From positions 1-64,000 of the forward strand of contig JAHDCX010000010.1 in NCBI GenBank assembly GCA_020629635.1: DNA of 64,000 bases. The letters are read 5' to 3'. The position numbers and the translations under genes are program-made. Origin of the DNA: Acidimicrobiales bacterium (GTDB taxonomy: Bacteria > Actinomycetota > Acidimicrobiia > Acidimicrobiales > SHLQ01). The notes beneath the pieces are model-generated. The model worked only from the letters and a program-made list of their open reading frames with translations. It had not been told where the DNA came from and did no database searches. Positions 1 to 64,000 of this stretch are shown one piece after another (position 1 is the stretch's first letter; each line of letters opens with the position of its first letter).

Positions 1-62
1 CGAAAACTCGGGCAAAGGCAACACCCCCGGCCTCTGACACCTCGAGCGCTACGGTCAAGCGC

Positions 63-509
63 ATGGATCCGCTTCCGATCGACGAGGAGGAGCTCGGCGA
101 GCTCTTCCGGTTTCGCCAGGACCCGACGCAAATTGTCGAGGGCGACGGGGTGGTGACCGCGTGGGCGCTTGCGTGGTTTCCGAAGGACGAGTGGGCGGTG
201 GCGATCGAGAGGTGGCCTGAGCTACTCGACACGATGCCCGTCGATCACGACGAGTACTGCAAGAAGATCGAGGGGCACCTCAAGGCTGCGGCCACCGCCA
301 CGGGTTCCCCTGACGTCTCGCCGCTGTCCGTCAACGCCCTCGAGACCGAATACGGAGACGACGCCGGAGATCTCCGGTCGCGTGCGGCACTGAGCGCGGC
401 GATTGCGCGCTCCGGAGGCGCCATCGCCTGGCCGCCGGGACGAAACGATCCGTGCTGGTGCCGATCCGGTCGCAAGTACAAGGCCTGCTGCGGGCCGGTG
501 AGCGGGTAG
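63..509 (+). CDS. SEC-C motif protein
   Basis: A 148-residue soluble acidic protein. The C-terminus holds a clear SEC-C zinc-binding motif at residues 131-143 (C-x-C-x-S-G-R-K-Y-K-x-C-C), the same short metal motif found at the SecA C-terminus and appended to many unrelated bacterial proteins. The N-terminal 120 residues match nothing I recognise. The ATG at 63 is the first in frame. The gene converges on the HD-GYP gene with a 17-nt gap. Function is unknown; the motif suggests zinc binding and possibly ribosome or SecB-type contacts, which is family knowledge and not shown here. Confidence 0.85.
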   Translation: MDPLPIDEEELGELFRFRQDPTQIVEGDGVVTAWALAWFPKDEWAVAIERWPELLDTMPVDHDEYCKKIEGHLKAAATATGSPDVSPLSVNALETEYGDDAGDLRSRAALSAAIARSGGAIAWPPGRNDPCWCRSGRKYKACCGPVSG

Positions 510-526
510 CCGCTCACCGACTCGAT

Positions 527-2422
527 TCAGCAGCCGACGAACACCCGTGCCTGGTCGGCGCTGCCCGTCAGATGACGGATGAGGATCTCCGAGCCGTCGA
601 TTCGCACGAGGTCCTCGACGTCGAGATCGTCGACTGCGTCGTAGTCGACCGACGGTTCGCCGAAGCCGACCGTCGCCGCCAGCGCGGGGTAGTTGGCGGC
701 CACGCCCAGAATCGGCGTGCCGAAGTCGGCATCCATCACGTGCGTGGCGACGTCGGTTCCGACCGGGTCGTAGTGCACAAACCAGGTGCACACCGACGTC
801 CCAGCCGGGATCGTCACGGCCTGGGGGTCACTCGAACTCGTCATCGGATCGCTCGGCGCGAAGGTCTCGAGATCGAGCGGGGCGGCCAGTACGGTCGGTC
901 CTGACTCGAAGAAGATCGTCACGTCGTCGCCTTCGGTCTGGTCCTCGGCCAACGATGTGGCGGGCGCATCGACGACGCGGATGCCCAGCCCGAAAGGGAT
1001 CGGCGGGTTCGGCGGCGGCGTCGTTGTCGTCGTTGTGGATGTCGTCGTGCTGGTGGTCGTCGTCGTGGTCGTTGTGGAGGTCGTGGTGCTGGTGGTCGTT
1101 GTGGTCGGCGCCGCAGTCGTGGTCGTCGTCGGCGCTGCCGTGGTCGGTGCGCCGGTCGTGGTCGTCGGCACCGTCGTTGTGGTCGTCGTCGTCGAGGAGG
1201 TCGTGGTCACCACCGGTGCAGCGCTCGTCGTCGGCGCAATCGTGGTCGTTGGAGCCATCGTTGTGGTGGTCGTCGTCGTGGTCGTGGCTCGGGGGATGAG
1301 TTCGGGTTCGCCGGCGTACGCGATTGCCGCCGGGGGCGTCTCAGGGGCCAGGGACATCGCCGCCATGGGAATGACCGCAACGCTCGCCAACGACGCGATC
1401 AGCGGCGTTGAGACATCGGCGACCCGGACCACTGCGACGGCTGGCATCTCCAAGAAGGATGCGAGGGAGCCGAGGGAGCGTCTGCGCCCAAGGCCGACCC
1501 GAAGCATCGCTCGGACGACGGCCGGGTCAAAGTGCGATCCGGCGCAGTCGACCAGTTCTGCCCGAGCCGCTTCGGGGCTGAGTGGCTCTTTGTACGAACG
1601 TCGAGAGGTGATGACGTCGAACGCATCGGCAACCGCACAGATCCTTCCCGCGAGGGAGATCTCCTCCCCGGTCAGACCCTTCGGGTAGCCGGCACCGTCG
1701 AAGCGCTCGTGATGATCCGAAGCAGCCCCGATCCACGGTCCCAAGAACCCGCGGAGCGGTTGCAGGATCCGCTCGGCTTCTGCCGGATGCGATCTCAGGA
1801 TTTCCCACTCGGCATCGTCGGGCCGTCCCGGCTTGTTCAGGATCTCAGCCGGGACCGACAGCTTTCCGATGTCGTGGAGCAATACACCCCACCGAAGCGA
1901 GTTCAACTCCCGCTCGTCGAGGCCCATCTCCTCGCCGATCAACTCCGCGTACGCCCGTACACGTTCGGTGTGGCCGCGCGTCCTGCGGTCATGGCTCGAA
2001 AGCTCTGCCACCAGCTCGAGGGCACGAACAGCCGCTTCGCCCTCGTCGGGTGGAAGCTCGGTGACGCGTCGAGCCATGGCGCGGCCCGTGCCCGCCCGAA
2101 GCGCCACCCCGAATCGGGTCGGTGCCTGGTCCGGCCACACCAGACTCAAGCGGAGCAACGTCGCCAGCGGAGCGATGCGTTGGGCGAGTCGTGTCGCGGC
2201 ATTGGCGGTCACCCCGGCGACGACCGCAGCCTGGGCCAACCACAAGAGCACCCCGCGTACGCCGGTGCCGGACACAAACCAGGGTGAGGCGGCTCGGACA
2301 GCGAGCCAGGCGACGGCGAACGGTGCGATTCGGAGGCCGATGTCGATGCCGCGCGCAAGCCACGGTCGTCCGATCCACGCCTGGACCGACGATTCCGCCG
2401 CGGTGCTCGTCGCTGAACTCAC
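527..2422 (-). CDS. Membrane HD-GYP phosphodiesterase with Thr-rich stalk
   Basis: A 631-residue protein. Two N-terminal membrane segments (about 30-47 and 55-72) precede an HD-GYP domain at about 135-310, with the HD pair in LLHDIGK (183-184) and the signature HHERFDGAGYP (237-247). HD-GYP enzymes hydrolyse cyclic di-GMP, and the metal ligands look intact. A third hydrophobic stretch (about 340-358) leads into roughly 95 residues of almost pure Thr with Pro/Ala/Ser (about 378-470). A folded C-terminal domain of about 160 residues follows, including Cys residues near the end. The inferred topology is a cytoplasmic phosphodiesterase and an extracytoplasmic stalk plus head, so a possible sensor. 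The start is GTG at 2422 with no strong ribosome site. Confidence 0.85.
   Translation of the reverse strand: MSSATSTAAESSVQAWIGRPWLARGIDIGLRIAPFAVAWLAVRAASPWFVSGTGVRGVLLWLAQAAVVAGVTANAATRLAQRIAPLATLLRLSLVWPDQAPTRFGVALRAGTGRAMARRVTELPPDEGEAAVRALELVAELSSHDRRTRGHTERVRAYAELIGEEMGLDERELNSLRWGVLLHDIGKLSVPAEILNKPGRPDDAEWEILRSHPAEAERILQPLRGFLGPWIGAASDHHERFDGAGYPKGLTGEEISLAGRICAVADAFDVITSRRSYKEPLSPEAARAELVDCAGSHFDPAVVRAMLRVGLGRRRSLGSLASFLEMPAVAVVRVADVSTPLIASLASVAVIPMAAMSLAPETPPAAIAYAGEPELIPRATTTTTTTTTMAPTTTIAPTTSAAPVVTTTSSTTTTTTTVPTTTTGAPTTAAPTTTTTAAPTTTTTSTTTSTTTTTTTTSTTTSTTTTTTPPPNPPIPFGLGIRVVDAPATSLAEDQTEGDDVTIFFESGPTVLAAPLDLETFAPSDPMTSSSDPQAVTIPAGTSVCTWFVHYDPVGTDVATHVMDADFGTPILGVAANYPALAATVGFGEPSVDYDAVDDLDVEDLVRIDGSEILIRHLTGSADQARVFVGC
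1015..1290 (-). repeat. Thr-codon simple-sequence tract inside the HD-GYP gene
   Basis: Imperfect trinucleotide repetition; on the minus strand it reads ACN Thr codons (ACG/ACC/ACA) broken by short Ala/Pro/Ser runs. It encodes the Thr-rich stalk at residues about 378-470. The plus-strand reading is a Val-rich open frame that is only a shadow. Such tracts are prone to in-frame length change by slippage; whole-codon changes would vary stalk length without breaking the frame. Confidence 0.8.
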
Positions 2423-2524
2423 CCAAGAGAGATCGGCAGATCGAATGCCGAGAGTAATGGCAATCTTGAGGTGCCGGGAAAGATCACCCAGTTGGTCTGA
2501 GCAGTCTGGCCCACGGACCTGGGA

Positions 2525-2914
2525 TTAGCCGGCGATCGCGGCGGCCATCAGGTTGAGGACGATGAGGGTGCCGATCGGCGCGACTGGGCCGAGGAACGCC
2601 AGCCATGTGCGGCTCATGCCGTCGCCGATCGTCGGTTCGTCGCGTTCGATGTACCGGGCGGCGATCGTCCCGAGGATGCCGCCCGCGATGTAGCCGGCGG
2701 GCACAGTGACGACATAGAGCAGACCGGCGTAGTCGTCGGTGCTTCCCTCGATCTCGTTGGCGGTCCAGATCCCGGCGAAGATCGCACCGGACAGCGCAAA
2801 CATCAGACCGAAGAGCATCCATCCCAACGACGCCAGACGAGAACGGGATCGAATGCTCGTCTTCGGGGTGTCGGGCGGAGCAATCGTGGTCGAGGGGTCG
2901 AGCGAGAAGTTCAT
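2525..2914 (-). CDS. Small hypothetical membrane protein
   Basis: A 129-residue protein with a polar Ser/Thr-rich N-terminus (about 30 residues) and three hydrophobic segments (about 33-50, 65-83, 105-127). I do not recognise a family. The ATG at 2914 is the natural start. It lies alone between the HD-GYP gene and the TPR gene, all on the minus strand, with about 100-nt spacers on each side. Those spacers show no other coding signal. Function unknown. Confidence 0.65.
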   Translation of the reverse strand: MNFSLDPSTTIAPPDTPKTSIRSRSRLASLGWMLFGLMFALSGAIFAGIWTANEIEGSTDDYAGLLYVVTVPAGYIAGGILGTIAARYIERDEPTIGDGMSRTWLAFLGPVAPIGTLIVLNLMAAAIAG

Positions 2915-3032
2915 GCCCGTAGCTTCGGGCCGACCGTGCTGCCACCTGATGCGGTGAATCCCCCAAACCGCTTTGGGGCGAACGTCGGGTCAGGCCGGCG
3001 CGAGCAGCGCTCGGCGAGATCGTTCATGTTGT

Positions 3033-3818
3033 TCAGCGATGTCCCTTTCGGCGCCGCCACCACGAGCGCTGGGCCTTTTCCTTGGCGTCGAGTGTCTCGA
3101 GCGCATGCGCGGACCACTCCGCTCGTCGCGGGTTGACCTGCGCCGCAGAGCGGACGTGTGCTCGTGCCAACTCGAGGTCGCCTCGGCCGGCGGCGATGAT
3201 CGCCCGAACCTGCAGAATGATCGACTCCTCCGGGTCGAGTGCGGCTGCACGGTCGAGCAGCTCCTCAGCATCGTCGAATCGGTTGTCGAGCAACCGCATC
3301 TTCGCCGCGGTCGTGACGGCAGCAGCGTTGGTCGGTTCGAGCTCGACCGCCCGATCGGCGAGGGCCGTGCCACGCTCGAGAATCTGGCGATCGGTTGCTG
3401 TGAGCTCTTTGACACCGTTGGGGCTCAGATGGCTGCCGACGTGCGCAAGGTCTCGGATGTCGAGTTCGACCAGGTAGACCATGGTCTGCGCGTCGTGAGG
3501 GTCCAGTTCGAGCACACGTTCGTACGCGGCTCGGGCTTCGGCGTTCTGGTCGACCCGGACGTGCGCAGAGGCCAACGCCAACGCAATGTCAGCGCGATTT
3601 GGGGCGATGGCCACCGCCGAGCGCGCAACCTCGATGGCCTCAGGATCGCGGAGGGCGGCCAACGCATTGGCCAACATGCGCAAGGTGTCGGGATGGTCGG
3701 GATGCGCAGCGACACCCTGTCGAGCTTCTGCGAGGGCTTCGTGATCGGAGTGTGCGGCGAGGAGCAGCTGGACTCGATCGGCCCACTCATACGGAGAACG
3801 AGAACCGTCCCCGCTCAC
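3033..3818 (-). CDS. TPR-repeat protein
   Basis: A 261-residue protein made of tetratricopeptide-type helical pairs, with A-x(3)-Y-E-R-x-L-E-L-D-P-type units around residues 95-108 and repeats at about 60-75, 150-170 and 185-205. The tail is basic (RRRKGHR). I start it at the GTG at 3818, which overlaps the stop of the upstream crotonase by 4 nt (GTGA), rather than at an upstream ATG that would read through the crotonase in the wrong frame. It resembles in style the TPR proteins at 13.6-15.1 kb but lacks their membrane segment. Likely a scaffold for protein contacts; partner unknown. Confidence 0.75.
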   Translation of the reverse strand: MSGDGSRSPYEWADRVQLLLAAHSDHEALAEARQGVAAHPDHPDTLRMLANALAALRDPEAIEVARSAVAIAPNRADIALALASAHVRVDQNAEARAAYERVLELDPHDAQTMVYLVELDIRDLAHVGSHLSPNGVKELTATDRQILERGTALADRAVELEPTNAAAVTTAAKMRLLDNRFDDAEELLDRAAALDPEESIILQVRAIIAAGRGDLELARAHVRSAAQVNPRRAEWSAHALETLDAKEKAQRSWWRRRKGHR

Positions 3819-4510
3819 ACGGCGGCCCGATCGGACGCGATCTCGGCGGCCATACGATCGCCGACCTCGTTCCGGAAGGTCTCCATCGTGCCTCGATAGG
3901 CGTTCCGGTCGAGCAGCGCCATTGCCGACGCGTGCTCGACGGCCGTGTCGATGACCCGGTCGGGCTCGACGACGACATCGAGGAATCCTGCGTCGACCGC
4001 CGCGTCGGCGTCGGTGACTTCGGCGAGCGCGACCCGACGTTGCATGTGCCGCTTCGAAAGGCGATCGCGACAGATCGTGAGCCCCCACCGTGGGAGCACC
4101 ATGCCGATGGCGACCTCGTTGACGCCGATCTTGTAGGGACCGGACGCCCCAACTCGGAAGTCGCAGGCCAGCGTCAACAACGCGCCGGCCGCCAGAGCGT
4201 GGCCCGTACACGCAGCCACGACCGGAAGATCCATCGTGTACACGTGGCGAACCAGATCTCCGCCATCCGCGACCAGATCCACGATCGCTCCGAAGTCGCC
4301 AGAGCGCATCACGTTCAGATCAAAGCCGCCCGAGAACACGCCGTCTCGTCCGGCGATGACAGCCGCTGCAACCCCATCGGTCGCAGCCGCCTCGTCGAGC
4401 GCCGCGGTGAGATCGGCGATCGCCTGCTTGGAGAGCGCGTTCGCTTTGCCGTCGTCGAGCGAGATGAGGGCGACCGTTCCGTCGGCGACGATCGTGGTCG
4501 TGATGTCCAT
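3815..4510 (-). CDS. Crotonase/enoyl-CoA hydratase family protein
   Basis: A 231-residue member of the crotonase superfamily, which acts on acyl-CoA thioesters through a CoA-enolate held in an oxyanion hole. The oxyanion-hole segments are visible as SGGFDL (about 61-66) and G-H-A-L-A-A-G-A (about 102-109). The length is short but normal for the compact crotonase subgroup. The position of the usual catalytic Glu is not clear-cut, so hydratase, isomerase or hydrolase activity cannot be assigned. It sits 15 nt downstream of the LRR gene and overlaps the TPR gene, so it is co-transcribed with the P450 arm of the hpa locus. Confidence 0.85.
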   Translation of the reverse strand: MDITTTIVADGTVALISLDDGKANALSKQAIADLTAALDEAAATDGVAAAVIAGRDGVFSGGFDLNVMRSGDFGAIVDLVADGGDLVRHVYTMDLPVVAACTGHALAAGALLTLACDFRVGASGPYKIGVNEVAIGMVLPRWGLTICRDRLSKRHMQRRVALAEVTDADAAVDAGFLDVVVEPDRVIDTAVEHASAMALLDRNAYRGTMETFRNEVGDRMAAEIASDRAAV

Positions 4511-4525
4511 GGGTGCTCCGTTCGT

Positions 4526-5500
4526 TCAGGCCCGGTTGCCGAAGATCTTTGCCAGCGTCTCACGATCGATCGAGACACGAGACGTCGCCGAGCGAATCCA
4601 CAACGCAACGATCAGTACCGCAGCCGCGACCGCGAGCGCAATCGACGTCGACGCGTCCCACACAGTGGTCGCAAGAACGAAGGCGATCGCCGTGGGCACG
4701 AGCACGCCGATCACGTCGACGATCCCAAAGCTCGTGTCGCCGACGTCGACTTCCAGATGCGGCCAACGCTGGATGATCGCGTCCGCCCCGCCGCGCTTCA
4801 GGTAGTTACCCGAGAGATCGAGCTCGTCGAGGGCAAAGCTCGCCGTTGCGAGGGCCTTCGCCCCTTTGTCACCGATCAGGTTCCGTTCGAGGTTGAGCTG
4901 CCGCAGCGTCGGGATCTGGACTTCGGCGAGCTTGGCGACGCCAGCGTCGTCGACCTTGGTTCTCGAAAGATCGAGGACCTCGATCGGGATGTTGCCCCCG
5001 TCGATGAGTCGGCCGAGCGCGGCCGCCGGCGTGTCGCCGAGCTTGTTTGCGGAGACGTCGAGCCGGGTCAGCGACCGTTGCGAGGCGACGATGTCGTAGA
5101 TGCCCTGGCCGCCGAGATCGTTGTGGGGAACCGCCAGCTCGGTCAGTGAATCGTGGCGAAGATTCGAGACGAGTGCGCCGGCGTCGTTTTCTTCGAGTCC
5201 GCAAGCTCGAAGGGTCAAGGAGTCGAGGTCTCCGACACGGGCGAGCATCGCCCCGACCATGCCTTCTTTGATCGTGAGGCCGTCGACCCGGAGCTCGCGC
5301 ACCGCCGGCAGCCGGGAGATCACCGCATGGTCGATCGTCGCCTCTCGGGTGACCACGAACCGGATGACCCCGGGGTCGACGCCTTCGGGATCTGCCTCCG
5401 CACCAACGGCCATCGGTGACAGCAGCTCGAGGCGATCCAACGAGTCCGGAAGGTGGTCGAGCTGTGCCAAGAGTGCGTCGTGGCTGAGGGTGGTCACCAT
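4526..5500 (-). CDS. Leucine-rich-repeat protein with two C-terminal membrane segments
   Basis: A 324-residue protein. About 230 residues carry ribonuclease-inhibitor-like leucine-rich repeats, with units such as L-T-R-L-D-V-S-A-N-K-L and L-D-E-L-D-L-S-G-N-Y-L. Two hydrophobic segments follow near 263-283 and 287-305, then a short polar tail. Bacterial LRR proteins are uncommon in such metabolic operons. The start is either ATG at 5500 or GTG at 5497; the latter gives the GTGA 4-nt overlap typical of this operon. Inferred: a membrane-anchored binding scaffold with the LRRs on one face of the membrane. No enzyme domain is seen. Confidence 0.75.
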   Translation of the reverse strand: MVTTLSHDALLAQLDHLPDSLDRLELLSPMAVGAEADPEGVDPGVIRFVVTREATIDHAVISRLPAVRELRVDGLTIKEGMVGAMLARVGDLDSLTLRACGLEENDAGALVSNLRHDSLTELAVPHNDLGGQGIYDIVASQRSLTRLDVSANKLGDTPAAALGRLIDGGNIPIEVLDLSRTKVDDAGVAKLAEVQIPTLRQLNLERNLIGDKGAKALATASFALDELDLSGNYLKRGGADAIIQRWPHLEVDVGDTSFGIVDVIGVLVPTAIAFVLATTVWDASTSIALAVAAAVLIVALWIRSATSRVSIDRETLAKIFGNRA

Positions 5501-6780
5501 TCCACTAGTAGCTGCTCGGGACCCCGGAACGTGATGTTGGGCGACGACCAGATTGGCTGATCCTCGACCAGGCGAAGGGTGGGGAGGCGTTCGGTCAGGG
5601 CGTCGAGCACGAGCCTGGCTTCGAGCTTGGCGAGGTTGGCTCCGAGGCAGAAGTGGATGCCCTTGCCGAAGCTGATGTTGTGGGCGGCGTTGGCGCGATG
5701 AATGTCGAAGTCGTTCGGGTTGTCGAACACGTCGGGCTGGCGATTTGCCGAGGCGAAGTTCAAGAAGATCGGCGTGCCGGCTGGTATGTCGATCCCGCCC
5801 AAGGTGGTGTCGGCGGTAGTGATGCGCCGCCAGGAGATCTGGCTGGACTCGAACCGGACGACTTCGTCGACCGCGTTTGCGATCAGTGATGGGTCAGCGC
5901 AGAGCTGGTCCCACTGGTCTCGGCGGGGGAGGAGCGTGAGTAGGCAGTTGCAGATGAGATTGGTGACCGCTTCGTGCCCGGCGAAGGACAACCCATAGAT
6001 CACCGACTCGACTTCTCGGTATGTGATGTCGTCGGGGTTCTCGAGATGCGCGGCCACGAGCTCCGAGGCGAAGTCGTCGCCGGGGTCGTCTCGCTTGGAC
6101 GCGGTGAAGTCTCGGCAGTATCGCCAGTAGGCGAGCATCTTCTCGGCAATCTCGACCTGCTCCTCAGGAGTCGGACGCCCCCAGGAGAAGGACTTGCGAT
6201 CGGCGCACCAGTTCTTCAACAGCTCGTCGTCGGACTCCGGGAACCCGATGAACCGGAAAACGGTTTCGCCCGGCAGCGGAAAGGCGAAGGCGTCGATGAA
6301 CTCGCGTGGCTGGGGCCCGGCGAGCATTTCGTCGATCAGCTCGTGGCTTCGTCGGACGATGTACGGCTCGAGCGTGCGGAGTCGGCGGCGGCTGAATCCC
6401 GCCCGCGTGTGGACGCGGATGCGGCCGTGGTCCGGCTCGGGGCGATTCGACATCACGGCGACCGGATCGAAGTCCGGTGCTGCCAACACCGCTGCGGCTT
6501 CGGGAGCGATCGGGAACACCGGATTCTGGACGTTGGTCGACGCGTAGACGTCGGGATTGGTGAAGACCTCGAGCACGTCTTCCATCCGATTGACCACGAC
6601 GTACCCGAGCTCCTCGGCGAAGAAAATGGGCGCCTCGTCGCGTAGGCGATCGGCGATTGGATAGGGGTCGGCGAGGTAGTCGTCGTCGAGGGGGGACCAG
6701 TCGTGGTTGATCGGGCAGCCGGCGGGTGCCGTCGCGACCTCGCCGGGCGCCTCGTGATAGTCGTTTCCCCGTTCGGCCAT
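5494..6780 (-). CDS. Cytochrome P450
   Basis: A 428-residue class I bacterial P450 (haem monooxygenase). The haem-ligand loop reads FGKGIHFCLGANLAKLEA near residue 360-377 with the axial Cys. The I-helix motif is A-G-H-E-A (usual form A-G-x-x-T, so the conserved acid/alcohol pair is shifted) and an E-x-x-R pair lies in the K-helix region (EVVR). No ferredoxin or reductase gene is adjacent. It begins 21 nt after hpaH and overlaps the LRR gene, placing it in the minus arm of the homoprotocatechuate locus. The substrate cannot be read from sequence; an aromatic or fatty-acid-like compound feeding the pathway is a guess from context. Confidence 0.93.
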   Translation of the reverse strand: MAERGNDYHEAPGEVATAPAGCPINHDWSPLDDDYLADPYPIADRLRDEAPIFFAEELGYVVVNRMEDVLEVFTNPDVYASTNVQNPVFPIAPEAAAVLAAPDFDPVAVMSNRPEPDHGRIRVHTRAGFSRRRLRTLEPYIVRRSHELIDEMLAGPQPREFIDAFAFPLPGETVFRFIGFPESDDELLKNWCADRKSFSWGRPTPEEQVEIAEKMLAYWRYCRDFTASKRDDPGDDFASELVAAHLENPDDITYREVESVIYGLSFAGHEAVTNLICNCLLTLLPRRDQWDQLCADPSLIANAVDEVVRFESSQISWRRITTADTTLGGIDIPAGTPIFLNFASANRQPDVFDNPNDFDIHRANAAHNISFGKGIHFCLGANLAKLEARLVLDALTERLPTLRLVEDQPIWSSPNITFRGPEQLLVEW

Positions 6781-6801
6781 CGCCGGTCCCCCTTCTCTGC
6801 G

Positions 6802-7599
6802 TTAGTCGAAGCCGAGCCCGAAGCGGCCGAGCGGGCCGTAGTCGAACACGAACTCGTCTCCGGCCCGGATGTCGATCGGTCGCGTGAATGAGCCGGCCAG
6901 GATCACCTGCCCGGCTTCGAGGGTCAGACCCTGCTCGGCGTATCGGCGCGCCAGCCAGACGATGCCGAGCGCCGGATGACCGAGGACGCCTGCGGCGACA
7001 CCGGTCTCTTCGACCACGCCGTTTCGTTCGCCCAACGCGCTCACCCAGCGCAGATCGACCTCGTGTGGGCCGACGGGTTGCCCGCCGTTGACGATGCCGG
7101 CGTTGGCGGCGTTGTCGGCGATCGTGTCGATCACGGTTCGAGTCCGTCCGGTCTTGGGGTCTCGCCGGAACGATCGTGCGGCGATGAGCTCCACCGATGG
7201 TGTCACGTGGTCCGTGGCATCGAGCACGTCATCGACGGTCAGGTCGTGGCCGGAGAGGTCGGTGGCGAGCACGAACGCCAGCTCGACCTCGAGCTTCGGA
7301 TCGCAGAAGTCGCCGGCTCGCAGCGTCGAGCCTGGCTCAAACACCATGGCATCGGTGATGAAGCCCGAGTCTGGGGTGTCGATCTTCATCGCTGCCTGCA
7401 TGGCCCGAGACGTCAGTCCGATCTTGTGCCCGACCATCGTTTCGCCGCGACCGAGCCGGATCTCGCGCCACGCGGCCTGGATCGCGTAGGCGTCGTCGAT
7501 CGTCAGGTCGGGGTGTGCGTCGGTGGTCTGACGCATCTGGGTCGCTGTCCGCTCGGCGTCGTCCAGCAACCGTGCTTCGGCCATCGGATCGAGTGACAT
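6802..7599 (-). CDS. hpaH: 2-oxo-hepta-3-ene-1,7-dioate hydratase
   Basis: A 265-residue protein of the fumarylacetoacetate-hydrolase fold, hydratase branch (MhpD/HpaH type). The segment KLEVELAFVLATDL (about 102-115) carries acidic metal ligands, and GHKIGLTS is the typical hydratase signature. HpaH adds water to 2-oxo-hept-3-ene-1,7-dioate in the lower homoprotocatechuate pathway, using a divalent metal. The ATG at 7599 is chosen; the longer open frame upstream reads through hpaR in another frame. It lies 2 nt after hpaR and downstream of hpaG. The assignment rests on family resemblance plus the complete hpa context; alone it could be a 2-oxopent-4-enoate hydratase. Confidence 0.85.
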   Translation of the reverse strand: MSLDPMAEARLLDDAERTATQMRQTTDAHPDLTIDDAYAIQAAWREIRLGRGETMVGHKIGLTSRAMQAAMKIDTPDSGFITDAMVFEPGSTLRAGDFCDPKLEVELAFVLATDLSGHDLTVDDVLDATDHVTPSVELIAARSFRRDPKTGRTRTVIDTIADNAANAGIVNGGQPVGPHEVDLRWVSALGERNGVVEETGVAAGVLGHPALGIVWLARRYAEQGLTLEAGQVILAGSFTRPIDIRAGDEFVFDYGPLGRFGLGFD

Positions 7600-7601
7600 G
7601 T

Positions 7602-8045
7602 TCAGGTGCCTTCGTTGAGGAGATGGGCGAAATCGTGCAGCTCGGTGATGAGCTTGGACAGTCGTGCCGCGCCGAATGCGTCCTCGACTTGTTGGTAGAT
7701 CGCTTCGGAGTGCGGCGCGACCGTGGCGACGATCGTCTCGCCGAGCGGTGAGAGCCGGAGCTCGGCCCTGCGTTGATCGTCGACGGACATCGTCCGGTCG
7801 ACCAGGCCCCGCTCCGTCAGGGCCGCCAGGATCCGAGTGACGCTTGGCGCCAACAGCGCCGTCCGCTCGGCGAGCCCACCGACGTCGATCGGTGCCGACT
7901 CGGCGGAGAGGGCGCGCAGGACGCGCCATTGCTGTTCGGTGAGGTCGTGGTCGGCGAGCATCGGCCGGAAGCGGCGCATCGCCGACTCGCGGGCGGCGAG
8001 CAACGCCATGGGCAACGACTCGTCGAAGCCGCGCATCTCGTTCAC
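7602..8045 (-). CDS. hpaR: MarR-family repressor, HpaR type
   Basis: A 147-residue winged-helix regulator closely resembling HpaR, the homoprotocatechuate-operon repressor: F-R-P-x-L at 26-30, the L-T-E-Q-Q-W-R motif, and the D-D-Q-R wing. Known HpaR proteins repress the meta-cleavage genes and are released by pathway aromatics. GTG start at 8045 overlaps the hpaG stop by 4 nt (GTGA); an internal ATG at 8036 is possible. The probable binding sites are the similar pseudo-palindromes at 8937-8948 and 10871-10882, ahead of hpaG and hpaE. Confidence 0.88.
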   Translation of the reverse strand: MNEMRGFDESLPMALLAARESAMRRFRPMLADHDLTEQQWRVLRALSAESAPIDVGGLAERTALLAPSVTRILAALTERGLVDRTMSVDDQRRAELRLSPLGETIVATVAPHSEAIYQQVEDAFGAARLSKLITELHDFAHLLNEGT

Positions 8046-8926
8046 TGCGGCTCCGGAGCGGCCGGTCCGTCGCCCGACGGAAACTCATCGACGACGGTGT
8101 TGCGCAGGGTGCCGAGCTCGGGGACGGAGACCTCGATGATGTCGCCCGGCACGAGCCATCGGGGCGGGTCGAACCGGGCGCCGGCGCCGGTCGGGGTTCC
8201 GCTGAAGATCACGTCGCCGGGCTGCAGCGTCACGAAGGTGGAGAGGTAGTGCACCTGGTACTCGATCGAGTACTTCATCGTCGCTGGAGTGTCGTTCTGG
8301 CGCAGTTCGCCGTTGACCCGAGTGGTCAGGTGGAGCTGTTCGACGTCGCCGATCTCGTCGATCGTCACGAGATCTGGCCCGATGGCCCCCGACCGTTCCC
8401 AGTTCTTGCCCTGGGTGACGTTGAACTTGGCGTGGCGGACCCAGTCGCGGATCGTGCCCTCGTTGCCGAGCGACAACCCGGCGATGTGGCTGCGTGCCTC
8501 GGCCATCGGTATCCGACGTCCGGCTCGGCCGATGACGACCACGATCTCGCCCTCGTAGTCGAGCTGGTCGCTCTCCGACGGGCGGACGAGATCCTGTCCG
8601 TGACCGGTGAACGACTCGGGGAAGCGGACGAACACCGACGGGTAGGCGGCGTCGCTCTTGTCGGCGTATTCGTCGGCGCGACCGCCGTAGTTCACGCCGA
8701 TGCAGAAGATCTTGCCTGGCCGGGGGAGGAGCCGTTCGTGGGTGACGTCGGCGAGCTGATGGTCTGGGGTGGCGTCGCCGTGGTTGGCCGCGTCGGCGAG
8801 TCGTCCCTGCGTGAGGAGCTCGCTCAGGTCGGCGACGCCGAGTCGGTCTCGGAGGGCGACGACACCCGTGCCGGCGATCAGCCCGAAGTCGTGCCGTCCG
8901 TCGACGGAGAACGAGGTGAGACGCAT
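8042..8926 (-). CDS. hpaG: Fumarylacetoacetate-hydrolase family isomerase/decarboxylase
   Basis: A 294-residue single-domain FAH-family protein. Metal ligands are visible in D-Y-E-G-E-I-V (about 147-153), and C-I-G-V-N-Y opens the catalytic domain. In the homoprotocatechuate route HpaG decarboxylates (and isomerises) 5-oxopent-3-ene-1,2,5-tricarboxylate; E. coli HpaG is a two-domain fusion, while this is one domain, so it may form the enzyme as a homodimer. ATG at 8926 is preferred over the GTG at 8941. A TACTAT -10 box lies only 6 nt upstream of the ATG, implying a leaderless mRNA. It is first gene of the hpaG-hpaR-hpaH arm. Confidence 0.82.
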   Translation of the reverse strand: MRLTSFSVDGRHDFGLIAGTGVVALRDRLGVADLSELLTQGRLADAANHGDATPDHQLADVTHERLLPRPGKIFCIGVNYGGRADEYADKSDAAYPSVFVRFPESFTGHGQDLVRPSESDQLDYEGEIVVVIGRAGRRIPMAEARSHIAGLSLGNEGTIRDWVRHAKFNVTQGKNWERSGAIGPDLVTIDEIGDVEQLHLTTRVNGELRQNDTPATMKYSIEYQVHYLSTFVTLQPGDVIFSGTPTGAGARFDPPRWLVPGDIIEVSVPELGTLRNTVVDEFPSGDGPAAPEPQ

Positions 8927-8932
8927 GGGCGA

Positions 8933-8948
8933 ATAGTACACATGTTAA
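8933..8948 (-). promoter_or_regulatory. hpaG promoter -10 box with overlapping pseudo-palindromic operator
   Basis: On the minus strand TACTAT (8933-8938) sits 6 nt before the hpaG ATG, so transcription would begin at or near the start codon. It overlaps the pseudo-palindrome TACACATGTTAA (8937-8948, plus strand). The same core CACATGTTAA recurs ahead of hpaE. Overlap of operator and -10 fits repression by the HpaR-like protein of this operon. Inferred from the shared sequence; no binding data. Confidence 0.6.
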
Positions 8949-9022
8949 CCAGATCGGTCGTGGCCGAGATCGTGGGAAATCCGACGGCCGAGTCGGATCG
9001 GCGGCGTCATAGGGTTGGCGCC

Positions 9023-9538
9023 ATGGCGACCGAACTTCCGAAGATCCCGTTCGAGGCGGACGAGCGCACCATGCTCCTCGCCTTCCTCGACTACTACCGG
9101 GCGGCGCTCCGCGAGCGCTGCGCCGGGTTGACCCCCGAGCAATTCCGCGCCACCCATGGCCCGACCACGCTCACGCTGATCCGCCTCATCGGCCACATGG
9201 CGTACGTCGAAGGTCATTGGTTCCGGGTCGTGCTCCACGGGCTCGACCATGTCGATGAGCTGAAGGATCTCGACTGGGCCGCAGACCAGGACGCCGAGAT
9301 GACCATGGTCGAGTCCTGGGAGGACGCCGCGGTCTTCGACCTGTACGACCGAGCCATCGCCGACGCAGACGAGCGAATGGCCGACGTCCCGCTTGACGCC
9401 GTCGGCGTCAAGCCGTCGAGAAGCGGCGAGAACATCTCGCTGCGCTGGATCCTCGTCCACATGATCGAGGAGTACGCCCGACACTGTGGCCACGCCGACC
9501 TGATCCGCGAGTCCATCGACGGCACGCAAGCCCCCTGA
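9023..9538 (+). CDS. DinB-superfamily (DUF664-like) protein
   Basis: A 171-residue four-helix-bundle-type protein. Conserved-looking His residues at 58 (L-I-G-H-M), 146 (L-V-H-M-I-E-E-Y) and 154-157 (R-H-C-G-H) match the metal triad of the DinB/YfiT fold. Family members are metal-dependent thiol (mycothiol, bacillithiol) transferases or uncharacterised; mycothiol linkage would suit an actinobacterium. ATG at 9023 is chosen over far upstream in-frame starts that lie inside hpaG. It heads the plus-strand run leading to the protease and hpaF and is divergent from hpaG. Confidence 0.8.
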   Translation: MATELPKIPFEADERTMLLAFLDYYRAALRERCAGLTPEQFRATHGPTTLTLIRLIGHMAYVEGHWFRVVLHGLDHVDELKDLDWAADQDAEMTMVESWEDAAVFDLYDRAIADADERMADVPLDAVGVKPSRSGENISLRWILVHMIEEYARHCGHADLIRESIDGTQAP

Positions 9539-9552
9539 TACCTTCGGCGCTC

Positions 9553-10470
9553 GTGAAGACCCGCCTGATTCTCGTTTCCGCACTCCTTGGTTCGCTGCTT
9601 GCAACCGCGGCGGTGTTGTCCAATCCGGTCGACGCATCGGCGCTTCCGCCGGGGTGCATCGAATGGGACGGGCAGGTCGAGTGTTCGGCGGAGTTGTGTG
9701 CGTCAAACCCCGACGCCCAACGGAACGAGCAGATCGACTTCACGGCGATCGACGACAGCCGGGTCCGAGCGCCGTTCGAAGGCGGCTCGCTGCTCGCGCA
9801 AGAGTCAAGGGCGTGCGGCACGTTCTCGATATGTACCGGTGCGATCATCGCCCGCAACCCCAATACCAACAAGCGCTACGGCGTCACCGCCGGACACTGC
9901 CTGCGCGATGCCGACGAGTCGATCAACAGCAATCCCGTCACGGACTGGGACGGGGCCACACTCGGGTGGACGAGCACGCGGGCGTCTCGTGATGGCGATC
10001 CGCACGACGTCGGCAAGATCCTCCTCAAGAACCAGTGGCGCGCCTACCACAACCGCAACAAGGTGATCGTGGGCAACCGCAACTTCATCCTGAACACGAC
10101 GATCCCCACGGCGAACCAGACCAGGGGGCTCGAGATGTGTCACGGAGGCATCGCGACGTCGAGCTACATGCCGCGGCCATTCGATTCGACGCAGAGCTAC
10201 TGGCGCGACGTCTGTGGCCCGATCGAAACGGTCGACTACGACACATCGAGCTACGAATCGTTGATCTGCTTCCGGGCGATCGCCAACCACGGTGATTCGG
10301 GTGGCCCGGTCTTCCGCAAGCGTCCCAACGAGCGAATCAACGTTGCGGGCATCATCTCGTCGGTGATCTTCGAGACGTCGTGGCGAGGCAATGTGCAGTG
10401 GGACAAGCCGGCGCTCATCTGTTACACGCCGATCGATCGAGCGCTGGACTACCTCGATCTCGTGATCTGA
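9553..10470 (+). CDS. Secreted trypsin-like serine protease
   Basis: A 305-residue exported protein. An N-terminal signal peptide spans about 1-30 (K-T-R, then a hydrophobic core ending D-A-S-A). The trypsin/chymotrypsin-fold triad can be read as His115 in T-A-G-H-C, Asp152 in H-D-V-G and Ser249 in G-D-S-G-G-P. Ten or more Cys residues suggest disulfide bonds, in keeping with an extracellular location. Start is GTG at 9553. It sits 14 nt after the DinB-like gene and 7 nt before hpaF, but its function has no evident link to aromatic catabolism. The target is unknown. Confidence 0.88.
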   Translation: MKTRLILVSALLGSLLATAAVLSNPVDASALPPGCIEWDGQVECSAELCASNPDAQRNEQIDFTAIDDSRVRAPFEGGSLLAQESRACGTFSICTGAIIARNPNTNKRYGVTAGHCLRDADESINSNPVTDWDGATLGWTSTRASRDGDPHDVGKILLKNQWRAYHNRNKVIVGNRNFILNTTIPTANQTRGLEMCHGGIATSSYMPRPFDSTQSYWRDVCGPIETVDYDTSSYESLICFRAIANHGDSGGPVFRKRPNERINVAGIISSVIFETSWRGNVQWDKPALICYTPIDRALDYLDLVI

Positions 10471-10477
10471 GCGGGCC

Positions 10478-10861
10478 ATGCCGCACCTCACGGTCGAGCT
10501 GAGTGCCAACGTCGCACAACATCACGACGTCGACGAGCTCGTTGCGGTCGTTCACACCGCAGCGCTCGATCATGGTCTGGCGGCGGCGGATGCACTGCGG
10601 ACGCGTGCCGCGGTTCGGGAGCACGTTCGGGTCGGCACGGGAGACCCGGAGTTTGGGTTCGTCGCAATTCACGCCCGGATTGGCCCCGGACGAACCGCCG
10701 AGGCCAAGCGCACGTTCCTCGAGCAGGTGCTCGACGCTGCCGAGGACGCTCTTGGCGGCACGCCGCTCGCCATCATGTGGTCGATCGAATGCACGGAGAT
10801 CGACGCCGAGTTTCGGATCAACCGGAACCGGGTGCGTGAACGGATGCGCGGAGAGACTTGA
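10478..10861 (+). CDS. hpaF: 5-carboxymethyl-2-hydroxymuconate delta-isomerase
   Basis: A 127-residue protein of the CHMI/tautomerase superfamily. It begins M-P-H-L-T-V-E-L, placing Pro at the mature N-terminus as catalytic base, and has the expected length (about 125). HpaF isomerises 5-carboxymethyl-2-hydroxymuconate to the oxo form used by HpaG. It lies 7 nt after the protease gene and 55 nt before hpaE, with the hpaE promoter in between. The hpa context makes the assignment firm. Confidence 0.88.
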   Translation: MPHLTVELSANVAQHHDVDELVAVVHTAALDHGLAAADALRTRAAVREHVRVGTGDPEFGFVAIHARIGPGRTAEAKRTFLEQVLDAAEDALGGTPLAIMWSIECTEIDAEFRINRNRVRERMRGET

Positions 10862-10887
10862 CCCGTTTACTTCACATGTTAAATAAT
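10858..10887 (+). promoter_or_regulatory. hpaE promoter with HpaR-like operator
   Basis: A -35-like TTGACC (10858-10863) and -10-like TAAATA (10880-10885) are 16 nt apart. The pseudo-palindrome TTCACATGTTAA (10871-10882; half-sites match 5 of 6) lies between them and overlaps the -10. The start codon of hpaE follows at 10917, with the Shine-Dalgarno-like GAAGGA at 10902-10907. The core CACATGTTAA is identical to the site before hpaG, so one repressor could control both arms. Confidence 0.6.
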
Positions 10888-10916
10888 GTGGACCGTTCGA
10901 CCGAAGGATGCTTCGT

Positions 10917-12446
10917 ATGGCCGGTTCCAGTCACTCGTTTGAAGAGAACCAGGCTGCTGCGAGTGAACACCTCGCCCGCTTCGCCGAGTCACCGCTCCTT
11001 CACCTGATCGGTGGCCAGGCGACGCCGAGCGCGAGCGGCGACACTTTCGCCAACGTCTCGCCCATCGACGGAATGCACCTGGGCGACGTTGCGGCCGGAG
11101 ATGCCGTCGACATCGCCGCGGCCGCCGATGCCGCCGCCGACGCCTTCGGCGAGTGGAGCACGACGCCCGGAGTCCGGCGTAAGGCGATCCTCCACGACGT
11201 CGCCGACCTGCTCGAAGAGCGTGCGCACCAGATCGCCGTCACCGAGTGCGTCGACACCGGCCAGACGATGCGCTTCATGAGCGCCGCAGCCTTGCGCGGC
11301 GCCGCCAACTTCCGGTTCTTCGCCGATCAGGCCCCGAGCGCAGCTGACGGGCTTTCCCTGCCGAGCGCCGACCACGTCAACTACACGACTCGCCACCCGA
11401 TCGGTCCCGTCGGCGTGATCACGCCGTGGAACACCCCGTTCATGCTCTCCACCTGGAAGATCGCGCCGGCGCTCGCTGCCGGATGCACCGTCGTGCACAA
11501 GCCGGCCGAGTGGAGTCCGTTCACGGCGCACCTGCTCGCCGAGACGGCACACGAAGCCGGGCTGCCCGCCGGCGCCCTCAACGTCGTCCACGGCTTGGGC
11601 GAAACGGCCGGCAAGTCGCTCACCGAGCACCCAGCCATCAAGGCGATCGCCTTCGTCGGTGAGTCGTCGACCGGCTCGATGATCCAGGCACAAGGCGCGC
11701 CGACGCTCAAGCGAGTGCACTTCGAACTCGGCGGCAAGAATCCGGTCGTCGTCTTCGACGACGCCGACCTCGAGCGCGCCGCCGACGCCGTCGTCTTCAT
11801 GATCTACAGCCTCAACGGCGAACGGTGCACGAGTTCGAGTCGGGTCCTGATCCAGGAGTCGATCCACGACGAGTTCGTCGAGCGCATCGCCGAGAAGATG
11901 CGCAACGTGCCTGTCGGCCACCCGCTCGATCCGAGCGCCGTGATCGGGCCGCTGATCCATCCGCGGCATCACGACAAGGTCTGCAGCTATCGAGAGATCG
12001 CCGAAGCCGACGGCGCCACCGTCATCGAGGGCACCCCATGGGCTGACGCGCCCGACGGCGGTCAGTGGGTCGCCCCGATGTTGTTCACCGGTGCGACCAA
12101 CGACATGCGGATCGCCCAAGAGGAGATCTTCGGGCCCGTCCTCACGGCGATCCCGTTCACCGACGAGGCCGACGCCATTACGATCGCCAACGACATCGAC
12201 TACGGGCTCGCCGGCTACTTGTGGACCGGAGACGTCGGACGGGCACACCGCGTCGCCCACGCACTCGACGCCGGCATGATCTGGGTCAACAGCCAGAACG
12301 TCCGCCACCTGCCGACACCATTCGGTGGGACGAAGGCTTCCGGCATCGGCCGCGATGGCGGCGACTGGAGCTTCGATTTCTACATGGAAACCAAGAACAT
12401 CTCCGTCGCGCTCAACACGCACGCCATCCCCAAGCTCGGAGGCTGA
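10917..12446 (+). CDS. hpaE: 5-carboxymethyl-2-hydroxymuconate-semialdehyde dehydrogenase
   Basis: A 509-residue NAD-dependent aldehyde dehydrogenase. Visible motifs: cofactor segment P-W-N-T-P-F with K of H-K-P-A-E-W-S, G-E-S-S-T-G, general base Glu in F-E-L-G-G-K-N-P, and the catalytic Cys in N-G-E-R-C-T. HpaE oxidises the ring-cleavage semialdehyde to 5-carboxymethyl-2-hydroxymuconate. ATG at 10917 has GAAGGA 9 nt upstream; the ATG at 10908 is too close to that site. It is followed 2 nt later by ligA, so substrate production and use are co-transcribed. Without context it would be just an aldehyde dehydrogenase. Confidence 0.88.
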   Translation: MAGSSHSFEENQAAASEHLARFAESPLLHLIGGQATPSASGDTFANVSPIDGMHLGDVAAGDAVDIAAAADAAADAFGEWSTTPGVRRKAILHDVADLLEERAHQIAVTECVDTGQTMRFMSAAALRGAANFRFFADQAPSAADGLSLPSADHVNYTTRHPIGPVGVITPWNTPFMLSTWKIAPALAAGCTVVHKPAEWSPFTAHLLAETAHEAGLPAGALNVVHGLGETAGKSLTEHPAIKAIAFVGESSTGSMIQAQGAPTLKRVHFELGGKNPVVVFDDADLERAADAVVFMIYSLNGERCTSSSRVLIQESIHDEFVERIAEKMRNVPVGHPLDPSAVIGPLIHPRHHDKVCSYREIAEADGATVIEGTPWADAPDGGQWVAPMLFTGATNDMRIAQEEIFGPVLTAIPFTDEADAITIANDIDYGLAGYLWTGDVGRAHRVAHALDAGMIWVNSQNVRHLPTPFGGTKASGIGRDGGDWSFDFYMETKNISVALNTHAIPKLGG

Positions 12447-12448
12447 CG

Positions 12449-12796
12449 ATGTCGCTCTACTACGTGCAGAAGTTCCTCTACGAACTCAATCGGGACGAAA
12501 CCGTCCAGACCGCCTACCGCTCCGATCGTCACGCCCCGCTCGAGCCGTACGATCTGACCGACGAAGAGATCCGGGCGCTCACCGAGCCAGACATCGGGTT
12601 GCTGTTTCATCTGGGTGTCAACGGCCAGATCCTCATGCACTTCGCGGCATTCCATCAGATCGAATGGCAGGACTACCTCCAGCGCATGCGCGACGGCATC
12701 GAGACCCATGGTCCGGTGCGCGAAGGGGTGTACGCAATGACGGGCTACGAAGGCACCGACGCTCACGCCGAGCGGCTCGGTCAGAAGGGAAGCTGA
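12449..12796 (+). CDS. ligA: LigA-type small subunit of extradiol dioxygenase
   Basis: A 115-residue helical protein resembling the alpha subunit of protocatechuate 4,5-dioxygenase (LigA), with L-G-V-N-G-Q and F-H-Q-I-E-W features. In LigAB enzymes this subunit lids the active site of the LigB-type catalytic subunit. It starts 2 nt after hpaE and overlaps the ligB start by 1 nt (TGATG), implying stoichiometric translation. In the hpa setting the complex most likely cleaves homoprotocatechuate rather than protocatechuate; this is inference. Confidence 0.8.
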   Translation: MSLYYVQKFLYELNRDETVQTAYRSDRHAPLEPYDLTDEEIRALTEPDIGLLFHLGVNGQILMHFAAFHQIEWQDYLQRMRDGIETHGPVREGVYAMTGYEGTDAHAERLGQKGS

Positions 12797-13620
12797 TGGC
12801 ACTGGTCTATGCCGGCGTCTGCTCGCACGCGCCGGGCATCACCGGTCGGGCTGACCAGGCCGACCCCGAGGTTCGTGACGCCTTCTATGCCGCGTTCCAT
12901 CAGATGCGCGACGACATCGCAGCAAGTGGAGCGGAGGCGATCGTCGTCATTGCGGCCGAGCATTTCGCCAACTTCTTCATGAACAACATGCCGAGCTTCG
13001 CCATTGGCATGGCCGACTTCTACGACGGTCCGATCGAAGATCCGGGCTGGCTGAAGATCGACAAGTTCCGTGCGCCCGGCAACAAGGACCTCTCGCAACG
13101 CCTCATCACCGAAGTCATGCAGACGGTCGACGTCAGCTATGCCGAGGAGTGGCGATTCGATCACGGCATCGCCGTACCCCTCCACTTTCTGACCCCCACC
13201 TTCGAGCTGCCGGTCATCCCGGTCAACATCAACTGCCAGGGGCCGCCGCTCACGCCGCTGCACCGTGCGTGGGCATTTGGCGAAGCACTGCGCCGCGCCG
13301 CCGACGCGGTGCCGGAGAAGATCGCCATCGTCGGAACGGGCGGCATCAGTCACTGGCCGGCCACCCCCGACTCCGGCAAGATCAACGAGGCGTGGGACCT
13401 CGACTTCCTCGACCGCTGGTGTCGCAACGACAAGGACGCACTGCTCGACTACGACGACCTCACGGTGTACGCCGACGCCGGGCAGGGCGGCTTCGAGATT
13501 CGAACCTTCATCACGGTCAGCGCTGCGGCGGGCGGTGCGACTGGCACCGTGCACTTCACCGCACCGATCCCCATCTTTGCGGTCAGCTGCACGATCGCCA
13601 GCTACGAGCTGCTGGATTGA
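12796..13620 (+). CDS. ligB: Class III (LigB-type) extradiol ring-cleavage dioxygenase
   Basis: A 274-residue LigB-superfamily iron(II) dioxygenase. Metal-binding His residues are seen in C-S-H-A-P-G near the N-terminus and A-E-H-F-A-N-F (about 55-61), and a catalytic His in F-D-H-G-I-A (about 122). It cleaves a catechol ring beside the hydroxyls using O2. Together with the adjacent LigA-type subunit and hpaE/F/G/H, the logical substrate is 3,4-dihydroxyphenylacetate, with product 5-carboxymethyl-2-hydroxymuconate semialdehyde. Starts by TGATG overlap with ligA. Protocatechuate or gallate as substrate cannot be excluded from sequence. Confidence 0.87.
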   Translation: MALVYAGVCSHAPGITGRADQADPEVRDAFYAAFHQMRDDIAASGAEAIVVIAAEHFANFFMNNMPSFAIGMADFYDGPIEDPGWLKIDKFRAPGNKDLSQRLITEVMQTVDVSYAEEWRFDHGIAVPLHFLTPTFELPVIPVNINCQGPPLTPLHRAWAFGEALRRAADAVPEKIAIVGTGGISHWPATPDSGKINEAWDLDFLDRWCRNDKDALLDYDDLTVYADAGQGGFEIRTFITVSAAAGGATGTVHFTAPIPIFAVSCTIASYELLD

Positions 13621-13628
13621 GCCGCACG

Positions 13629-14092
13629 GTGGACGACGAATCGGTTGTTCTCCGTGCCCGGGCGCTTCTCGAGGTAGGCCGCCCCGAGGAGGCGCGGTCG
13701 TTGCTCGCCCAGGACCCTGGCCTGACCACAGATCCGGACGCCATGGTGGTGATGGCCGATGCACTCTCGGCCCTCGATCGCTACGGAGAAGCGCTCACCG
13801 CTGCCAGCGCCGCTATCGACAACGCACCCGACTGGTTCGAGGTTCACATCGGGGTTCGACCAAAGTCGGACGCGACCACATGGTGGAGGCGCTGCGACAG
13901 GATCCGTCCAGCACGAGGATCTCGGACTTCCTGAAACGCACGGCGATGCCTGGTCTCGGGATTCCCGTCTGGGCGATGGTCTTCCTGGTGCTGGCGGGCG
14001 TCGGAGGCGTACTGCTCATCTGGTGGGCAACCTCTTGCCTCTATCGATGGTTTTCTTTCTCAGAACCAGTCGACGCTCCTGCAGCCCCTTGA
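13629..14092 (+). pseudogene. Decayed copy of the downstream TPR membrane protein
   Basis: From GTG 13629 the frame encodes about 75 residues parallel to residues 1-75 of the intact protein at 14175-15089 (D-E-S-V-V, V-G-R-P-x-E-A-R, and so on). At about 13855 the match jumps, in another reading frame, to residues about 194-257 of the intact copy (G-R-D-H-M-V-E-A-L-R-Q-D-P and a membrane segment), ending at 14092. Roughly 118 codons are missing with a frame change, and the C-terminal second membrane segment is also absent. The simplest reading is a tandem duplication followed by an out-of-frame deletion. It begins 8 nt after ligB, so it may still be transcribed as the operon tail. Confidence 0.8.
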
Positions 14093-14174
14093 ATCTCCAC
14101 GAGCAGACCGTCGCCCAGCTGGACATTGCCGGAATCGCTGCGCTGTATCTCAATTGAGGCGAGACTGAGTCCCG

Positions 14175-15089
14175 ATGCCGGACGAGTCAGTGGTGGAGCG
14201 CGCAGAGATGCTGCTCAGGGTCGGGCGCCCTGCGGAGGCCCGACAACTGCTCGCCTCGACCCCAGATCTCGCCAGCAACGCCGCAGCGATGCTCGTGCTG
14301 GCCGACTCCCTTCGTGGGCTCGGTCAGCACGAGGACGCGTTGGCGGCGGCCGACTCGGTCATTGCGCTCGCTCCCCAATGGGAGGAGGGGTACCTCTCAC
14401 GTGCGGCGATCCTGATCGATCGCCGACAGTACATGGAGGCACTCGACGCATGCGGTGTGGCGCTACAGCTGGCGCCCGACAGCATCCGCGCCCACGGGAC
14501 TTGCGCCGGGATCCTCCTCGACCTCGACAAGTTCGACGAGGCGATGTGGCACGCCAATCGGGTCGTGTCGCTGGCACCGAATCACGAGTTCGGCTGGCTC
14601 CTGCAGGGCGAGATCCTTCTGCGGAGCGAGCGGTCGGTCGAAGCCATCACTTCGGCGAACGCGGCGCTCAGCATCCAACCCAACTCCACCGACGCAAAGT
14701 TCCTCCTGGGCCTGGCCCACTACACGTCCAACCAGCCCGGCGGCGCCACAACCGGCCGCGAGCACATGATCGATGCCCTGCGCCAAGACCCCACCAGTCA
14801 GCACATCGCCGACTTCCTGAAGCGGATGGCGATGCCGCGTCGACTGCAATTTCCGGTCTGGGCGGCCGTGCTCGTCGCTCTTGCGGGTGGCGCCGGGTTC
14901 TTGTTGCTGGCGTGGGCCGGCGCCTGCGTGCATCGTTGGTTCAGCACGCCCAAAGACATTCGTCAGTTGGTCTGGGCCGACCAAGGGGCACGCCGCCGCA
15001 TCATCGCAGGACTCGGCGTGTCGGCACTCGTCGGCATCTTCTTCTTCGCCGTGATGATCGCGGTGATCGTCGAACAGCTCGGCACCTGA
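14175..15089 (+). CDS. TPR protein with two C-terminal membrane segments
   Basis: A 304-residue protein. Residues about 1-210 form TPR-like helical repeats, and two hydrophobic segments lie near 228-250 and 277-300. A cytoplasmic TPR scaffold anchored by a C-terminal hairpin is the likely topology. ATG at 14175 is the natural start. Upstream is a truncated tandem copy; downstream it converges on oleD with a 27-nt gap. No catalytic domain is seen. Partners unknown. Confidence 0.8.
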   Translation: MPDESVVERAEMLLRVGRPAEARQLLASTPDLASNAAAMLVLADSLRGLGQHEDALAAADSVIALAPQWEEGYLSRAAILIDRRQYMEALDACGVALQLAPDSIRAHGTCAGILLDLDKFDEAMWHANRVVSLAPNHEFGWLLQGEILLRSERSVEAITSANAALSIQPNSTDAKFLLGLAHYTSNQPGGATTGREHMIDALRQDPTSQHIADFLKRMAMPRRLQFPVWAAVLVALAGGAGFLLLAWAGACVHRWFSTPKDIRQLVWADQGARRRIIAGLGVSALVGIFFFAVMIAVIVEQLGT

Positions 15090-15116
15090 CCGGGCCAGAG
15101 CCGAGGGCTCGAAGCC

Positions 15117-16091
15117 TCAGCCGCCGAAGGCGTGATGAGCAGCGAGTCGCAGCCAGCCTTCGGCCAAGGTGACCGAGGGTTCCCAGCCCAGCGCCGCGCG
15201 GGTTTCGCGCTGATCGAACCAATGCGCGGTCGACAGCTGCTCGGCCCCGAAGGCGGTCATCGGAGGTTCGCCGTCACGCCCGGTTCGTTCCCACGCAGCT
15301 TCGGCTGCGGCGCCACCGGCGATCGCGACGCGGGCCGGCACGTTGCGCGGACTCCACTCGATGCCCACGGCGTCGGTGATCCGGGCGATCAGTTCGTGCA
15401 CGGTGCGCGGCTCGCCATTCGACACGACGAACGCGCGTCCGGCGACGTCAGGCGCGGCGTCGAGCGCGGCAACGAGCGCCGAGGCCGCGTTGTCGACCCA
15501 CGTCGTGTCCACCAACGCCAGGCCCGACCCGATGAGCGGCATGCGGCCGGATTGGGCTCGGTCGACGATCCGTCCGATCAGCTGTGTGTCGCCGGGACCG
15601 ATCACCAGGTGGGGACGGATCGCGACGACCGGCATCGCCGCCGACGACGCCGCAAGCACCTGCTGCTCGGCGATCGCTTTCGAGGTCGAGTAGTGACCCC
15701 GCGTCTGATCGGGATCGGCCGGTTCGGCGCCTTCGCCGCTGATCGAAGCGCCACCGTGGGCGACGGACGGGCTCGACACGTGAACGAATCGGGCGACGCC
15801 AGCATCGGCGGCCGCAGCGTGGACGTTGGCGGTGCCCGTCACATTGATCGCCTTGAAGTCCTCCCAGTCGCCGACCGGGTCCACCTTTGCCGCCAGATGG
15901 ATGACCCCGTCCACGCCAGCGAGAGCAGCATCGAGCGTGGCTCGATCGGTGATCGAGCCACAGTGCTCTTCGACGCCGTCGAGTCCGGACTCCGAGCGCT
16001 GGAACACCACGACCGAGTCGCCTCGCTCGAGAAGCGCCTCGACCGTGTGTCGACCGAGCAAACTCGTCGCGCCCGTCACGAGCACCCTCAT
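15117..16091 (-). CDS. oleD: OleD-type NAD(P)-dependent reductase (3-beta-HSD family SDR)
   Basis: A 324-residue extended short-chain dehydrogenase. The nucleotide motif T-G-A-T-S-L-L-G-R lies at residues 6-14, and the catalytic Y-S-T-S-K near 145. OleD reduces the beta-keto acid made by OleA to a beta-hydroxy acid in head-to-head long-chain olefin synthesis. ATG at 16091 overlaps the oleBC stop by 4 nt (ATGA); the longer frame with an N-terminal extension is a shadow. Third gene of oleA-oleBC-oleD. Without the neighbours it would be only an NAD-dependent epimerase/dehydratase-family protein. Confidence 0.87.
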   Translation of the reverse strand: MRVLVTGATSLLGRHTVEALLERGDSVVVFQRSESGLDGVEEHCGSITDRATLDAALAGVDGVIHLAAKVDPVGDWEDFKAINVTGTANVHAAAADAGVARFVHVSSPSVAHGGASISGEGAEPADPDQTRGHYSTSKAIAEQQVLAASSAAMPVVAIRPHLVIGPGDTQLIGRIVDRAQSGRMPLIGSGLALVDTTWVDNAASALVAALDAAPDVAGRAFVVSNGEPRTVHELIARITDAVGIEWSPRNVPARVAIAGGAAAEAAWERTGRDGEPPMTAFGAEQLSTAHWFDQRETRAALGWEPSVTLAEGWLRLAAHHAFGG

Positions 16092-18697
16092 GGTGCCTTC
16101 ACCTCGCCACCTTCGAGCACGCGGAGGGCCCACTCGGCCAACGCGCTGCGGTCGATCTTGGAGTTGTGTCGACGGTCGACCGGGAGCGCTGCCACTTCGA
16201 GACAGGTCGCAACGTCCAGACCGACCGCATCAGCCACGGCTTTACGAATCTCGTCGAGACGATCGAGGCTGGACTGCTGGGGCTTCTTCGGCGCGTCGAC
16301 GACTTCCGCGATCACCACGACCACCTGGGCCCCGGGTGGGCCAACCCCGACCGCCGCCGACCGCCGGATCCCATCGAGCACATCGACGGCTCGTTCGATC
16401 GGCACCGGAGCAACCGGTCCACGCGGCGAACAGATCACATGCGCCGTTCGCCCACCGATCCACAGTTGGCCGGCGGCATCGATCGCGCCGATGTCGCCTG
16501 TCGCATGCCAACCGCCCGCAGGAGAGGCGCGGTGTGTGGTGTGCCACAACCGTTCGTAGCCGACCCGCATGTGACCGGCCTGCACCCACACCTCGCCCAG
16601 CGTTCCGGGTGCGTCGGTGATCTGACCCGTGGGTGTGCCGAGCTCGTCGAGCGGGCTCACCGTTGCGTCGACTCCGGGCGCCGGGCGCCCCACGCACACG
16701 CCGATCTCGTCAAGTCCGTCGGTGTCGAGCGATTCGAGTGCCGTCAGGTCGATGCTGGCGACCGGCAGGCATTCGGTCATGCCGTACGGCGTATGCGCTT
16801 CGGCGTTGGGGAGGACGGTGTCGATGGCCGTGCGGAGCAGGTGGGTGGGCACCGGGGCACCGGCCGACAGGAGTAGTCGGACGTGATCGAACGCGGCGCA
16901 GTCCCTGCTGTCGAGCTCGTCGATCGACTCGACGACCTTCAGGATCGCTGCGGGCGAGGCAAACACCATGGTGGCGTCGACCGCCTCGACCGCGTCGAGC
17001 AGTGTGGATGCGTCGAGCGAACCGGGAGCCGACACGTCCATGTCCGGCACCGTCGAGGTCAGGCCCATCGCTGGCCCGTACAGCGCGAATGGGGCGAACG
17101 CCGCAACGAGTGAGTCTTCGGGCGTGATGTCGTAGAGGTCGATCAGGGTCTGGACCTGGGCCCGGATTCGTTCGCCGGTGTAGCGCACGCCCTTGGAGGG
17201 CCCGGTTGACCCGGACGTGAAGACGATCGCCGCCTCGTCGGAGCCCTTCGGGGTGGGAAGCAGGGTGTCGGCGGCCCGGCGTCGGCGCAGACCGGCGAGG
17301 TCGTCCGTCGCGCCGAGGAGCCGGGCCATCGGGCTGCTGAGTGCAGAGCTCGCGATTCGACGGCCCGGCCAGCGCAACGTGCGTGCTGCCGCAAGCGCCT
17401 TTGGGATGCCGATCAGATAATCGGGGTTTGCGACGCGCATCGCCGCACTCATCCGGGTCGGGCCGAGGCCGCCATCGACGAGCACCGGTACAGCGCCCAT
17501 CCGCCAGCAGGCGTACAACGCGACGGCCAGGTCGATCCCCGGCGGCACCATCAGGGCGACTCGGTCGCCGGGAGCGATTGCCGCAACACCAAAGAGCGCC
17601 TCTGCCGTCGCCTGGACGAGGTCGTCGAGTTCGCCGAACGTGACCGAGGTGCCCGCGCCCGCCATCTCGCGAATGGCCACGCGGTCGGCGAGTGCGGGGT
17701 CGCGGAGGCGTTCGGTGAGATCGATCGGCGCAGCCGACGCGTCGGTCGCATCCGATGGCTCGGCACCTCGCGCCGCGATCCAATCGACCACGATGCTCGC
17801 CACGTCGATGTCCTCCGACACGAGATGCCCGGCGCTCGGGTGCCGGTGCACGTCGGCATGGGGGAGTCGGGACTCGAGGTCGTGGAGATAGAGGTCGGAG
17901 AACACCCGATCGCCGGCACCCCAGACGAGCAACGTCGGAAGGTCGCCCAACCCGGTCAGTCCATCGGCGATCGCGTCGAGGGTCGCCGCCGTCGGATGAT
18001 CAGATTCGAGCGGAATGTCCTCGACGAACGTGGCGATCGCTGCCCGCCGCTCGGCCGTGTCGTACGGCGCCAGATAGCCGCGTCGGACCGCAGCTGGCGT
18101 GCGCGGGTTCGACAACTCGAACATGCCGCGGAGGAAGGCGGTCGTGTCGACCGTCGCCCGCCGGAGAATCCCAGGCGTGCGCGCCGTCCGGATCACCGTC
18201 GGGGCAGAGGCGTCTGGCGGCTGGTGGACCGCCGTATTGGTGAGCACGAGCCCGACGAGGTTGATCGGTGAGTCTGTGCGGGCCAGCTCGGCCTGCAGCC
18301 AGCCGAGCGAGACCGGGCCACCCCAGTCGTGGGCCACGACCACCACGTCGCCGCTCAGCTGGAGCGCATCGGTGAGGCCAAGAAGATCCGCGATCCGGTC
18401 GGCGAGTCGCCGGGTCCGGCCGGAACGGGCGGAGTACCCCATGTCGAGCTGATCGGGCGCGATCAGGCGCACGTCGGCCGGGAGCGCAGCCGCCAGGTGC
18501 CGCCACGTGTAGGACCATGTCGGATTGCCGTGCACCGCCAGCACGGTCAGCGCGGCGTCGGTCGGGCCGTTGTCGAGCATGTGCCACCGCACGAGCTCGC
18601 CCGTGTGATCGGGCGCGTCGACGAGGCGCGACCACGACGGATCCCATCCGTCGAGATCTGCTGGTGGAAGTCGGTCCGCCGAATCCGCTGTCGTCAT
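16088..18697 (-). CDS. oleBC: OleB-OleC fusion: beta-lactone decarboxylase plus beta-lactone synthetase
   Basis: An 869-residue two-domain protein. Residues about 1-315 are an alpha/beta hydrolase of haloalkane-dehalogenase type, with nucleophile Asp124 in A-H-D-W-G-G and His291 in S-A-G-H-L. Residues about 325-869 are an AMP-dependent synthetase with T-S-G-S-T-G-P-S-K-G, T-P-Y-G-M-T-E, A-T-G-D-I-G and the terminal Lys in N-S-K-I-D-R. In olefin synthesis OleC turns the beta-hydroxy acid into a cis-beta-lactone with ATP, and OleB decarboxylates it to the cis-olefin. The fusion is known from actinobacteria such as Micrococcus. ATG at 18697 is preferred (16 nt after oleA) over 18742. Confidence 0.9.
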   Translation of the reverse strand: MTTADSADRLPPADLDGWDPSWSRLVDAPDHTGELVRWHMLDNGPTDAALTVLAVHGNPTWSYTWRHLAAALPADVRLIAPDQLDMGYSARSGRTRRLADRIADLLGLTDALQLSGDVVVVAHDWGGPVSLGWLQAELARTDSPINLVGLVLTNTAVHQPPDASAPTVIRTARTPGILRRATVDTTAFLRGMFELSNPRTPAAVRRGYLAPYDTAERRAAIATFVEDIPLESDHPTAATLDAIADGLTGLGDLPTLLVWGAGDRVFSDLYLHDLESRLPHADVHRHPSAGHLVSEDIDVASIVVDWIAARGAEPSDATDASAAPIDLTERLRDPALADRVAIREMAGAGTSVTFGELDDLVQATAEALFGVAAIAPGDRVALMVPPGIDLAVALYACWRMGAVPVLVDGGLGPTRMSAAMRVANPDYLIGIPKALAAARTLRWPGRRIASSALSSPMARLLGATDDLAGLRRRRAADTLLPTPKGSDEAAIVFTSGSTGPSKGVRYTGERIRAQVQTLIDLYDITPEDSLVAAFAPFALYGPAMGLTSTVPDMDVSAPGSLDASTLLDAVEAVDATMVFASPAAILKVVESIDELDSRDCAAFDHVRLLLSAGAPVPTHLLRTAIDTVLPNAEAHTPYGMTECLPVASIDLTALESLDTDGLDEIGVCVGRPAPGVDATVSPLDELGTPTGQITDAPGTLGEVWVQAGHMRVGYERLWHTTHRASPAGGWHATGDIGAIDAAGQLWIGGRTAHVICSPRGPVAPVPIERAVDVLDGIRRSAAVGVGPPGAQVVVVIAEVVDAPKKPQQSSLDRLDEIRKAVADAVGLDVATCLEVAALPVDRRHNSKIDRSALAEWALRVLEGGEVKAP

Positions 18698-18713
18698 GAC
18701 CGTGGCGTGTGGG

Positions 18714-19736
18714 TCACCACTCGATTTCGAGAATCGCGGCATTGATGCCCGAGCCCATGCCCTGGAACATCACGCCGTCGCCCGGCTCGAGCGAGTCCTG
18801 GACGCCCGCGAGCGTGACGGGGATCGCCGCCGGGCCGATGTTGCCGTAGGCGGGGAAGCTGCGCGGAACACGTTCGCCGTCGATCCCCAGCGTGTCGATC
18901 ACTGCCTGGGTGTGGACCTGCGACACCTGGTGAAGGATGTAGTACTTCATGTCGTACCAGCCGTCCTTGTCGCCGGCGTCCTCCCATGCGAGCTTGGCGA
19001 CCTCGGTCCCGGCTTCGAGCAGGCCGCGTGTGTCGGTCTTCATGCCATCGAGCGAGCCCACGCAGAGACGATGATGCTGCGTGGCGGCGCGGAAGAAGCC
19101 GCCCTTGACGCGGTGGCTCCCGGGGTTCTCCGATTGCCGGCCAAGCACCATCGCCGCCGACCCCGACCCGAGCGTCAGCGATGCGAAGTTCTCGAACATG
19201 TCATCGATCGTGGAGTCAGGGGCGAGGAGCTCTTCGATCGTGTTCTCGTGAATCTGACGGGTGCCTTCGCCGTCGACGATCAGCGCGTAGTCGATCTGGC
19301 CCGCGTCGATCATCGTGCCCGCGATATGGATGCCGTTGAGAAAGCCGAGGCAGGCGTTGGAGACGTCGAAGTTGCTGCAGGTCGATGGCAAACCGAGCAG
19401 GTCGTGCACCGTCACGGCGCTCGAAGGTTCGAGACGCTCCCGGCAGACGCTCGTGTCCACCATGAGCCCGATGCGAGAGCGGTCGATGCCGGACGAAACG
19501 ATCGCCTTCTCGCCAGCCATGGCGGCGGCATCCATGAACGAGACGCCATGGGGCCATTGACGCCGTTGTTCAATCCCCGCGAGGGACTGCAACAACCCCG
19601 GCTGGGTGCCGGTGCGCTCGTAGAACGGCGCCAAACGCTCGTCGATCTGATCGGACGTCACGACCTCGGGCGCATCGCACGCCTCGATCGACACGATGGC
19701 CACGTCGTCGAACCTGAAGTTGGCGTTTCCGATCAC
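18714..19736 (-). CDS. oleA: OleA thiolase-fold condensing enzyme
   Basis: A 340-residue KAS III-like thiolase. Cys129 lies in S-N-A-C-L-G-F, His269 in Y-I-L-H-Q-V and Asn299 in Y-G-N-I-G-P, the Cys/His/Asn set of OleA; Glu103 in R-L-E-P-S-S fits the Glu that OleA contributes across the dimer. OleA condenses two acyl-CoAs head to head to a beta-keto acid. GTG at 19736 is chosen because AGGAC lies 9 nt upstream; longer frames run into the divergent DUF3179 gene. First gene of the ole operon. Confidence 0.9.
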   Translation of the reverse strand: MIGNANFRFDDVAIVSIEACDAPEVVTSDQIDERLAPFYERTGTQPGLLQSLAGIEQRRQWPHGVSFMDAAAMAGEKAIVSSGIDRSRIGLMVDTSVCRERLEPSSAVTVHDLLGLPSTCSNFDVSNACLGFLNGIHIAGTMIDAGQIDYALIVDGEGTRQIHENTIEELLAPDSTIDDMFENFASLTLGSGSAAMVLGRQSENPGSHRVKGGFFRAATQHHRLCVGSLDGMKTDTRGLLEAGTEVAKLAWEDAGDKDGWYDMKYYILHQVSQVHTQAVIDTLGIDGERVPRSFPAYGNIGPAAIPVTLAGVQDSLEPGDGVMFQGMGSGINAAILEIEW

Positions 19737-19854
19737 GTTGGAAGTCCTGTCGAAAGTCGAATCCCCGCACACTAGGCGCCCACATCGGGTGATGCAGATC
19801 CCAAGCCGAACGGGATTGGCGGAACAACCGTCGGCCGTGCCGGGTTCGGTTGGC

Positions 19855-20874
19855 ATGCGAATCCGCAAGACTCGCCGGCGAGCGATCCTCGTCGTTCTCG
19901 CTCTACTGACAACGGCCTGCGGCGAAGATCTCACGACGAGCACCGTCACGTCCGACGAGACGGTCGAGCTTCGTCGAGGTGGCTGGCCGAGCGATCTGTT
20001 CGACCCGACACAAACTGGCGAGGACCTTCCCGAGGACTACCGCGAGTCGGTGCCCCGGGATGCGATCAATCCCGTGTACGACCCGAGGTTCGTGGGCCGA
20101 CAGGACGTCACCTGGCCCGACGACGAGCTCGTCATCGGGGTGGTGATCGACGGAGAAGCACGCGCCTATCCGGTGGGCTTCCTGACGTGGCGAGAGATCG
20201 TCATCGACACCCATCGCGGCATACCGACGATGGTCACGTGGTGACCGCTGTGCGGAACGGCGATGGTCCATCGTCGAGAACTCAACGGTGAGGTGCTGAC
20301 GTTCGGCAATCAGGGCGACCTGTTCGAGAACGCCATGACCTGGTTCGACCATGGCACCGGGAGCATCTGGAGCCAACCGACGGGTGAGGCGATCCTTGGC
20401 CCCCTCGCCGGTGCCACAATCGAACTGTTGCCGTCGTCGGTCGCGACGTGGCGAGAGTGGCAGACTCGCTTCCCGGAAACCCTCGCCCTCGAGACCGACA
20501 CTCGCAGCCCCAACTTCAGCATCGACGACCTCAGCGCGGTCGTCGTGCTCGACGACGACTCGGTGGCGGTCACGATCGAACGGCTACGACGAGAACGAAC
20601 CGTTGAGGTGTCACTCTCCGGGCAGCCCGTCCTCGTGGTCCTCGATCCCGTTGTCGACCGGTGGTCGGCCTGGAGCCTCCTCGACGACGAGGGTCGACGG
20701 AGAGACCTGGTCCTCGAGGGCGACCGGCTGATCGACCGGGAAACCGGGGACCGGTGGAACATTGCCTTCGGCAACTCGCTCAGCGGCCGGGACCCGCTCG
20801 AACGTGTCCCGGTCTTCTCGTCGTTCCTCGACGACTACGAACGAATCTTCCCCGACGGTGCCGTCGTCGACTGA
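19855..20874 (+). CDS. DUF3179 lipoprotein with in-frame UGA (predicted selenocysteine 130)
   Basis: A 339-residue protein if UGA at 20242-20244 is read as Sec. The N-terminus is a basic signal peptide (R-R-R) with a lipobox-like T-T-A-C, Cys22. The frame is DUF3179 on both sides of the UGA: before it I-D-G-E-A-R-A-Y-P-V, after it M-V-H-R-R, T-F-G-N-Q-G, T-G-S-I-W-S-Q and P-L-A-G. DUF3179 proteins carry a W-C-P-L-C-G motif; here it reads W-U-P-L-C-G, a TGC-to-TGA difference, with Cys133 kept. No other stop or frameshift occurs over 210 further codons. A SECIS-like hairpin follows at 20258-20276. The alternative is a recent nonsense mutation leaving a 129-residue fragment. Function of DUF3179 is unknown; a U-x-x-C site suggests thiol redox chemistry outside the membrane. 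Confidence 0.72.
20242..20276 (+). promoter_or_regulatory. UGA codon and SECIS-like hairpin in the DUF3179 gene
   Basis: The UGA is at 20242-20244. A hairpin of 8 base pairs (one G-U wobble) pairs 20258-20265 with 20269-20276 around the triloop GUC (20266-20268); if the top pair opens, the loop is GGUCC. The loop begins 21 nt after the UGA. As I recall, bacterial SECIS elements need a stem-loop with its apical loop about 16-37 nt after the UGA and a G in the first two loop positions; the E. coli fdhF loop is GGUC. All criteria are met. The same architecture recurs at 51011-51029. Confidence 0.65.
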
Positions 20875-22878
20875 CGCTCCACGCCGCTTCTTCCGCCGGC
20901 GCAACACGACGAGCAGAAGAACCAGCACGACAATGGCGGCCCCGATGGCGATGAGCAGTCGCCGGAGTCGCTGGGTGCCGAGCCGTTCGGCTTCGTCGAG
21001 CATCGCCTGAACGTTCGCGTCGGCTGCGGCGATGCCGTCTGGATCATCCGCGGCGAAGGCGGCGACGGCGTCGGGCACGAACACGTTCGGATCTGCGTCG
21101 CCGATACCCCATTGCTGATTGCGGTTGAGCGGCGTCGCAGCACGTGTCCGAACCGCCTCGACGTCGGCGATGCGTGCCAACTGCTCGTCGAGCACATCGG
21201 CGACGGCGGCAAAGTCCGGTTCGTCGAGCTCGTAGGGCGTACGTGCGGCGTCCGAGAGCGCCAGTCCGGCGTCGGCGGCTTCGTCGACCGCCGCCGCATA
21301 GGCGTCCTGGGCTTCGACGGCGGCGGCGATCGTCTCGTGGACGTCGTCGAACCGCCAGCGATCCAGCGCGAATCGAAGCTCGGCCGGCACTGCCCAGTCC
21401 GATGGTCGCTGCACGAATTCGTCGTACGCGGCTCGGGCATCGGCCCGTCGCTCGAGCTCGCCGTCATTGACGTCTCGAAGCACCCACGTTTTGAGGACCT
21501 CGACGAGCTCGTCGTCGACGTCGGCGTCGCTGCGTTCGCTCAGCAGGTCGAGGAGCCGCCGCCAGTCATCGGGCGTGGCGACCGTCTCGGCCGGTCCGTC
21601 ACCCACATAGGAGATCGTGTCTGCGTCCAAGTCCTGAATGGCTGCGGTCATCGCGTCGAAGCCCGCCGCGTCGATCAGCCGCCGGATCGTCCACCAGCTC
21701 GCGTTGTACCCATACAGCTCCTCGGCGCGGAGGTCGTCGTCGCCGAAGCTGCCGAACGGGGACTCCCATTCGATCAGAGGCTGGTGGCCCGCTTCGGCGT
21801 CTCGGGGGGTCGTCGGGAGCGGCTCGGTTGGCCAGCGCAACTCGATGAGTGCCCGATGGGCGAACTCTTCGGCGAGACCTTCGTGAATCCAGCGTCCGTC
21901 GATCAGGTCGTCGTTGAACCACGCGTGCGTCAACTCGTGCAGCATCAGCGCCTGGTCGAGTTCGCTACCCACGGAGATGCTCGTCTCGCGCGAGTCGTAC
22001 CAGCCGCCGTAGCCGTAGAAGTAGGGCACGACCGATTCGGTGATCTCGAGGCCGTTCTGATCGGGCATCTCCAGGCCGATGAGCTCCTCGAGAACGGGGA
22101 TCCCCTCGGTCACGCTCGTCCGGGCGTGGTCGATCCACGCGTCGTCGCCGGGCCACGCCTCGAGTTCGATGGACTCACCAGACACCTCGAACTCGATGGA
22201 TGTCAGCAGCTCATCGACCGAGACCGACACGTACGACTGGAACATGTTCAGGTCGGTGCCGTCCGGCGGCGAGTAGATGCGGATGTCGCCTTCGCTCGTC
22301 ACGATGTCGAGGTCGTCGCCGAAGACCTCGACGGACGCACGCCGCGGTACCTCGACCCGGATCGTGCCGACGCCGGGGTCCGTGAACGAATACACCGGGA
22401 AGGCGTAGTACGCGCCATTGGTCAAGAAGACCGCGTCGGGATCTCGGGGATCACCCACGGGCAACGAGTAGCTGAGGGTGAACGTTCGGCTCTGGCCACT
22501 CTCGAGGTTCGACGGAAGTCGTGCGGTCAGCAGTTCGAAGACCTCGTCGCCCTCGAGCGGTTCGAGCGACGGCGTCAGGTTGCGGCCCCGACTCGTCACC
22601 CGAAGGTCGGTCGCCCCGACGGGTACGAGGTTGAAGAACGTGTCGAAGTACGTGAAGTAGATCGTGTTGCCGCGCGTGTAGCTCGTGGTCGTGTTGGTCA
22701 TCGTGGCTGTCACCTCGACCCGGACGACCCCGTCCTCAGCTCGGAAGACGACGTCTTCCCGGTAGGCGAGCCCGTCGGTTTGGGCGCCCAGTGGCGACGG
22801 CGTGGTCGCTCCCGCCGGTTGGGCCAGCCCAACCACCATCATCAGTGCCGCCAGCGCGACGGCCACACAACGCGCCAT
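20611..22878 (-). CDS. Membrane-anchored HExxH metallopeptidase
   Basis: A 755-residue exported protein. A signal peptide covers about 1-24, then a beta-rich N-terminal region. A zinc-peptidase site H-E-L-T-H is at 314-318, with W-I-H-E-G-L-A-E-E-F following (Glu about 333 or 337), resembling gluzincin/M1-type enzymes. A single membrane segment (about 640-660) followed by R-R-R-K-K-R-R gives type I topology. The last about 87 residues lie antisense to the DUF3179 gene; no minus-strand stop occurs before 20611. A tail this composition-biased suggests loss of an original stop just after the anchor. Start ATG at 22878; upstream in-frame starts lie in the phosphatase gene. Confidence 0.8.
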   Translation of the reverse strand: MARCVAVALAALMMVVGLAQPAGATTPSPLGAQTDGLAYREDVVFRAEDGVVRVEVTATMTNTTTSYTRGNTIYFTYFDTFFNLVPVGATDLRVTSRGRNLTPSLEPLEGDEVFELLTARLPSNLESGQSRTFTLSYSLPVGDPRDPDAVFLTNGAYYAFPVYSFTDPGVGTIRVEVPRRASVEVFGDDLDIVTSEGDIRIYSPPDGTDLNMFQSYVSVSVDELLTSIEFEVSGESIELEAWPGDDAWIDHARTSVTEGIPVLEELIGLEMPDQNGLEITESVVPYFYGYGGWYDSRETSISVGSELDQALMLHELTHAWFNDDLIDGRWIHEGLAEEFAHRALIELRWPTEPLPTTPRDAEAGHQPLIEWESPFGSFGDDDLRAEELYGYNASWWTIRRLIDAAGFDAMTAAIQDLDADTISYVGDGPAETVATPDDWRRLLDLLSERSDADVDDELVEVLKTWVLRDVNDGELERRADARAAYDEFVQRPSDWAVPAELRFALDRWRFDDVHETIAAAVEAQDAYAAAVDEAADAGLALSDAARTPYELDEPDFAAVADVLDEQLARIADVEAVRTRAATPLNRNQQWGIGDADPNVFVPDAVAAFAADDPDGIAAADANVQAMLDEAERLGTQRLRRLLIAIGAAIVVLVLLLVVLRRRKKRRGASVDDGTVGEDSFVVVEERREDRDTFERVPAAERVAEGNVPPVPGFPVDQPVALEDQVSPSTLVVEEAPGRPPVDNGIEDHEDGLPGE

Positions 22879-22910
22879 GGTGGTATAGACGGCAGCCGAG
22901 AGGGGTCGCC

Positions 22911-23507
22911 TTACGGTTCGATCGACCCGCTCGTGCAGCTCTGGTTGAGCACGCGCAGGACGCGGTCTTCTCGTTTCACGCCGAGGACGGTGACCGTTGC
23001 GGTCGCGAGCACGAATCGGCGTCCCTCCGAAGCGTCGAGGTCGAGCCATCGGGCGATGAGTACGGACAGCAGGTGGCCGTGAGCAAAGACGATCACGGGG
23101 CCGTTCGCTGCCGCCGCCACGAGTCGCTCGATCGCCCGATCAGCGCGCACCCCGACGTCGACCGCGGACTCTCCGAGACCGGTCGGGTCGGTCCACTTGT
23201 TCCAGCCAGGGAGGTCTTGTCGAATGTCGACGGTCCGGCGGCCCTCGAACTCGCCGTAGTCCCATTCGATGAGGTCGTCGTCGATGACGAGGTCGTCGCC
23301 GTATCCCGCGAGGTCGGCCGTCTCCCGCGCCCGCGACAGCGGCGAAGCGAAATGAGCGACGAAGGGCCAACCGCTCAACGTCGGTGCGACCATGGACGCT
23401 TCGGTCCGCCCGCGTTCGGTCAGTGAAATATCGGTGCGTCCGGTGTGTTGACCGGTGACGCTCCACTCGGTTTCGCCGTGACGAACCAGGACGATCTGGG
23501 TTTCCAT
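22911..23507 (-). CDS. Histidine phosphatase (phosphoglycerate-mutase-like)
   Basis: A 198-residue protein with the branch-1 signature L-V-R-H-G-E-T-E-W near residues 7-15, a second Arg in S-P-L-S-R-A-R-E-T, and the distal His in F-A-H-G-H. These residues form the phospho-histidine site of the superfamily. Members range from phosphoglycerate mutase to broad phosphatases; the substrate is not readable here. ATG at 23507. It lies 32 nt upstream of the metallopeptidase on the same strand and may be co-transcribed with it. Confidence 0.88.
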   Translation of the reverse strand: METQIVLVRHGETEWSVTGQHTGRTDISLTERGRTEASMVAPTLSGWPFVAHFASPLSRARETADLAGYGDDLVIDDDLIEWDYGEFEGRRTVDIRQDLPGWNKWTDPTGLGESAVDVGVRADRAIERLVAAAANGPVIVFAHGHLLSVLIARWLDLDASEGRRFVLATATVTVLGVKREDRVLRVLNQSCTSGSIEP

Positions 23508-23554
23508 GTTTCGAATCGTGCCAGTGTCGGGCGGGCCCGGCCACTGGCAGATCG

Positions 23555-25030
23555 TCAGGAGTCGATCAGCTCATCTGCACCGGCCCACGTGGCGTGCGTG
23601 CCCGACGTGATGCGTTCGGGGAGCCGGATCCGAGCGACCTCCCCTGCGGCGGGATCGGCGGCGTCCCAGATGACGCAGTGTGATTGATCCGACCGCAGAT
23701 CCGAAGTGAACGTGATCAACCAGCCGTCGTCCTCGGCGACCGCTCCGGGGCGAGGCGCCATCACGGTCTCGGAGTTGAACACGCCGGATTCGAGTCGCAC
23801 CGTCGTTTCCGTTCCGGTCCCGAGATCGTGCTTGATCAGCCCCTCGAAGCCGAACCAGCCGTGGCAGGGGAGCGCGTTGAAGCTGTAACGATTCTTCACG
23901 CCGGCACGCGTCTGGTTGATCATGCCGAACTCCATGGTCGTGTCCGACAGCCGTCCTTCGATGGTCGCCCCGGTCCGGAGATTGAACCGCCAGCGATGAG
24001 CGCGGGGCTTCATGCGGTGCATGTCGAGGTAGCGGAACATGAGGTCTTCGAGTGAGTCGCCGGGTTCTGGGTCGGGTGCCGGTTCGTCCTCGAAGAAGCC
24101 GTCGAGCACGATCTCGTCGCCCTCTTCCCACGCGTTGATCCAGTGCAGCACGAAGGTGGGATCGCCCTCGAACCAGCGGATGTCGTCGGCATTTCCCCGC
24201 CGGGGGATGACCGCAAACCGGCTCGCCATGTCCCGATGGAAGCGGGGGGCGTAGTACCCCGCCTCGAGCGCACCGGGGTCCCAGAAGAGCGGGAAGTCGT
24301 TGAGGATCGCGTAGTTCTCGGTGAAGGCCATGTCGTGGGGGAGCCGCGGGCCGGGAAGCGGAATTGGTGTGTAGTGGACGAGCTCCCCATGGCGATCGAC
24401 CACGCCGTAGTGCATGAAGGGGGCCTCGGTCGAGTAGTTGAAGAACAGCAGCTCGCCAGTGCGCGGATCGACCTTGGTGTGTGCTGACACCCCGTCTGCC
24501 GGGAAGGCTCCGCCCCACGTCTCCACGCCGTCGGGTTCGAGCGTGACGGGATCGAGTCGGTAGAGGTCGCCGCACTGATAGAAGCTCGACAGGGCCCGAC
24601 CTCGGTGGACGACCACATCGGTGCTCGACGAGTCCTTCATCATCGTCCGGGCGCCCCAGCCGTGGTCGACGCGGGTCTTGTGGGGCGGCTCGGCGAGACC
24701 GGCCCACAGCGCCTCGCCGGCGTCCTGTTCGGCGAGGAGTCCCGACGTGCGCACGAAACGATTGCGGTAGACGGCCTCGCCGTTGGAGAAGGCGATCGCG
24801 TGGAGCATGCCGTCGCCGTCGAAGGGGTGATAGCGGCCGATCGACGGCATGAGCGGGTTCTCGGTGTTGCGGAGGTAGACGCCGTCGAGGCCCTCGGGGA
24901 TCTCGCCCGTGACCTCGAGATCCCAGGCGTCGTATTCGGTGTCCTGGGGTTTCCACGCCCCGGTCCGGTAGCGGTGATCGTCGTCACCCGGCAGGGTCGA
25001 GACGAACGGGCGTTGCGACTGCACCTTCAT
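23555..25030 (-). CDS. Carotenoid/stilbene cleavage oxygenase
   Basis: A 491-residue RPE65/carotenoid-oxygenase family protein. The four iron-binding His residues can be matched to S-A-H-T-K (about 184), P-H-D-M-A (about 231), L-H-W-I-N (about 297) and T-H-A-T-W near the C-terminus. The family cleaves conjugated double bonds of carotenoids, apocarotenoids or lignin-derived stilbenes with O2. ATG at 25030 overlaps the upstream thiolase stop by 4 nt (ATGA), so they form an operon. The CoA-enzyme neighbours would favour a degradative role over pigment synthesis; that is inference. Confidence 0.9.
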   Translation of the reverse strand: MKVQSQRPFVSTLPGDDDHRYRTGAWKPQDTEYDAWDLEVTGEIPEGLDGVYLRNTENPLMPSIGRYHPFDGDGMLHAIAFSNGEAVYRNRFVRTSGLLAEQDAGEALWAGLAEPPHKTRVDHGWGARTMMKDSSSTDVVVHRGRALSSFYQCGDLYRLDPVTLEPDGVETWGGAFPADGVSAHTKVDPRTGELLFFNYSTEAPFMHYGVVDRHGELVHYTPIPLPGPRLPHDMAFTENYAILNDFPLFWDPGALEAGYYAPRFHRDMASRFAVIPRRGNADDIRWFEGDPTFVLHWINAWEEGDEIVLDGFFEDEPAPDPEPGDSLEDLMFRYLDMHRMKPRAHRWRFNLRTGATIEGRLSDTTMEFGMINQTRAGVKNRYSFNALPCHGWFGFEGLIKHDLGTGTETTVRLESGVFNSETVMAPRPGAVAEDDGWLITFTSDLRSDQSHCVIWDAADPAAGEVARIRLPERITSGTHATWAGADELIDS

Positions 25031-26271
25031 CGGGCGGCCTCCTCGGTTGCTTCGATGACGAAACTCACGGTCGATGCGGTCGAGCCGCCGATGTTGAGGG
25101 TCTGGGCGCGTCGGGCGCCGTCGACTTGGCAGGCGCCGGCGGCCCCGGTCACCTGAGCGACGGCGTCGGCCACCATGCGGGCGCCGGTGGCCCCCACGGG
25201 GTGGCCACCACCGATGAGTCCGCCGCTCGGGTTCACCGGCCGCATCCCGCCGCGGGTGATCGTTCCGGCCTCGACCGCCTGCCAGCTCATCCCGGGGTCG
25301 GTGATCCCGAGATGGTCGATCGCCATGTACTCCGACGGCGTCATGCAGTCGTGGACTTCGGCGAGGTCGACGTGGTCGATTCCGTCGATGCCGGCGCGTG
25401 CCCATGCGTCGGTGATCGCCCGCCGAACGTGGGGCATGACGTAGGGCTCGTGGGGGCGGTCGAGTTTTGATTGGAGCGAAAGGCCGACGGTCGAGTGTCC
25501 CCACCCGGCCACGGTCGCTGCCGGCGTGCGACCACGGTCGCGGAGCCATCGATCAGAGACCAGTACGACGCCAGCGGCGCCGTCGGTGATCTGGCAGCAG
25601 TCGTTGCGGCGCAGCCGTCCGGTCACGATCGGGTTGACGTGATCGTCGGTGCCGAACGAGTCCGAGCTCAGGTTCCACGATCGGGTCTGTGCGTTGGGGT
25701 TGTCCTGCGCGTTTTCGAGATTGATGCGGCCGATCTCACGAAGGTGGCGCTCGTCGAGTCCGTAGCGGGCGTCGTACTCGGCGGCGATCCGGTCGAACGT
25801 CTCTGGCCAGATGAACTCGACGCCGTCGGTCTCCTGCCCGACCCACGCGGCGGCTTCCTGCACCTGGGCGGCTTGTGCGCCCGGCATCGTGCGTTCCTGC
25901 TCGATCCCGAGGACGAGCACGCAGTCGTAGCGGCCGGCCTCGATCTCGGCGCCAGCGGCGAGGATCGCCATCGAGCTCGAGGCGCAGGCCGCCTCATGGC
26001 GCATTGCCGGAACGCCCCAGAGCTCGGGTTCGACCGATGCGGGCATGGCGCCCAGGTGGGTCTGTCCGATGTATTGCCCGCCGAAGGCGTTGCCCACATG
26101 GATCGACTCGATGTCGCTCGCGGCCACGCCCGCCGCGGAGAGCGTGCCATCGAGTGCCTCGCGCATGAGGTCGGCGACATCGTGACCTTCCTTGCGGAGG
26201 TTTCGGGCGAAGTCGCTGCGCCACGTGCCGAGGATCGCGAGATCGTGCGATCGCGTCGGTTGTCCAGCCAT
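25027..26271 (-). CDS. SCP2-type thiolase (lipid-transfer-protein family)
   Basis: A 414-residue thiolase-fold protein of the SCP-x/lipid-transfer type. The nucleophilic-Cys segment is H-E-A-A-C-A-S-S-S (about 87-95), a second conserved His/Cys segment reads E-V-H-D-C-M, and G-G-H-P-V-G-A-T-G lies near the C-terminus. Such enzymes act in sterol or branched-chain acyl-CoA cleavage, including retro-aldol steps. ATG at 26271 is chosen. A near-perfect 19-bp palindrome ends 10 nt upstream, between this gene and a divergent tetR gene, so expression is probably TetR-controlled. Confidence 0.88.
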   Translation of the reverse strand: MAGQPTRSHDLAILGTWRSDFARNLRKEGHDVADLMREALDGTLSAAGVAASDIESIHVGNAFGGQYIGQTHLGAMPASVEPELWGVPAMRHEAACASSSMAILAAGAEIEAGRYDCVLVLGIEQERTMPGAQAAQVQEAAAWVGQETDGVEFIWPETFDRIAAEYDARYGLDERHLREIGRINLENAQDNPNAQTRSWNLSSDSFGTDDHVNPIVTGRLRRNDCCQITDGAAGVVLVSDRWLRDRGRTPAATVAGWGHSTVGLSLQSKLDRPHEPYVMPHVRRAITDAWARAGIDGIDHVDLAEVHDCMTPSEYMAIDHLGITDPGMSWQAVEAGTITRGGMRPVNPSGGLIGGGHPVGATGARMVADAVAQVTGAAGACQVDGARRAQTLNIGGSTASTVSFVIEATEEAAR

Positions 26272-26280
26272 GGCCAAACA

Positions 26281-26299
26281 CTTACTGACCGTCGGTAAG
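26281..26299. promoter_or_regulatory. TetR-type operator palindrome
   Basis: The 19-bp sequence CTTACTGACCGTCGGTAAG is an inverted repeat with one mismatched pair around a central base. It lies in the divergent spacer between the SCP2-type thiolase (starts 26271, minus) and the tetR gene (starts 26355, plus), the standard position for an autoregulating TetR repressor. The size and symmetry fit dimeric TetR binding. Confidence 0.72.
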
Positions 26300-26354
26300 T
26301 ATGTCAAGCGCCGATACGGCGGAGCACGCCGTCGCTGGTACGTTCGGATGCCTC

Positions 26355-26861
26355 ATGGCCACCCAGACCGAACGGCGGAACGCAACCCGGCGGGCCATCC
26401 TCGACGCCGCCATCGCCAGCTTCACGACCGGTGATCTGTCCGCGTCGATGGAGTCCATCGCAACCGACGCCGGCGTGACGAAGGGCTCGATCCACTACCA
26501 CTTCGGTTCTCGCCACGGCCTGCTCCGTGCGGTGGCGGAGTTCGTGGTCGGCCGACTCGAATCGCGCCTCGCTGCCTCCGATGCGGCAGCGGACGTCCGC
26601 AGCTGGGTCCGAGCGGTCCTGGCCGAGCAGGCCACCAGCACCGGCGCCATGCTCTACGCGATCCACGACGAGCTCGCCCGCACCGGTCAGCTCACCGGGG
26701 CCGACCCCTTCCCCTATTTCACGCTCCGGCTCACCGAGTTCGCCATTCCGTCACCCCCTGCCGTCATCGCGGCCGCGATGATCCAGTACGGCCGGCAGCT
26801 TGCCTTCGGCACGTCGCTCTCGATCGACGACGTCATGGCCGATCTCGACCCGCTCATCTGA
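26355..26861 (+). CDS. TetR-family regulator
   Basis: A 168-residue protein with an N-terminal helix-turn-helix (S-M-E-S-I-A-T-D-A-G-V-T-K-G-S and Y-H-F-G-S-R near 30-52) and a helical ligand domain. ATG at 26355 gives the usual TetR N-terminus (R-R-N-A-T-R-R-A-I-L-D-A-A); the start at 26301 would add 18 unusual residues and sit directly on the operator. Divergent from the thiolase-oxygenase operon and upstream of the DmdA-like gene. It probably responds to an acyl-CoA of that pathway. Confidence 0.88.
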   Translation: MATQTERRNATRRAILDAAIASFTTGDLSASMESIATDAGVTKGSIHYHFGSRHGLLRAVAEFVVGRLESRLAASDAAADVRSWVRAVLAEQATSTGAMLYAIHDELARTGQLTGADPFPYFTLRLTEFAIPSPPAVIAAAMIQYGRQLAFGTSLSIDDVMADLDPLI

Positions 26862-26892
26862 CCGCGGCCCTCGCCGCCGAAAGCGAGACCTG

Positions 26893-28047
26893 GTGACCTC
26901 TGCAGACGACTTCGGGTTTGGTACCCAGATCCGCAAATCGCCCTACTTCGACGCAACGGTGCGGTGGGGCGCCACGGGGTTCTCCGTCTACAACCACATG
27001 TACATCCCCCGGGACTTCGGCGACCCCGAGCAGAACTTCTGGAACCTCGTCAACGACGCCATCCTCTGCGACGTGGCGGTCGAGCGTCAGGTCGAGATCA
27101 GCGGCCCCGACGCGGCCACATTCACGCAGCTGCTCACCTGTCGTGATCTCTCGACGATGGCGGTCGGCCAGTGCAAGTACATCCTCATCACCAACCAGGA
27201 TGGCGGCCTCCTCAACGACCCCGTCCTGTTGCGGCTCGAAGAGAACCGATTCTGGATCTCGCTCGCCGACAGCGACATTCTCCTGTGGGCTCAGGGTGTG
27301 GCCACGCACGCCGGCTTCGACGTCTCGATCCACGAACCCGACGTCTCGCCACTCCAGCTGCAGGGGCCGAAATCCGGCCAGATCATGGAGGCCCTCTTCG
27401 GCGAGGACATACGGGGTCTCAAGTATTACTGGCTTCGCGAGCTCGAACTCGACGGCATCCCCCTCGTCGTCTCACGCACCGGGTGGTCGAGCGAGCTCGG
27501 CTACGAGCTGTACCTCCAGGACGGCAGCAGCGGCGACGAGCTGTGGGAGAAGATCATGGCGGTCGGCGGTCCGTTCGGACTGAAGCCCGGCCACACCTCG
27601 TCGATCCGTCGTATCGAGGGCGGCATGCTGTCCTACCACGCCGATGCAGACATCAACACCAACCCCTTCGAGCTCGGCCTCGACCGGCTCGTCAACGTCG
27701 ACATGGACGCCGACTTCATCGGCAAAGACGCACTCCGCCGCATTCGGGACGAGGGCGTGTCGCGTCGTCAGGTCGGTCTGGAGCTGAGTGGCGAACCGCT
27801 TGCGGGCCCGAACACCTCGTTCTGGGCTGTCCGAGACGGCGGCGAGACCGTCGGCAGCGTTACCTCGGCCGTGTATTCGCCACGGCTGGAGAAGAACATC
27901 GCCTTGGCGATGATCGGTGTCGACCACGCCGGCCTCGGTCAGCAACTCGAGGTCGACACGAATCGAGGGCCGGTCAACGCACTCGTGGTCGACCGACCCT
28001 TCTTCGATCCGAAGAAGCAGCTCGCCGCTGCCTCGCAATCCGCCTGA
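26893..28047 (+). CDS. GcvT-family folate aminomethyl/demethylase, DmdA-like
   Basis: A 384-residue tetrahydrofolate-dependent protein of the glycine-cleavage T fold. It resembles dimethylsulfoniopropionate demethylase DmdA more than GcvT: V-Y-N-H-M near the N-terminus, V-E-R-Q-V-E-I-S-G, L-T-C-R-D-L-S, N-D-P-V, A-D-S-D-I-L-L-W-A, P-L-Q-L-Q-G-P-K and R-T-G-W-S-S-E-L-G-Y-E-L-Y all parallel the DmdA pattern as I remember it. DmdA moves a methyl group from DMSP to tetrahydrofolate. Start GTG at 26893. Other DmdA-like proteins act on different methylated substrates, so DMSP is only a candidate. The gene is 31 nt after tetR on the same strand. Confidence 0.72.
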   Translation: MTSADDFGFGTQIRKSPYFDATVRWGATGFSVYNHMYIPRDFGDPEQNFWNLVNDAILCDVAVERQVEISGPDAATFTQLLTCRDLSTMAVGQCKYILITNQDGGLLNDPVLLRLEENRFWISLADSDILLWAQGVATHAGFDVSIHEPDVSPLQLQGPKSGQIMEALFGEDIRGLKYYWLRELELDGIPLVVSRTGWSSELGYELYLQDGSSGDELWEKIMAVGGPFGLKPGHTSSIRRIEGGMLSYHADADINTNPFELGLDRLVNVDMDADFIGKDALRRIRDEGVSRRQVGLELSGEPLAGPNTSFWAVRDGGETVGSVTSAVYSPRLEKNIALAMIGVDHAGLGQQLEVDTNRGPVNALVVDRPFFDPKKQLAAASQSA

Positions 28048-28053
28048 TCGGGC

Positions 28054-28800
28054 TCAGGTCCCGGTCCACTCCGGTGGGCGCTTTTCGGCGAAGGCCTTGG
28101 GGCCCTCCTTGGCGTCGTTCGACCCGAAGATGTGGAAGAAGCTGTTCTGGTACTCCCAGAACTCCTCTTCCGTCTTGTCGACGGCTGCCTTGATCAGCTG
28201 CTTGGAGGCACTCACTGCGAGCGGGGCGTTCTTGCTGACCCGCTCGGCCAGCGCGACCGCAGCGTCCACGGCCTCGCCCGGCTCGACGAGACGAGACACC
28301 ATGCCCGCCTCGAACGCCTCCTCCGAGGTGATCGGGTCGGCGGTGATCGCCATCTCCATCGCCCGGGCGTAGCCCACCCGGCTCGGCAGTCGCTGGAGGC
28401 CCCCGCCTGCGGCGAAGAGCCCGACGTTGACCTCGGGGATGCCCATCTTGATGCCCTTGGCGGCGACGAGCAGGTCGCACGTGAGCGCCAGCTCGAGGCC
28501 TCCCGCGAGGGCGAACCCTTCGAGCGCCCCGATCAGTGGCTTCTTCGAACCGTTCTTGATGAACTCCATCATCGGCCCGATGTCCTCGCCGGCCGCAAAG
28601 GCCTTGAGGTCCATGCCCGCGCAGAAGCCCCGGCCGGTTCCGGTGAGAACCGCAGCGGTGAGTCCGGCGTCGCTGTCGAGTTCGTCCATCGCGGCGACGA
28701 GCCCGTGGGAGAGCTCGCCGTTGATGGCGTTCATCGCGTCGGGGCGGTTGAGCGTGACGAGCAGGACCCGGTCGCGGCGCTCGGTGAGAACCGCGCTCAT
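28054..28800 (-). CDS. Enoyl-CoA hydratase/isomerase family protein
   Basis: A 248-residue crotonase. Oxyanion-hole segments: C-A-G-M-D-L-K (about 61-67) and G-F-A-L-A-G-G-L-E-L (about 94-103). ATG at 28800 overlaps the SDR stop by 4 nt (ATGA). With the SDR and thiolase it forms a three-enzyme set resembling one beta-oxidation turn (hydration, oxidation, thiolysis), in transcriptional order thiolase, SDR, crotonase. It faces the DmdA-like gene convergently with a 6-nt gap. Confidence 0.9.
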   Translation of the reverse strand: MSAVLTERRDRVLLVTLNRPDAMNAINGELSHGLVAAMDELDSDAGLTAAVLTGTGRGFCAGMDLKAFAAGEDIGPMMEFIKNGSKKPLIGALEGFALAGGLELALTCDLLVAAKGIKMGIPEVNVGLFAAGGGLQRLPSRVGYARAMEMAITADPITSEEAFEAGMVSRLVEPGEAVDAAVALAERVSKNAPLAVSASKQLIKAAVDKTEEEFWEYQNSFFHIFGSNDAKEGPKAFAEKRPPEWTGT

Positions 28801-29576
28801 TTGGGCGGCATCCGGATGCCGCCGTCGACGCGGACGGTCTCGGCGTTCATGTACGGATTGGTGATCAGGTCCATGACCATGAACGCCAGCTCTTCGCCCG
28901 AACCGAGGCGCTTCGGGTAGAGCACCGACTGGCCGAGGTGGTCCTTGAACTGATCCGATGCTTCGCCCTCGCCGTAGATCGGCGTGTCGATGAGGCCCGG
29001 CGCGATCGTGTTGACCCGCACGCCAACCGCGGACAGGTCACGGGCGATCGGCAGGGTCATGCCGACCACGCCGCCCTTCGACGCGGAGTAGGCGCACTGG
29101 CCGATCTGTCCGTCGAACGCCGCAACCGACGCCATGTTGACGATCGCACCACGCTGGCCGTCTTCGGTGACCGGGTCGGTCTTGGCCATGGCCGCCGCGC
29201 AGCGACTGAGCATGTTGAACGAGCCGATGAGGTTGATATCGACGACCTTGCGGAAGGCGTCGAGATCAAATGGGTCGCCGTTGCGGTCGACGGTGCGGCC
29301 CGCCCAACCGATGCCGGCCGAGTTGACCAGCGCCCGGAGCGGGCCCATCTCCGATGCGGCACCGATCGCGGTGTCGGCGTCTTCTTGCGACGTCACGTCG
29401 CACTTCACGAACAGGCCACCCAACTCGGAGGCGACCGCTTGGCCCTTGTCTTCGTTGAGGTCGGCGATGACGACGCGGCTCCCGGCGGCGGCGAGTTGAC
29501 GTGCGGAGGCTTCGCCGATTCCGGAGGCGCCGCCGGTGATGATCGAGGAGCTTCCCTCGAGGTTGAGGCGTGGCAT
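28797..29576 (-). CDS. SDR-family 3-hydroxyacyl-CoA dehydrogenase-like protein
   Basis: A 259-residue classical short-chain dehydrogenase. The Rossmann motif is T-G-G-A-S-G-I-G-E (about 15-23), N-S-A-G (about 87-90) follows, and the catalytic Y-S-A-S-K is near 163-167. It resembles type-10 17-beta-HSD (3-hydroxyacyl-CoA dehydrogenase type II), consistent with its position between a thiolase and a crotonase gene. ATG at 29576 overlaps the thiolase stop by 1 nt. Substrate chain length is not readable. Confidence 0.88.
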   Translation of the reverse strand: MPRLNLEGSSSIITGGASGIGEASARQLAAAGSRVVIADLNEDKGQAVASELGGLFVKCDVTSQEDADTAIGAASEMGPLRALVNSAGIGWAGRTVDRNGDPFDLDAFRKVVDINLIGSFNMLSRCAAAMAKTDPVTEDGQRGAIVNMASVAAFDGQIGQCAYSASKGGVVGMTLPIARDLSAVGVRVNTIAPGLIDTPIYGEGEASDQFKDHLGQSVLYPKRLGSGEELAFMVMDLITNPYMNAETVRVDGGIRMPPK

Positions 29577-30748
29577 CAGGCATCCACCATTTCGATCAGG
29601 GTGCCGTTGGCGAGACCGCCACCTTCACACATGGCCTGGAATCCGTAGCGACCACCGCTGCGCTCGAGCTCGTGCACGAGCGTGGTCATGAGCTTGGCGC
29701 CCGAGCAGCCGAGCGGGTGACCGAGGGCGACGGCGCCGCCGTTGACGTTGACCTTGTCGAGGTCGACGCCGGTCTCCTTCTGCCAGGCGAGCACGACCGA
29801 GGCGAACGCCTCGTTGATCTCGAACAGGTCGACGTCTTCGATCGAGATGTCGGCCTTGTCGAAGAGCTTCTCGGTGACCGGGATCGGTCCCTTCAGCATG
29901 GTGACCGGGTCGGTGCCGGCGAGCGCGAAGTTGCGGAACACCGCCTTGGGCTTGAGGCCGAGCTCTTCGGCCTTCTCGCGGCTCATGATCAGCACCGCGG
30001 CGGCGCCGTCGGAGATCTGGCTGGCGTTGCCGGCGGTGATCATGTGGTTTTCGTCGAAGGCGGGCTTCAGGTTGGCGAGCTTTTCGGCGGTGGTGCCGGG
30101 GCGGATGCCCTCATCGCGGGTCATCATGACGGTCTCGCCGTCGATCTCGACCGGCACGGGCACGATCTGGCTCTCGAAGCGGCCCTCTTCGGTCGCCTGC
30201 TCGGCGCGGCGCTGACTCTCGGCACTGAACGCGTCGAGGTCTTCGCGGGTGATGCCGTACTCCTCGGCGATCATGTTGGCGCCGATGCCCTGCGGCGGGA
30301 GGCCGGTCTCGGAGTAGCGCTCCATCATCGACTTCGAGAACCCGAAGCCGAACTCCTTGTTGGCCACCGAGGCGCCCATCGGAACTCGGCTCATCGATTC
30401 GACGCCGGCAGCGACGACGACGTCGTAGGCGCCCGCCATCACGCCCTGGGCGGCGAAGTGGATCGCCTGCTGGCTGGATCCGCACTGGCGATCGACCGTG
30501 GTGGCCGGCACCGACTCGGGCCATCCGGCGGCGAGCACGGCGTTGCGGCCGATGTTGAGCGCGTGATCGCCAACCTGCATGACGCAGCCCATGACGACGT
30601 CGTCGACGAGGGCGGGGTCGAGGCTGTTGCGCTCTTCGAGGGCCTTCAGGACGTGCCCGGCAAGATCAGCCGGATGCCAATCCTTGAGCATGCCGTTGCG
30701 CTTGCCCGCAGGCGTGCGCACGGCGTCGACGATGACTGCTTCATGCAT
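29576..30748 (-). CDS. Acetyl-CoA C-acyltransferase (degradative thiolase)
   Basis: A 390-residue thiolase with the full catalytic set: Cys in D-R-Q-C-G-S-S (about 87-93), His in N-E-A-F-A (about 340), and the C-terminal pair in G-H-P-L-G-C-S-G-A and C-E-G-G-G. This is the FadA-type degradative thiolase releasing acetyl-CoA. ATG at 30748 (M-H-E-A-V-I-V-D-A-V-R-T-P) is the clear start. It lies 8 nt after the marR gene, so a marR-thiolase-SDR-crotonase operon is likely. Confidence 0.92.
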   Translation of the reverse strand: MHEAVIVDAVRTPAGKRNGMLKDWHPADLAGHVLKALEERNSLDPALVDDVVMGCVMQVGDHALNIGRNAVLAAGWPESVPATTVDRQCGSSQQAIHFAAQGVMAGAYDVVVAAGVESMSRVPMGASVANKEFGFGFSKSMMERYSETGLPPQGIGANMIAEEYGITREDLDAFSAESQRRAEQATEEGRFESQIVPVPVEIDGETVMMTRDEGIRPGTTAEKLANLKPAFDENHMITAGNASQISDGAAAVLIMSREKAEELGLKPKAVFRNFALAGTDPVTMLKGPIPVTEKLFDKADISIEDVDLFEINEAFASVVLAWQKETGVDLDKVNVNGGAVALGHPLGCSGAKLMTTLVHELERSGGRYGFQAMCEGGGLANGTLIEMVDA

Positions 30749-30756
30749 GGTGTCTC

Positions 30757-31248
30757 TCAGCTTTCGTGGGAGGGGTTGGTCGCGTTCGCGATGTTGGATT
30801 GGAGGGTGAGAAGAAGGTTGGCGAGGACTTGCCGGTCTTCGCGGGCGATCCCGGCCCGGAGCTGACGCCGGATCACCACGTCGATCTCGACGGCTCGAGC
30901 GGCGAGGTCCTTGCCGTCGGCCGTGAGCTGCACCAGCCACACACGCCGGTCGGCAGGGTCGGCGATTCGTTCGACGAGACCCCGGGCCTCCAGCTTGTCG
31001 ATCTGGGTGCCGGTGACTGCTCGCCCTTGGCGAAGATGGTCGGCTGCCCGTGATTGGGACACCGGACCGAAGTCGGCGAGATAGCAGAGCAACATCGCCA
31101 GGCTGAGCGTGAGGTCGAGCTCGGCGTAGCGGGCGTCGTACAGCGACCGAATGTCGTTGGCCGCCGAGATGATCGTGCTCTCGACGCGTCGCCACGGCGG
31201 CGTGTCCAACTCATGGTCGAACGAGTTCGGGGATTCTGTAGCCGTCAT
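30757..31248 (-). CDS. MarR-family regulator
   Basis: A 163-residue winged-helix protein: S-Q-S-R-A-A-D-H-L and a recognition helix G-T-Q-I-D-K-L-E-A-R-G-L-V, then the D-P-A-D-R-R-V-W wing. ATG at 31248. It heads the thiolase-SDR-crotonase operon and has its own inverted-repeat site 3 nt upstream, so autoregulation is likely. Ligand unknown; an aromatic acid or acyl-CoA would be typical. Confidence 0.88.
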   Translation of the reverse strand: MTATESPNSFDHELDTPPWRRVESTIISAANDIRSLYDARYAELDLTLSLAMLLCYLADFGPVSQSRAADHLRQGRAVTGTQIDKLEARGLVERIADPADRRVWLVQLTADGKDLAARAVEIDVVIRRQLRAGIAREDRQVLANLLLTLQSNIANATNPSHES

Positions 31249-31251
31249 GAC

Positions 31252-31267
31252 TGTATGCAAGCGTACA
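31252..31267. promoter_or_regulatory. Candidate MarR operator
   Basis: TGTATGCAAGCGTACA is an imperfect 16-bp palindrome (six of eight pairs match; the seventh is a T-G wobble and the central pair is A-A). It lies 3 nt upstream of the marR start and would block transcription of the whole marR-thiolase-SDR-crotonase operon. Supported by symmetry and position only. Confidence 0.55.
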
Positions 31268-31304
31268 TTCTCGCCCGCTGACGTCAACCGGCGCTCAACC
31301 GGGG

Positions 31305-32162
31305 TCAATCGGACAGCAAACGGGCGGGGTGGCGGCCGTCGACGTAGCCCATGAGGTTCGAGTGGATGTTGAAACCCAACATCGACTGCATCTCCTCACT
31401 GCACTCACGGACACGGTCGAGGTCCATCGACAACCCGAAATTCTCGACCGTGCGCGCCCACGGCTGGCAGTACTGGACGGTCACCCCGATCCGGCCCGCA
31501 TCGGTGCGGTTGGCCCCGCCGCCGTGCCACAGGGTGCCCAGATAGAACAGCACCGACCCGGCGGGCATCTCGGCATGGCTGATCACGTCGTCGTCGTCCG
31601 GCAGTCGCCCGTCCCAGAGATGGCTGCCGGAGATGAAGCGGGTCCCTCCGTTCGCTTCGGTGAAGTCCGTCAACGACCACATCGTCGCCACCGAGATCGG
31701 CGGGCGGGGACGGGGGATCGGGTAGAGCAGGTCGTCGTGGTGGAGGTGCTGTTCGGTCTCGCCGGGTTCGATGTTGATCGCGACGACCTGAGACAGCAGA
31801 TAGTTCACCTGCAGGAAGTGATCGAGCACATCGAGCACCAGCGGGTGCTCGACCATCGGGTCGAGCGCGTCGGTGTGGGCCATGACGCCATAGACGCGTT
31901 GGGTGTTGAAGCCCTCGAAATCCTGGCGGCCGCGCGGGCCCATAAACGCGGTCGCCGCCTCGCGCATCTCGGCGACCTGATCGGGCGTCAGGAGATTCTC
32001 GACCATCACATGGCCGGCCGAACGAAGCTCCGCGACGAGCGATGCTGCGAGGCCGTCGCTGGTCCGGGGTGCGTCGCGCCACTGTGCAGCAGGTGGGCTC
32101 CCGCCCGTCTCCTCCAGCTCGAGGTAGTCCTTGTCGAGGTTGGGCACGATCGGCTGCTCCAT
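31305..32162 (-). CDS. Phytanoyl-CoA dioxygenase (PhyH) family protein
   Basis: A 285-residue Fe(II)/2-oxoglutarate oxygenase-type protein. The iron motif H-x-D is in L-H-H-D-D-L (about 140-145), the distal His in L-W-H-G-G-G (about 213) and an Arg in A-N-R-T/G-R-I-G that could bind 2-oxoglutarate. The PhyH family hydroxylates diverse lipids and small molecules; the substrate is not readable. ATG at 32162. It is upstream of marR on the same strand but separated by the operator region, and divergent from the RTX gene. Confidence 0.87.
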   Translation of the reverse strand: MEQPIVPNLDKDYLELEETGGSPPAAQWRDAPRTSDGLAASLVAELRSAGHVMVENLLTPDQVAEMREAATAFMGPRGRQDFEGFNTQRVYGVMAHTDALDPMVEHPLVLDVLDHFLQVNYLLSQVVAINIEPGETEQHLHHDDLLYPIPRPRPPISVATMWSLTDFTEANGGTRFISGSHLWDGRLPDDDDVISHAEMPAGSVLFYLGTLWHGGGANRTDAGRIGVTVQYCQPWARTVENFGLSMDLDRVRECSEEMQSMLGFNIHSNLMGYVDGRHPARLLSD

Positions 32163-32245
32163 GACCGGATCGTACGCCTCGACTCAAGCGACGGTCTCCC
32201 GGACCGATCATCTGCGACACCAACAAACGGCGGAAGGCGATAGGA

Positions 32246-33919
32246 ATGAATCGAACGGCGATGATGCGGACAGTCGGCGGCGCGCTGGTGGCCTTGGCGA
32301 TCGTCTTGATCACCAACAACGCGGCCTCGGCACAGGCAGGCACGGCAACGGTCAACGTCCGGGTTGAGTACCCGAACGGCGCACTTGTCAACGACATGAA
32401 TGTGTGCGTCGTCGGGTCCGAGGTGCTCGCTGACGGAACACTCGCGAACATTCCGATGTTCGACCGCTCGACGTATCTGGTCGGTGGACGACTCGATACG
32501 CCATCCGGTCCGAGCGGGACGTACACGGTGCCTGCGAACACGCCACTGCTCGTTGCCGCATTCTCGTGCGGTGAACACTTCGGACTGTTGCCGCACGTCC
32601 TCAACGAATCGGCGGTCGGGCTCTTCGAGCCGTCGCTCGACATCACTCGGCAGGCAATCCGGCCCGCACCGGGGGAAGTGATCGACCTCACGCTTCCGAT
32701 GACTGTTGGCACCATCGAGGGCCGCGTCCCGGCCAACTTCGCGCACCCCGCATGTTCGATTCACGCCATCGGGATTCCGGACCACGGTCTGCCGTATGAG
32801 CACCAGCTCGCCACGACGAACACTACGACGGGCACCTACGAGCTTCGCGTTCCGGCCGGCGAGTATCGAGTGGAGATCCGTTGCTCCTACGGCGTCGGCC
32901 ACTATCCAGCAGGTGGTGCACTCGACTCGCCCGAGCGAATCCGAGTTGATCATGGGCAGCGTGTCACTGGAGCGAACGTCGGGCCGTTGACCGGTGGCGA
33001 TTGGCGGTACGTGCACGTGCCCGTGGCCGAACTGAGCCAACAGGCAACCGTGTGCATCGACACGGTCTCGACCGGAGGGGTGCGGCTCCACCGAGACATC
33101 AGTCAGGCGGGGCGCTACGCATTCGACGACCGCACCATCGTGCGAGTCCCCGTGGATCAGCCGATGAAGCTTCGGTTCTGGGACTGCGCTGACTTGGGAT
33201 TCGACGACGTGTGGTATCCCGATGCCGCAGACCTCGCGTCTGCCGAGTCGGTGATCGCTCCGTCGAACGATGACGTGTTCAGGATCGAGCTTCCCGAGAC
33301 GGTCACGTTCTTCGGGACGGCCGCCAGCCAATGCGATGGGCGAGTGCCCACGATTTTCGGCGGCCCCGGTTCTGATGTCCTCGTTGGCACTCCTGGACCG
33401 GACGTGATCATGTCGTTCGGCGGCGACGACCACATCACCTCGTTCGGCGGCGACGACGTGATCTGCGCCGGTGCCGGAGCGGACTTCGTCGACTCGGGCG
33501 ACGGCGACGACCGACTCTTTGGCGAGGCCGACCGCGACAGGCTGTTCGGTGGCTCTGGCAACGACTACTTCAAGGGCGGAAGTGGAAGCGACTACATGGT
33601 CGGACACGGCGGCGCGGACGAGTTCTACGGAGGCGGACACCGTGACCGCATCAAGGGCGGGAAGGGCCCCGACTTCATCGCTGGGAACCAGGGCCGAGAT
33701 CGGATCGAAGGTGGGCCGGGCAACGACACCATCTATGGCAACGCCAAGGCCGACTGGATTCGCGGTGAGGACGGCAACGACACGATCATCGGCGGACACG
33801 GCAACGACCTCATCGAGGGAGGCAGTGGCGACGATCGCATCTTCGGCTCTGGCGGGGCGGATCGATGCTCGTCGACAGGCGTTCTGGCAACCTTCGACAA
33901 CTGCGAACTCCGTCGTTAG
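32246..33919 (+). CDS. Secreted RTX-repeat calcium-binding protein
   Basis: A 557-residue exported protein. A signal peptide spans about 1-30 (ends A-S-A-Q-A). Residues about 33-360 look like beta-sandwich regulatory-type domains with several Cys. Residues about 370-545 carry at least eight RTX-type nonapeptides (G-G-x-G-x-D-x-I/L pattern, e.g. G-G-S-G-N-D-Y-F and G-G-P-G-N-D-T-I), which bind calcium as a parallel beta roll. GGAAGG at 32232-32237 supports ATG 32246. No hydrolase domain is recognised, so it may be a surface-layer, adhesion or matrix protein. Confidence 0.85.
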   Translation: MNRTAMMRTVGGALVALAIVLITNNAASAQAGTATVNVRVEYPNGALVNDMNVCVVGSEVLADGTLANIPMFDRSTYLVGGRLDTPSGPSGTYTVPANTPLLVAAFSCGEHFGLLPHVLNESAVGLFEPSLDITRQAIRPAPGEVIDLTLPMTVGTIEGRVPANFAHPACSIHAIGIPDHGLPYEHQLATTNTTTGTYELRVPAGEYRVEIRCSYGVGHYPAGGALDSPERIRVDHGQRVTGANVGPLTGGDWRYVHVPVAELSQQATVCIDTVSTGGVRLHRDISQAGRYAFDDRTIVRVPVDQPMKLRFWDCADLGFDDVWYPDAADLASAESVIAPSNDDVFRIELPETVTFFGTAASQCDGRVPTIFGGPGSDVLVGTPGPDVIMSFGGDDHITSFGGDDVICAGAGADFVDSGDGDDRLFGEADRDRLFGGSGNDYFKGGSGSDYMVGHGGADEFYGGGHRDRIKGGKGPDFIAGNQGRDRIEGGPGNDTIYGNAKADWIRGEDGNDTIIGGHGNDLIEGGSGDDRIFGSGGADRCSSTGVLATFDNCELRR

Positions 33920-33972
33920 CTGCGAGCTGGAAAGATGACGGCTGTGGGGGCCGGCGACGACGGAGAACTCCG

Positions 33973-34644
33973 GTGACGCTTCAACCGCTCGACGGGCTTC
34001 GCTCGTCGCTCGAGTCGGTTGCCGAACCGGACTCGGCTCCGGCGATGGTCGCCTACATGAAGGACCAGTTCGACTTTCTCGGAATCCGTGCGGCAGACCG
34101 GCGTACGGCCAGCAAGCCCTGGCTCACGGCCGCGAAGACCGCCGACGCCACCGAGCTGCTGAGTTTCGTCCACGACCTCTGGAGCCAGCCCGAGCGCGAG
34201 TTCCAGTACGTCGGGATCGACATGACTCGCGCCGGTGCCCGCAATCTGGGGCCCGACGACCTCGACGCCGTTCGTGAGCTCGTTGAGACCAAGTCCTGGT
34301 GGGACACCGTCGACTCGCTCGCCGCGTGGACGGTCGGTCCGATGGTCCGCCGACACCGCGAGCTCATCGCCGACATGGACGACTGGATCGACGACCCGAA
34401 CCTCTGGATCGCTCGGACCGCGCTGTTGCATCAGCTGGGATACAAGGCCGACACCGACGCGGCGCGGCTCTTCCGGTACTGCGACATCCAGGCTGAGCAC
34501 CCGGACTTCTTCATCCGCAAGGCGATCGGCTGGGCCCTACGCCAATACGCCCGCGTCGACCCCGACGCCGTCGGACTCTGGGTTGAGGAGAACCGTCATC
34601 GCCTCGCTGGCCTCACGGTCCGGGAGGCGACGAAGCACCTCTGA
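33973..34644 (+). CDS. AlkD-like DNA alkylation repair protein
   Basis: A 223-residue helical-repeat protein of the AlkD/DNA-alkylation-repair family. The hallmark T-K-S-W-W-D-T-V-D-S-L-A segment lies at about 99-110, and F-F-I-R-K-A-I-G-W-A-L-R-Q-Y near 178-191 matches the conserved HEAT-like C-terminal part. AlkD glycosylases remove positively charged N3- and N7-alkyl purines without base flipping. Start GTG at 33973. It stands alone; it converges on the thioesterase gene with an 8-nt gap. Confidence 0.85.
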   Translation: MTLQPLDGLRSSLESVAEPDSAPAMVAYMKDQFDFLGIRAADRRTASKPWLTAAKTADATELLSFVHDLWSQPEREFQYVGIDMTRAGARNLGPDDLDAVRELVETKSWWDTVDSLAAWTVGPMVRRHRELIADMDDWIDDPNLWIARTALLHQLGYKADTDAARLFRYCDIQAEHPDFFIRKAIGWALRQYARVDPDAVGLWVEENRHRLAGLTVREATKHL

Positions 34645-34652
34645 CCGAGATG

Positions 34653-35033
34653 TCAATTGGAAAGACTTGACCCCACGAAGAGGGCGGTGGACTCGACGAA
34701 GGTGCGTTCGCCCTGGTGGATGCGTGCGGTGATGCGGACGGTTCGACTGCCTCGGCGGCCGGCCTCGGCGGTGACGTCGTAGGGCCCCTCGTCGAGCAGC
34801 AGCGGTTGGCGGTACCGAAGGTTCAGCGTGCCGGTCGCCACCTTCTGCTCCAGAACAGCTGAGGCGACCCGAGCGCAGACGTGGTCGAGGACCGTCGCGG
34901 CGAAGCCGCCATGCACCCAACCGGGCGCTCCGCGGTGCTCGACCTCGGGAAAGAAGGTCGCCGTTCCGACCGAGCCGGAGATGGTGACCGGGGGGTGAAG
35001 GCCCAGCAGCACTCGGCGCACGTCGTCGTCCAC
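34653..35033 (-). CDS. Hotdog-fold thioesterase (PaaI-like)
   Basis: A 126-residue hotdog protein. The H-G-G-F-A-A-T-V-L-D segment (about 41-50) is the PaaI/4HBT signature whose helix holds the thioester. Start GTG at 35033. It probably hydrolyses an acyl- or aryl-CoA; the surrounding genes do not narrow the substrate. The 126 nt upstream separate it from the divergent RTX-nucleotidase gene. Confidence 0.82.
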   Translation of the reverse strand: MDDDVRRVLLGLHPPVTISGSVGTATFFPEVEHRGAPGWVHGGFAATVLDHVCARVASAVLEQKVATGTLNLRYRQPLLLDEGPYDVTAEAGRRGSRTVRITARIHQGERTFVESTALFVGSSLSN

Positions 35034-35159
35034 GGCGACCGACCGTAGCCGCCGGCGCGTTTTCCGGGCTCGTCACGCTGCGTACATCTTCGCGAAACTC
35101 GTCGCCAGTAGAAGAGGCGATGGTCACACACCGTGGCCACGGAAGGAGCGGAGTCAACA

Positions 35160-37547
35160 ATGTTCTCACCCAACGGCACGGCGCGATGGCGCGTCGCGGC
35201 GCTCGGCCTGGTGGCGATGGTCGCCAGCGTGCTCGCAACGAGCACAACCGCCGCAGCCCAAACAGACGGGGCCACGTGTGATGGCCAGGCGGCGACCATC
35301 GAGGGATCCGGTGTCATCGAAGGCACCCCCGGAAACGACGTGATCGTCGGATCCGACGGCGTCGACCTCATCATCGGTCGCGGTGGCGACGACATCATCT
35401 GTGGCCTCAGCGGCCGTGACGTCATCCGGGCTGGAGCCGGTGACGACACCGTGTTCGGTGGCGGTGGCGTCGACATCGTCGAAGGCGGCGCAGGCGACGA
35501 CTTCCTCGCCGGTGGCCCGAAGGCCGACCGCCTCTACGGCGGCAACGGCGACGACGACCTCCGTGGTGGAGCGGGCAACGATCAGCTCAACGGCGGATCC
35601 GGCCGAGACCACCTCTACGGCGGACCCGCCGACGACGTCCTGAATGGCGGCAACGCCACGGACCGCATGTTCGGCGGCCGCGGCTCCGACACGCTCATCG
35701 GTGATGCCGGATCGCGCGACCGCCTCTTCGGCGGTTCGGGAGTCGACCAGTGCTCCGACGGCGACGCCGGAACCAGCGAAGACAGCTGCGAGACTTCGCT
35801 CTCGCTGACGTTCCTCCACATGAACGACCACCACAGCCACCTCGACGACGACTCGGGCGACCTGATCCTCGGCGGCGACGAGACCCGTGTCCGCCTCGGC
35901 GGCTTCCCGAGTGCGGTCGCCAAGATGGCCGAACTCGAGGCCGCCGCGGCCAATGAGGTCGTCAAGGTGCACGCCGGTGACGCGATCACCGGCACGCTGT
36001 TCTACAGCCTCTTCGACGGTGTCGCCGACGCGGCGCTGATGAACGAGATCTGCTTCGACCTCTTCACGCTCGGCAACCACGAATTCGACGATGGTGATCA
36101 GGCACTCGCCGACTTCATCGCCGAACTCCAGGGCGCCGATGACTGCACCACCGAGGTCATCTCGGCCAACGTGATGCCAGCGGTCGGCACGCCGTTGCTC
36201 CCGTTCGAGAGCAACCCGGCGTTCCAGCCCTACGTCATCAAGAACTTCGATGGTGAGAAGGTCGGCTTTGTCGGTCTCGACATCGCCGGCAAGACGAAGA
36301 ACTCGTCGAACCCGCTCGACACCACCGAGTTCGCCGACGAAGCCGAGACGGCCGAGGCGACCATCGCGGTTCTCGAAGGTCTGGGCGTCGACAAGATCGT
36401 GCTCGTCACCCACATCCAGTACGCCAACGACCTGGTGATCGCCGAATCGGTGGCCGGGGTCGACGTGATCATCGGTGGCGACAGCCACACGCTCCTCGGT
36501 GACTTCGAGGATCTTGGTCAGACGACCGGCGGCGACTACCCGACGATGGTCTCCGGCCCATCGGGCGACGTGTGCGTTGTTCAGGCCTGGCAGTTCAGCT
36601 GGGCTGTCGGCGAACTCGACGTGACCTGGGACGCCGACGGCAACATCGCCAGCTGCGAAGGTACGCCGCACGTCATTCTCGGCGACTCGTTCCAGCGTCG
36701 CCCACCGGAAGGTGGCGACCGTGAGGAGCTCACCGGCGACGATCTCGCTGCCGTGCTCGCCGACATCGCGGCGATCCCCGAACTGTCGATCGTGACGCCC
36801 GACGCCGACGCGCAGGCCCTCCTCGACAGCTTCTCGGACCAGGTCGAGCAACTCGAGCAGGAAGTCATCGGCACCGTGACCGAAGACCTCTGCCTCGAGC
36901 GCATCCCCGGCCAGGGCCGCTCCAGCATCTGTGATGTTTCGGCGACCGCCGTCAACGGCGGTGACATCCAGCAGCTCGTCACCGAATCGTTCCGGGTCCG
37001 CAGCCGTGACGCAGACATTGCGCTGCAGAACGCCGGCGGCGTCCGCATCGACATCCCGGCCGGCGAGATGACGATCGCCGATGCCTACACGCTCCTGCCG
37101 TTCGCGAACACGATCGTGAACATGGAGATGACCGGCGCCGAGATCGTCCAGGTGCTCGAAGAGGCGCTGACCTTCTCTCTCGATCCCGACGGCTCGACGG
37201 GCGCTTACCCGTACGCATCGGGACTGCGGTTCGACGTCGACCTGTCGGCCGCCGAGGGATCTCGAGCGACCAACCACGAGGTCAAGCCGACCGGCACCGA
37301 CGAGTGGGTCGCGATCGACCTCGAGGCCACCTACAAGGTGGCGACCAACAGCTTCATCGCTGCGGGTCGCGACGGGTACCTGACCTTCGGAACGGTCTCT
37401 GACGATGGCCGAGTCGAGGACACGCTCCTCGACTACGCCCAGAGCTTCATCGACTACGTCGAGGACGAAGCGGGCGGCACGTTGTCGAAGCTTCCGACGA
37501 GCGAATACTCGACACAGAGCTTCGTTCCCGCCCCCGCGGCGGAGTAA
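35160..37547 (+). CDS. RTX-repeat/5'-nucleotidase fusion, secreted
   Basis: A 795-residue exported protein. A signal peptide (about 1-34, ending A-A-A-Q) is followed by about 165 residues of RTX nonapeptides (G-G-R-G-S-D-T-L and similar). A UshA-type calcineurin-like phosphoesterase begins near 215 with H-M-N-D-H-H-S-H, then G-N-H-E-F-D-D-G and G-G-D-S-H-T. The 5'-nucleotidase C-terminal substrate domain ends it (about 575-775, with P-F-A-N-T-I-V). It would release phosphate from extracellular nucleotides. GGAAGGAG at 35141-35148 fixes ATG 35160 over the GTG at 35133. N-terminal RTX repeats on a nucleotidase are unusual. Confidence 0.9.
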   Translation: MFSPNGTARWRVAALGLVAMVASVLATSTTAAAQTDGATCDGQAATIEGSGVIEGTPGNDVIVGSDGVDLIIGRGGDDIICGLSGRDVIRAGAGDDTVFGGGGVDIVEGGAGDDFLAGGPKADRLYGGNGDDDLRGGAGNDQLNGGSGRDHLYGGPADDVLNGGNATDRMFGGRGSDTLIGDAGSRDRLFGGSGVDQCSDGDAGTSEDSCETSLSLTFLHMNDHHSHLDDDSGDLILGGDETRVRLGGFPSAVAKMAELEAAAANEVVKVHAGDAITGTLFYSLFDGVADAALMNEICFDLFTLGNHEFDDGDQALADFIAELQGADDCTTEVISANVMPAVGTPLLPFESNPAFQPYVIKNFDGEKVGFVGLDIAGKTKNSSNPLDTTEFADEAETAEATIAVLEGLGVDKIVLVTHIQYANDLVIAESVAGVDVIIGGDSHTLLGDFEDLGQTTGGDYPTMVSGPSGDVCVVQAWQFSWAVGELDVTWDADGNIASCEGTPHVILGDSFQRRPPEGGDREELTGDDLAAVLADIAAIPELSIVTPDADAQALLDSFSDQVEQLEQEVIGTVTEDLCLERIPGQGRSSICDVSATAVNGGDIQQLVTESFRVRSRDADIALQNAGGVRIDIPAGEMTIADAYTLLPFANTIVNMEMTGAEIVQVLEEALTFSLDPDGSTGAYPYASGLRFDVDLSAAEGSRATNHEVKPTGTDEWVAIDLEATYKVATNSFIAAGRDGYLTFGTVSDDGRVEDTLLDYAQSFIDYVEDEAGGTLSKLPTSEYSTQSFVPAPAAE

Positions 37548-37561
37548 CCCGGCCCGCTGAT

Positions 37562-37597
37562 CGGCGGCCTGCAGCACATGTTCGCTGCAGGCCGCCG
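37562..37597 (+). terminator. Strong hairpin after the nucleotidase gene
   Basis: A perfect 14-bp GC-rich stem (37562-37575 with 37584-37597) around an 8-nt loop lies 15 nt after the nucleotidase stop and about 34 nt before xylB. No T-run follows, so it is not a classical intrinsic terminator; U-less hairpin terminators are reported in actinobacteria. It could also limit 3' exonuclease decay. Confidence 0.6.
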
Positions 37598-37630
37598 GAT
37601 CGGCGTCGTCGTCTTCGCTAGGGTCGACGC

Positions 37631-39085
37631 GTGCTCGTCATCGGAATCGACTCCTCGACCCAATCGACCAAGGCGCAACTGATCGACGCCGACACCGGCG
37701 CCGTCATTGCGTCGGGATCGGCGCCGCATCCACCGACGAACCCCCCGGTTTCCGAACAGGATCCGGCCGCGTGGTGGGAGGCGCTCGCCGCGGCGATCGA
37801 GGCGCTCGGGCCGCAGCGGAAGGATGCCGTCGCACTCTCGGTCGCCGGCCAACAGCACGGGCTCGTCCTGATCGACGAGGCCGACGAGGCGATCCGGCCA
37901 GCCAAATTGTGGAACGACACGACATCAGCCGGTCAGGCCACGGCAATGGTCGAACGTGCGGGCGCGTCGTGGTGGGCGGAGATGCTCGGCGTGGTTCCCG
38001 TCGCCGCGTTCACGATCACCAAGCTCGCGTGGGTCGCCGAGCACGAGCCTGAGGCGTTTGCGCGGACCCGCAAGATCATGCTTCCGCACGACTATCTCAC
38101 GTGGCGCCTTTCCGGTGAGCATGTGACCGACCGCGGCGACGCAAGCGGATCTGGCTGGTTCGACGCGACCACCGGCGCGACGAACACTGACGCGTTCACT
38201 GCTGCCGGGCTCGATCCCTCCCTTGCCGATCTTATGCCCGACGTGCGTGGTCCTGCTGACGCTGCCGGGACGATCCGCCCCGACGTTGCGTCGGCGTTGG
38301 GTCTCTCGCCGGCCCTCATGGTTGGCCCGGGCACGGGCGACAACATGGGTGCGGCGCTCGGGCTCGGACTCGCCGAAGGCGACGCTGTGATGTCGCTCGG
38401 CACCTCCGGCACCGTGTACCGCCGGACCTCGACCCGTGCGAACGACCCGTCGGGCGCCGTCGCCGGCTTCTGCGACGCCACCGGTGGCTACCTTCCGCTC
38501 GTCTGCACCCTCAATGCCACGAAGGTGACGGATACGGTCGCACGCTGGCTCGGGACCGACGCGCCCGGCCTCGCAAAGATGGCGATCGACGCCGGCCCCG
38601 CACCGATCGAGCCAGTGCTCGTGCCCTACTTCGATGGCGAGCGCACCCCCAACCGGCCGGACGCCCGCGGAATGATGGTCGGGCTGTCCACAGCCACCAC
38701 CGGCGCCGAGCTGGCGCGCGCTGCGCACGACGGCGTCGTCTGCGGCTTGCTCGATGGCCTCGATGCACTCGGCTCCGACGCGGGCCGGGTCCTGCTGGTC
38801 GGCGGGGGAGCGCGGTCGGTGGCCTACCGTCGCCGCCTCGCAGACATCGCCGGTCAGCCGATCACGATTCCCGACGCGGACGAAGCGGTGGCGACCGGTG
38901 CCGGCGTTCAGGCCACCGTCGTCGCCGACACGTCGCTCAGCGTTGACGACGTCGCGACGCGGTGGAGCCTCGGCAGCGGCGACGTGGTCGAACCCGACCC
39001 CGACGTCGACGGAGCCCTCGTGCGAGCTCGCTACCGCGACGCCTCGGCGTTCGACGACGGCCTCTGCCGGCCGCTCAACAGCTGA
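37631..39085 (+). CDS. xylB: Xylulokinase (FGGY family)
   Basis: A 484-residue FGGY carbohydrate kinase. D-S-S-T-Q-S-T-K near residues 7-14 is the phosphate-1 loop, A-G-Q-Q-H-G-L (about 76-82) the xylulokinase substrate signature, and G-T-S-G-T and G-G-G-A-R-S the ATP-binding loops. It phosphorylates D-xylulose to xylulose 5-phosphate. Start GTG at 37631. No xylose isomerase or sugar transporter adjoins, so the source of xylulose is unclear. Its end overlaps the convergent sigma-factor gene by 11 nt. Confidence 0.88.
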   Translation: MLVIGIDSSTQSTKAQLIDADTGAVIASGSAPHPPTNPPVSEQDPAAWWEALAAAIEALGPQRKDAVALSVAGQQHGLVLIDEADEAIRPAKLWNDTTSAGQATAMVERAGASWWAEMLGVVPVAAFTITKLAWVAEHEPEAFARTRKIMLPHDYLTWRLSGEHVTDRGDASGSGWFDATTGATNTDAFTAAGLDPSLADLMPDVRGPADAAGTIRPDVASALGLSPALMVGPGTGDNMGAALGLGLAEGDAVMSLGTSGTVYRRTSTRANDPSGAVAGFCDATGGYLPLVCTLNATKVTDTVARWLGTDAPGLAKMAIDAGPAPIEPVLVPYFDGERTPNRPDARGMMVGLSTATTGAELARAAHDGVVCGLLDGLDALGSDAGRVLLVGGGARSVAYRRRLADIAGQPITIPDADEAVATGAGVQATVVADTSLSVDDVATRWSLGSGDVVEPDPDVDGALVRARYRDASAFDDGLCRPLNS

Positions 39086-40295
39086 GCTCGTCCAGTCGCC
39101 GACGGATCTCGCGGCGCTCCGCCGTGTTGTCCGTGAGCTCGATGGCGCGTTCGAACGCACGCTGTGCCGCGCCAACGTCTCCCCGCCGTTCTTCCAGATC
39201 GCCGATTGCGAGATGGAAGAAGTGCCAGTCGTCGGCACCGGCGATTGACTCGAGTGACGCGAGGCCGGCGTCGGGTCCATCACGCTCGGCGAGCGCGACC
39301 GCCCGATTCACCCGGACGAACGGGGAGGGCGACAACTGTTCGAGCACGTCGTAGAGCGCGACGATCTGTTCCCAGTCGGTCTCGTCAAACGATGGTGCCG
39401 TCGAGTGGAGCTGCGAGATGGCGGCCTGGATCTGGAACGGGCCCGGTCGCCCGGTCTTGAACACGGTCATCAGATCGGTCGAGATCCGATCGATCGTCTC
39501 GCGGTCCCAGCGGGTGCGATCGGCATCGCGGATGCTGACGAGTGTGCCGTCATCGCTGGTGCGGGTTGCCCGCCGGGCATGCGTCGTCTCGAGCAGGGCG
39601 AGGAGGCCCCGACACTCCGCGTCGTTCGGAAGGAGACCGACGAGTTCGCGCGCCAGCCGGATCGCTTCGTCGGCGAGATCGACCCGAAGAATCGACGTGC
39701 CGCCAGGCGCGTGGTGGCCGGTGGTGAAGACCACATTGATCACCGCAAGCACGGGGGGCAATCGGAGGGCGAGCTCGTCGTCATCCGGGATTCGGAACGC
39801 GATGTTGGTGTCGGCGATCTTGCGTTTGGCCCGAGAGATCCGTTGCCCCATCGTCGGTTCTGCGACGAGGAAGGCTCGAGCGATTTCGGTCGTCGTGAGA
39901 CCACACAGGGTCCGTAGCGCCAATGCGACCCGGGAATCGGGCGACAACGACGGGTGGCAGCACATGAAGATCATCGCCAGCTCGTCGTCACGGATCGAAC
40001 GAGCATCGGATGCGGGCGGCTCTATCTCGAGCTCCCGAAGCGCACGCTCCTCCTTGTCGCTGCGTTGCGCTTCTCGCCGCAACATGTCGACGGCCCGTCG
40101 ACGCGCCACGGTGGTCAGCCAGGCGGCCGGCCGATCGGGCACGCCGGTCTCGGGCCACTGTTTGAGGGCGTCGACGATCGCTTCGCTGAGCGCATCTTCG
40201 GCTCGGCCGAAGTCGCCGATGAGGCGATACAGCGACCCGATGACGCGCCGCCCTTCGACGCGCAACAGCTCGTCGAGGGCGGCGTCGGGGGACAT
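39075..40295 (-). CDS. ECF42-type sigma factor with C-terminal TPR-like extension
   Basis: A 406-residue RNA polymerase sigma factor. Region 2 (F-G-R-A-E-D-A-L-S-E-A, W-L-T-T-V-A-R-R-R-A-V-D) and region 4 (T-E-I-A-R-A-F-L-V-A-E-P-T-M-G-Q-R) occupy the first about 190 residues. A C-terminal helical extension of about 210 residues follows, with D-R-T-R-W-D-R. This architecture plus an adjacent DGPF protein is the hallmark of group ECF42. ATG at 40295 overlaps the DGPF gene stop by 1 nt. A matching promoter lies upstream of the pair, implying autoregulation. No anti-sigma factor is present, as usual for this group. Confidence 0.9.
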   Translation of the reverse strand: MSPDAALDELLRVEGRRVIGSLYRLIGDFGRAEDALSEAIVDALKQWPETGVPDRPAAWLTTVARRRAVDMLRREAQRSDKEERALRELEIEPPASDARSIRDDELAMIFMCCHPSLSPDSRVALALRTLCGLTTTEIARAFLVAEPTMGQRISRAKRKIADTNIAFRIPDDDELALRLPPVLAVINVVFTTGHHAPGGTSILRVDLADEAIRLARELVGLLPNDAECRGLLALLETTHARRATRTSDDGTLVSIRDADRTRWDRETIDRISTDLMTVFKTGRPGPFQIQAAISQLHSTAPSFDETDWEQIVALYDVLEQLSPSPFVRVNRAVALAERDGPDAGLASLESIAGADDWHFFHLAIGDLEERRGDVGAAQRAFERAIELTDNTAERREIRRRLDELSC

Positions 40296-40651
40296 CACAT
40301 CTCCATGCACGGCCGAATCTCGACCCGGCCACCATCGAACGCCGCGGGGATGCCCTTTGCCATGTCGATGGCCGCGTCGAGATCGGGAGCGTCAATCAAG
40401 AAAAAGCCACCCAGAAACTCCTTCGTCTCGGCGTACGGGCCATCGGTCATGACCACCTCGCCGCCCTGTCCGCCATCGAGGTGGAACGTGGTCGAGAGCT
40501 CATCGTTCATGAGGGCGGCCCCACCGGTGATGGCCTCTCCAGCACCGGAGGAGAACTCCATGTAGCCCGCCATGTACTCGGCGAAGTTTGGTGCGCTCGG
40601 GTCGCGGGGCTTGTCGCGCCCCTCCCACAGAAGTGCGGCATAGGTCGGCAT
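40295..40651 (-). CDS. YCII-related DGPF-domain protein
   Basis: A 118-residue small protein. T-D-G-P-Y-A-E-T-K-E (about 69-78) is the DGPF/YCII signature and G-G-F-F-L-I-D follows. DGPF proteins accompany ECF42 sigma factors; their chemistry is not established. ATG at 40651 with AAAGGA about 9 nt upstream. First gene of the DGPF-sigma operon. Confidence 0.9.
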   Translation of the reverse strand: MPTYAALLWEGRDKPRDPSAPNFAEYMAGYMEFSSGAGEAITGGAALMNDELSTTFHLDGGQGGEVVMTDGPYAETKEFLGGFFLIDAPDLDAAIDMAKGIPAAFDGGRVEIRPCMEM

Positions 40652-40700
40652 CGTGGTGTCCTTTCGAGACAGGTGGCCGGTGTTGGCCAGCTGACGGGTC

Positions 40701-40727
40701 GTCGGGTGGCGTCCTACGATTTCGACA
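40701..40727 (-). promoter_or_regulatory. Candidate ECF42-type promoter
   Basis: On the minus strand TGTCGA (40722-40727) and CGAC (40701-40704) are separated by 17 nt, about 50 nt upstream of the DGPF start. From memory, ECF42 promoters have TGTCGA at -35 and a CGA(T/C) -10 element; the match supports autoregulation of the DGPF-sigma operon. The -35 element ends 2 nt from the divergent crotonase start codon, so occupancy could affect that gene too. Confidence 0.6.
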
Positions 40728-40729
40728 CT

Positions 40730-41551
40730 ATGGGCCAGAAAAGTCACGACACCGTTCGAATCTCCGATCACGGTCCCGTCCGGGTCATCGCCATCGACCG
40801 GCCAGAGGTGCGCAACGCCGTGGACGGGCCGACTGCGCACGCCCTCTACGACGCCTTCGTCGACTTTGACGACGACGAGGATCTTGCCGTCGCGATCCTG
40901 ACCGGCTCCAACAGAACCTTCTGCGCTGGTGCCGATCTGAAGGCGATCGCCGCCGGCAACGGCAACCCGGTGCACGAGACCGACTCGGCCGACATCGTCG
41001 GCTCCACCGGTCCGATGGGCCCGACGCGTCTCGATCTCACCAAGCCGGTGATCGCTGCGGTGGAGGGGCACGCTGTCGCTGGCGGTCTCGAGCTCGCGAT
41101 CTGGTGTGATCTCCGGGTCATGGCCCGTGATGCCATCTTCGGTGTCTACTGCCGTCGGTGGGGCGTTCCGCTCGTCGACGGCGGCACCGTGCGTCTGCCT
41201 CGCCTCGTCGGGCACGGGAGGGCCATGGATCTGATCCTCACGGGCCGTCCCGTCGATGCCGAAGAAGCGCAACGAATCGGCCTCGCCAACCGCATCGTCG
41301 ACCCCGGCACTTCGCTCGACGAAGCGCTGGCGCTCGCCGGCACGATCGCTGCGTTGCCGCAACGGTGCCTGCGGTCGGATCGCCGATCCGCCATCGAACA
41401 GTGGTCGCTGACCGAGGCCGAGTCGCTCGCCAAGGAGGCGGTGCTTGGCCTGACCACGATCCGATCCGGCGAGACCGTTTCTGGCGCCTCCCGGTTCGCC
41501 GCGGGCGCCGGTCGCCACGGGGCGTCGGTCACAGGGCCGAACGGCCCATAA
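40730..41551 (+). CDS. Enoyl-CoA hydratase/isomerase family protein
   Basis: A 273-residue crotonase. Oxyanion-hole motifs: F-C-A-G-A-D-L-K (about 63-70) and G-H-A-V-A-G-G-L-E-L (about 116-125). ATG at 40730. It is divergent from the ECF42 operon and upstream of the ammonium transporter, with no operon partner. The acyl-CoA substrate is unknown; it is the third crotonase in this window. Confidence 0.9.
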   Translation: MGQKSHDTVRISDHGPVRVIAIDRPEVRNAVDGPTAHALYDAFVDFDDDEDLAVAILTGSNRTFCAGADLKAIAAGNGNPVHETDSADIVGSTGPMGPTRLDLTKPVIAAVEGHAVAGGLELAIWCDLRVMARDAIFGVYCRRWGVPLVDGGTVRLPRLVGHGRAMDLILTGRPVDAEEAQRIGLANRIVDPGTSLDEALALAGTIAALPQRCLRSDRRSAIEQWSLTEAESLAKEAVLGLTTIRSGETVSGASRFAAGAGRHGASVTGPNGP

Positions 41552-41634
41552 CACGAGCCTGAGATCAGCCCGATCTACCCACCAGTACCCAGCGCGTCTC
41601 GATCGGCGGGTCGTGCTCGGGGGGAGGTCAGGGA

Positions 41635-42954
41635 ATGGTTGATTTCAGCGACCCGAGCATCGTCGTTGACAACGTGTACATCGCGCTGTGTGCGGTGTTC
41701 GTGATCTTCATGCAGGCGGGCTTCGCCATGGTGGAGGCCGGGCTGACCCGAGCGAAGAACGCGGCGCACATGATGCTGAAGAACCTGCTCGACTTCGTCG
41801 TCGGTGCAGCCGGCTTTGCCTTGGTCGGCTACCACATCGCCTTCAGTGGCGCGGCCTACCTCGGATGGTCGTGGCTCTGGGACGGTCCGGCGACGCCCGC
41901 ACCGTTCGCGGACAACCTGCTGTTGCCGGTTCACTTCTTGTTCCAGATGGCGTTCGCCGCCGCGACCGCCACCATCGTGTCCGGCGCCGTGGCCGAACGT
42001 GTGCAGTTCCGTGCGTACTTCGTCTACTCGGCGTTGCTGACCTCGATCATCTACCCGATCGTGGTCAGCTGGGCGTGGGGCGGCAACGGCTGGCTCGCCG
42101 ACATCGGCTTCGTCGATCTCGCTGGTTCGACCGTGGTGCACACGGTCGGCGGAACGGCCGCCCTCGTCGGTGCCGCCGTACTCGGACCCCGGATCGGCCG
42201 TTTCGACGAAGACGGCAACGCGCAGCCGATCCCCGGCCACAACGTGCCCCTCGCCGTGCTCGGTGTCTTCATCTTGTTGATCTGCTGGTTCTCGTTCAAC
42301 GCCGGCTCGCTGCTCGCCGCCGATGTCCAGATCGGTTCTGTCGCTGCGGCAACCGCAATGGGCGCAGCCTTCGGCGGTCTCGGCGGCATGGTCGCCACCT
42401 GGATCACCATCAAGACGCCCGACGTCACCCTGATCGGCAACGGTCTTCTCGGCGGCCTCGTGGCCATCACCGCAGGCGCCCTCAACATCTCGATCCTCGG
42501 TGCCATGGCCGTTGGGCTCATCGGCGGAATCATCGCCACCCAGGGCGTGCTCCTCCTCGATCGACTCAAGATCGACGATCCCGTCGGCGCCATTCCCGTG
42601 CACCTGTTCGCTGGTGTCTGGGGCACGCTCGCCGTCGGCATTTTCGCCGACCCCGACGCCGTCGTCTCCGGCGACGGTCCCGCCGGACTGCTCTACGGCG
42701 GCGGTGAACTCTTCGTCGACCAGTTGATCGGTGTTGGCGCCGTCGTCGGCTTCGTCGCCTTCGCCTCGCTCGGCTTCTTCCTCGTGCTGCGTGAGCTGGG
42801 ATGGCTCCGAGTCAGCGTCGAGCACGAGATGATCGGCCTCGACCTCGTCGAGCACGCAATGCCGGCGTACAACGACGACTTCGTCGAGTACGACGACGTC
42901 GACTTCGACGACGAAGCAAGCGAATTCTGGTACTCCGACGAGCAAGCGGCTTGA
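41635..42954 (+). CDS. amt: Ammonium transporter (Amt/Mep/Rh family)
   Basis: A 439-residue membrane protein with about 11 hydrophobic segments. The Amt N-terminal pattern F-M-Q-A-G-F-A-M-V-E-A-G-L-T-R, S-G-A-V-A-E-R, and pore His in V-V-H-T-V-G-G and P-V-H-L-F-A-G-V-W-G are present. It conducts ammonium across the inner membrane. The cytoplasmic tail (about 390-439) is unusually acidic. The usual glnK partner is not adjacent; instead a SHOCT protein and a conservon follow. GGGAGGT lies just before ATG 41635. Confidence 0.93.
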   Translation: MVDFSDPSIVVDNVYIALCAVFVIFMQAGFAMVEAGLTRAKNAAHMMLKNLLDFVVGAAGFALVGYHIAFSGAAYLGWSWLWDGPATPAPFADNLLLPVHFLFQMAFAAATATIVSGAVAERVQFRAYFVYSALLTSIIYPIVVSWAWGGNGWLADIGFVDLAGSTVVHTVGGTAALVGAAVLGPRIGRFDEDGNAQPIPGHNVPLAVLGVFILLICWFSFNAGSLLAADVQIGSVAAATAMGAAFGGLGGMVATWITIKTPDVTLIGNGLLGGLVAITAGALNISILGAMAVGLIGGIIATQGVLLLDRLKIDDPVGAIPVHLFAGVWGTLAVGIFADPDAVVSGDGPAGLLYGGGELFVDQLIGVGAVVGFVAFASLGFFLVLRELGWLRVSVEHEMIGLDLVEHAMPAYNDDFVEYDDVDFDDEASEFWYSDEQAA

Positions 42955-42974
42955 CCGGGCGCAGGTAGGACGAC

Positions 42975-43310
42975 ATGGCGCGAGATCGGCGACAAGAAGA
43001 CCTCGACCTCCTTCGTCGAGCCGTCGAGGCAGAACGCAAGGACAAGGAGGCCTCGAAGAAGAAGCGAAAGGGGGGAGGCGGCAGCAGCGGAACCCTCATG
43101 TACCGAGGCCAACCGGTCGCTGGCCGCGGCGGCGGACGCACACCCGGCGCCCCGTCGGGCGGACGCCCGCAACCCCAATCGAGCGGAGCCTCCTCGGGTT
43201 CGGAAGACGTCCGCGACGCCCTCCAGAAGCTCACCAAGCTCTACCAGGACGGCCTGATCACCACTGCCGAGTACGACGCCAAGCGAGCCGACATCTTGTC
43301 CCGCCTCTGA
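42975..43310 (+). CDS. SHOCT-domain small protein
   Basis: A 111-residue protein. The highly charged N-terminus (R-R-Q-E-D; K-K-K-R-K) and Gly/Pro-rich middle look disordered; the last about 30 residues are a SHOCT domain (L-x-K-L-Y-Q-D-G-L-I-T-x-A-E-Y-D-A-K-R). SHOCT motifs are short protein-interaction modules. It sits 20 nt after amt and 25 nt before the conservon kinase, on the same strand. Function unknown. Confidence 0.8.
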   Translation: MARDRRQEDLDLLRRAVEAERKDKEASKKKRKGGGGSSGTLMYRGQPVAGRGGGRTPGAPSGGRPQPQSSGASSGSEDVRDALQKLTKLYQDGLITTAEYDAKRADILSRL

Positions 43311-43335
43311 GCGGCGACCCACGAAGGACATTGCA

Positions 43336-45603
43336 ATGACCATCCGCACCAAGATCCTGCTGATGCTGACCCTGCCGCTGTTGGCGCTTGCCGTCGTCGG
43401 CGCAGTGGGGTTCCGTGATCAGAGCCAGGATCAGGAAGCGATCGAAGACGCCGAGGTGGCCAGCGAACGGCTCTCGGCCCTCGAGCAGCTGTCGCTCGCC
43501 GTCGCTCAGGAGCGCCTCGTCTCCACCGCCCCCGTCGGAGGGGCCATCCTCGAAGCGCAGGGCGTCACCGACGCAGCGCTCGCCGACCCCCAGATCGACG
43601 GTGAAGCAACGTTCGCCTCTGACATCGCCCGTGCCCGGTCCTCGATCGACGACGACCGTGCGATCGCCCGATACACCCAGATCCTTTGGGACATCGATGG
43701 CGTACTCGACGACGTTCCGACCGCTGGGTTCTCCCCCGATGCCATCACCCGGGCCATCGCCAACCGTGGCGCCTCACGCGGGCTGCTCGCACAAGAAGAG
43801 GCCTGGATCTCCTTCCTCGGTACGGCAGAGTTCACCAACGTCGCCGTCATCGAGACGACCCAGTCATTCACCGATGCAGAGTCGCGCCTCGCCGAAGCCG
43901 CTCGACTGTCGCTCGAGGACGGCACCCGTCCATTCGAGCGGGCGCTCTCGGGTCCTGCCGCTGTCGAGCTCGCCCGCCTCCAGGAGCTTGCGTTCGAGGA
44001 CCTTCGTCTCGGAACCCCCGGTGAAATCTCGGACGAACGGGTCCACGCGGCGCTGACGGCCTCGCGGTCGGAATGGACCCGAACGATCGATGACAACAGT
44101 CGCTATCTAGTGGCCGACAGCCTCGCCCGCGCGGACCAGATCTCCGATCAGCGGTCGCTGTTCACCCTGCTCGGTGTCCTCGGAGCCGTCCTCCTCGCCG
44201 CCCTGGTGTTCGTGATCAGCCGGTCGATCCTCGGGCCGCTCGAGCGCCTCATCTCTGATGCCGAGCGCATGACCAATGAGCGCCTCCCGTTCGCCGTGGC
44301 CCAGCTCCGCTCGATTGGTGCAAACGACGACCTCCCCGAGGTGCCCGCAATCGAAAAGGAGACCGACGACGAGATCGGCTCGCTGGTCGACGCGTTCAAT
44401 GACGTGCAGGTCACCGCTCTGCGAGTCGCCACCGATCAGGCTCGTTCGCGCCGCAATGTCGCCGAGATGTTCGTCAGCCTCGGTCGACGCAACCAGCAGC
44501 TCCTCCAGCGCATGCTTCGCCAGATCTCCGATCTCGAGCGAGAAGAGAACGACCCGCAGACGCTGAGCGCGCTCTACGACCTCGACCACCTGGCCACCCG
44601 CATGCGACGCAACGCCGAATCGTTGCTCGTGCTCGCCGGCAATCGCTCGCCACGCCAGTGGAGTCGACCGGTCCCCGTTGAAGAGGCAGTTCGCTCGGCG
44701 ATCGCCGAGGTCGAGCACTACAACCGCATCGAAGTCGGCGAGCTGCCCGAGCTCGCGTGGACCGGCTCGGTCACGGCCGACGTCACTCACCTGCTCGCCG
44801 AGTTGCTCGAGAACGCCACCCAGTTCTCCGAACCGTCCACGACCGTGTCGATCGCCGCACGGGCCATCGACGGTGGCACCGCACTCGAGATCGCCGACAA
44901 CGGCTTTGGCATGAACGCCGAAGACCTCGTCGCCAACAACGAACGAATCGCCAACCCGCCGATGCTCGATGCGGCGCCGAACCGACTGCTCGGGTTGTTC
45001 GTGGTCGGGCGTCTCGCCCAACAGCACGGCATCTCCGTCTCGCTCGACAGTCAGCCCGGTCTCGGCACGGTCGCCCACGTGTTCGTGCCCGCGTCCCTCC
45101 ACGACGAGGTGCTCGACGAAGACGCCGTGGCCGTTCCTCCCGAGGTTGCGACGCCGCCCGCGGTCGCCCGCGAGGTCTCTCCCGATCTGGCCGGCGTGTT
45201 GGGCTCCGTGGTTGACCAGCCCACCGCCGGAGTCCACGACTTCGGTGCTGCGCGCGAAGTGACCGAAGAGATACCGGCCGCGGCGCCTCCGCCCGTACCG
45301 GCCTTCGAGCCCGCCGAGCCGTCGTTCCCTTCGGTCGTGCCTGAGGCCCCGGTTGTCGAGCCCGCGACGCCCGCGTTCACCTTTGGGGACCTCCCGGTGC
45401 GAGAGCCGCAGGCGGCGCTCAGCGACGCCCCCGGCGTACCCCTGCCGCAACGCTCGAGTCCCCTTGCGGCCCCGGCCGCTGACTCGCCAACTCCCGAGTC
45501 GGCTGCGGCGTCGGTCTCGGCCTTCATGACCGGCGTCAGCCGAGGGCTCGACGAGACCACCAACGAGACCCAACCAAGTCACTTCCCGGAGGATGACCGA
45601 TGA
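43336..45603 (+). CDS. cvnA: Conservon sensor kinase-like protein (CvnA)
   Basis: A 755-residue membrane protein. A membrane segment at about 8-26, an extracytoplasmic sensor region (about 30-272) resembling nitrate/nitrite-sensing helical domains, a second membrane segment (about 275-298), then a HAMP-like linker. A helical region L-D-H-L-A-T-R-M-R-R-N-A-E-S-L precedes an ATPase domain (L-L-E-N-A-T-Q-F-S, A-D-N-G-F-G-M). The tail (about 600-755) is Pro/Ala-rich and low complexity. In conservons CvnA works with CvnB-D to gate a small GTPase. GAAGGA supports ATG 43336. Overlaps cvnB by 4 nt. Confidence 0.9.
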   Translation: MTIRTKILLMLTLPLLALAVVGAVGFRDQSQDQEAIEDAEVASERLSALEQLSLAVAQERLVSTAPVGGAILEAQGVTDAALADPQIDGEATFASDIARARSSIDDDRAIARYTQILWDIDGVLDDVPTAGFSPDAITRAIANRGASRGLLAQEEAWISFLGTAEFTNVAVIETTQSFTDAESRLAEAARLSLEDGTRPFERALSGPAAVELARLQELAFEDLRLGTPGEISDERVHAALTASRSEWTRTIDDNSRYLVADSLARADQISDQRSLFTLLGVLGAVLLAALVFVISRSILGPLERLISDAERMTNERLPFAVAQLRSIGANDDLPEVPAIEKETDDEIGSLVDAFNDVQVTALRVATDQARSRRNVAEMFVSLGRRNQQLLQRMLRQISDLEREENDPQTLSALYDLDHLATRMRRNAESLLVLAGNRSPRQWSRPVPVEEAVRSAIAEVEHYNRIEVGELPELAWTGSVTADVTHLLAELLENATQFSEPSTTVSIAARAIDGGTALEIADNGFGMNAEDLVANNERIANPPMLDAAPNRLLGLFVVGRLAQQHGISVSLDSQPGLGTVAHVFVPASLHDEVLDEDAVAVPPEVATPPAVAREVSPDLAGVLGSVVDQPTAGVHDFGAAREVTEEIPAAAPPPVPAFEPAEPSFPSVVPEAPVVEPATPAFTFGDLPVREPQAALSDAPGVPLPQRSSPLAAPAADSPTPESAAASVSAFMTGVSRGLDETTNETQPSHFPEDDR

Positions 45604-46013
45604 GCGAATCGACCGAAGCCTTCACGTGGCTCCTGAACAACTTCGTGACGACGACCGACGGTGTGATCCACGCCCTCGCCGTCTCGGCCGATGGCATCAA
45701 GTTGGCGTCGTCCGAGAGTCTCCCGGCGGCGAATGCCGACCAGTTCGCGGCGATCACCGCGGGATTGTCGAGCCTCATCCATGGTGCGGCGACGTGCTTC
45801 GGGGAGACGCACGTCGAGCGGGCCATGATCGAGATGGGCAACAGCTTCTTGATGATCTCGAGCATCAGCCATGGTGCGGTCTTCGGTGTCCTCGCGGGCA
45901 AGAGCGCCGACCTCGGTGCCGTCGCCTACGAGATGACCGTGTTCGCCGAGCGAGCGGGCAGCGTGCTCACGCCGCAGCTCATCGCCGATCTTCAGAACAC
46001 GATCCTCGCGTGA
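45600..46013 (+). CDS. cvnB: Roadblock/LC7 protein (CvnB)
   Basis: A 137-residue roadblock/LC7-fold protein, second member of the conservon. The pattern G-V-I-H-A-L-A-V-S-A-D-G and the Gly-rich C-terminal half match the family. Roadblock proteins bind and regulate Ras-like GTPases (as MglB does for MglA). ATG at 45600 overlaps the cvnA stop by 4 nt. Confidence 0.9.
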   Translation: MSESTEAFTWLLNNFVTTTDGVIHALAVSADGIKLASSESLPAANADQFAAITAGLSSLIHGAATCFGETHVERAMIEMGNSFLMISSISHGAVFGVLAGKSADLGAVAYEMTVFAERAGSVLTPQLIADLQNTILA

Positions 46014-46026
46014 AACTGGGTCGCCG

Positions 46027-46398
46027 ATGAATGGTCAGTCGAACTGGGCCGATGACGGCGTCGAGATGGACGCGGACGAGTCGTCCGTTCGTCCCTACCT
46101 CGTCGCCGGCGGCCGGACGGAGGTCAATGCCGACCTCGAGTACGAGACGCTTGTCGAGCGGACCGGACCGGGCGGCGACAGCCGTTTCGAGGCCGCCCGT
46201 CTGCTCGATCTCACCAACTCGCCAACGTCGATCGCCGAGCTGTCTGCCCATCTGTCGATTCCGATCGGAACGACGATGGTCTTGGCTGGGCAGTTGATCG
46301 AGACAGGACAGCTGCGAGCGCACGCGGTGCGTTCGTCGGGACGGATGTCCGACCTCGACATGATGGAAAGGATCATCAGTCGTGTCCGCTCACTCTGA
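46027..46398 (+). CDS. cvnC: DUF742 protein (CvnC)
   Basis: A 123-residue DUF742 protein. R-P-Y-L-V-A-G-G-R-T (about 22-31) is the family opening, and the winged-helix-like C-terminal part holds S-I-A-E-L-S-A-H-L. It is the third conservon member, 13 nt after cvnB, and overlaps cvnD by 17 nt. It is thought to bridge the kinase and the GTPase; role inferred from the module. Confidence 0.9.
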   Translation: MNGQSNWADDGVEMDADESSVRPYLVAGGRTEVNADLEYETLVERTGPGGDSRFEAARLLDLTNSPTSIAELSAHLSIPIGTTMVLAGQLIETGQLRAHAVRSSGRMSDLDMMERIISRVRSL

Positions 46399-46987
46399 AA
46401 ACCGCAAATCCGATCCGGTTTCTGCGAAGTTCGTCGTCGCCGGAGGGTTCGGTGTTGGCAAGACCACCTTCGTCGGCGCGGTCTCGGAGATCGAACCGCT
46501 TCGAACCGAAGCGGCGATCACCGGCGCAAGCGTCGGGATCGACGATCGCTCACACATCCAGCACAAGACGAGCACGACCGTGGCGATGGATTTCGGTCGC
46601 CTGACGATCGACGACGAACTCGTCCTGTTCTTGTTCGGGACGCCCGGCCAGGATCGGTTCGCGTTCATGTGGAACGACATCACCCGTGGTGCCCTTGGCG
46701 CGGTCGTCCTGGTCGACACGCGCCGCCTCCAGGAGTCGTTCTACGCCATCGACTGGTTCGAGAGCCGGGGCATCCCGTTCATCATCGCGGCCAATCGGTT
46801 CGACGGCGTGCTGTCCCATGACCTCACCGACGTACGGAACGCGCTTCGGCTACCCGCCGGCGTGCCGATCGTCGACGTCGACGCTCGAGAGTGGGGGTCG
46901 GTCAAAGAGACGTTGCTCGTGCTGTTCGACGTCATCGTCAGTCGGCTCTCCGAGACGGGTGATTCAGCTCGCAACAGAGCCTCATAG
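46382..46987 (+). CDS. cvnD: Conservon small GTPase (CvnD)
   Basis: A 201-residue GTP-binding protein. Walker A is G-G-F-G-V-G-K-T-T (about 21-29), the G3 motif F-G-T-P-G-Q-D-R-F, and the G4 motif A-N-R-F-D in place of N-K-x-D. These mark the actinobacterial ATP/GTP-binding proteins of conservons. GTG at 46382 overlaps cvnC; its 3' end overlaps the convergent di-haem gene by 6 nt. It is the output switch of the module; downstream target unknown. Confidence 0.9.
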   Translation: MSAHSENRKSDPVSAKFVVAGGFGVGKTTFVGAVSEIEPLRTEAAITGASVGIDDRSHIQHKTSTTVAMDFGRLTIDDELVLFLFGTPGQDRFAFMWNDITRGALGAVVLVDTRRLQESFYAIDWFESRGIPFIIAANRFDGVLSHDLTDVRNALRLPAGVPIVDVDAREWGSVKETLLVLFDVIVSRLSETGDSARNRAS

Positions 46988-48319
46988 CGTTTCGAGAAAC
47001 GCGATCAGGTCGGACCGTCGGCCGGCGTCGGCGGCGATGAAGCTCGCTCGGCTTCGGCTTCCTTCGCCTCCATGCCACAGGATGGCCTCTTCGATCGTGC
47101 GCGCCCGTCCGTCGTGCAGGAGACCCCGGTCGCCTTCGGCGGGCACCAATCCGAGTCCCCAGAGCGGTGCGGTGCGCCACTCGTTGCCGTTTGCGGCGAA
47201 GTCGGCCCGGTCGTCGGCCATGTCGAAACCCAGATCATGAAGCAGCAGGTCGGTGTAGGCGCCGCCGAATTCGGCCACGTGGCAGGTCGCACAGCCGAAC
47301 TCGTCGAAGGCGACTTCGCCGCGACGGGCGGCTTCGTTCTGCGCTCTCGGCTCGGGAACGGCGAGTGATCGCAGGTAGAACGCGATCCCGTCGAGGCGTT
47401 CGTCACTGACCTCGGCGGTGCCGCCCGAGGCGGTCGTCTCGCACTCGGTCTGCACGGGGCTGCAGTTCTCGAAGGGGATGATTGACGAGGTGACCCCGAG
47501 GTCCCCGTGAAACGCTTGGGCGATCTGTTGCTCGAGGGTGGCCACGTTGGCTTTCCACCCGAATCGGCCGAGCGCCGGCTCACCGGCAACCGGGTCCCAC
47601 ACGATGTTGGGTCGGCCGCTCACGCCGTCGCCGTCGGCGTCGCTCGGATCGGCGAGGGCGAGGATGTCCGCTTCGGGGATCGATTCGAGCACGCCCATTC
47701 CGATCATCTGCGCGCCGATGCGAGCCGACACCCGAAACCCCTCCGTCAGCGACCCGTAATTCCGGTCGCGGATGTTGACGGTCGGCCAGAGGATCTCGAA
47801 GATCGTGCCGTCTCGGTATTGCCCTTGTTGGACCACGTAGTCGGTGTAGGCGGTGCCTTCGGGTTGAGCGCCGCTGTTTGCCCGGTCTTGGAGCTGGTCG
47901 CCGTAGACGGGTTCGGGGACTGGTGCCCCGGTGACCGGATCTTCGCCGAGCAGCGAGATGCGGATGACGAGACCGGGATCGACGAGAGGGCCTTGCGGCG
48001 GCACCTTGCGACGTCCCGTTGAGGGGTGGCATACCGCACAGGAGTCGGCGTTGAAGAGGGGACCAAGCCCATCGGTCGCCGTCTCGGTCGGTCCGACGCT
48101 GGTCCAGGTCTCCTCGAAGAATCCCGAGCCAGCGATGAAGCGCTCGAGCTCGTCGTTGCTCAGCCCGTCGATCGGATCCGCGAACACGACCGGCAACGAT
48201 GCCGGCTCCGTGGTGGTCGTCGGGCCGACGCTCGTGGTGGTTGGCGTCGCCGTGTCGTTCGTCGAGCAGGCGAACAGCAGCGCTGCCAATGCCAAAGTCG
48301 TCACCAACACGCGAGCCAT
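46982..48319 (-). CDS. Di-haem oxidoreductase lipoprotein (DUF1111/thiol oxidoreductase-like)
   Basis: A 445-residue exported c-type cytochrome-like protein. A lipoprotein signal ends L-F-A-C (Cys18), followed by a Thr/Pro-rich linker. Two haem-c sites are visible: C-A-V-C-H (about 93-97) and C-A-T-C-H (about 348-352). The family (DHOR/DUF1111) is related to bacterial di-haem cytochrome c peroxidases and is often linked to iron or manganese chemistry, unproven. ATG at 48319. It is divergent from the AAA ATPase gene with 39 nt between starts. Confidence 0.87.
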
Positions 48320-48358
48320 TCCGAGGTCGAGAGTACGTTCGCCAGTACCGTTTTCGTC

Positions 48359-49333
48359 GTGTCGAGAAGCGATCGGATCAAAGCGGGCCTCAAGAAGGCC
48401 GGTGAGCAGGCGCGCAAGTCGGCTGTCGACCGTGGACTCGACGAGCGCCTGGGCAACATCAGCGTTGCGCAACAGGCGCTGGCGGCCCCGCCGCGACCGC
48501 TCGAAGAGATCCAGGCAGAGCTCGACTCACTCGTCGGTCTCGAACTCGTCAAGGAGCAGGTCCGCACTCAGATCGCGTTCCTGCAGATCCAGGCGAAGCG
48601 CCAAGATCATGGCTTGGCCGAGGTTCCGACCTCACAGCACCTTGCTTTCCTCGGGAATCCCGGCACCGGAAAGACCACCGTCGCCCGACTGCTCGGCGAG
48701 ATGTACGGCGCGCTCGGGCTGCTCAAGAAGGGCCACCTCGTCGAGGTCGATCGTGCCGGACTGGTCGGGCAGTACGTCGGCCACACCGCATCGAAGACGA
48801 ACAAGGCCGTGCGGCGAGCGCTCGACGGCGTGTTGTTCATCGACGAGGCCTACGCCCTTGCTCCAGCCGGCATCGTGGGCGGCAACGACTTCGGTCGCGA
48901 GGCGATCGAGACCCTCATCAAGCGGATGGAGGACCACCGCGATCGTCTGGTCGTCATCGTCGCGGGCTATCCGAAGTTGATGGAGCAGTTCCTCCGGAGC
49001 AACCCCGGGCTCCGGTCCCGGTTCGCTCGCGAGATCGAGTTTCCCGACTACGACACCGACGAGCTCATCGAGATCACCCACAAGATCGCCACCGAAGCGG
49101 ACTACCGACTGGGCGACGACACACACAAGGTGCTCCGGCGAACCCTGCTCAAGGCCAACCGCAACGAGGCGTTCGGCAACGCCCGTTTCGCTCGAAACCT
49201 CTTCGAGCAGGCGATCAATCGTCAGGCCCTCCGCCTCGCCGGTCAGGGGGTGGGCGCGCTCAACGCCGACCAGGTTGCGACCATCGAGGCCTCCGACCTT
49301 GCGGAAGCAGCTGCCCTGCTCGACTCGGCGTGA
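48359..49333 (+). CDS. AAA ATPase of CbbX/EccA type
   Basis: A 324-residue AAA+ protein. Walker A is G-N-P-G-T-G-K-T-T (about 101-109), Walker [10 protein letters not shown], and N-P-G-L-R-S-R-F the second region with Arg finger. This resembles the single AAA domain of CbbX and ESX EccA. No RuBisCO or ESX genes are nearby, so its client is unknown. GTG at 48359 is chosen, since upstream in-frame codons lie inside the divergent gene. Overlaps the methyltransferase gene by 4 nt (GTGA). Confidence 0.87.
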
Positions 49334-50475
49334 GGGTTGCGCCACCGCAACGGCTCGATTCGCCGTTCGGGCCGGTCGATCTGAGCATCAACCGGCCGGA
49401 TCGAACCGGATCGCTTCGAGCATGGGACGCGGCCGATGTGATGCTCCTCGAGCGGCTCGCAGCACGCGACACACCCGGGCGGGTCCTCGTGGTCGACGAC
49501 GCGTACGGCGCATTGGCTGTTTCGCTCGCGGCGTCCTCGCCAACGGTTGCGCTCGATTCGTGGACCGCACGGGCGGCATCGACCACGAATCACGAGCGAA
49601 ACGCATGTGCCACGCCGGGGTTCGTGGATCCGTTGGACCTCCAAGCGATGCCGGACCGGTTCGATGTCGCTGTTTTGCGGATGCCGCGGGCTCTCGGCCG
49701 CCTCGACGAGCTCCTCGGCTCGATCAGCGCGGCAATGTCGCCTGGAGCAGCGGTGTACTTCGGTGGAATGGCGAAGCGCATGCCCGGGTCGATGTTCGTC
49801 CGGCTCGAGACGGTCTACGGCGAGATCGACGTGTCTCGTGCCTGGCGGAAGGCCAGGGTGATCAGTGCGTCGGTGACTCCGTCAATCCACACGGAGCCCA
49901 GATGGCCGGTGTGGACCGCGATTGAGCTCGCCGGGCACGACTTCGAGATGGCTGCTCACGGTGGCGTGTTCTCCGGCGAGCGGCTCGACCCCGCCACCCG
50001 CCTGCTCGGCGGGCACGTCGCCTCGCTGCTCGAACGGGTCGGCGCCGGCGGCCGGGTGATGGACCTCGGTTGCGGCACGGGAGTCCTCGGCACCGTCGCT
50101 GGCCGGCTCGATCCGACCGCAGACATCGTGCTTGTCGACGACTCGGTCGCTGCCATCAGGTCTGCAGCGGCGACTGCCGAGCAGTCGGGGGTTTCCGCCG
50201 AGTCGGTCCATGCCGGACGCCTGGACCAGGTGGCCTCCGCATCGGTCGACCTGGTGTTGTGCAACCCCCCGTTTCACGATGACCGTGGACAGAACGACGA
50301 GATCGCGTGGACGATGTTTCACGACGCACGTCGCGTGTTGCGTCGCGGGGGCCTTCTCGCGGTCGTCGCCAACCGCCATTTGGGTCACCACGCTCGCTTG
50401 CGAAAGGTGTTCGGACGAGCCGATGTGGTCTCGAACGATCCATCCTTCGTCGTGACCGTGGCCGAACGCGCCTGA
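49330..50475 (+). CDS. RlmG/RsmC-like rRNA guanine-N2 methyltransferase
   Basis: A 381-residue protein with two Rossmann domains: a degenerate N-terminal one (about 1-190) and a C-terminal SAM domain (about 195-380) with D-L-G-C-G-T-G and the catalytic N-P-P-F-H motif. Duplicated-domain N-P-P-F enzymes (RlmG, RsmC) methylate N2 of guanine in 23S or 16S rRNA. Start GTG at 49330. It is the second gene of a pair with the AAA ATPase and lies 12 nt before the GrdB-like gene. Confidence 0.85.
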
Positions 50476-50487
50476 TACCTTCCGGCC

Positions 50488-51396
50488 ATGTCGCCGTCCG
50501 TGTCCCCGCCCGAAGATCTCGACGCCGTCGACTACATCGGCGTCACCAAATCGGCCTACGACGCGCTCGGCTACCCGACGTATCGATGGGCGGAGAACGA
50601 GGACCCTCCCGCCTTTGTCCCCCCGAGCGTCGAGCTCGCCGATGCCACGGTCGTCGTGATCGCGTCGGGAGGGGTGTACCGGGTGGGTGACGTCGGCTTC
50701 ACCCACAAGGACGACACGTCGCACCGCGAGATCCCGTCAGACACGCCGGACGACCAGCTTCGGGTCACACACTTCGCCTACGACCAGACGGCCGCCCGGA
50801 CGGATCCGAGTGTGGTGTTTCCGCTTCAGGCCGTCCGAAGCCTGGTCGACGACGGCGTCGTCGGAGCCCTCGCCGATGTTGCGCTCACGTTCATGGGCGG
50901 CATCTACTCTCAGCGCCGTCTTCACGAAGAGTTGGTGCCGGCGCTCGTGCAGCGCACGAATGAGCTCGGCGCGGACGTGGCGTTGCTCGTTCCGGTTTGA
51001 CCGGTCTGCCATCAGTCCGTGGGGCTGATCGCACGAGCCATCGAGGCTTCGGGAGTGGCAACGACGACGCTGACGAGCGCATGGTCGATCACCGCGTCGG
51101 CCAACCCGCCGCGTGCGCTGTATACCGACTTTCCGCTCGGACACACCGCCGGAGTTCCGGGCGATCGGGACATGCAGCGCGCGATCGCTCACGCCGCGCT
51201 CGAGGCACCCTGGACGATGACGGAGCCCGGTATCGCCGTGTCACCCCACCAGTGGCCCGAGGAGTGGCGAACCGAAGCACGCGACCCCATTGACCATCGC
51301 ACGCCGCGCCACGATGCCCCGCAGTATCAGTCCGACGCAGACCGCGCTGCGGCGATTGCCGCACACGGGGAAGAAACAGCCTGCGGCTGCGAGTGA
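50488..51396 (+). CDS. GrdB/PrdB-like protein with in-frame UGA (predicted selenocysteine 171)
   Basis: A 302-residue protein if UGA at 50998-51000 is read as Sec. Both sides of the UGA belong to one frame and one family: glycine/betaine/D-proline reductase selenoprotein B-like. Near the UGA the reading is L-V-P-V-U-P-V-C-H-Q-S-V-G-L-I-A-R; Cys homologues as I recall them read C-P-x-C-H-Q-x-x-G-L. Downstream T-D-F-P-L-G-H-T-A-G is also family-like. The protein ends T-A-C-G-C-E, a CxC tail. A SECIS-like hairpin follows the UGA (51011-51029). It is much shorter than GrdB (over 400 residues), so it is probably not a classical amino-acid reductase; a thiol redox role is inferred. ATG at 50488, 12 nt after the methyltransferase gene. 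A nonsense mutation is the alternative. Confidence 0.75.
50998..51029 (+). promoter_or_regulatory. UGA codon and SECIS-like hairpin in the GrdB-like gene
   Basis: The UGA is at 50998-51000. An 8-bp stem (one U-G wobble) pairs 51011-51018 with 51022-51029 around the triloop GUG (51019-51021). The loop starts 18 nt after the UGA. Distance, stem length and a G-U loop start agree with the bacterial SECIS model and with the element at 20258-20276 in an unrelated gene. Confidence 0.67.
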
Positions 51397-51437
51397 ACAG
51401 CCTGCGGCTGCGAAGAAACAGCTTGCGGCTGCGAGTG
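51375..51437. repeat. Three tandem 21-bp repeats, each a mini-hairpin
   Basis: Units at 51375-51395, 51396-51416 and 51417-51437 match at 18-20 of 21 positions, built on AACAGCCTGCGGCTGCGA, and are followed by a partial fourth. Within each unit CAGCC-TGC-GGCTG forms a 5-bp stem with 3-nt loop. The first unit encodes the C-terminal A-C-G-C-E and the GrdB-like stop (51394-51396). The rest fill the 47-nt space to the convergent gene ending at 51444. It could act as a bidirectional terminator; three copies are too few and too closely packed for a CRISPR array. Confidence 0.8.
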
Positions 51438-51443
51438 ACAGCC

Positions 51444-51818
51444 TCAGTCGAAGGCGTCCGCGTCGATGAAGACTGCGAGCCAGGTCGTGCCATGGACCGA
51501 GGGATCTCCGGTGGCGATGACGAGCTGACCGACGGCTGCGGCAGCATCGAGAATGTCGCGTGCGGTGTGCGGGACCACGAATGCGAAGTGGCATCGGACC
51601 GGTGAGTTGAGAACGACATCGAGTCGAATGCCGTCGCGGTGCTCGGTCGCAAGGGTTCGCACGTCGCCGGTGCCATCGAGGGCGTGGACCCTGGCCAGGT
51701 CGGCGACGTCTGGGCGGTCCGTCACGTCGACAGCAACCGTCGGCAGTGCACGTTCGGCTGCGTCTGATTCGGTGAGCGTCCATCCGAACGACGTGACCGG
51801 AAGCAGATGGACGACCAT
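51444..51818 (-). CDS. Hypothetical protein
   Basis: A 124-residue protein with no family I recognise. It is mostly alternating hydrophobic/polar in the manner of an alpha/beta fold and has no signal peptide or membrane segment. ATG at 51818. It converges on the GrdB-like gene across the tandem repeats and is divergent from ppc with a 66-nt spacer. The frame is long and codon use looks like its neighbours, so it is probably real. Confidence 0.6.
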   Translation of the reverse strand: MVVHLLPVTSFGWTLTESDAAERALPTVAVDVTDRPDVADLARVHALDGTGDVRTLATEHRDGIRLDVVLNSPVRCHFAFVVPHTARDILDAAAAVGQLVIATGDPSVHGTTWLAVFIDADAFD

Positions 51819-51884
51819 GATCCCATCGTGGATCGAGATGGTCCTCGTCCGTCAGCCTGAACGGCCGACTCATAGGCTGAGGTC

Positions 51885-54602
51885 GTGGTCGCACTCGAGC
51901 AATCAGCCGAACAACGACATGAGCTTCTTCGGGCCGACATTCGCCGTTTGGCGGGTCAGCTCGGGGACTCGATGGCCCGAAATGTGGGGCCGGAATTCCT
52001 CGACTTGGTCGAGAAGGTCCGCACGCTCGCCCGGAGCACCCGTGAAGGAGATGCCGAGGCCGGAGCACAGCTGACCGCCACGGTCGCGGCGACGTCGGAC
52101 ATCGAGTCGATCTTGTTGGTACGGGCGTTCACGATCTACTTCCATCTCGCCAACGTCGCCGAGCAGGTGCATCGAGTCGAGGCGCTTCGGCTCAAGAAGG
52201 AGGGGTCGGGTCAGCTCTACGACACGTTCGATCGCATCGACGACGCTGGCCTCGATCTCGACAGTGTCGGAAAACGCCTGGCGTCTGTCGAGTACCGGCC
52301 CGTCTTCACCGCCCATCCCACCGAGGCGTCTCGCCGGACGGTGCTCGAGAAGCGCTCCGAGATCGCGGAGCTGCTCCAGGAGCGGCCGGACGCCACCCGT
52401 GCGGGCCAGGCCCGCATCGACCGACGGATCGGCGAGATCATCGACCTGCTGTGGCTGAGCGACGAACTTCGTCAGGTCAAGCCGACGCCGGTCGACGAAG
52501 CCCGATCGATCATCTTCTACGTCGAGCGTCTGGTGGAGCACGCGCTGCCGATGTTCTGGGACGATCTCGACCTCTGCGCATCGGCGCGGGGGATGGAGAT
52601 CGATCCCGCGTCCACGCCGGTTCGGTTCGGGTCCTGGGTGGGCGGAGACCGCGACGGCAACCCGTTCGTCACCCCGGCCGTGACCGACGAGGTCCTGACC
52701 CTGCAACGACAGCGCGCGCTTCGACTGCTTCGGACGGGAGTCCAGGCGTTGTCGACCGACCTGAGCGTCTCGGGCACCATCCGTCCCGTCACCGACGAAT
52801 TCTCCGAGTGGATCGCCGAGCAGTCCGCCGAGCTGCCGGAGCTCATCGCGGGAATGTCGCCGCTCATCGGCAACGAGCCGTACCGGATTGCGGCGACCAT
52901 CATCGACGAACGTCTCGCCCGGACCGAACGCGACGCCAACCACGGCTACGGCGACTCGGCCGAGTTGCTCGCCGATCTCGACCGCCTGGACGCATCGCTG
53001 CGGGCGTCGGACGCGACGGCGGTCGCCGACGGGGCGCTTCGGCAAGTGCGGCGCACCGTGGCGACGGTGGGCTTTCATCTGGCCACGCTCGACATTCGCC
53101 AACACACCCGACACCATCATGCGGCGCTTGCGCAACTCTTTGAGAGCGTCGGTGTCGACTATCCCGATGATCGTGAGGCGAGGATCGGGCTGCTCGAAGG
53201 CGAACTCGCCGGCAATCGGCCGTTCGCGCCGAGCGGAACGGAAGGTCTGGGCGGCGAAGCCCTCGAATTGATGCGCACGCTGCGGGCGCAGATGGACCGT
53301 CGCGGCGACCACATCGTGGAGAGCTACATCGTCTCGATGACCGAGGGGCCCGACGATCTGCTGGCTCCGGCGGTTCTCGCCCGAGAGGTCGGCCTGATCG
53401 ATCTGGGGCGCGGCGTCGCGAGACTCGGTTTTGTTCCGCTGTTCGAGACCATTGGCGATCTTCGCTCGATCGATCCCGTCATGCGACGGCTGCTCGACAA
53501 TCCGCATTGGCGTCAGCTGGTCGATCTGCGCGGCGGCGTTCAGGAGATCATGGTCGGCTACTCGGACTCCAACAAGGACGGCGGCATTGCGACGTCGCAG
53601 TGGGAGATTCACAAGGCGATGCGGACCATCAGGGTGCTCGCCGCCGACTACGGGATCGAGATTCCGGTCTTTCACGGCCGTGGTGGGACGGTCGGTCGCG
53701 GCGGCGGCCCGACCCACGATGCCATCCTTGCCCAGCCCTCTGGGGTGATCACCGGGCTCATGAAGACGACCGAGCAGGGCGAGGTGATCGCCGACAAGTA
53801 CAGCCGGCCACGCCTGGCCCGGCGCAACCTCGACCTCGCGTACTCCGCGATGCTCGAGCACACGCTCATGCACACCGAGTCACGTATCGGGGTCGAGGCG
53901 CGTGACCGATGGTCGGCGGTGATGGAAACGGTGTCGGACGCCGCCTTCGCCCGTTACCGGTCATTGATCGAGGATCCGAGCCTCGTCGATTACTTCACGA
54001 CCTCCACACCGGTCGAGGAACTCGGGTCGCTGAACATCGGCTCGCGTCCAGCCAGACGCTCCGGTGAGACGAGTGGTATCGACGACTTGCGCGCCATTCC
54101 CTGGGTCTTTGGCTGGACACAGTCCCGCCAGATCGTGCCCGGGTGGTTTGGCGTGGGGAGCGGCCTCGCTGCGGCCATCGATGCCGGTCACGGCGACGAG
54201 CTCGGCGAGATGTTCGACAAGTGGCGGTTCTTCCGGACCTTCCTCTCCAACGTCGAGATGACCCTCACCAAGACCGACCTCGGGATCGCCCGCACCTACG
54301 TCGAGAGCCTGGTCGCCCCCGAGCACCGCCACCTGTTCGAGGTGATCGAGGCCGAGCATGCGCTCACGACCGAGAAGATCGGTGCGGTCACGGGGTCCGG
54401 GCTGCTCGACGATCTTCCGATCCTGCGGCGGACGCTCGAGGTGCGAGACATCTACCTGGACCCGCTCAATGTGCTTCAGGTCGATCTGCTCCGGAGCTGT
54501 CGGGCCGACGCAGGCGAGGACTCGACGTCGGCTCGTCGACTTCGACGGGCGTTGCTGCTGAGCATCAACGGGGTGGCGGCAGGGCTGCGCAACACGGGCT
54601 GA
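51885..54602 (+). CDS. ppc: Phosphoenolpyruvate carboxylase
   Basis: A 905-residue enzyme of normal PEPC length. The catalytic His lies in F-T-A-H-P-T-E (about 140-146), with G-G-D-R-D-G-N-P, G-Y-S-D-S-N-K-D-G-G, F-H-G-R-G-G-T-V-G-R-G-G-G-P and the C-terminal R-N-T-G. It forms oxaloacetate from PEP and bicarbonate. GTG at 51885 is used; an ATG at 51972 would cut part of the N-terminal helix. No operon partner upstream; deoD begins 22 nt downstream. Confidence 0.96.
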   Translation: MVALEQSAEQRHELLRADIRRLAGQLGDSMARNVGPEFLDLVEKVRTLARSTREGDAEAGAQLTATVAATSDIESILLVRAFTIYFHLANVAEQVHRVEALRLKKEGSGQLYDTFDRIDDAGLDLDSVGKRLASVEYRPVFTAHPTEASRRTVLEKRSEIAELLQERPDATRAGQARIDRRIGEIIDLLWLSDELRQVKPTPVDEARSIIFYVERLVEHALPMFWDDLDLCASARGMEIDPASTPVRFGSWVGGDRDGNPFVTPAVTDEVLTLQRQRALRLLRTGVQALSTDLSVSGTIRPVTDEFSEWIAEQSAELPELIAGMSPLIGNEPYRIAATIIDERLARTERDANHGYGDSAELLADLDRLDASLRASDATAVADGALRQVRRTVATVGFHLATLDIRQHTRHHHAALAQLFESVGVDYPDDREARIGLLEGELAGNRPFAPSGTEGLGGEALELMRTLRAQMDRRGDHIVESYIVSMTEGPDDLLAPAVLAREVGLIDLGRGVARLGFVPLFETIGDLRSIDPVMRRLLDNPHWRQLVDLRGGVQEIMVGYSDSNKDGGIATSQWEIHKAMRTIRVLAADYGIEIPVFHGRGGTVGRGGGPTHDAILAQPSGVITGLMKTTEQGEVIADKYSRPRLARRNLDLAYSAMLEHTLMHTESRIGVEARDRWSAVMETVSDAAFARYRSLIEDPSLVDYFTTSTPVEELGSLNIGSRPARRSGETSGIDDLRAIPWVFGWTQSRQIVPGWFGVGSGLAAAIDAGHGDELGEMFDKWRFFRTFLSNVEMTLTKTDLGIARTYVESLVAPEHRHLFEVIEAEHALTTEKIGAVTGSGLLDDLPILRRTLEVRDIYLDPLNVLQVDLLRSCRADAGEDSTSARRLRRALLLSINGVAAGLRNTG

Positions 54603-54624
54603 GCGTGCCTAGGGTGTGGCCCCC

Positions 54625-55341
54625 ATGCCCACGCCTCACATCTCCGCTTCCGATGGCGCGTTCGCCGAAACGGTGCTCATGCCCGGCGACCCGCTGCGGG
54701 CTCGACACATCGCGGAGTCGTTCATGGACGACGTGGAGCAGGTCACCAACGTGCGGGGGATGGCCGGATTCACCGGAACGTTTGCGGGCACCCCGGTGAG
54801 CGTGATGGCGTCGGGAATGGGTATGCCTTCGGCCGCCATCTACGTGACCGAGCTGATCCGTGCGTACGGCGTGAAGCGAATCATTCGAGTCGGGACCGCC
54901 GGGGCGTATGCGCCGAGCCTCTCGCTGCGGGCGATCGTCGCGGCGACCGATGCGGTGACCAACTCCAACATGGCGACACTGCTCGGTGCGCCGACGCCGA
55001 TTCAGCCGGCGGCTCGGCTCGTCGACGTCTTGCGGGAAACGGCCACCGCCCGATCGGTCGATGTCGTCACCGGCACGGTGTTCACCTCGGACATCTTCTA
55101 CGAGCCCGACGATTCGGCCCAAAGGACCCACACTGAGGCGGGGGTGCTTGCGGTCGAGATGGAGACGGCCGCCATCTACAGCATCTGTGCCCTCGAAGGC
55201 ATCGAGGCGTTGTCGATGTTCACGATCACCGACCACCTGGTGACCGGCGAGCACCTCAGCTCGGACGACCGCCAGCTGACCGTCGATGAGATGCTCGTCC
55301 TCGGTTTGCACACGGCGGTCGCTGCGCAGACGTCGGCGTGA
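54625..55341 (+). CDS. deoD: Purine nucleoside phosphorylase, DeoD type
   Basis: A 238-residue hexameric-type PNP. M-P-G-D-P-L-R-A (about 21-28) binds phosphate, G-M-G-M-P-S follows, V-E-M-E-T-A-A-I-Y is the nucleoside-binding signature, and the proton donor Asp is in T-D-H-L. It splits purine nucleosides to base plus ribose 1-phosphate. ATG at 54625. It overlaps the phosphohexomutase gene by 4 nt (GTGA), which suggests the mutase may convert ribose 1-phosphate to ribose 5-phosphate. Confidence 0.93.
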   Translation: MPTPHISASDGAFAETVLMPGDPLRARHIAESFMDDVEQVTNVRGMAGFTGTFAGTPVSVMASGMGMPSAAIYVTELIRAYGVKRIIRVGTAGAYAPSLSLRAIVAATDAVTNSNMATLLGAPTPIQPAARLVDVLRETATARSVDVVTGTVFTSDIFYEPDDSAQRTHTEAGVLAVEMETAAIYSICALEGIEALSMFTITDHLVTGEHLSSDDRQLTVDEMLVLGLHTAVAAQTSA

Positions 55342-56816
55342 CCGACCGGCTGCGGTTCGGCACTGCGGGACTCCGCGGGCCGCTGGGCGACGGACCGCTC
55401 GCAATGAACGACGAGACGGTCGGGCTGGCTGTCGACGCCATCGCCCGGTGGCTTCCGCCGGGGAATCGGGTCGTGATCGGCCACGACGCCCGCCATGGGT
55501 CCGAGGGCTTCGCTCGTCTTGCCGCATCGATCCTGACCGAAGCCGGACACACCGTCGCGGCGTTCGACCGGCCCGTGCCGACCCCGCTCGTGCCGTTCGC
55601 GATGCGCGGCCATGACTTCGGGTGCGGGATCGTGGTGACGGCGAGCCACAACCCGGCCACGGACAACGGGATGAAGGTCTACGCGCCCGACGGCGCCCAG
55701 CTCGGCGCCGCCGATGCGTCGGAGATCGAGGAGTGGATGGATCGGCTCGACCGCCCGGAGCCCGGAGCCGACCGGCTACCAGACGTGACCATGCTCGGGG
55801 AGGAGACGATCGAGGCGTACATGGATGCCGTACGCGCGCTGGCGGCTCCGGCGGAGGTTCCCCAACGAATCGTGACCACGGCGATGCACGGTGTTGGCGC
55901 GGACATCGTCGACGCCCTGCTGCGGTCCCTCGGCCACGAGGTGCATCCGGTGCCCGAGCAGCGCGCGCCGGACCCGGACTTTCCGACGGCTGCGTTTCCG
56001 AACCCCGAGGAGGACGGCGCCCTCGATCTGGCGTTGGCGCTCGCCGAGCAGGTCGACGCTGACCTCGTACTCGCCAACGATCCCGATGCCGACCGATTGG
56101 CGGTCGCCGTTCCGAAGGAGGGGGAGTGGTGTCTCCTCACGGGCGACGACATCGGCGTGCTGCTCGGTGCTGATCGGATCGAGTCGACGTCGGGCCCCAG
56201 ATCGGTCGCGACGACAATCGTGTCGTCGACGCTCCTCCCGACGCTGGCGGCGGCTCGCGGTGTCGGCTGCCATCGAACGCTCACGGGCTTCAAATGGTTG
56301 AGTCGTGCGGACGCGTCCTCGCCTGACGTACCCCTGGTCTTCGCCTACGAGGAAGCGATCGGTTACGGCGTCGCCCCTCACCTGGTGCGAGACAAGGACG
56401 GGATCTCGGCAGCGGTGGTCATGGCCGACCTTGCTTCGCGCCTCGCGGCCGTCGCGTCGACCGTGACGGAGCGCCTCGCCGAGATCCACCGAGAGTTCGG
56501 TCGGTTCCGCAACACCCAGGTGGCCCGCCGATACGGCGGAGACCAGCCGATGGTGACCATGACGGCGCTGATGGCCCGGCTCCGTGAGCAGCCACCCGCC
56601 TCGATCGGGCGGTTCAACGTGGTCGGCGTCGAGGACTTTCTGCCCGGTTCTGCGCTTCCGTCGAGCGACGTGCTCGTGTTCGAGTTGGTCGGTGGACGTG
56701 TCGCCATTCGACCGAGCGGGACCGAGCCGAAGATCAAGGCCTACCTCGAAGTCGTCGGAGACGATCCGGCGGTGTTGGACGACCTCCGCGCCGGGGTCGT
56801 CCGATTGATCGAGTGA
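55338..56816 (+). CDS. Phosphohexomutase family protein (possible phosphopentomutase)
   Basis: A 492-residue alpha-D-phosphohexomutase. The phosphoserine loop is T-A-S-H-N-P (about 98-103), the metal loop D-P-D-A-D-R, the sugar loop E-E-A-I-G-Y and the phosphate loop R-P-S-G-T-E-P-K. The length and E-E-A-I-G-Y form resemble the PGM2-like group, which includes phosphopentomutases. Translational coupling to deoD supports a pentomutase role; a glucose or mannose mutase remains possible. GTG start at 55338. Confidence 0.88.
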   Translation: MTDRLRFGTAGLRGPLGDGPLAMNDETVGLAVDAIARWLPPGNRVVIGHDARHGSEGFARLAASILTEAGHTVAAFDRPVPTPLVPFAMRGHDFGCGIVVTASHNPATDNGMKVYAPDGAQLGAADASEIEEWMDRLDRPEPGADRLPDVTMLGEETIEAYMDAVRALAAPAEVPQRIVTTAMHGVGADIVDALLRSLGHEVHPVPEQRAPDPDFPTAAFPNPEEDGALDLALALAEQVDADLVLANDPDADRLAVAVPKEGEWCLLTGDDIGVLLGADRIESTSGPRSVATTIVSSTLLPTLAAARGVGCHRTLTGFKWLSRADASSPDVPLVFAYEEAIGYGVAPHLVRDKDGISAAVVMADLASRLAAVASTVTERLAEIHREFGRFRNTQVARRYGGDQPMVTMTALMARLREQPPASIGRFNVVGVEDFLPGSALPSSDVLVFELVGGRVAIRPSGTEPKIKAYLEVVGDDPAVLDDLRAGVVRLIE

Positions 56817-56880
56817 TCTCAGGGTGCAATCGGGGTCACCCCCGATGGGCTCGACGAGTCGGCCATGGCAGGCTGAACCC

Positions 56881-57813
56881 ATGACCGAAGGATCAGGGAT
56901 CATCGACGCAACGGGCGTCACGAAGAGCTGGGGCACCACGACGGTGTTCTCCGGGCTCGACGTGTCCGTTCGCTCGGGCGTCACCGGCCTGCTCGGCTCG
57001 AACGGAGCCGGCAAGACCACCCTCCTCGGCATGGTGCTCGGGCTGCATCAGCCCACGAGCGGCCACATTCAGGTGCTCGGCGAAAACCCCTCCGTCGCCG
57101 GGCCCGAACTGCGGCAGCGCATCGGCTACAGCCCCGAGCACCACGATCTTCCCCAGGACATGGCGGCGCAGGACCTCGTCCGCCACGTCGCTGAGGTCCA
57201 CGGACTGCCGCGACGTGATGCGACCACCCGTTCCTCTGATGCGCTCTGGCTCGTCGGTCTCGGCGAAGAACGCGCTCGGCCCGTCGGCACGATGTCGACC
57301 GGTCAGCGGCAGCGCGTGAAGCTGGCTCAGGCGATCGCGCATGACCCCGATCTCGTGCTGCTCGACGAGCCCACCGATGGCCTCGACCCGGTGCAACGCG
57401 ACGACATGCTCGAGCTGATCCGTCGGATCGGGACCGAGTACGGGATCGACATCGTCTTGTCCTCTCACCTTCTCGAAGAGGTCGAACGCATCGCCGACAA
57501 CGTCGTGATCCTCGCTGGCGGCCGGACGGTTGCGGCGGGCCCGATCGACGAACTTCGTGCCGGCGGTGGCGGCCTGACCGTCGACGTGACCGAGAACGTC
57601 GATGCGATGGTGGCCGAGCTGCGACGACGCGGGATCGAGGTTGCGGCAGAACGACTCCGCCTGCGCATTTCGTCCGAGACGCTCGACTCCAGCGAGCTCG
57701 CCTGCGCCGTTCGCGATGCTGCCGTCACCACGGGCACGCCGATACGACGCCTGACAAGCGTGGAGCAGTCGCTCGAAGACCTCTTCCTCGAGAACATCGG
57801 AGCGACGTCATGA
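56881..57813 (+). CDS. ABC-2 transporter ATP-binding protein
   Basis: A 310-residue ABC ATPase. Walker A is G-S-N-G-A-G-K-T-T (about 39-47), signature S-T-G-Q-R-Q-R-V-K, and Walker B L-V-L-L-D-E-P-T-D. The C-terminal extension (about 225-310) is typical of ABC-2 exporters. First of four translationally coupled genes (ATPase, permease, ATPase, permease). ATG at 56881. Cargo unknown. Confidence 0.92.
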   Translation: MTEGSGIIDATGVTKSWGTTTVFSGLDVSVRSGVTGLLGSNGAGKTTLLGMVLGLHQPTSGHIQVLGENPSVAGPELRQRIGYSPEHHDLPQDMAAQDLVRHVAEVHGLPRRDATTRSSDALWLVGLGEERARPVGTMSTGQRQRVKLAQAIAHDPDLVLLDEPTDGLDPVQRDDMLELIRRIGTEYGIDIVLSSHLLEEVERIADNVVILAGGRTVAAGPIDELRAGGGGLTVDVTENVDAMVAELRRRGIEVAAERLRLRISSETLDSSELACAVRDAAVTTGTPIRRLTSVEQSLEDLFLENIGATS

Positions 57814-58675
57814 CGCAGACCACCGAGATCTACGACCGCGGCTACCGCGCGTACACCGGACCACGAGGCGGAATGGGCACCTCGATGCTGTCCGTCTTCA
57901 AGGCGTCGGTGCAGCGAGCGCTCGGGCTGCGTCGCAAGTTCCGTTTCAAGATCGTGCCGCTTGCAACCGTGTTCATCGCCTATGTCCCCGCGCTCGGATT
58001 CATGACCGTGGCCGTACTCATCCCGGGGGAGATCGCGCAGGAGGTCGTGGCCGACTACGCCAGCTACTTCGGCCTTGTCGGGATTGCCGTCACGCTCTTC
58101 ACCGCGTTTGTCGCCCCTGAGCTGCTGTCCTCCGATCGACGGACGGGCATGTTCGGCCTCTACATGGCCTCGCCGCTGCAGCGACCGCACTATCTGCTGG
58201 CCAAGGGCGGGGCATTGCTCTTCTGCATGTCCCTGGTCACCATGCTCCCGGTCTTCTTCTTGTTGATCGGCTACTGGGCTGCCGGAATCGGTCCAGAAGG
58301 ATTCGTGACGATTCTCGGAATCGCCGGACGGATTCTCGCCACGGGCCTCCTGCTCGCCCTCATGTTCACCCTCATCGGCATGGCCGGAGCGAGCCTCACC
58401 AAGCGCACCGGATTCGCGAGTGCGGGGATCGCCATGGTGCTGATTGCGAGCGGGGTCCTCTCCGACACGCTCGCCAACATGGACTCGTTGTCCGAGTCGT
58501 TCGCCCTCGCCAACATCCTGGCGCTACCGGGCGATCTCGCTGCGGTGATCTTCGATGAGACGTTCGAGCGACCTTTCGACATCGGACGATGGCAGGTGGT
58601 CGGCGCCTATGTCCTCGTCTGCACGATCAGCGCCGCCATCACCGGGTGGAGCTACCGCCGAGTGGAGGTGACCAA

Positions 58676-58679
<4 letters not shown>
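57810..58679 (+). CDS. ABC-2 transporter permease
   Basis: A 289-residue membrane protein with about six hydrophobic segments (near 50-70, 88-106, 130-155, 165-190, 205-222, 262-282). The N-terminal pattern Y-D-R-G-Y-R-A-Y-T-G-P-R occurs in actinobacterial ABC-2 permeases. ATG at 57810 overlaps the first ATPase by 4 nt and its stop overlaps the second ATPase by 4 nt. Confidence 0.87.
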
Positions 58680-59607
<928 letters not shown>

Positions 59608-59611
<4 letters not shown>

Positions 59612-60321
59612 TGCACACACCCCTGCTTGCCATGACCGCCCGGATCGTTCGAGCCGTGGCCACCCGAGGCCGGCTCATCGCAATGTCGGCCATCGGTCTG
59701 ATCGGGATCGCGATCAGCGTCCTCATCGCAAACGAGAGCGACAACACCGTGACCAACGGCCTCGAGTTCCTCGAAGAGTTCGGTTTCACGATCTTTGTTC
59801 CCCTCGTCGTGCTGGTCGTGGCCTCGGCGACGCTCGGGACCTTTCGGGACGATCGCAACCTCGTCTACTTCTGGCTACGCCCGATCGGGCGCTGGCAGAT
59901 CGCGTTGGCGGGCGTGTTCGCGGGCGTCGCCGTGGTCGTCCCGCTCATCCTCGTTCCGCTCGGCGTGATGGCCGCTGTGCTTCCGGGTACATCGGTCGGC
60001 GCGGCGATCCTGGCAGGAGCGTTCGCCATCGTGGCCTACGGAGCGCTGTTCACGCTGCTCGGACTCGTGACCACGCGCGCCCTCGCATGGGGACTGGGGT
60101 ACATCCTCGTCTGGGAAGGTTTCTTGTCCTCGCTGAGCGACGGCATGGCCCAGCTGGCCATCCGGACCTATGCGAGCACCATCCTGCGCGACGCCACGAC
60201 GGCGGGCGAACGGGTCATCGACAGCGTCGGGCCCGCACAGGCGATGATCGCCGTCGTGGCGACCGCCCTGGTCGGTTTCGGCCTCACGACCTGGCGTCTC
60301 GGCGCCATGGAGATCGACTGA
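59608..60321 (+). CDS. ABC-2 transporter permease
   Basis: A 237-residue membrane protein with about six hydrophobic segments (near 22-44, 53-75, 88-118, 125-150, 155-170, 205-225). It is shorter than the first permease. ATG at 59608 overlaps the second ATPase by 4 nt; fourth and last gene of the exporter operon. The ssnA-like gene starts 18 nt later and could be read through. Confidence 0.85.
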
Positions 60322-60339
60322 TCGACCAGACTGGTCGCC

Positions 60340-61368
60340 ATGTCGTCCAGCGTGACCCCCGGGCTCGTGTGCGCCCACCACCACCTGTACTCGGCGCTTG
60401 CCCGCGGCATGCCTGCGCCGCCGGCTGATCCGCAGAACTTTCTTGGGATCCTCGAGAACATCTGGTGGCGGCTCGACACCGCGCTCGATCTGGAAATGCT
60501 CGAATGGTCGGCCAAGCTCGGCGCACTCGAGGCGCTGCAGTCGGGCTGCACGTCGATCATCGATCACCACGAGTCGCCGAACGCGATCGAAGGCTCGTTG
60601 ACCGTGATCGCCGACGCCTGCGCCGAAGTGGGCGTGCGGGTTGATTGCGCGTACGGCGTCACCGACCGTCACGGCGCTGACGGTGCCCGGCTCGGGTTGG
60701 AAGAGAACCGCCGGTTCCTGTCCGAAGGCGGCCGGGGTCGAGTCGGGGTACACGCGAGCTTCACCTGCTCGGACGAGACGCTCGCCGCGGCGGCTGCGCT
60801 CGGGGAGGAGTTCGGGGTCGGCGTGCACATTCACGTGGCCGAAGGCATCGACGACGTGGACGCGCCCGAGCGTCTGGCCGGGCTCTCGACCGACGACTGG
60901 CTGCTCATTCACGGGGTTCACCTTCCCGACGACCACGGGCTGTCGGGGACTCTCGTGCACAACCCGCGGTCCAACATGAACAATTCGGTCGGCTATGCGC
61001 GGCCGGTCCGGTTCACCAATCCGATCGCGCTCGGCACCGACGGGATCGGCGCCGACATGTTCGACGAGTTCCGACTCGCCTACGTCCGCCTCCGGGAGGA
61101 CGACATCTCCGCATCGCCGGACACCCCGTGGTCGTGGCTCGAACAGGGCTGGGTCCTCTTCCCCGAAGCCCGAGCCGACGCCGTGACCTGGAGCTATCCG
61201 ATACCCGAGCCGTGGCACGTTGCGTTCACCACCGGCATTCGAGCCATCGACGTCGACATCGACGGCGAGCCCGCAATGCGCGACGGGCGTCCGACGCGGG
61301 TCGATGCCGACGAGATTCGTGCCAAGGCCGCCGAGCAGGCTGCACGGTTGTTCGCCCGGCTCGCGTAA
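60340..61368 (+). CDS. ssnA: SsnA-like aminohydrolase lacking the N-terminal domain segment
   Basis: A 342-residue amidohydrolase. It aligns from memory with E. coli SsnA from its metal motif onward: P-G-L-V-C-A-H-H-H-L-Y-S, W-W-R-L-D-T-A-L-D, S-G-C-T-S-I-I-D-H-H, H-I-H-V-A-E, L-V-H-N-P-R-S-N-M-N-N and L-G-T-D-G-I-G-A-D-M-F. SsnA is about 440 residues; here about 60 N-terminal residues and about 20 before the C-terminal strand are absent, and the preceding bases belong to the permease gene. The metal site is intact. SsnA lies with ygfK in clusters tied to selenium-dependent molybdenum hydroxylases and anaerobic purine/urate breakdown. ATG at 60340. Confidence 0.82.
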   Translation: MSSSVTPGLVCAHHHLYSALARGMPAPPADPQNFLGILENIWWRLDTALDLEMLEWSAKLGALEALQSGCTSIIDHHESPNAIEGSLTVIADACAEVGVRVDCAYGVTDRHGADGARLGLEENRRFLSEGGRGRVGVHASFTCSDETLAAAAALGEEFGVGVHIHVAEGIDDVDAPERLAGLSTDDWLLIHGVHLPDDHGLSGTLVHNPRSNMNNSVGYARPVRFTNPIALGTDGIGADMFDEFRLAYVRLREDDISASPDTPWSWLEQGWVLFPEARADAVTWSYPIPEPWHVAFTTGIRAIDVDIDGEPAMRDGRPTRVDADEIRAKAAEQAARLFARLA

Positions 61369-61379
61369 GGTCCTCGACG

Positions 61380-62180
61380 ATGAGCGAAGCAGCGGGGTGG
61401 GAGCGTACGGTGCTCTCGGTGCTCGGCCAGCGCGGACCCCACCCGCGCGGCGAGGGCGAGCACGACGGCGAGTGGCATTGGGTGAAGTCGTACATGAACG
61501 TGCGATTCTTCGTTGGGCTGATCGGTCTGCTGTTGCCGCTCAGCCTGTCGTTCTTCATCACGTGGACGACGGGCCGCTGGTGGCACATCGAAGACTCGTT
61601 CAGCGCGTTCTATTACACGGGGTCGAGGGACATCTTCGTCGGCTCGTTGTGTGCCGTCGGCGTCTTCCTCTTCTCCTACAAACTCTCGGACCGCAATGCC
61701 GACGGTGTCCCGACGCGGGAGTCACGGGTGTCGACGCTCGGTGGTCTCGGTGCGCTCGTGTTGGCGATCTTCCCGACGTCGCGTCCGCCGTCGGTCGACG
61801 CCGCGCTCACGCCGTTGCAAGCGCGCTTCGGCGAGGGCACGGTCAGCAACATCCACTTCATCGGCGCCGCCGTCTTCATCGTCAGCTTGATGCTCGTCGC
61901 GATCGAATTCGCCCGTGCCGAAGGCCCCGACAGCCCTCGACCTCTTGACCAGAACGTCGATCACGAGGCGCAGATGGCCAGGCGCCGTCTCATGTGGTGG
62001 GTGCACATCGGTGCGGCCACCGCGATCTTTTGTGCGGGGGCCTTCTACATCATCTACAGCCGGACGAACCCAGACTTCCGGTACACGCTGTACATCACCG
62101 AATTCGTCACGTCGGTCGCGTTCGGGGTCTCGTGGCTCGTTAAAGGTGCGGAAACCTTCCGCCTCCGGGGCCCGACGTAA
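61380..62180 (+). CDS. Hypothetical membrane protein
   Basis: A 266-residue protein with about six hydrophobic segments (near 41-60, 82-100, 115-130, 155-178, 203-222, 232-252) and a polar N-terminus rich in Gly/His/Glu. I do not recognise the family. ATG at 61380, 11 nt after ssnA and 9 nt before the amidohydrolase. Position inside the purine-type cluster suggests transport or membrane anchoring, but nothing in the sequence proves it. Confidence 0.75.
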   Translation: MSEAAGWERTVLSVLGQRGPHPRGEGEHDGEWHWVKSYMNVRFFVGLIGLLLPLSLSFFITWTTGRWWHIEDSFSAFYYTGSRDIFVGSLCAVGVFLFSYKLSDRNADGVPTRESRVSTLGGLGALVLAIFPTSRPPSVDAALTPLQARFGEGTVSNIHFIGAAVFIVSLMLVAIEFARAEGPDSPRPLDQNVDHEAQMARRRLMWWVHIGAATAIFCAGAFYIIYSRTNPDFRYTLYITEFVTSVAFGVSWLVKGAETFRLRGPT

Positions 62181-62189
62181 ACTCGCCGG

Positions 62190-63416
62190 ATGCGCATCGA
62201 TGGGGATCGACTACTGCGCCGGCTGGCCGAGCTCGGCGCCATCGGCGCGATCGAGGGCACTGAGGGCTGCGCCCGCCTCGCACTGACCGACGAGGACCGC
62301 GACGGCCGCGATCTCGTGGTCACGTGGATGCGGGAGCTCGGCCTCGACATCGAAGTAGACGGCATCGGCAACGTGATCGCGACCATGCCGTGGCCTGACG
62401 ACACGCCGCCGGTCATGTGTGGTTCGCACATCGACACCGTGCGAACGGGCGGCCGGTACGACGGCAACCTCGGCGTGCTTGCCGGGTTGGAGATCATCGA
62501 GACCGTGCTCGCCGAGGGCGCCGAACTCGCTCGCCCGCTGTCGGTCGCGTTCTTCACCGACGAGGAGGGCGCCCGTTTTCCGCCCGACATGTTGGGCAGC
62601 CTCGTCTACGTCGGCGGCATGCCCCTCGAAGAAGCGCTCACGATCGAAGGGATCGATGGCGCCATCGTTGGCGACGAGCTCGACCGCATCGGCTACGCCG
62701 GATCGGCGCCGCTGCCGGGCCGAGTGCCCCACAGCTTCGTCGAGCTCCACATCGAACAAGGCCCCGTGCTCGAAGCCGACGGCGTGACCATCGGCGCGGT
62801 CACCGGCGTGCAGGGCATCTCGTGGCAAGAGGTCGTCGTGACCGGCCAGAGCAATCACGCAGGGACGACGCCCATCTCGCATCGCCGCGACCCCGGGTTG
62901 GTCGCTGCGCGCTGCACGGCGTTCGTGCGCGACCTCGCCGACGAGCTCGGCCACCCTCAGGTCGCGACCGTTGGTCGGATCGAGTTCCACCCCAACCTCG
63001 TCAACGTCGTGCCCGCCTCGGCGACGTTCACCGTCGATCTCCGCAACACCGACGAAGCCGTGCTCCAGGAGTCCGAGCGTCGCTTCGCCGAGTTCCTGGG
63101 TGCGGCTGCGGAGGCCGAGGGCTGCACAGTCGAGACCCGCAGGCTCGCCCGGTTCGAGCCGGTCATCTTCGACGACATGGTCATCGACCTCGTCGAGTCG
63201 AGCGCTCAGGATCTGGGCTTCAGCGTGCAGCGCATGCCGTCGGGTGCGGGCCACGATGCGCAGATGCTCGCTCGGGTCTGTCCAACCGCCATGGTGTTCA
63301 CCCCGAGCAAGGACGGCATCAGCCACAACCCGGCCGAACACACCGACCCCGCCGACCTCGAAGCCGGCGCCAACGTGATGCTCCGAACCATGCTGGCCCT
63401 GGCGACGGAGGCCTGA
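62190..63416 (+). CDS. M20-family amidohydrolase (allantoate/ureidoglycolate or N-carbamoyl amino acid type)
   Basis: A 408-residue di-metal amidase. Metal ligands lie in G-S-H-I-D-T-V (about 75-81), R-Y-D-G-N-L-G-V, D-E-E-G-A-R-F and H-I-E-Q-G-P, with G-A-G-H-D-A-Q near 350. This is the AllC/HyuC/UAH group that cleaves carbamoyl or ureido groups. With ssnA and ygfK the logical role is late purine-ring nitrogen release. ATG at 62190; overlaps ygfK by 1 nt (TGATG). The choice among allantoate, ureidoglycolate and carbamoyl amino acids cannot be made from sequence. Confidence 0.87.
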   Translation: MRIDGDRLLRRLAELGAIGAIEGTEGCARLALTDEDRDGRDLVVTWMRELGLDIEVDGIGNVIATMPWPDDTPPVMCGSHIDTVRTGGRYDGNLGVLAGLEIIETVLAEGAELARPLSVAFFTDEEGARFPPDMLGSLVYVGGMPLEEALTIEGIDGAIVGDELDRIGYAGSAPLPGRVPHSFVELHIEQGPVLEADGVTIGAVTGVQGISWQEVVVTGQSNHAGTTPISHRRDPGLVAARCTAFVRDLADELGHPQVATVGRIEFHPNLVNVVPASATFTVDLRNTDEAVLQESERRFAEFLGAAAEAEGCTVETRRLARFEPVIFDDMVIDLVESSAQDLGFSVQRMPSGAGHDAQMLARVCPTAMVFTPSKDGISHNPAEHTDPADLEAGANVMLRTMLALATEA

Positions 63417-64000
63417 TGGCGCACACAACGCCCCCGTTGACTCCCGCCTCGCTCGCCGCCCTGCTCGGACGGATCGGACATGAGTGGGAGACCCGCAAGA
63501 AGATCTTCGACCTGCCAAACGCTCGGATCTGGTCGGCCGACCCCGACGTCGACTTGGGCGTCGAGTTCCTCGGTCGACCGATCGCCACGCCCATCGGCCC
63601 AGCCGCCGGGCCGCACAGCCAGCTCGCCCAGAACATCGTGCTCAGCTGGCTTGGTGGGTCACGCCTGTTCGAGCTCAAGACCGTGCAGATCCTCGACGAC
63701 CTCGAGATCCAGCGGCCCTGCATCGACATGCAGACGATCGGCTACAACATCGAGTGGAGCCAGGAGCTCACGGTCCCACAGAGCCTGACCGAGTACGTGA
63801 AGGCGTCGATGCTGCTCGACATCCTCTCGGGCTGGGAGCCGCTCACCGAGCACCTGGGCCCCGACCCCGGGCCGCACGTGTTCGACATGTCGGTCGGCTA
63901 CGACCTGGCCGGCATCTCGTCCGACAAGGTCTCGGCGTTCATCACCGGCATGAAGAACGCCACCGCCGAGGTCGATGCGCTCCGCAGTGAGATCACGGGG
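63416..64000 (+). CDS. ygfK: YgfK-like protein, N-terminal part (cut by window end)
   Basis: The first 195 residues are present, with no stop before the window edge. They match from memory the N-terminus of E. coli YgfK: A-T-P-I-G-P-A-A-G-P-H, Q-L-A-Q-N-I-V, F-E-L-K-T-V-Q-I-L-D, R-P-C-I-D, and F-D-M-S-V-G-Y. YgfK is a large flavin/iron-sulfur protein related to dihydropyrimidine dehydrogenase and glutamate synthase small subunit, annotated as putative selenate reductase and found in selenium-dependent molybdenum hydroxylase clusters. ATG at 63416 by TGATG overlap with the amidohydrolase. Confidence 0.88.
   Translation, partial: MAHTTPPLTPASLAALLGRIGHEWETRKKIFDLPNARIWSADPDVDLGVEFLGRPIATPIGPAAGPHSQLAQNIVLSWLGGSRLFELKTVQILDDLEIQRPCIDMQTIGYNIEWSQELTVPQSLTEYVKASMLLDILSGWEPLTEHLGPDPGPHVFDMSVGYDLAGISSDKVSAFITGMKNATAEVDALRSEITG

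Follow-up and report, generated by a model that had tools for sequence, protein, structure and literature searches.

A preliminary description of the window (the whole stretch of DNA that was analysed, 64,000 nucleotides from an Acidimicrobiales bacterium) placed an oleA-oleBC-oleD operon at positions 15117-19736. This raises the question of what the three genes are likely to make, and of where the fused oleBC gene arose.

Organization of the ole genes

The ORF listing gave three minus-strand ORFs at the locus (15117-16133, 16088-18742 and a third ending at 18714), within which the following genes and domains were assigned:

oleA: 18714-19736, minus strand; thiolase-fold acyl-CoA condensing enzyme, 340 aa, GTG start
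oleBC fusion: 16088-18742, minus strand; 884 aa from ATG 18742, single open frame, two Pfam domains
OleB domain: 17768-18640, minus strand; residues about 35-325, haloalkane-dehalogenase-like predicted beta-lactone decarboxylase
OleB-OleC linker: 17711-17767, minus strand; residues about 326-344, pLDDT below 50 at 328-334
OleC domain: 16091-17710, minus strand; residues 345-884, adenylate-forming predicted beta-lactone synthetase
oleD: 15117-16091, minus strand; predicted NAD(P)-dependent 2-alkyl-3-oxoalkanoate reductase, 324 aa

The most plausible start of oleA is GTG 19736, which has AGGA eight bases upstream and coincides with the limit given in the preliminary description. ATG 18742 of oleBC falls within oleA, and translation of the fusion may instead begin at ATG 18697, directly past the oleA stop, which would yield 869 aa. 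The ATG of oleD at 16091 overlaps the oleBC stop (ATGA). Such tight packing is compatible with a single operon, as predicted from the layout. A scan of 14900-20100 found no sigma-70-like promoter; the promoter and terminator scans returned 0 and 1 sites, respectively, no more than in shuffled sequences, and the window contained no Rfam match at the gathering score and no tRNA.

When related loci were compared, the order oleA, oleB, oleC, oleD on one strand was found in 113 of 127 (105 fused, 8 split), which excludes chance as the source of the gene set; together with the ORFs and the family matches, this order bears out the operon as first described. The genes, their domains, their residues and their conserved order were all observed directly. 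When larger regions around the locus were compared in 12 relatives, oleBC and oleD (12/12) and oleA (11/12) were common to the whole family; oleA is absent from the remaining region (L161) because the contig ends before reaching the gene. Additional operon genes were considered and rejected, the ole trio being the sole genes common across the family in these regions. Other ORF groups, present in 7 to 10 of 13 sources, sit on the strand opposite the ole genes.

Catalytic residues and the predicted pathway

The genome of the window has five ACP_syn_III_C matches, and the copy in the window is the one examined as the condensing enzyme. OleA scored above the cut-off of NCBIfam NF006720 (427 bits against 285) and aligned over its full length with the OleA structures 3s21 and 3row (phmmer, E 3e-84), the catalytic Glu, Cys, His and Asn lying in register with 3row; E103, C129, H269 and N299 were present in 70 of 70 aligned rows, 67 of which differ. 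The catalytic Cys and Asn known for OleA are Cys143 and Asn315. Glu117 and His285 are given in titles from the reference list of PMC7064751.

OleB and OleC are fused as had been proposed, in one open frame with B preceding C, and carry Abhydrolase_1 (residues 67-310) and AMP-binding (353-729) domains. The structure model of OleBC (mean pLDDT 89.9, pTM 0.87) consists of two confident domains, with pLDDT falling below 50 solely at residues 1-20 and in the linker stretch noted above. The OleB half aligned to haloalkane dehalogenases and to DhmeA (8ckp), and its pentad of N73, D139, W140, D278 and H306 was invariant in 31 rows (the window and 30 fused relatives). This pentad matches that of subfamily III, reported for DhmeA as N63, D129, W130, D258 and H286 (PMC10503415); the OleB half is an alpha/beta hydrolase that has the Asp nucleophile.

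When the best 50 Foldseek rows by E-value were inspected, all were adenylate-forming enzymes matching the larger half of OleBC. The OleC motifs comprise TSGSTGPSK (509-517), YGMTE (653-657), D750, R765 and K862, of which residues 509-511, 513-515, 517, 653-657, D750, R765 and Lys862 were invariant in the same 31 rows. By fold and motifs the OleC half is an adenylate-forming enzyme, and its role as a beta-lactone synthetase is predicted. All 70 OleD rows carry the SDR-type Ser-Tyr-Lys set (S106, Y134, K138); in 43 of the 70, window included, Ser takes the place of the second glycine in the nucleotide loop. The residues of the four activities are thus invariant in the aligned relatives, in agreement with the preliminary statement that all catalytic motifs are present.

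Family models gave lower scores for these two enzymes. For OleBC, the highest-scoring NCBIfam model was NF006754, which describes fatty acid CoA ligases in general (347 bits, cut-off 478); two olefin beta-lactone synthetase models came next, both short of their curated cut-offs (NF045786, 283 of 900 bits, and another, 244 of 850). The top match of OleD, NF042422 (OleD, 2-alkyl-3-oxoalkanoate reductase), likewise fell below its cut-off (297 bits, cut-off 580), as did a second OleD model (230 of 580 bits); the names of the OleC and OleD models indicate Xanthomonas- and Shewanella-type proteins. These scores, with the general CoA ligase model ranking above the OleC models, could be taken to mean that the operon is devoted to a different lipid (long-chain ketones, for instance, or a modified beta-hydroxy acid) and that one half of OleBC has changed in specificity; OleA by itself does give rise to ketones through spontaneous decarboxylation (PMC6463001). 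We regard this as extremely unlikely, however, given that the genes for all four activities lie side by side on one strand, that relatives share their order and that the catalytic residues are invariant.

We are confident that oleA-oleBC-oleD is instead a functional operon, one that most likely leads to long-chain internal olefins by the known route of OleA, OleD, OleC and OleB to a cis internal olefin (PMC7158056; PMC7064751). We infer the reaction steps, their products and their location in the cell from published relatives. In this scheme, OleA would join two fatty acyl-CoAs head to head, without decarboxylation, to give a beta-keto acid, which OleD would reduce to a beta-hydroxy acid. This product would then be adenylated and closed to a beta-lactone by the OleC half; removal of CO2 by the OleB half would finally yield a long-chain cis internal olefin, which is probably destined for the membrane. 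The fusion would couple the last two steps, and may pass the labile lactone directly from OleC to OleB. Nothing found in the window points to a route other than OleA-OleD-OleC-OleB. The full ole set and the intact motifs support long-chain internal olefins as the predicted product, as first suggested, although the proposed size of C25-C31 has no basis in the sequence; pathway arithmetic gives C19-C27, an overlap that lends the range no support.

The preliminary description also allowed for beta-lactones should the hydrolase be slow, and a slow or inactive OleB domain would indeed leave a beta-lactone as the end product. Clusters of the oleACD type, as for lipstatin and nocardiolactone, lack oleB and yield beta-lactones (PMC7064751). 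In contrast, the window has an intact OleB domain with a high-confidence structure model, in which all five residues of the pentad are invariant; a beta-lactone end product is unsupported because these residues are intact, and we consider it very unlikely.

Distribution and origin of the fused operon

Xanthomonas oleABCD encodes the same four activities, and its OleA structure aligns with the window protein over the full length; there, oleB and oleC are separate and unfused. The Micrococcales oleA-oleBC-oleD operon (Micrococcus luteus type) shares with the window its gene order, the OleBC fusion (KEGG K25044; PMC13170169) and the catalytic residues. Two Micrococcaceae rows (L060 and L075, respectively; the comparison does not include the M. 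luteus sequence itself) were 49.7 and 48.5% identical to the window in OleA, 52.9 and 54.4% in the OleB part, 45.9 and 46.5% in the OleC part and 55.0 and 54.4% in OleD, and occupied a separate branch of the joined tree. In the same tree, the nearest group to the window not labelled Actinomycetota, save single Acidobacteria-labelled records, was Granulosicoccus (Gammaproteobacteria), a member of a different phylum; OleA from its seven operons was 64.6-66.4% identical to that of the window, whereas the five operons compared from the window's own genus are closer (73.4-82.1%). OleA of G. antarcticus has been shown to be active, and the oleBC fusion has been published for Granulosicoccus and, typically, Micrococcales (PMC7064751). 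The pathway and the fused enzyme are thus already known, and the window operon adds a member with the chemistry unchanged.

A survey of the class found OleBC matches at 1e-40 in 23 of 148 genomes, the window's own included; 18 encode a single-frame fusion (one of which, L016, has a TGA inside the matched stretch), 2 have separate oleB and oleC (G046 and G050), in 1 (G145) the two parts lie on separate contigs, and the remaining 2 match over the OleC half alone. Across the phylum, 28 of 396 genomes matched at 1e-60. Within the window's family, matches at 1e-40 were found in 13 of 19 genomes, own genome included, and not in the other 6, so either the family can do without the operon or gaps in the assemblies hid it. 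A scan of named genomes with the window's fused protein, from which the best 80 of 535 relatives were kept, included among others Acidimicrobiales, Micrococcales, Propionibacteriaceae, Nitriliruptoraceae and Granulosicoccus. The 127 loci include some positions that occur in both of two collections; they comprise 113 fusions, 8 split pairs, 5 with OleC only and 1 (L034) without an OleC match, its G145 contig breaking off within the gene. Two fused loci have their best match on the other strand. L040 (uncultured Acidimicrobiales bacterium) and L151 (the window's genus) are identical in the joined alignment, which is the basis for placing the window probably in this order.

Two genomes of the class that are 98% and 97% complete (G084 and G096, loci L200 and L201) have oleBC-oleD and no OleA match at 1e-30; upstream of these genes, ten ORFs were scanned and no thiolase family was found. 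Their OleBC and OleD may draw a beta-keto acid from another source.

In the literature, oleBC and oleC genes are reported in 46 MAGs from many phyla including Actinobacteriota, and the main text does not name Acidimicrobiia (PMC13170169). Among the papers listed, none was found by title or the start of the abstract to be about the ole genes of Acidimicrobiia, and both the class name and ole or olefin words occur in papers such as PMC10949947, PMC12133861 and PMC12355879; because this check rests on titles and abstract starts, no claim of a first occurrence in the class is made. A known hydrocarbon pathway, for whose fusion PMC7064751 names typically Micrococcales, is now placed in an uncultured actinobacterial class, and diverged OleBC fusions become available for structural work.

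Of the 80 rows in the OleC tree, 68 are fused, and these formed one side of a branch with a support of 100 (SH-aLRT), which within this sample fits one fusion event. The 80 rows were taken from 125 after 45, mostly Arthrobacter-, Brachybacterium- and Microbacterium-like or from the window's family and the phylum survey, had been removed by hand; the 12 unfused rows all come from the same phylum, and the sample leans toward relatives of the window. This sampling would have missed a second fusion of a different kind elsewhere, since the named fused rows were the 80 sequences that best matched the fused protein of the window.

The joined A-B-C-D tree of 70 rows placed nine Granulosicoccaceae rows (seven distinct operons) in a 24-row group with a support of 100; the other 15 rows, the window among them, are Acidimicrobiales by title or kinship. 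Forcing Granulosicoccaceae with nine Micrococcales-type rows (one labelled Acidobacteria) was 309 log-likelihood units worse (p-AU 7e-40), and forcing them with the nine-row Propionibacteriaceae/Intrasporangiaceae group was 289 units worse (p-AU 4e-45); these p values are optimistic because the groups were picked after the joined tree had been seen. Every tree comes from a fast search run without bootstrap, the joined tree and constraint tests being run under plain LG+G4. By sequence, then, the Granulosicoccaceae operons group with the Acidimicrobiales of the window and not with Micrococcales. A clade of 14 Acidimicrobiales rows that excludes Granulosicoccaceae was not rejected (p 0.468), so that Granulosicoccaceae may be nested in Acidimicrobiales or sister to them, and we infer the direction of transfer.

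The Granulosicoccus fusion has been described as the first outside Actinobacteria and as a possible gene transfer (PMC7064751). The gene occurs in 8 of 48 genomes in the family of one Granulosicoccus genome (that of L044), a patchy distribution of the kind expected for an acquired operon; one copy in the family lies beyond 5.5 Mb within a single contig, and that copy is therefore no binning error. The trees suggest relatives of the window organism as the probable donors of the ole copy in some bacteria of another phylum. On balance, we lean towards a single oleBC fusion that took place in the ancestor shared by Acidimicrobiia and Actinomycetes, or close to it, with the Granulosicoccus operon derived from the Acidimicrobiales lineage of the window rather than from Micrococcales. 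This likely source offers a testable origin for the Granulosicoccus operon and is the sole part that specialists may not expect; if true, uncultured Acidimicrobiales would be little-noticed producers of biogenic olefins and a little-noticed origin from which the pathway spread to other bacteria.

Fused oleBC was also seen on two records labelled Acidobacteria, of which L043 falls among Acidimicrobiia and L079 adjoins Micrococcaceae in the trees; given these positions, the records may be mislabelled or misbinned.

Genes neighbouring the ole locus

In the regions of the 12 relatives, the neighbouring genes for histidine phosphatase, DUF3179 and LigA/LigB turned up solely where the relative belongs to the window's genus. 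The DUF3179 gene (19855-20874, plus strand) diverges from oleA and appears as two ORFs owing to an in-frame TGA at 20242-20244. The TGA sits in the motif TW-U-PLC (UxxC) and is kept in all 4 of the 12 relatives with the gene beside ole (L159, L162, L163 and L164); the window's genome has SelB and tRNA-Sec matches above their cut-offs. DUF3179 with UxxC/T is an already listed selenoprotein family (PMC9312934; PMC13188914).

On the other side of the ole genes, a set of meta-cleavage genes (10908-13620, plus strand) encodes an HpaE-type semialdehyde dehydrogenase, above cut-off, and LigA-like and LigB-like dioxygenase subunits; LigB was found near ole in 4 of 6 genus members. The window also encodes a member of the carotenoid/lignostilbene cleavage oxygenase family (23558-25549, minus strand; RPE65, E 5e-119) and a 557-aa protein with RTX calcium-binding nonapeptide repeats (32246-33919, plus strand).

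Follow-up and report, generated by a model that had tools for sequence, protein, structure and literature searches.

A gene at positions 19855–20874 (+ strand) of the window (the whole 64-kb stretch of DNA that was analysed) is interrupted by an in-frame UGA codon (20242–20244), which raises the question of whether this codon ends translation or is read as an amino acid. We infer that the gene almost certainly encodes a genuine selenoprotein, in which the UGA would be read as selenocysteine (Sec) at residue 130 (Sec130), because the Sec machinery of the host genome, the position of the UGA in one alignment column, its exchange with Cys, a conserved SECIS hairpin, and purifying selection all support this reading.

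As described in the earlier note, the frame is open from 19855 to 20874 apart from a single TGA at 20242–20244, which falls in the motif W-U-P-L-C-G. With Sec at this codon, the product has 339 aa and ends at a stop TGA (20872–20874); we counted 209 codons between the two, one fewer than the 210 of that note. Read in this way, the protein matches DUF3179 (Pfam PF11376; E = 2e-51, 175.6 bits against a cut-off of 27), which upholds the family assignment originally proposed. The putative partner of Sec130 in the UxxC motif, Cys133 (20251–20253, + strand), is invariant in alignment A1. The divergent upstream neighbour (18714–19718, − strand) is a homologue of 3-oxoacyl-ACP synthase III (NCBIfam PRK09258, E = 3e-128). 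At the other end, an antisense ORF (20611–23049, − strand), whose product is a membrane protein carrying a gluzincin-like motif (HELTHAW), converges on the DUF3179 gene and overlaps its last 264 nt; the part of this ORF at 20880–23049 has no Pfam or NCBIfam match at E ≤ 0.001. No promoter- or terminator-like site was found, and searches of the 64-kb window returned no RNA family matches and no tRNA.

The machinery for Sec insertion was sought in the host genome (4.45 Mb, 37 contigs, 96.5% complete), and selA, selB, selC, and selD were all found. A tRNA-Sec with anticodon UCA is encoded on contig C28, which also carries selA and selB directly adjacent to each other (SelA, E = 4e-118; SelB, E = 2e-89). 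The selD gene is on C13 (L024, G000:C13:133404-134318) and has an in-frame UGA of its own, in GAGUGCK, with a hairpin bearing a GGUC apex 32 nt past this codon. The presence of all of these genes means that the main objection foreseen in the earlier note, namely a genome without Sec machinery, does not hold.

After removal of duplicates, the UGA occupies one alignment column in 64/64 distinct UGA-containing genes (+ strand position 20242–20244 in the window), which are as little as about 40% identical and contain no other stops; the homologues without the UGA that were examined have Cys in this column. Across 19 genomes from the host's own family, the closest full-length matches all (13/13, the gene of the window included) have exactly one TGA, in the same column, and Cys-type paralogues in these genomes have Cys there. 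A sample of 395 genomes from across the class yielded 46 full-length orthologues, 42 with exactly one TGA and four without any; all four stop-free genes encode Cys (L058, L065, G395, and G296, the last two being L147 and L125 as matched by contig coordinates). The Cys/Sec exchange that had been proposed as a check is therefore seen in stop-free orthologues, in paralogues, and in Chloroflexota. A scan of named genomes recovered the UGA form in Acidimicrobiales, in Ilumatobacter, in a MAG labelled Nitriliruptorales (L100), and on one Dehalococcoidia chromosome (L139); some of the labels attached to MAGs, for example Acidobacteria or Spirochaetaceae, may stem from misbinning or outdated names. 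One in-frame TGA was also observed in a distant DUF3179 homologue of 33% identity (G005:C99:66437-66952).

The UGA form co-occurs with selB, which is present in 34/37 UGA genomes vs 218/395 genomes overall in the class sample (Fisher p = 5e-7 for comparison with the other genomes, a value that overstates independence because the genomes are related). The three UGA genomes in which selB was not found are MAGs that are only 56, 72, and 75% complete, and selB is also present in the genomes of L139, L100, and L130. On a DUF3179 tree built without the Sec/Cys letter, some Cys genes are nested among Sec genes and five state changes are needed, at least two of them forced by well-supported branches; several branches are weak. 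In one genome, Cys and Sec copies of DUF3179 lie in tandem (L065 and L090). Purifying selection is indicated for the sequence downstream of the UGA by the dN/dS values of the closest pairs in this part of the gene (L077/L078, 0.09; L059/L068, 0.19; L116/L117, 0.09), which are no higher after the UGA than before it; values for distant pairs were saturated and were left out.

The candidate SECIS element is a hairpin at 20258–20276 (+ strand; CGGCGAUG-GUC-CAUCGUCG), in which an 8-bp stem (20258–20265 paired with 20269–20276) encloses the loop GUC (20266–20268). An 8-bp stem with a loop starting in GU had been noticed previously; the distance of 21 nt given for it is that of the apical loop, and the stem itself starts 13 nt past the UGA. 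The hairpin agrees with the published bSECIS model (loop of 3–9 nt with G in the first two loop bases, stem of 4–16 bp, distance of 16–37 nt from the UGA, MFE ≤ −7.5), having a 3-nt loop with G first and then U, 8 bp, a distance of 21 nt, and a folding energy of −10.1 kcal/mol. The isolated hairpin has a z-score of −2.3, and with wider flanks its stability is unremarkable (z −1.5 and −0.7); the evidence for a SECIS function rests on conservation. Pairing is complete (8/8) in 60 of the 64 UGA genes, 7/8 in three, and 4/8 in L139, and the loop across these genes is GU followed by C, U, or G. In L139 (4277–4315), the sequence at about this place allows an alternative stem (CCGGUC/GACCGG), part of which is used in the minimum-energy fold.

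Given that the hairpin overlaps the conserved peptide TAMVHRR, codon choice was tested for constraint beyond that of the protein. When the 83 columns in which the amino acid is conserved are ranked by codon bias relative to pooled codon usage, the six degenerate codons of the hairpin take places 1, 2, 3, 5, 6, and 8; the chance of six given columns all falling in the top eight is 7e-8. The hairpin His (+9) is encoded by CAT in 63/63 genes, and a conserved His at +40 codons by CAC in 57/62. In L100, all eight pairs are kept through two double-sided compensatory changes, which also replace Ala with Gly and Arg with Ser in the peptide. The Cys gene L058 retains the TAMVHRR peptide with only five pairs, three having been lost by synonymous changes. 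The Cys paralogues tested have two to six of the 8 pairs, and the hairpin is missing from most Cys versions. The tandem Cys copy (L065/L090) has 8/8 pairs intact next to its UGA copy, as expected of, and suggesting, a recent Sec-to-Cys change.

On this comparative evidence, the complex SelB:GTP:Sec-tRNA(Sec) would be recruited by the GUC-loop hairpin and would serve the ribosome at the UGA, and insertion of Sec130 would give WUPLC. It is very improbable that the UGA is instead a true stop, leaving a pseudogene or a 129-aa product followed by a separate downstream ORF. UGA is a normal stop in the host genome, and a 203-aa ORF does begin at an ATG (20263) just past the in-frame codon; however, a lone UGA recurring at one position in so many divergent homologues, selection that persists beyond it, and its location inside one predicted domain all argue against termination. 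Since the UGA is retained in 64 distinct homologous genes, a pseudogene or a sequencing error is also rejected. If the UGA were decoded as Trp or Cys or passed by leaky read-through, and the hairpin were a by-product of TAMVHRR coding, part of the hairpin would be accounted for, since the strong conservation of this peptide dictates some of its bases. We nevertheless regard such decoding as highly unlikely in the presence of tRNA-Sec(UCA), SelA, SelB, and SelD. Further points against it are that synonymous bias in the gene is strongest at the hairpin codons, that L100 has compensatory changes, and that pairs have been lost in the Cys gene L058. Homologues have Cys and not Trp at the UGA column, which speaks against Trp.

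Regarding the location of the selenoprotein, its N-terminus (MRIRKTRRRAILVVLALLTTAC) comprises a membrane segment, a signal or anchor (19855–19920, + strand) that ends in a lipobox-like TTA-C with Cys22 at 19918–19920. Cys22 is retained in the nearest orthologues (L026–L029), which makes the description of the product as a lipoprotein plausible for its own clade; in more distant members such as L033, the N-terminal membrane segment lacks Cys22. The product is probably exported and membrane-anchored, in its own clade as a lipoprotein.

Structure prediction (AlphaFold pLDDT 88.9 for the whole protein, 90.1 for the N-terminal domain alone) gives two domains: an N-terminal domain of residues 57–222 (20023–20520, + strand), which holds the UxxC motif, and a C-terminal domain of residues 223–339 (20521–20871, + strand), each a predicted Rieske-like barrel. 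The two halves are alike in profile comparison (hhalign 98.2%, E = 3e-14), and the protein is therefore probably an internal duplication, with the C-terminal domain as a repeat of the N-terminal one. In the predicted models, the best Z of the C-terminal half to Rieske ferredoxins is 9.3 (rmsd 2.7, 91 residues), and all 50 matches listed for the N-terminal domain are Rieske-fold proteins or domains (best Z 7.6 over about 92 residues, with an rmsd of about 2.5); these Z-scores are near the range of unrelated models, and that of the N-terminal domain lies within it, yet the matches listed are of one fold. Foldseek E-values are weak (0.002–0.1), as is profile–profile similarity to Rieske (N-terminal domain 2.9%, E = 0.016, against Rieske profiles of the host genome; C-terminal domain 15.5%). 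A sequence search of the PDB found no relative (best E 0.81), and there is no match to Pfam Rieske (PF00355) at E ≤ 0.001. In the weak profile alignment of the N-terminal domain, the first Rieske Cys falls on Sec130, and the other three ligand positions, on our reading, are taken by non-ligand residues. The CxH and CxxH cluster ligands are absent from both halves in alignments A1–A3; by its ligands, therefore, this is not a Rieske protein, despite the predicted Rieske-like fold. The protein is predicted to consist of two tandem Rieske-like β-barrels that lack the Rieske [2Fe-2S] ligands, with Sec130 and Cys133 on a loop of the first barrel that probably corresponds to the site of the first cluster ligands in Rieske proteins.

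UxxC and CxxC motifs that exchange Sec and Cys are typical of thiol oxidoreductases and of thiol–selenol redox sites. A thiol-redox mechanism for Sec130 and Cys133 seems likely: the two residues would constitute a selenenylsulfide-forming redox pair, with Sec130 attacking an oxidised extracytoplasmic substrate and Cys133 resolving the intermediate, and electrons would be returned via a membrane thiol relay of the CcdA/DsbD–TlpA type. Genes for a TlpA-like thioredoxin and for CcdA/DsbD-like proteins occur near the DUF3179 gene in 7/54 loci (L089, L095, L098, L100, L102, L131, and L141), on the opposite strand and mostly 1–2 kb away (directly convergent in L100); they do not occur in the window analysed here, and their proximity is a weak hint as to the electron source. 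Neighbour clustering across the 54 loci found no operon partner in the majority; a gene for an UnbV/FG-GAP-like, repeat-rich protein (identified by eye) is a neighbour in 7 of them. The UxxC motif could alternatively bind a metal, such as copper or the iron of a remodelled cluster, in which case the protein would use its Rieske-like scaffold to carry electrons or to act as a metal chaperone. Rieske proteins are the best matches of both halves in the PDB, and the loose profile alignment sets Sec130 on their first Cys ligand; however, the other three ligands are absent with no Cx(n)H pattern to replace them, and the Sec/Cys exchange, together with the TlpA/CcdA neighbours at some loci, favours thiol chemistry, so that we consider metal binding unlikely. 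We tentatively suggest that DUF3179 may have arisen by duplication of a Rieske-like fold, with a selenol/thiol site (UxxC) taking the place of the Fe–S site; it would then form a new class of extracytoplasmic selenoenzyme that is widespread in Acidimicrobiia.

This member of the Acidimicrobiia keeps a full Sec system together with a widespread, probably exported selenoprotein, which automated annotation may well cut short at its in-frame UGA codon. Because Sec and Cys versions exist side by side, including in tandem in one genome (L065/L090), what Sec costs and what it gains can be tested directly, and the Rieske-like prediction provides a structural hypothesis for the DUF3179 family.

The suggestion in the earlier note that some DUF3179 members are annotated as selenoproteins was correct: the family (PF11376, UxxC/T) is listed in the selenoprotein tables of PMC9312934 (2022) and PMC13188914 (2026), which both cite Zhang & Gladyshev 2007 on the deltaproteobacterial symbiont of Olavius algarvensis. 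The selenoproteins of these reviews have the same Pfam family and UxxC pattern as the protein described here (UPLC). The source study, as represented in the reviews, concerns a deltaproteobacterium, whereas the carriers here are Acidimicrobiia and their kin; the example proteins in the reviews may include one from Acidimicrobiia. Selenoproteins of Acidimicrobiia are scarcely covered in the literature searched, where one paper, on mangrove metagenomes, matched. Within the host genome, a Cys-type DUF3179 (CPLC; C27, L001/L052) shares the N-terminal domain and conserved motif residues, and a third copy (C35, L002) has CTLC; Cys-type proteins differ in having Cys for Sec and no full hairpin at the site in the paralogues tested. 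Rieske [2Fe-2S] ferredoxins (such as 4p1b, 2qpz, and 4nbb) share the predicted fold of each half but carry CxH...CxxH ligands, unlike either half of DUF3179. The SelD of the host resembles the DUF3179 gene in its UGA decoding and GGUC apex, although it is a cytosolic selenophosphate synthetase with another stem and spacing. As far as we have checked, the large Acidimicrobiia clade, the single Chloroflexota case, the SECIS evidence, and the predicted tandem Rieske-like fold are new. The gene is, with its large clade, an addition to the already known DUF3179 selenoprotein family, on evidence much stronger than a single sequence gives.
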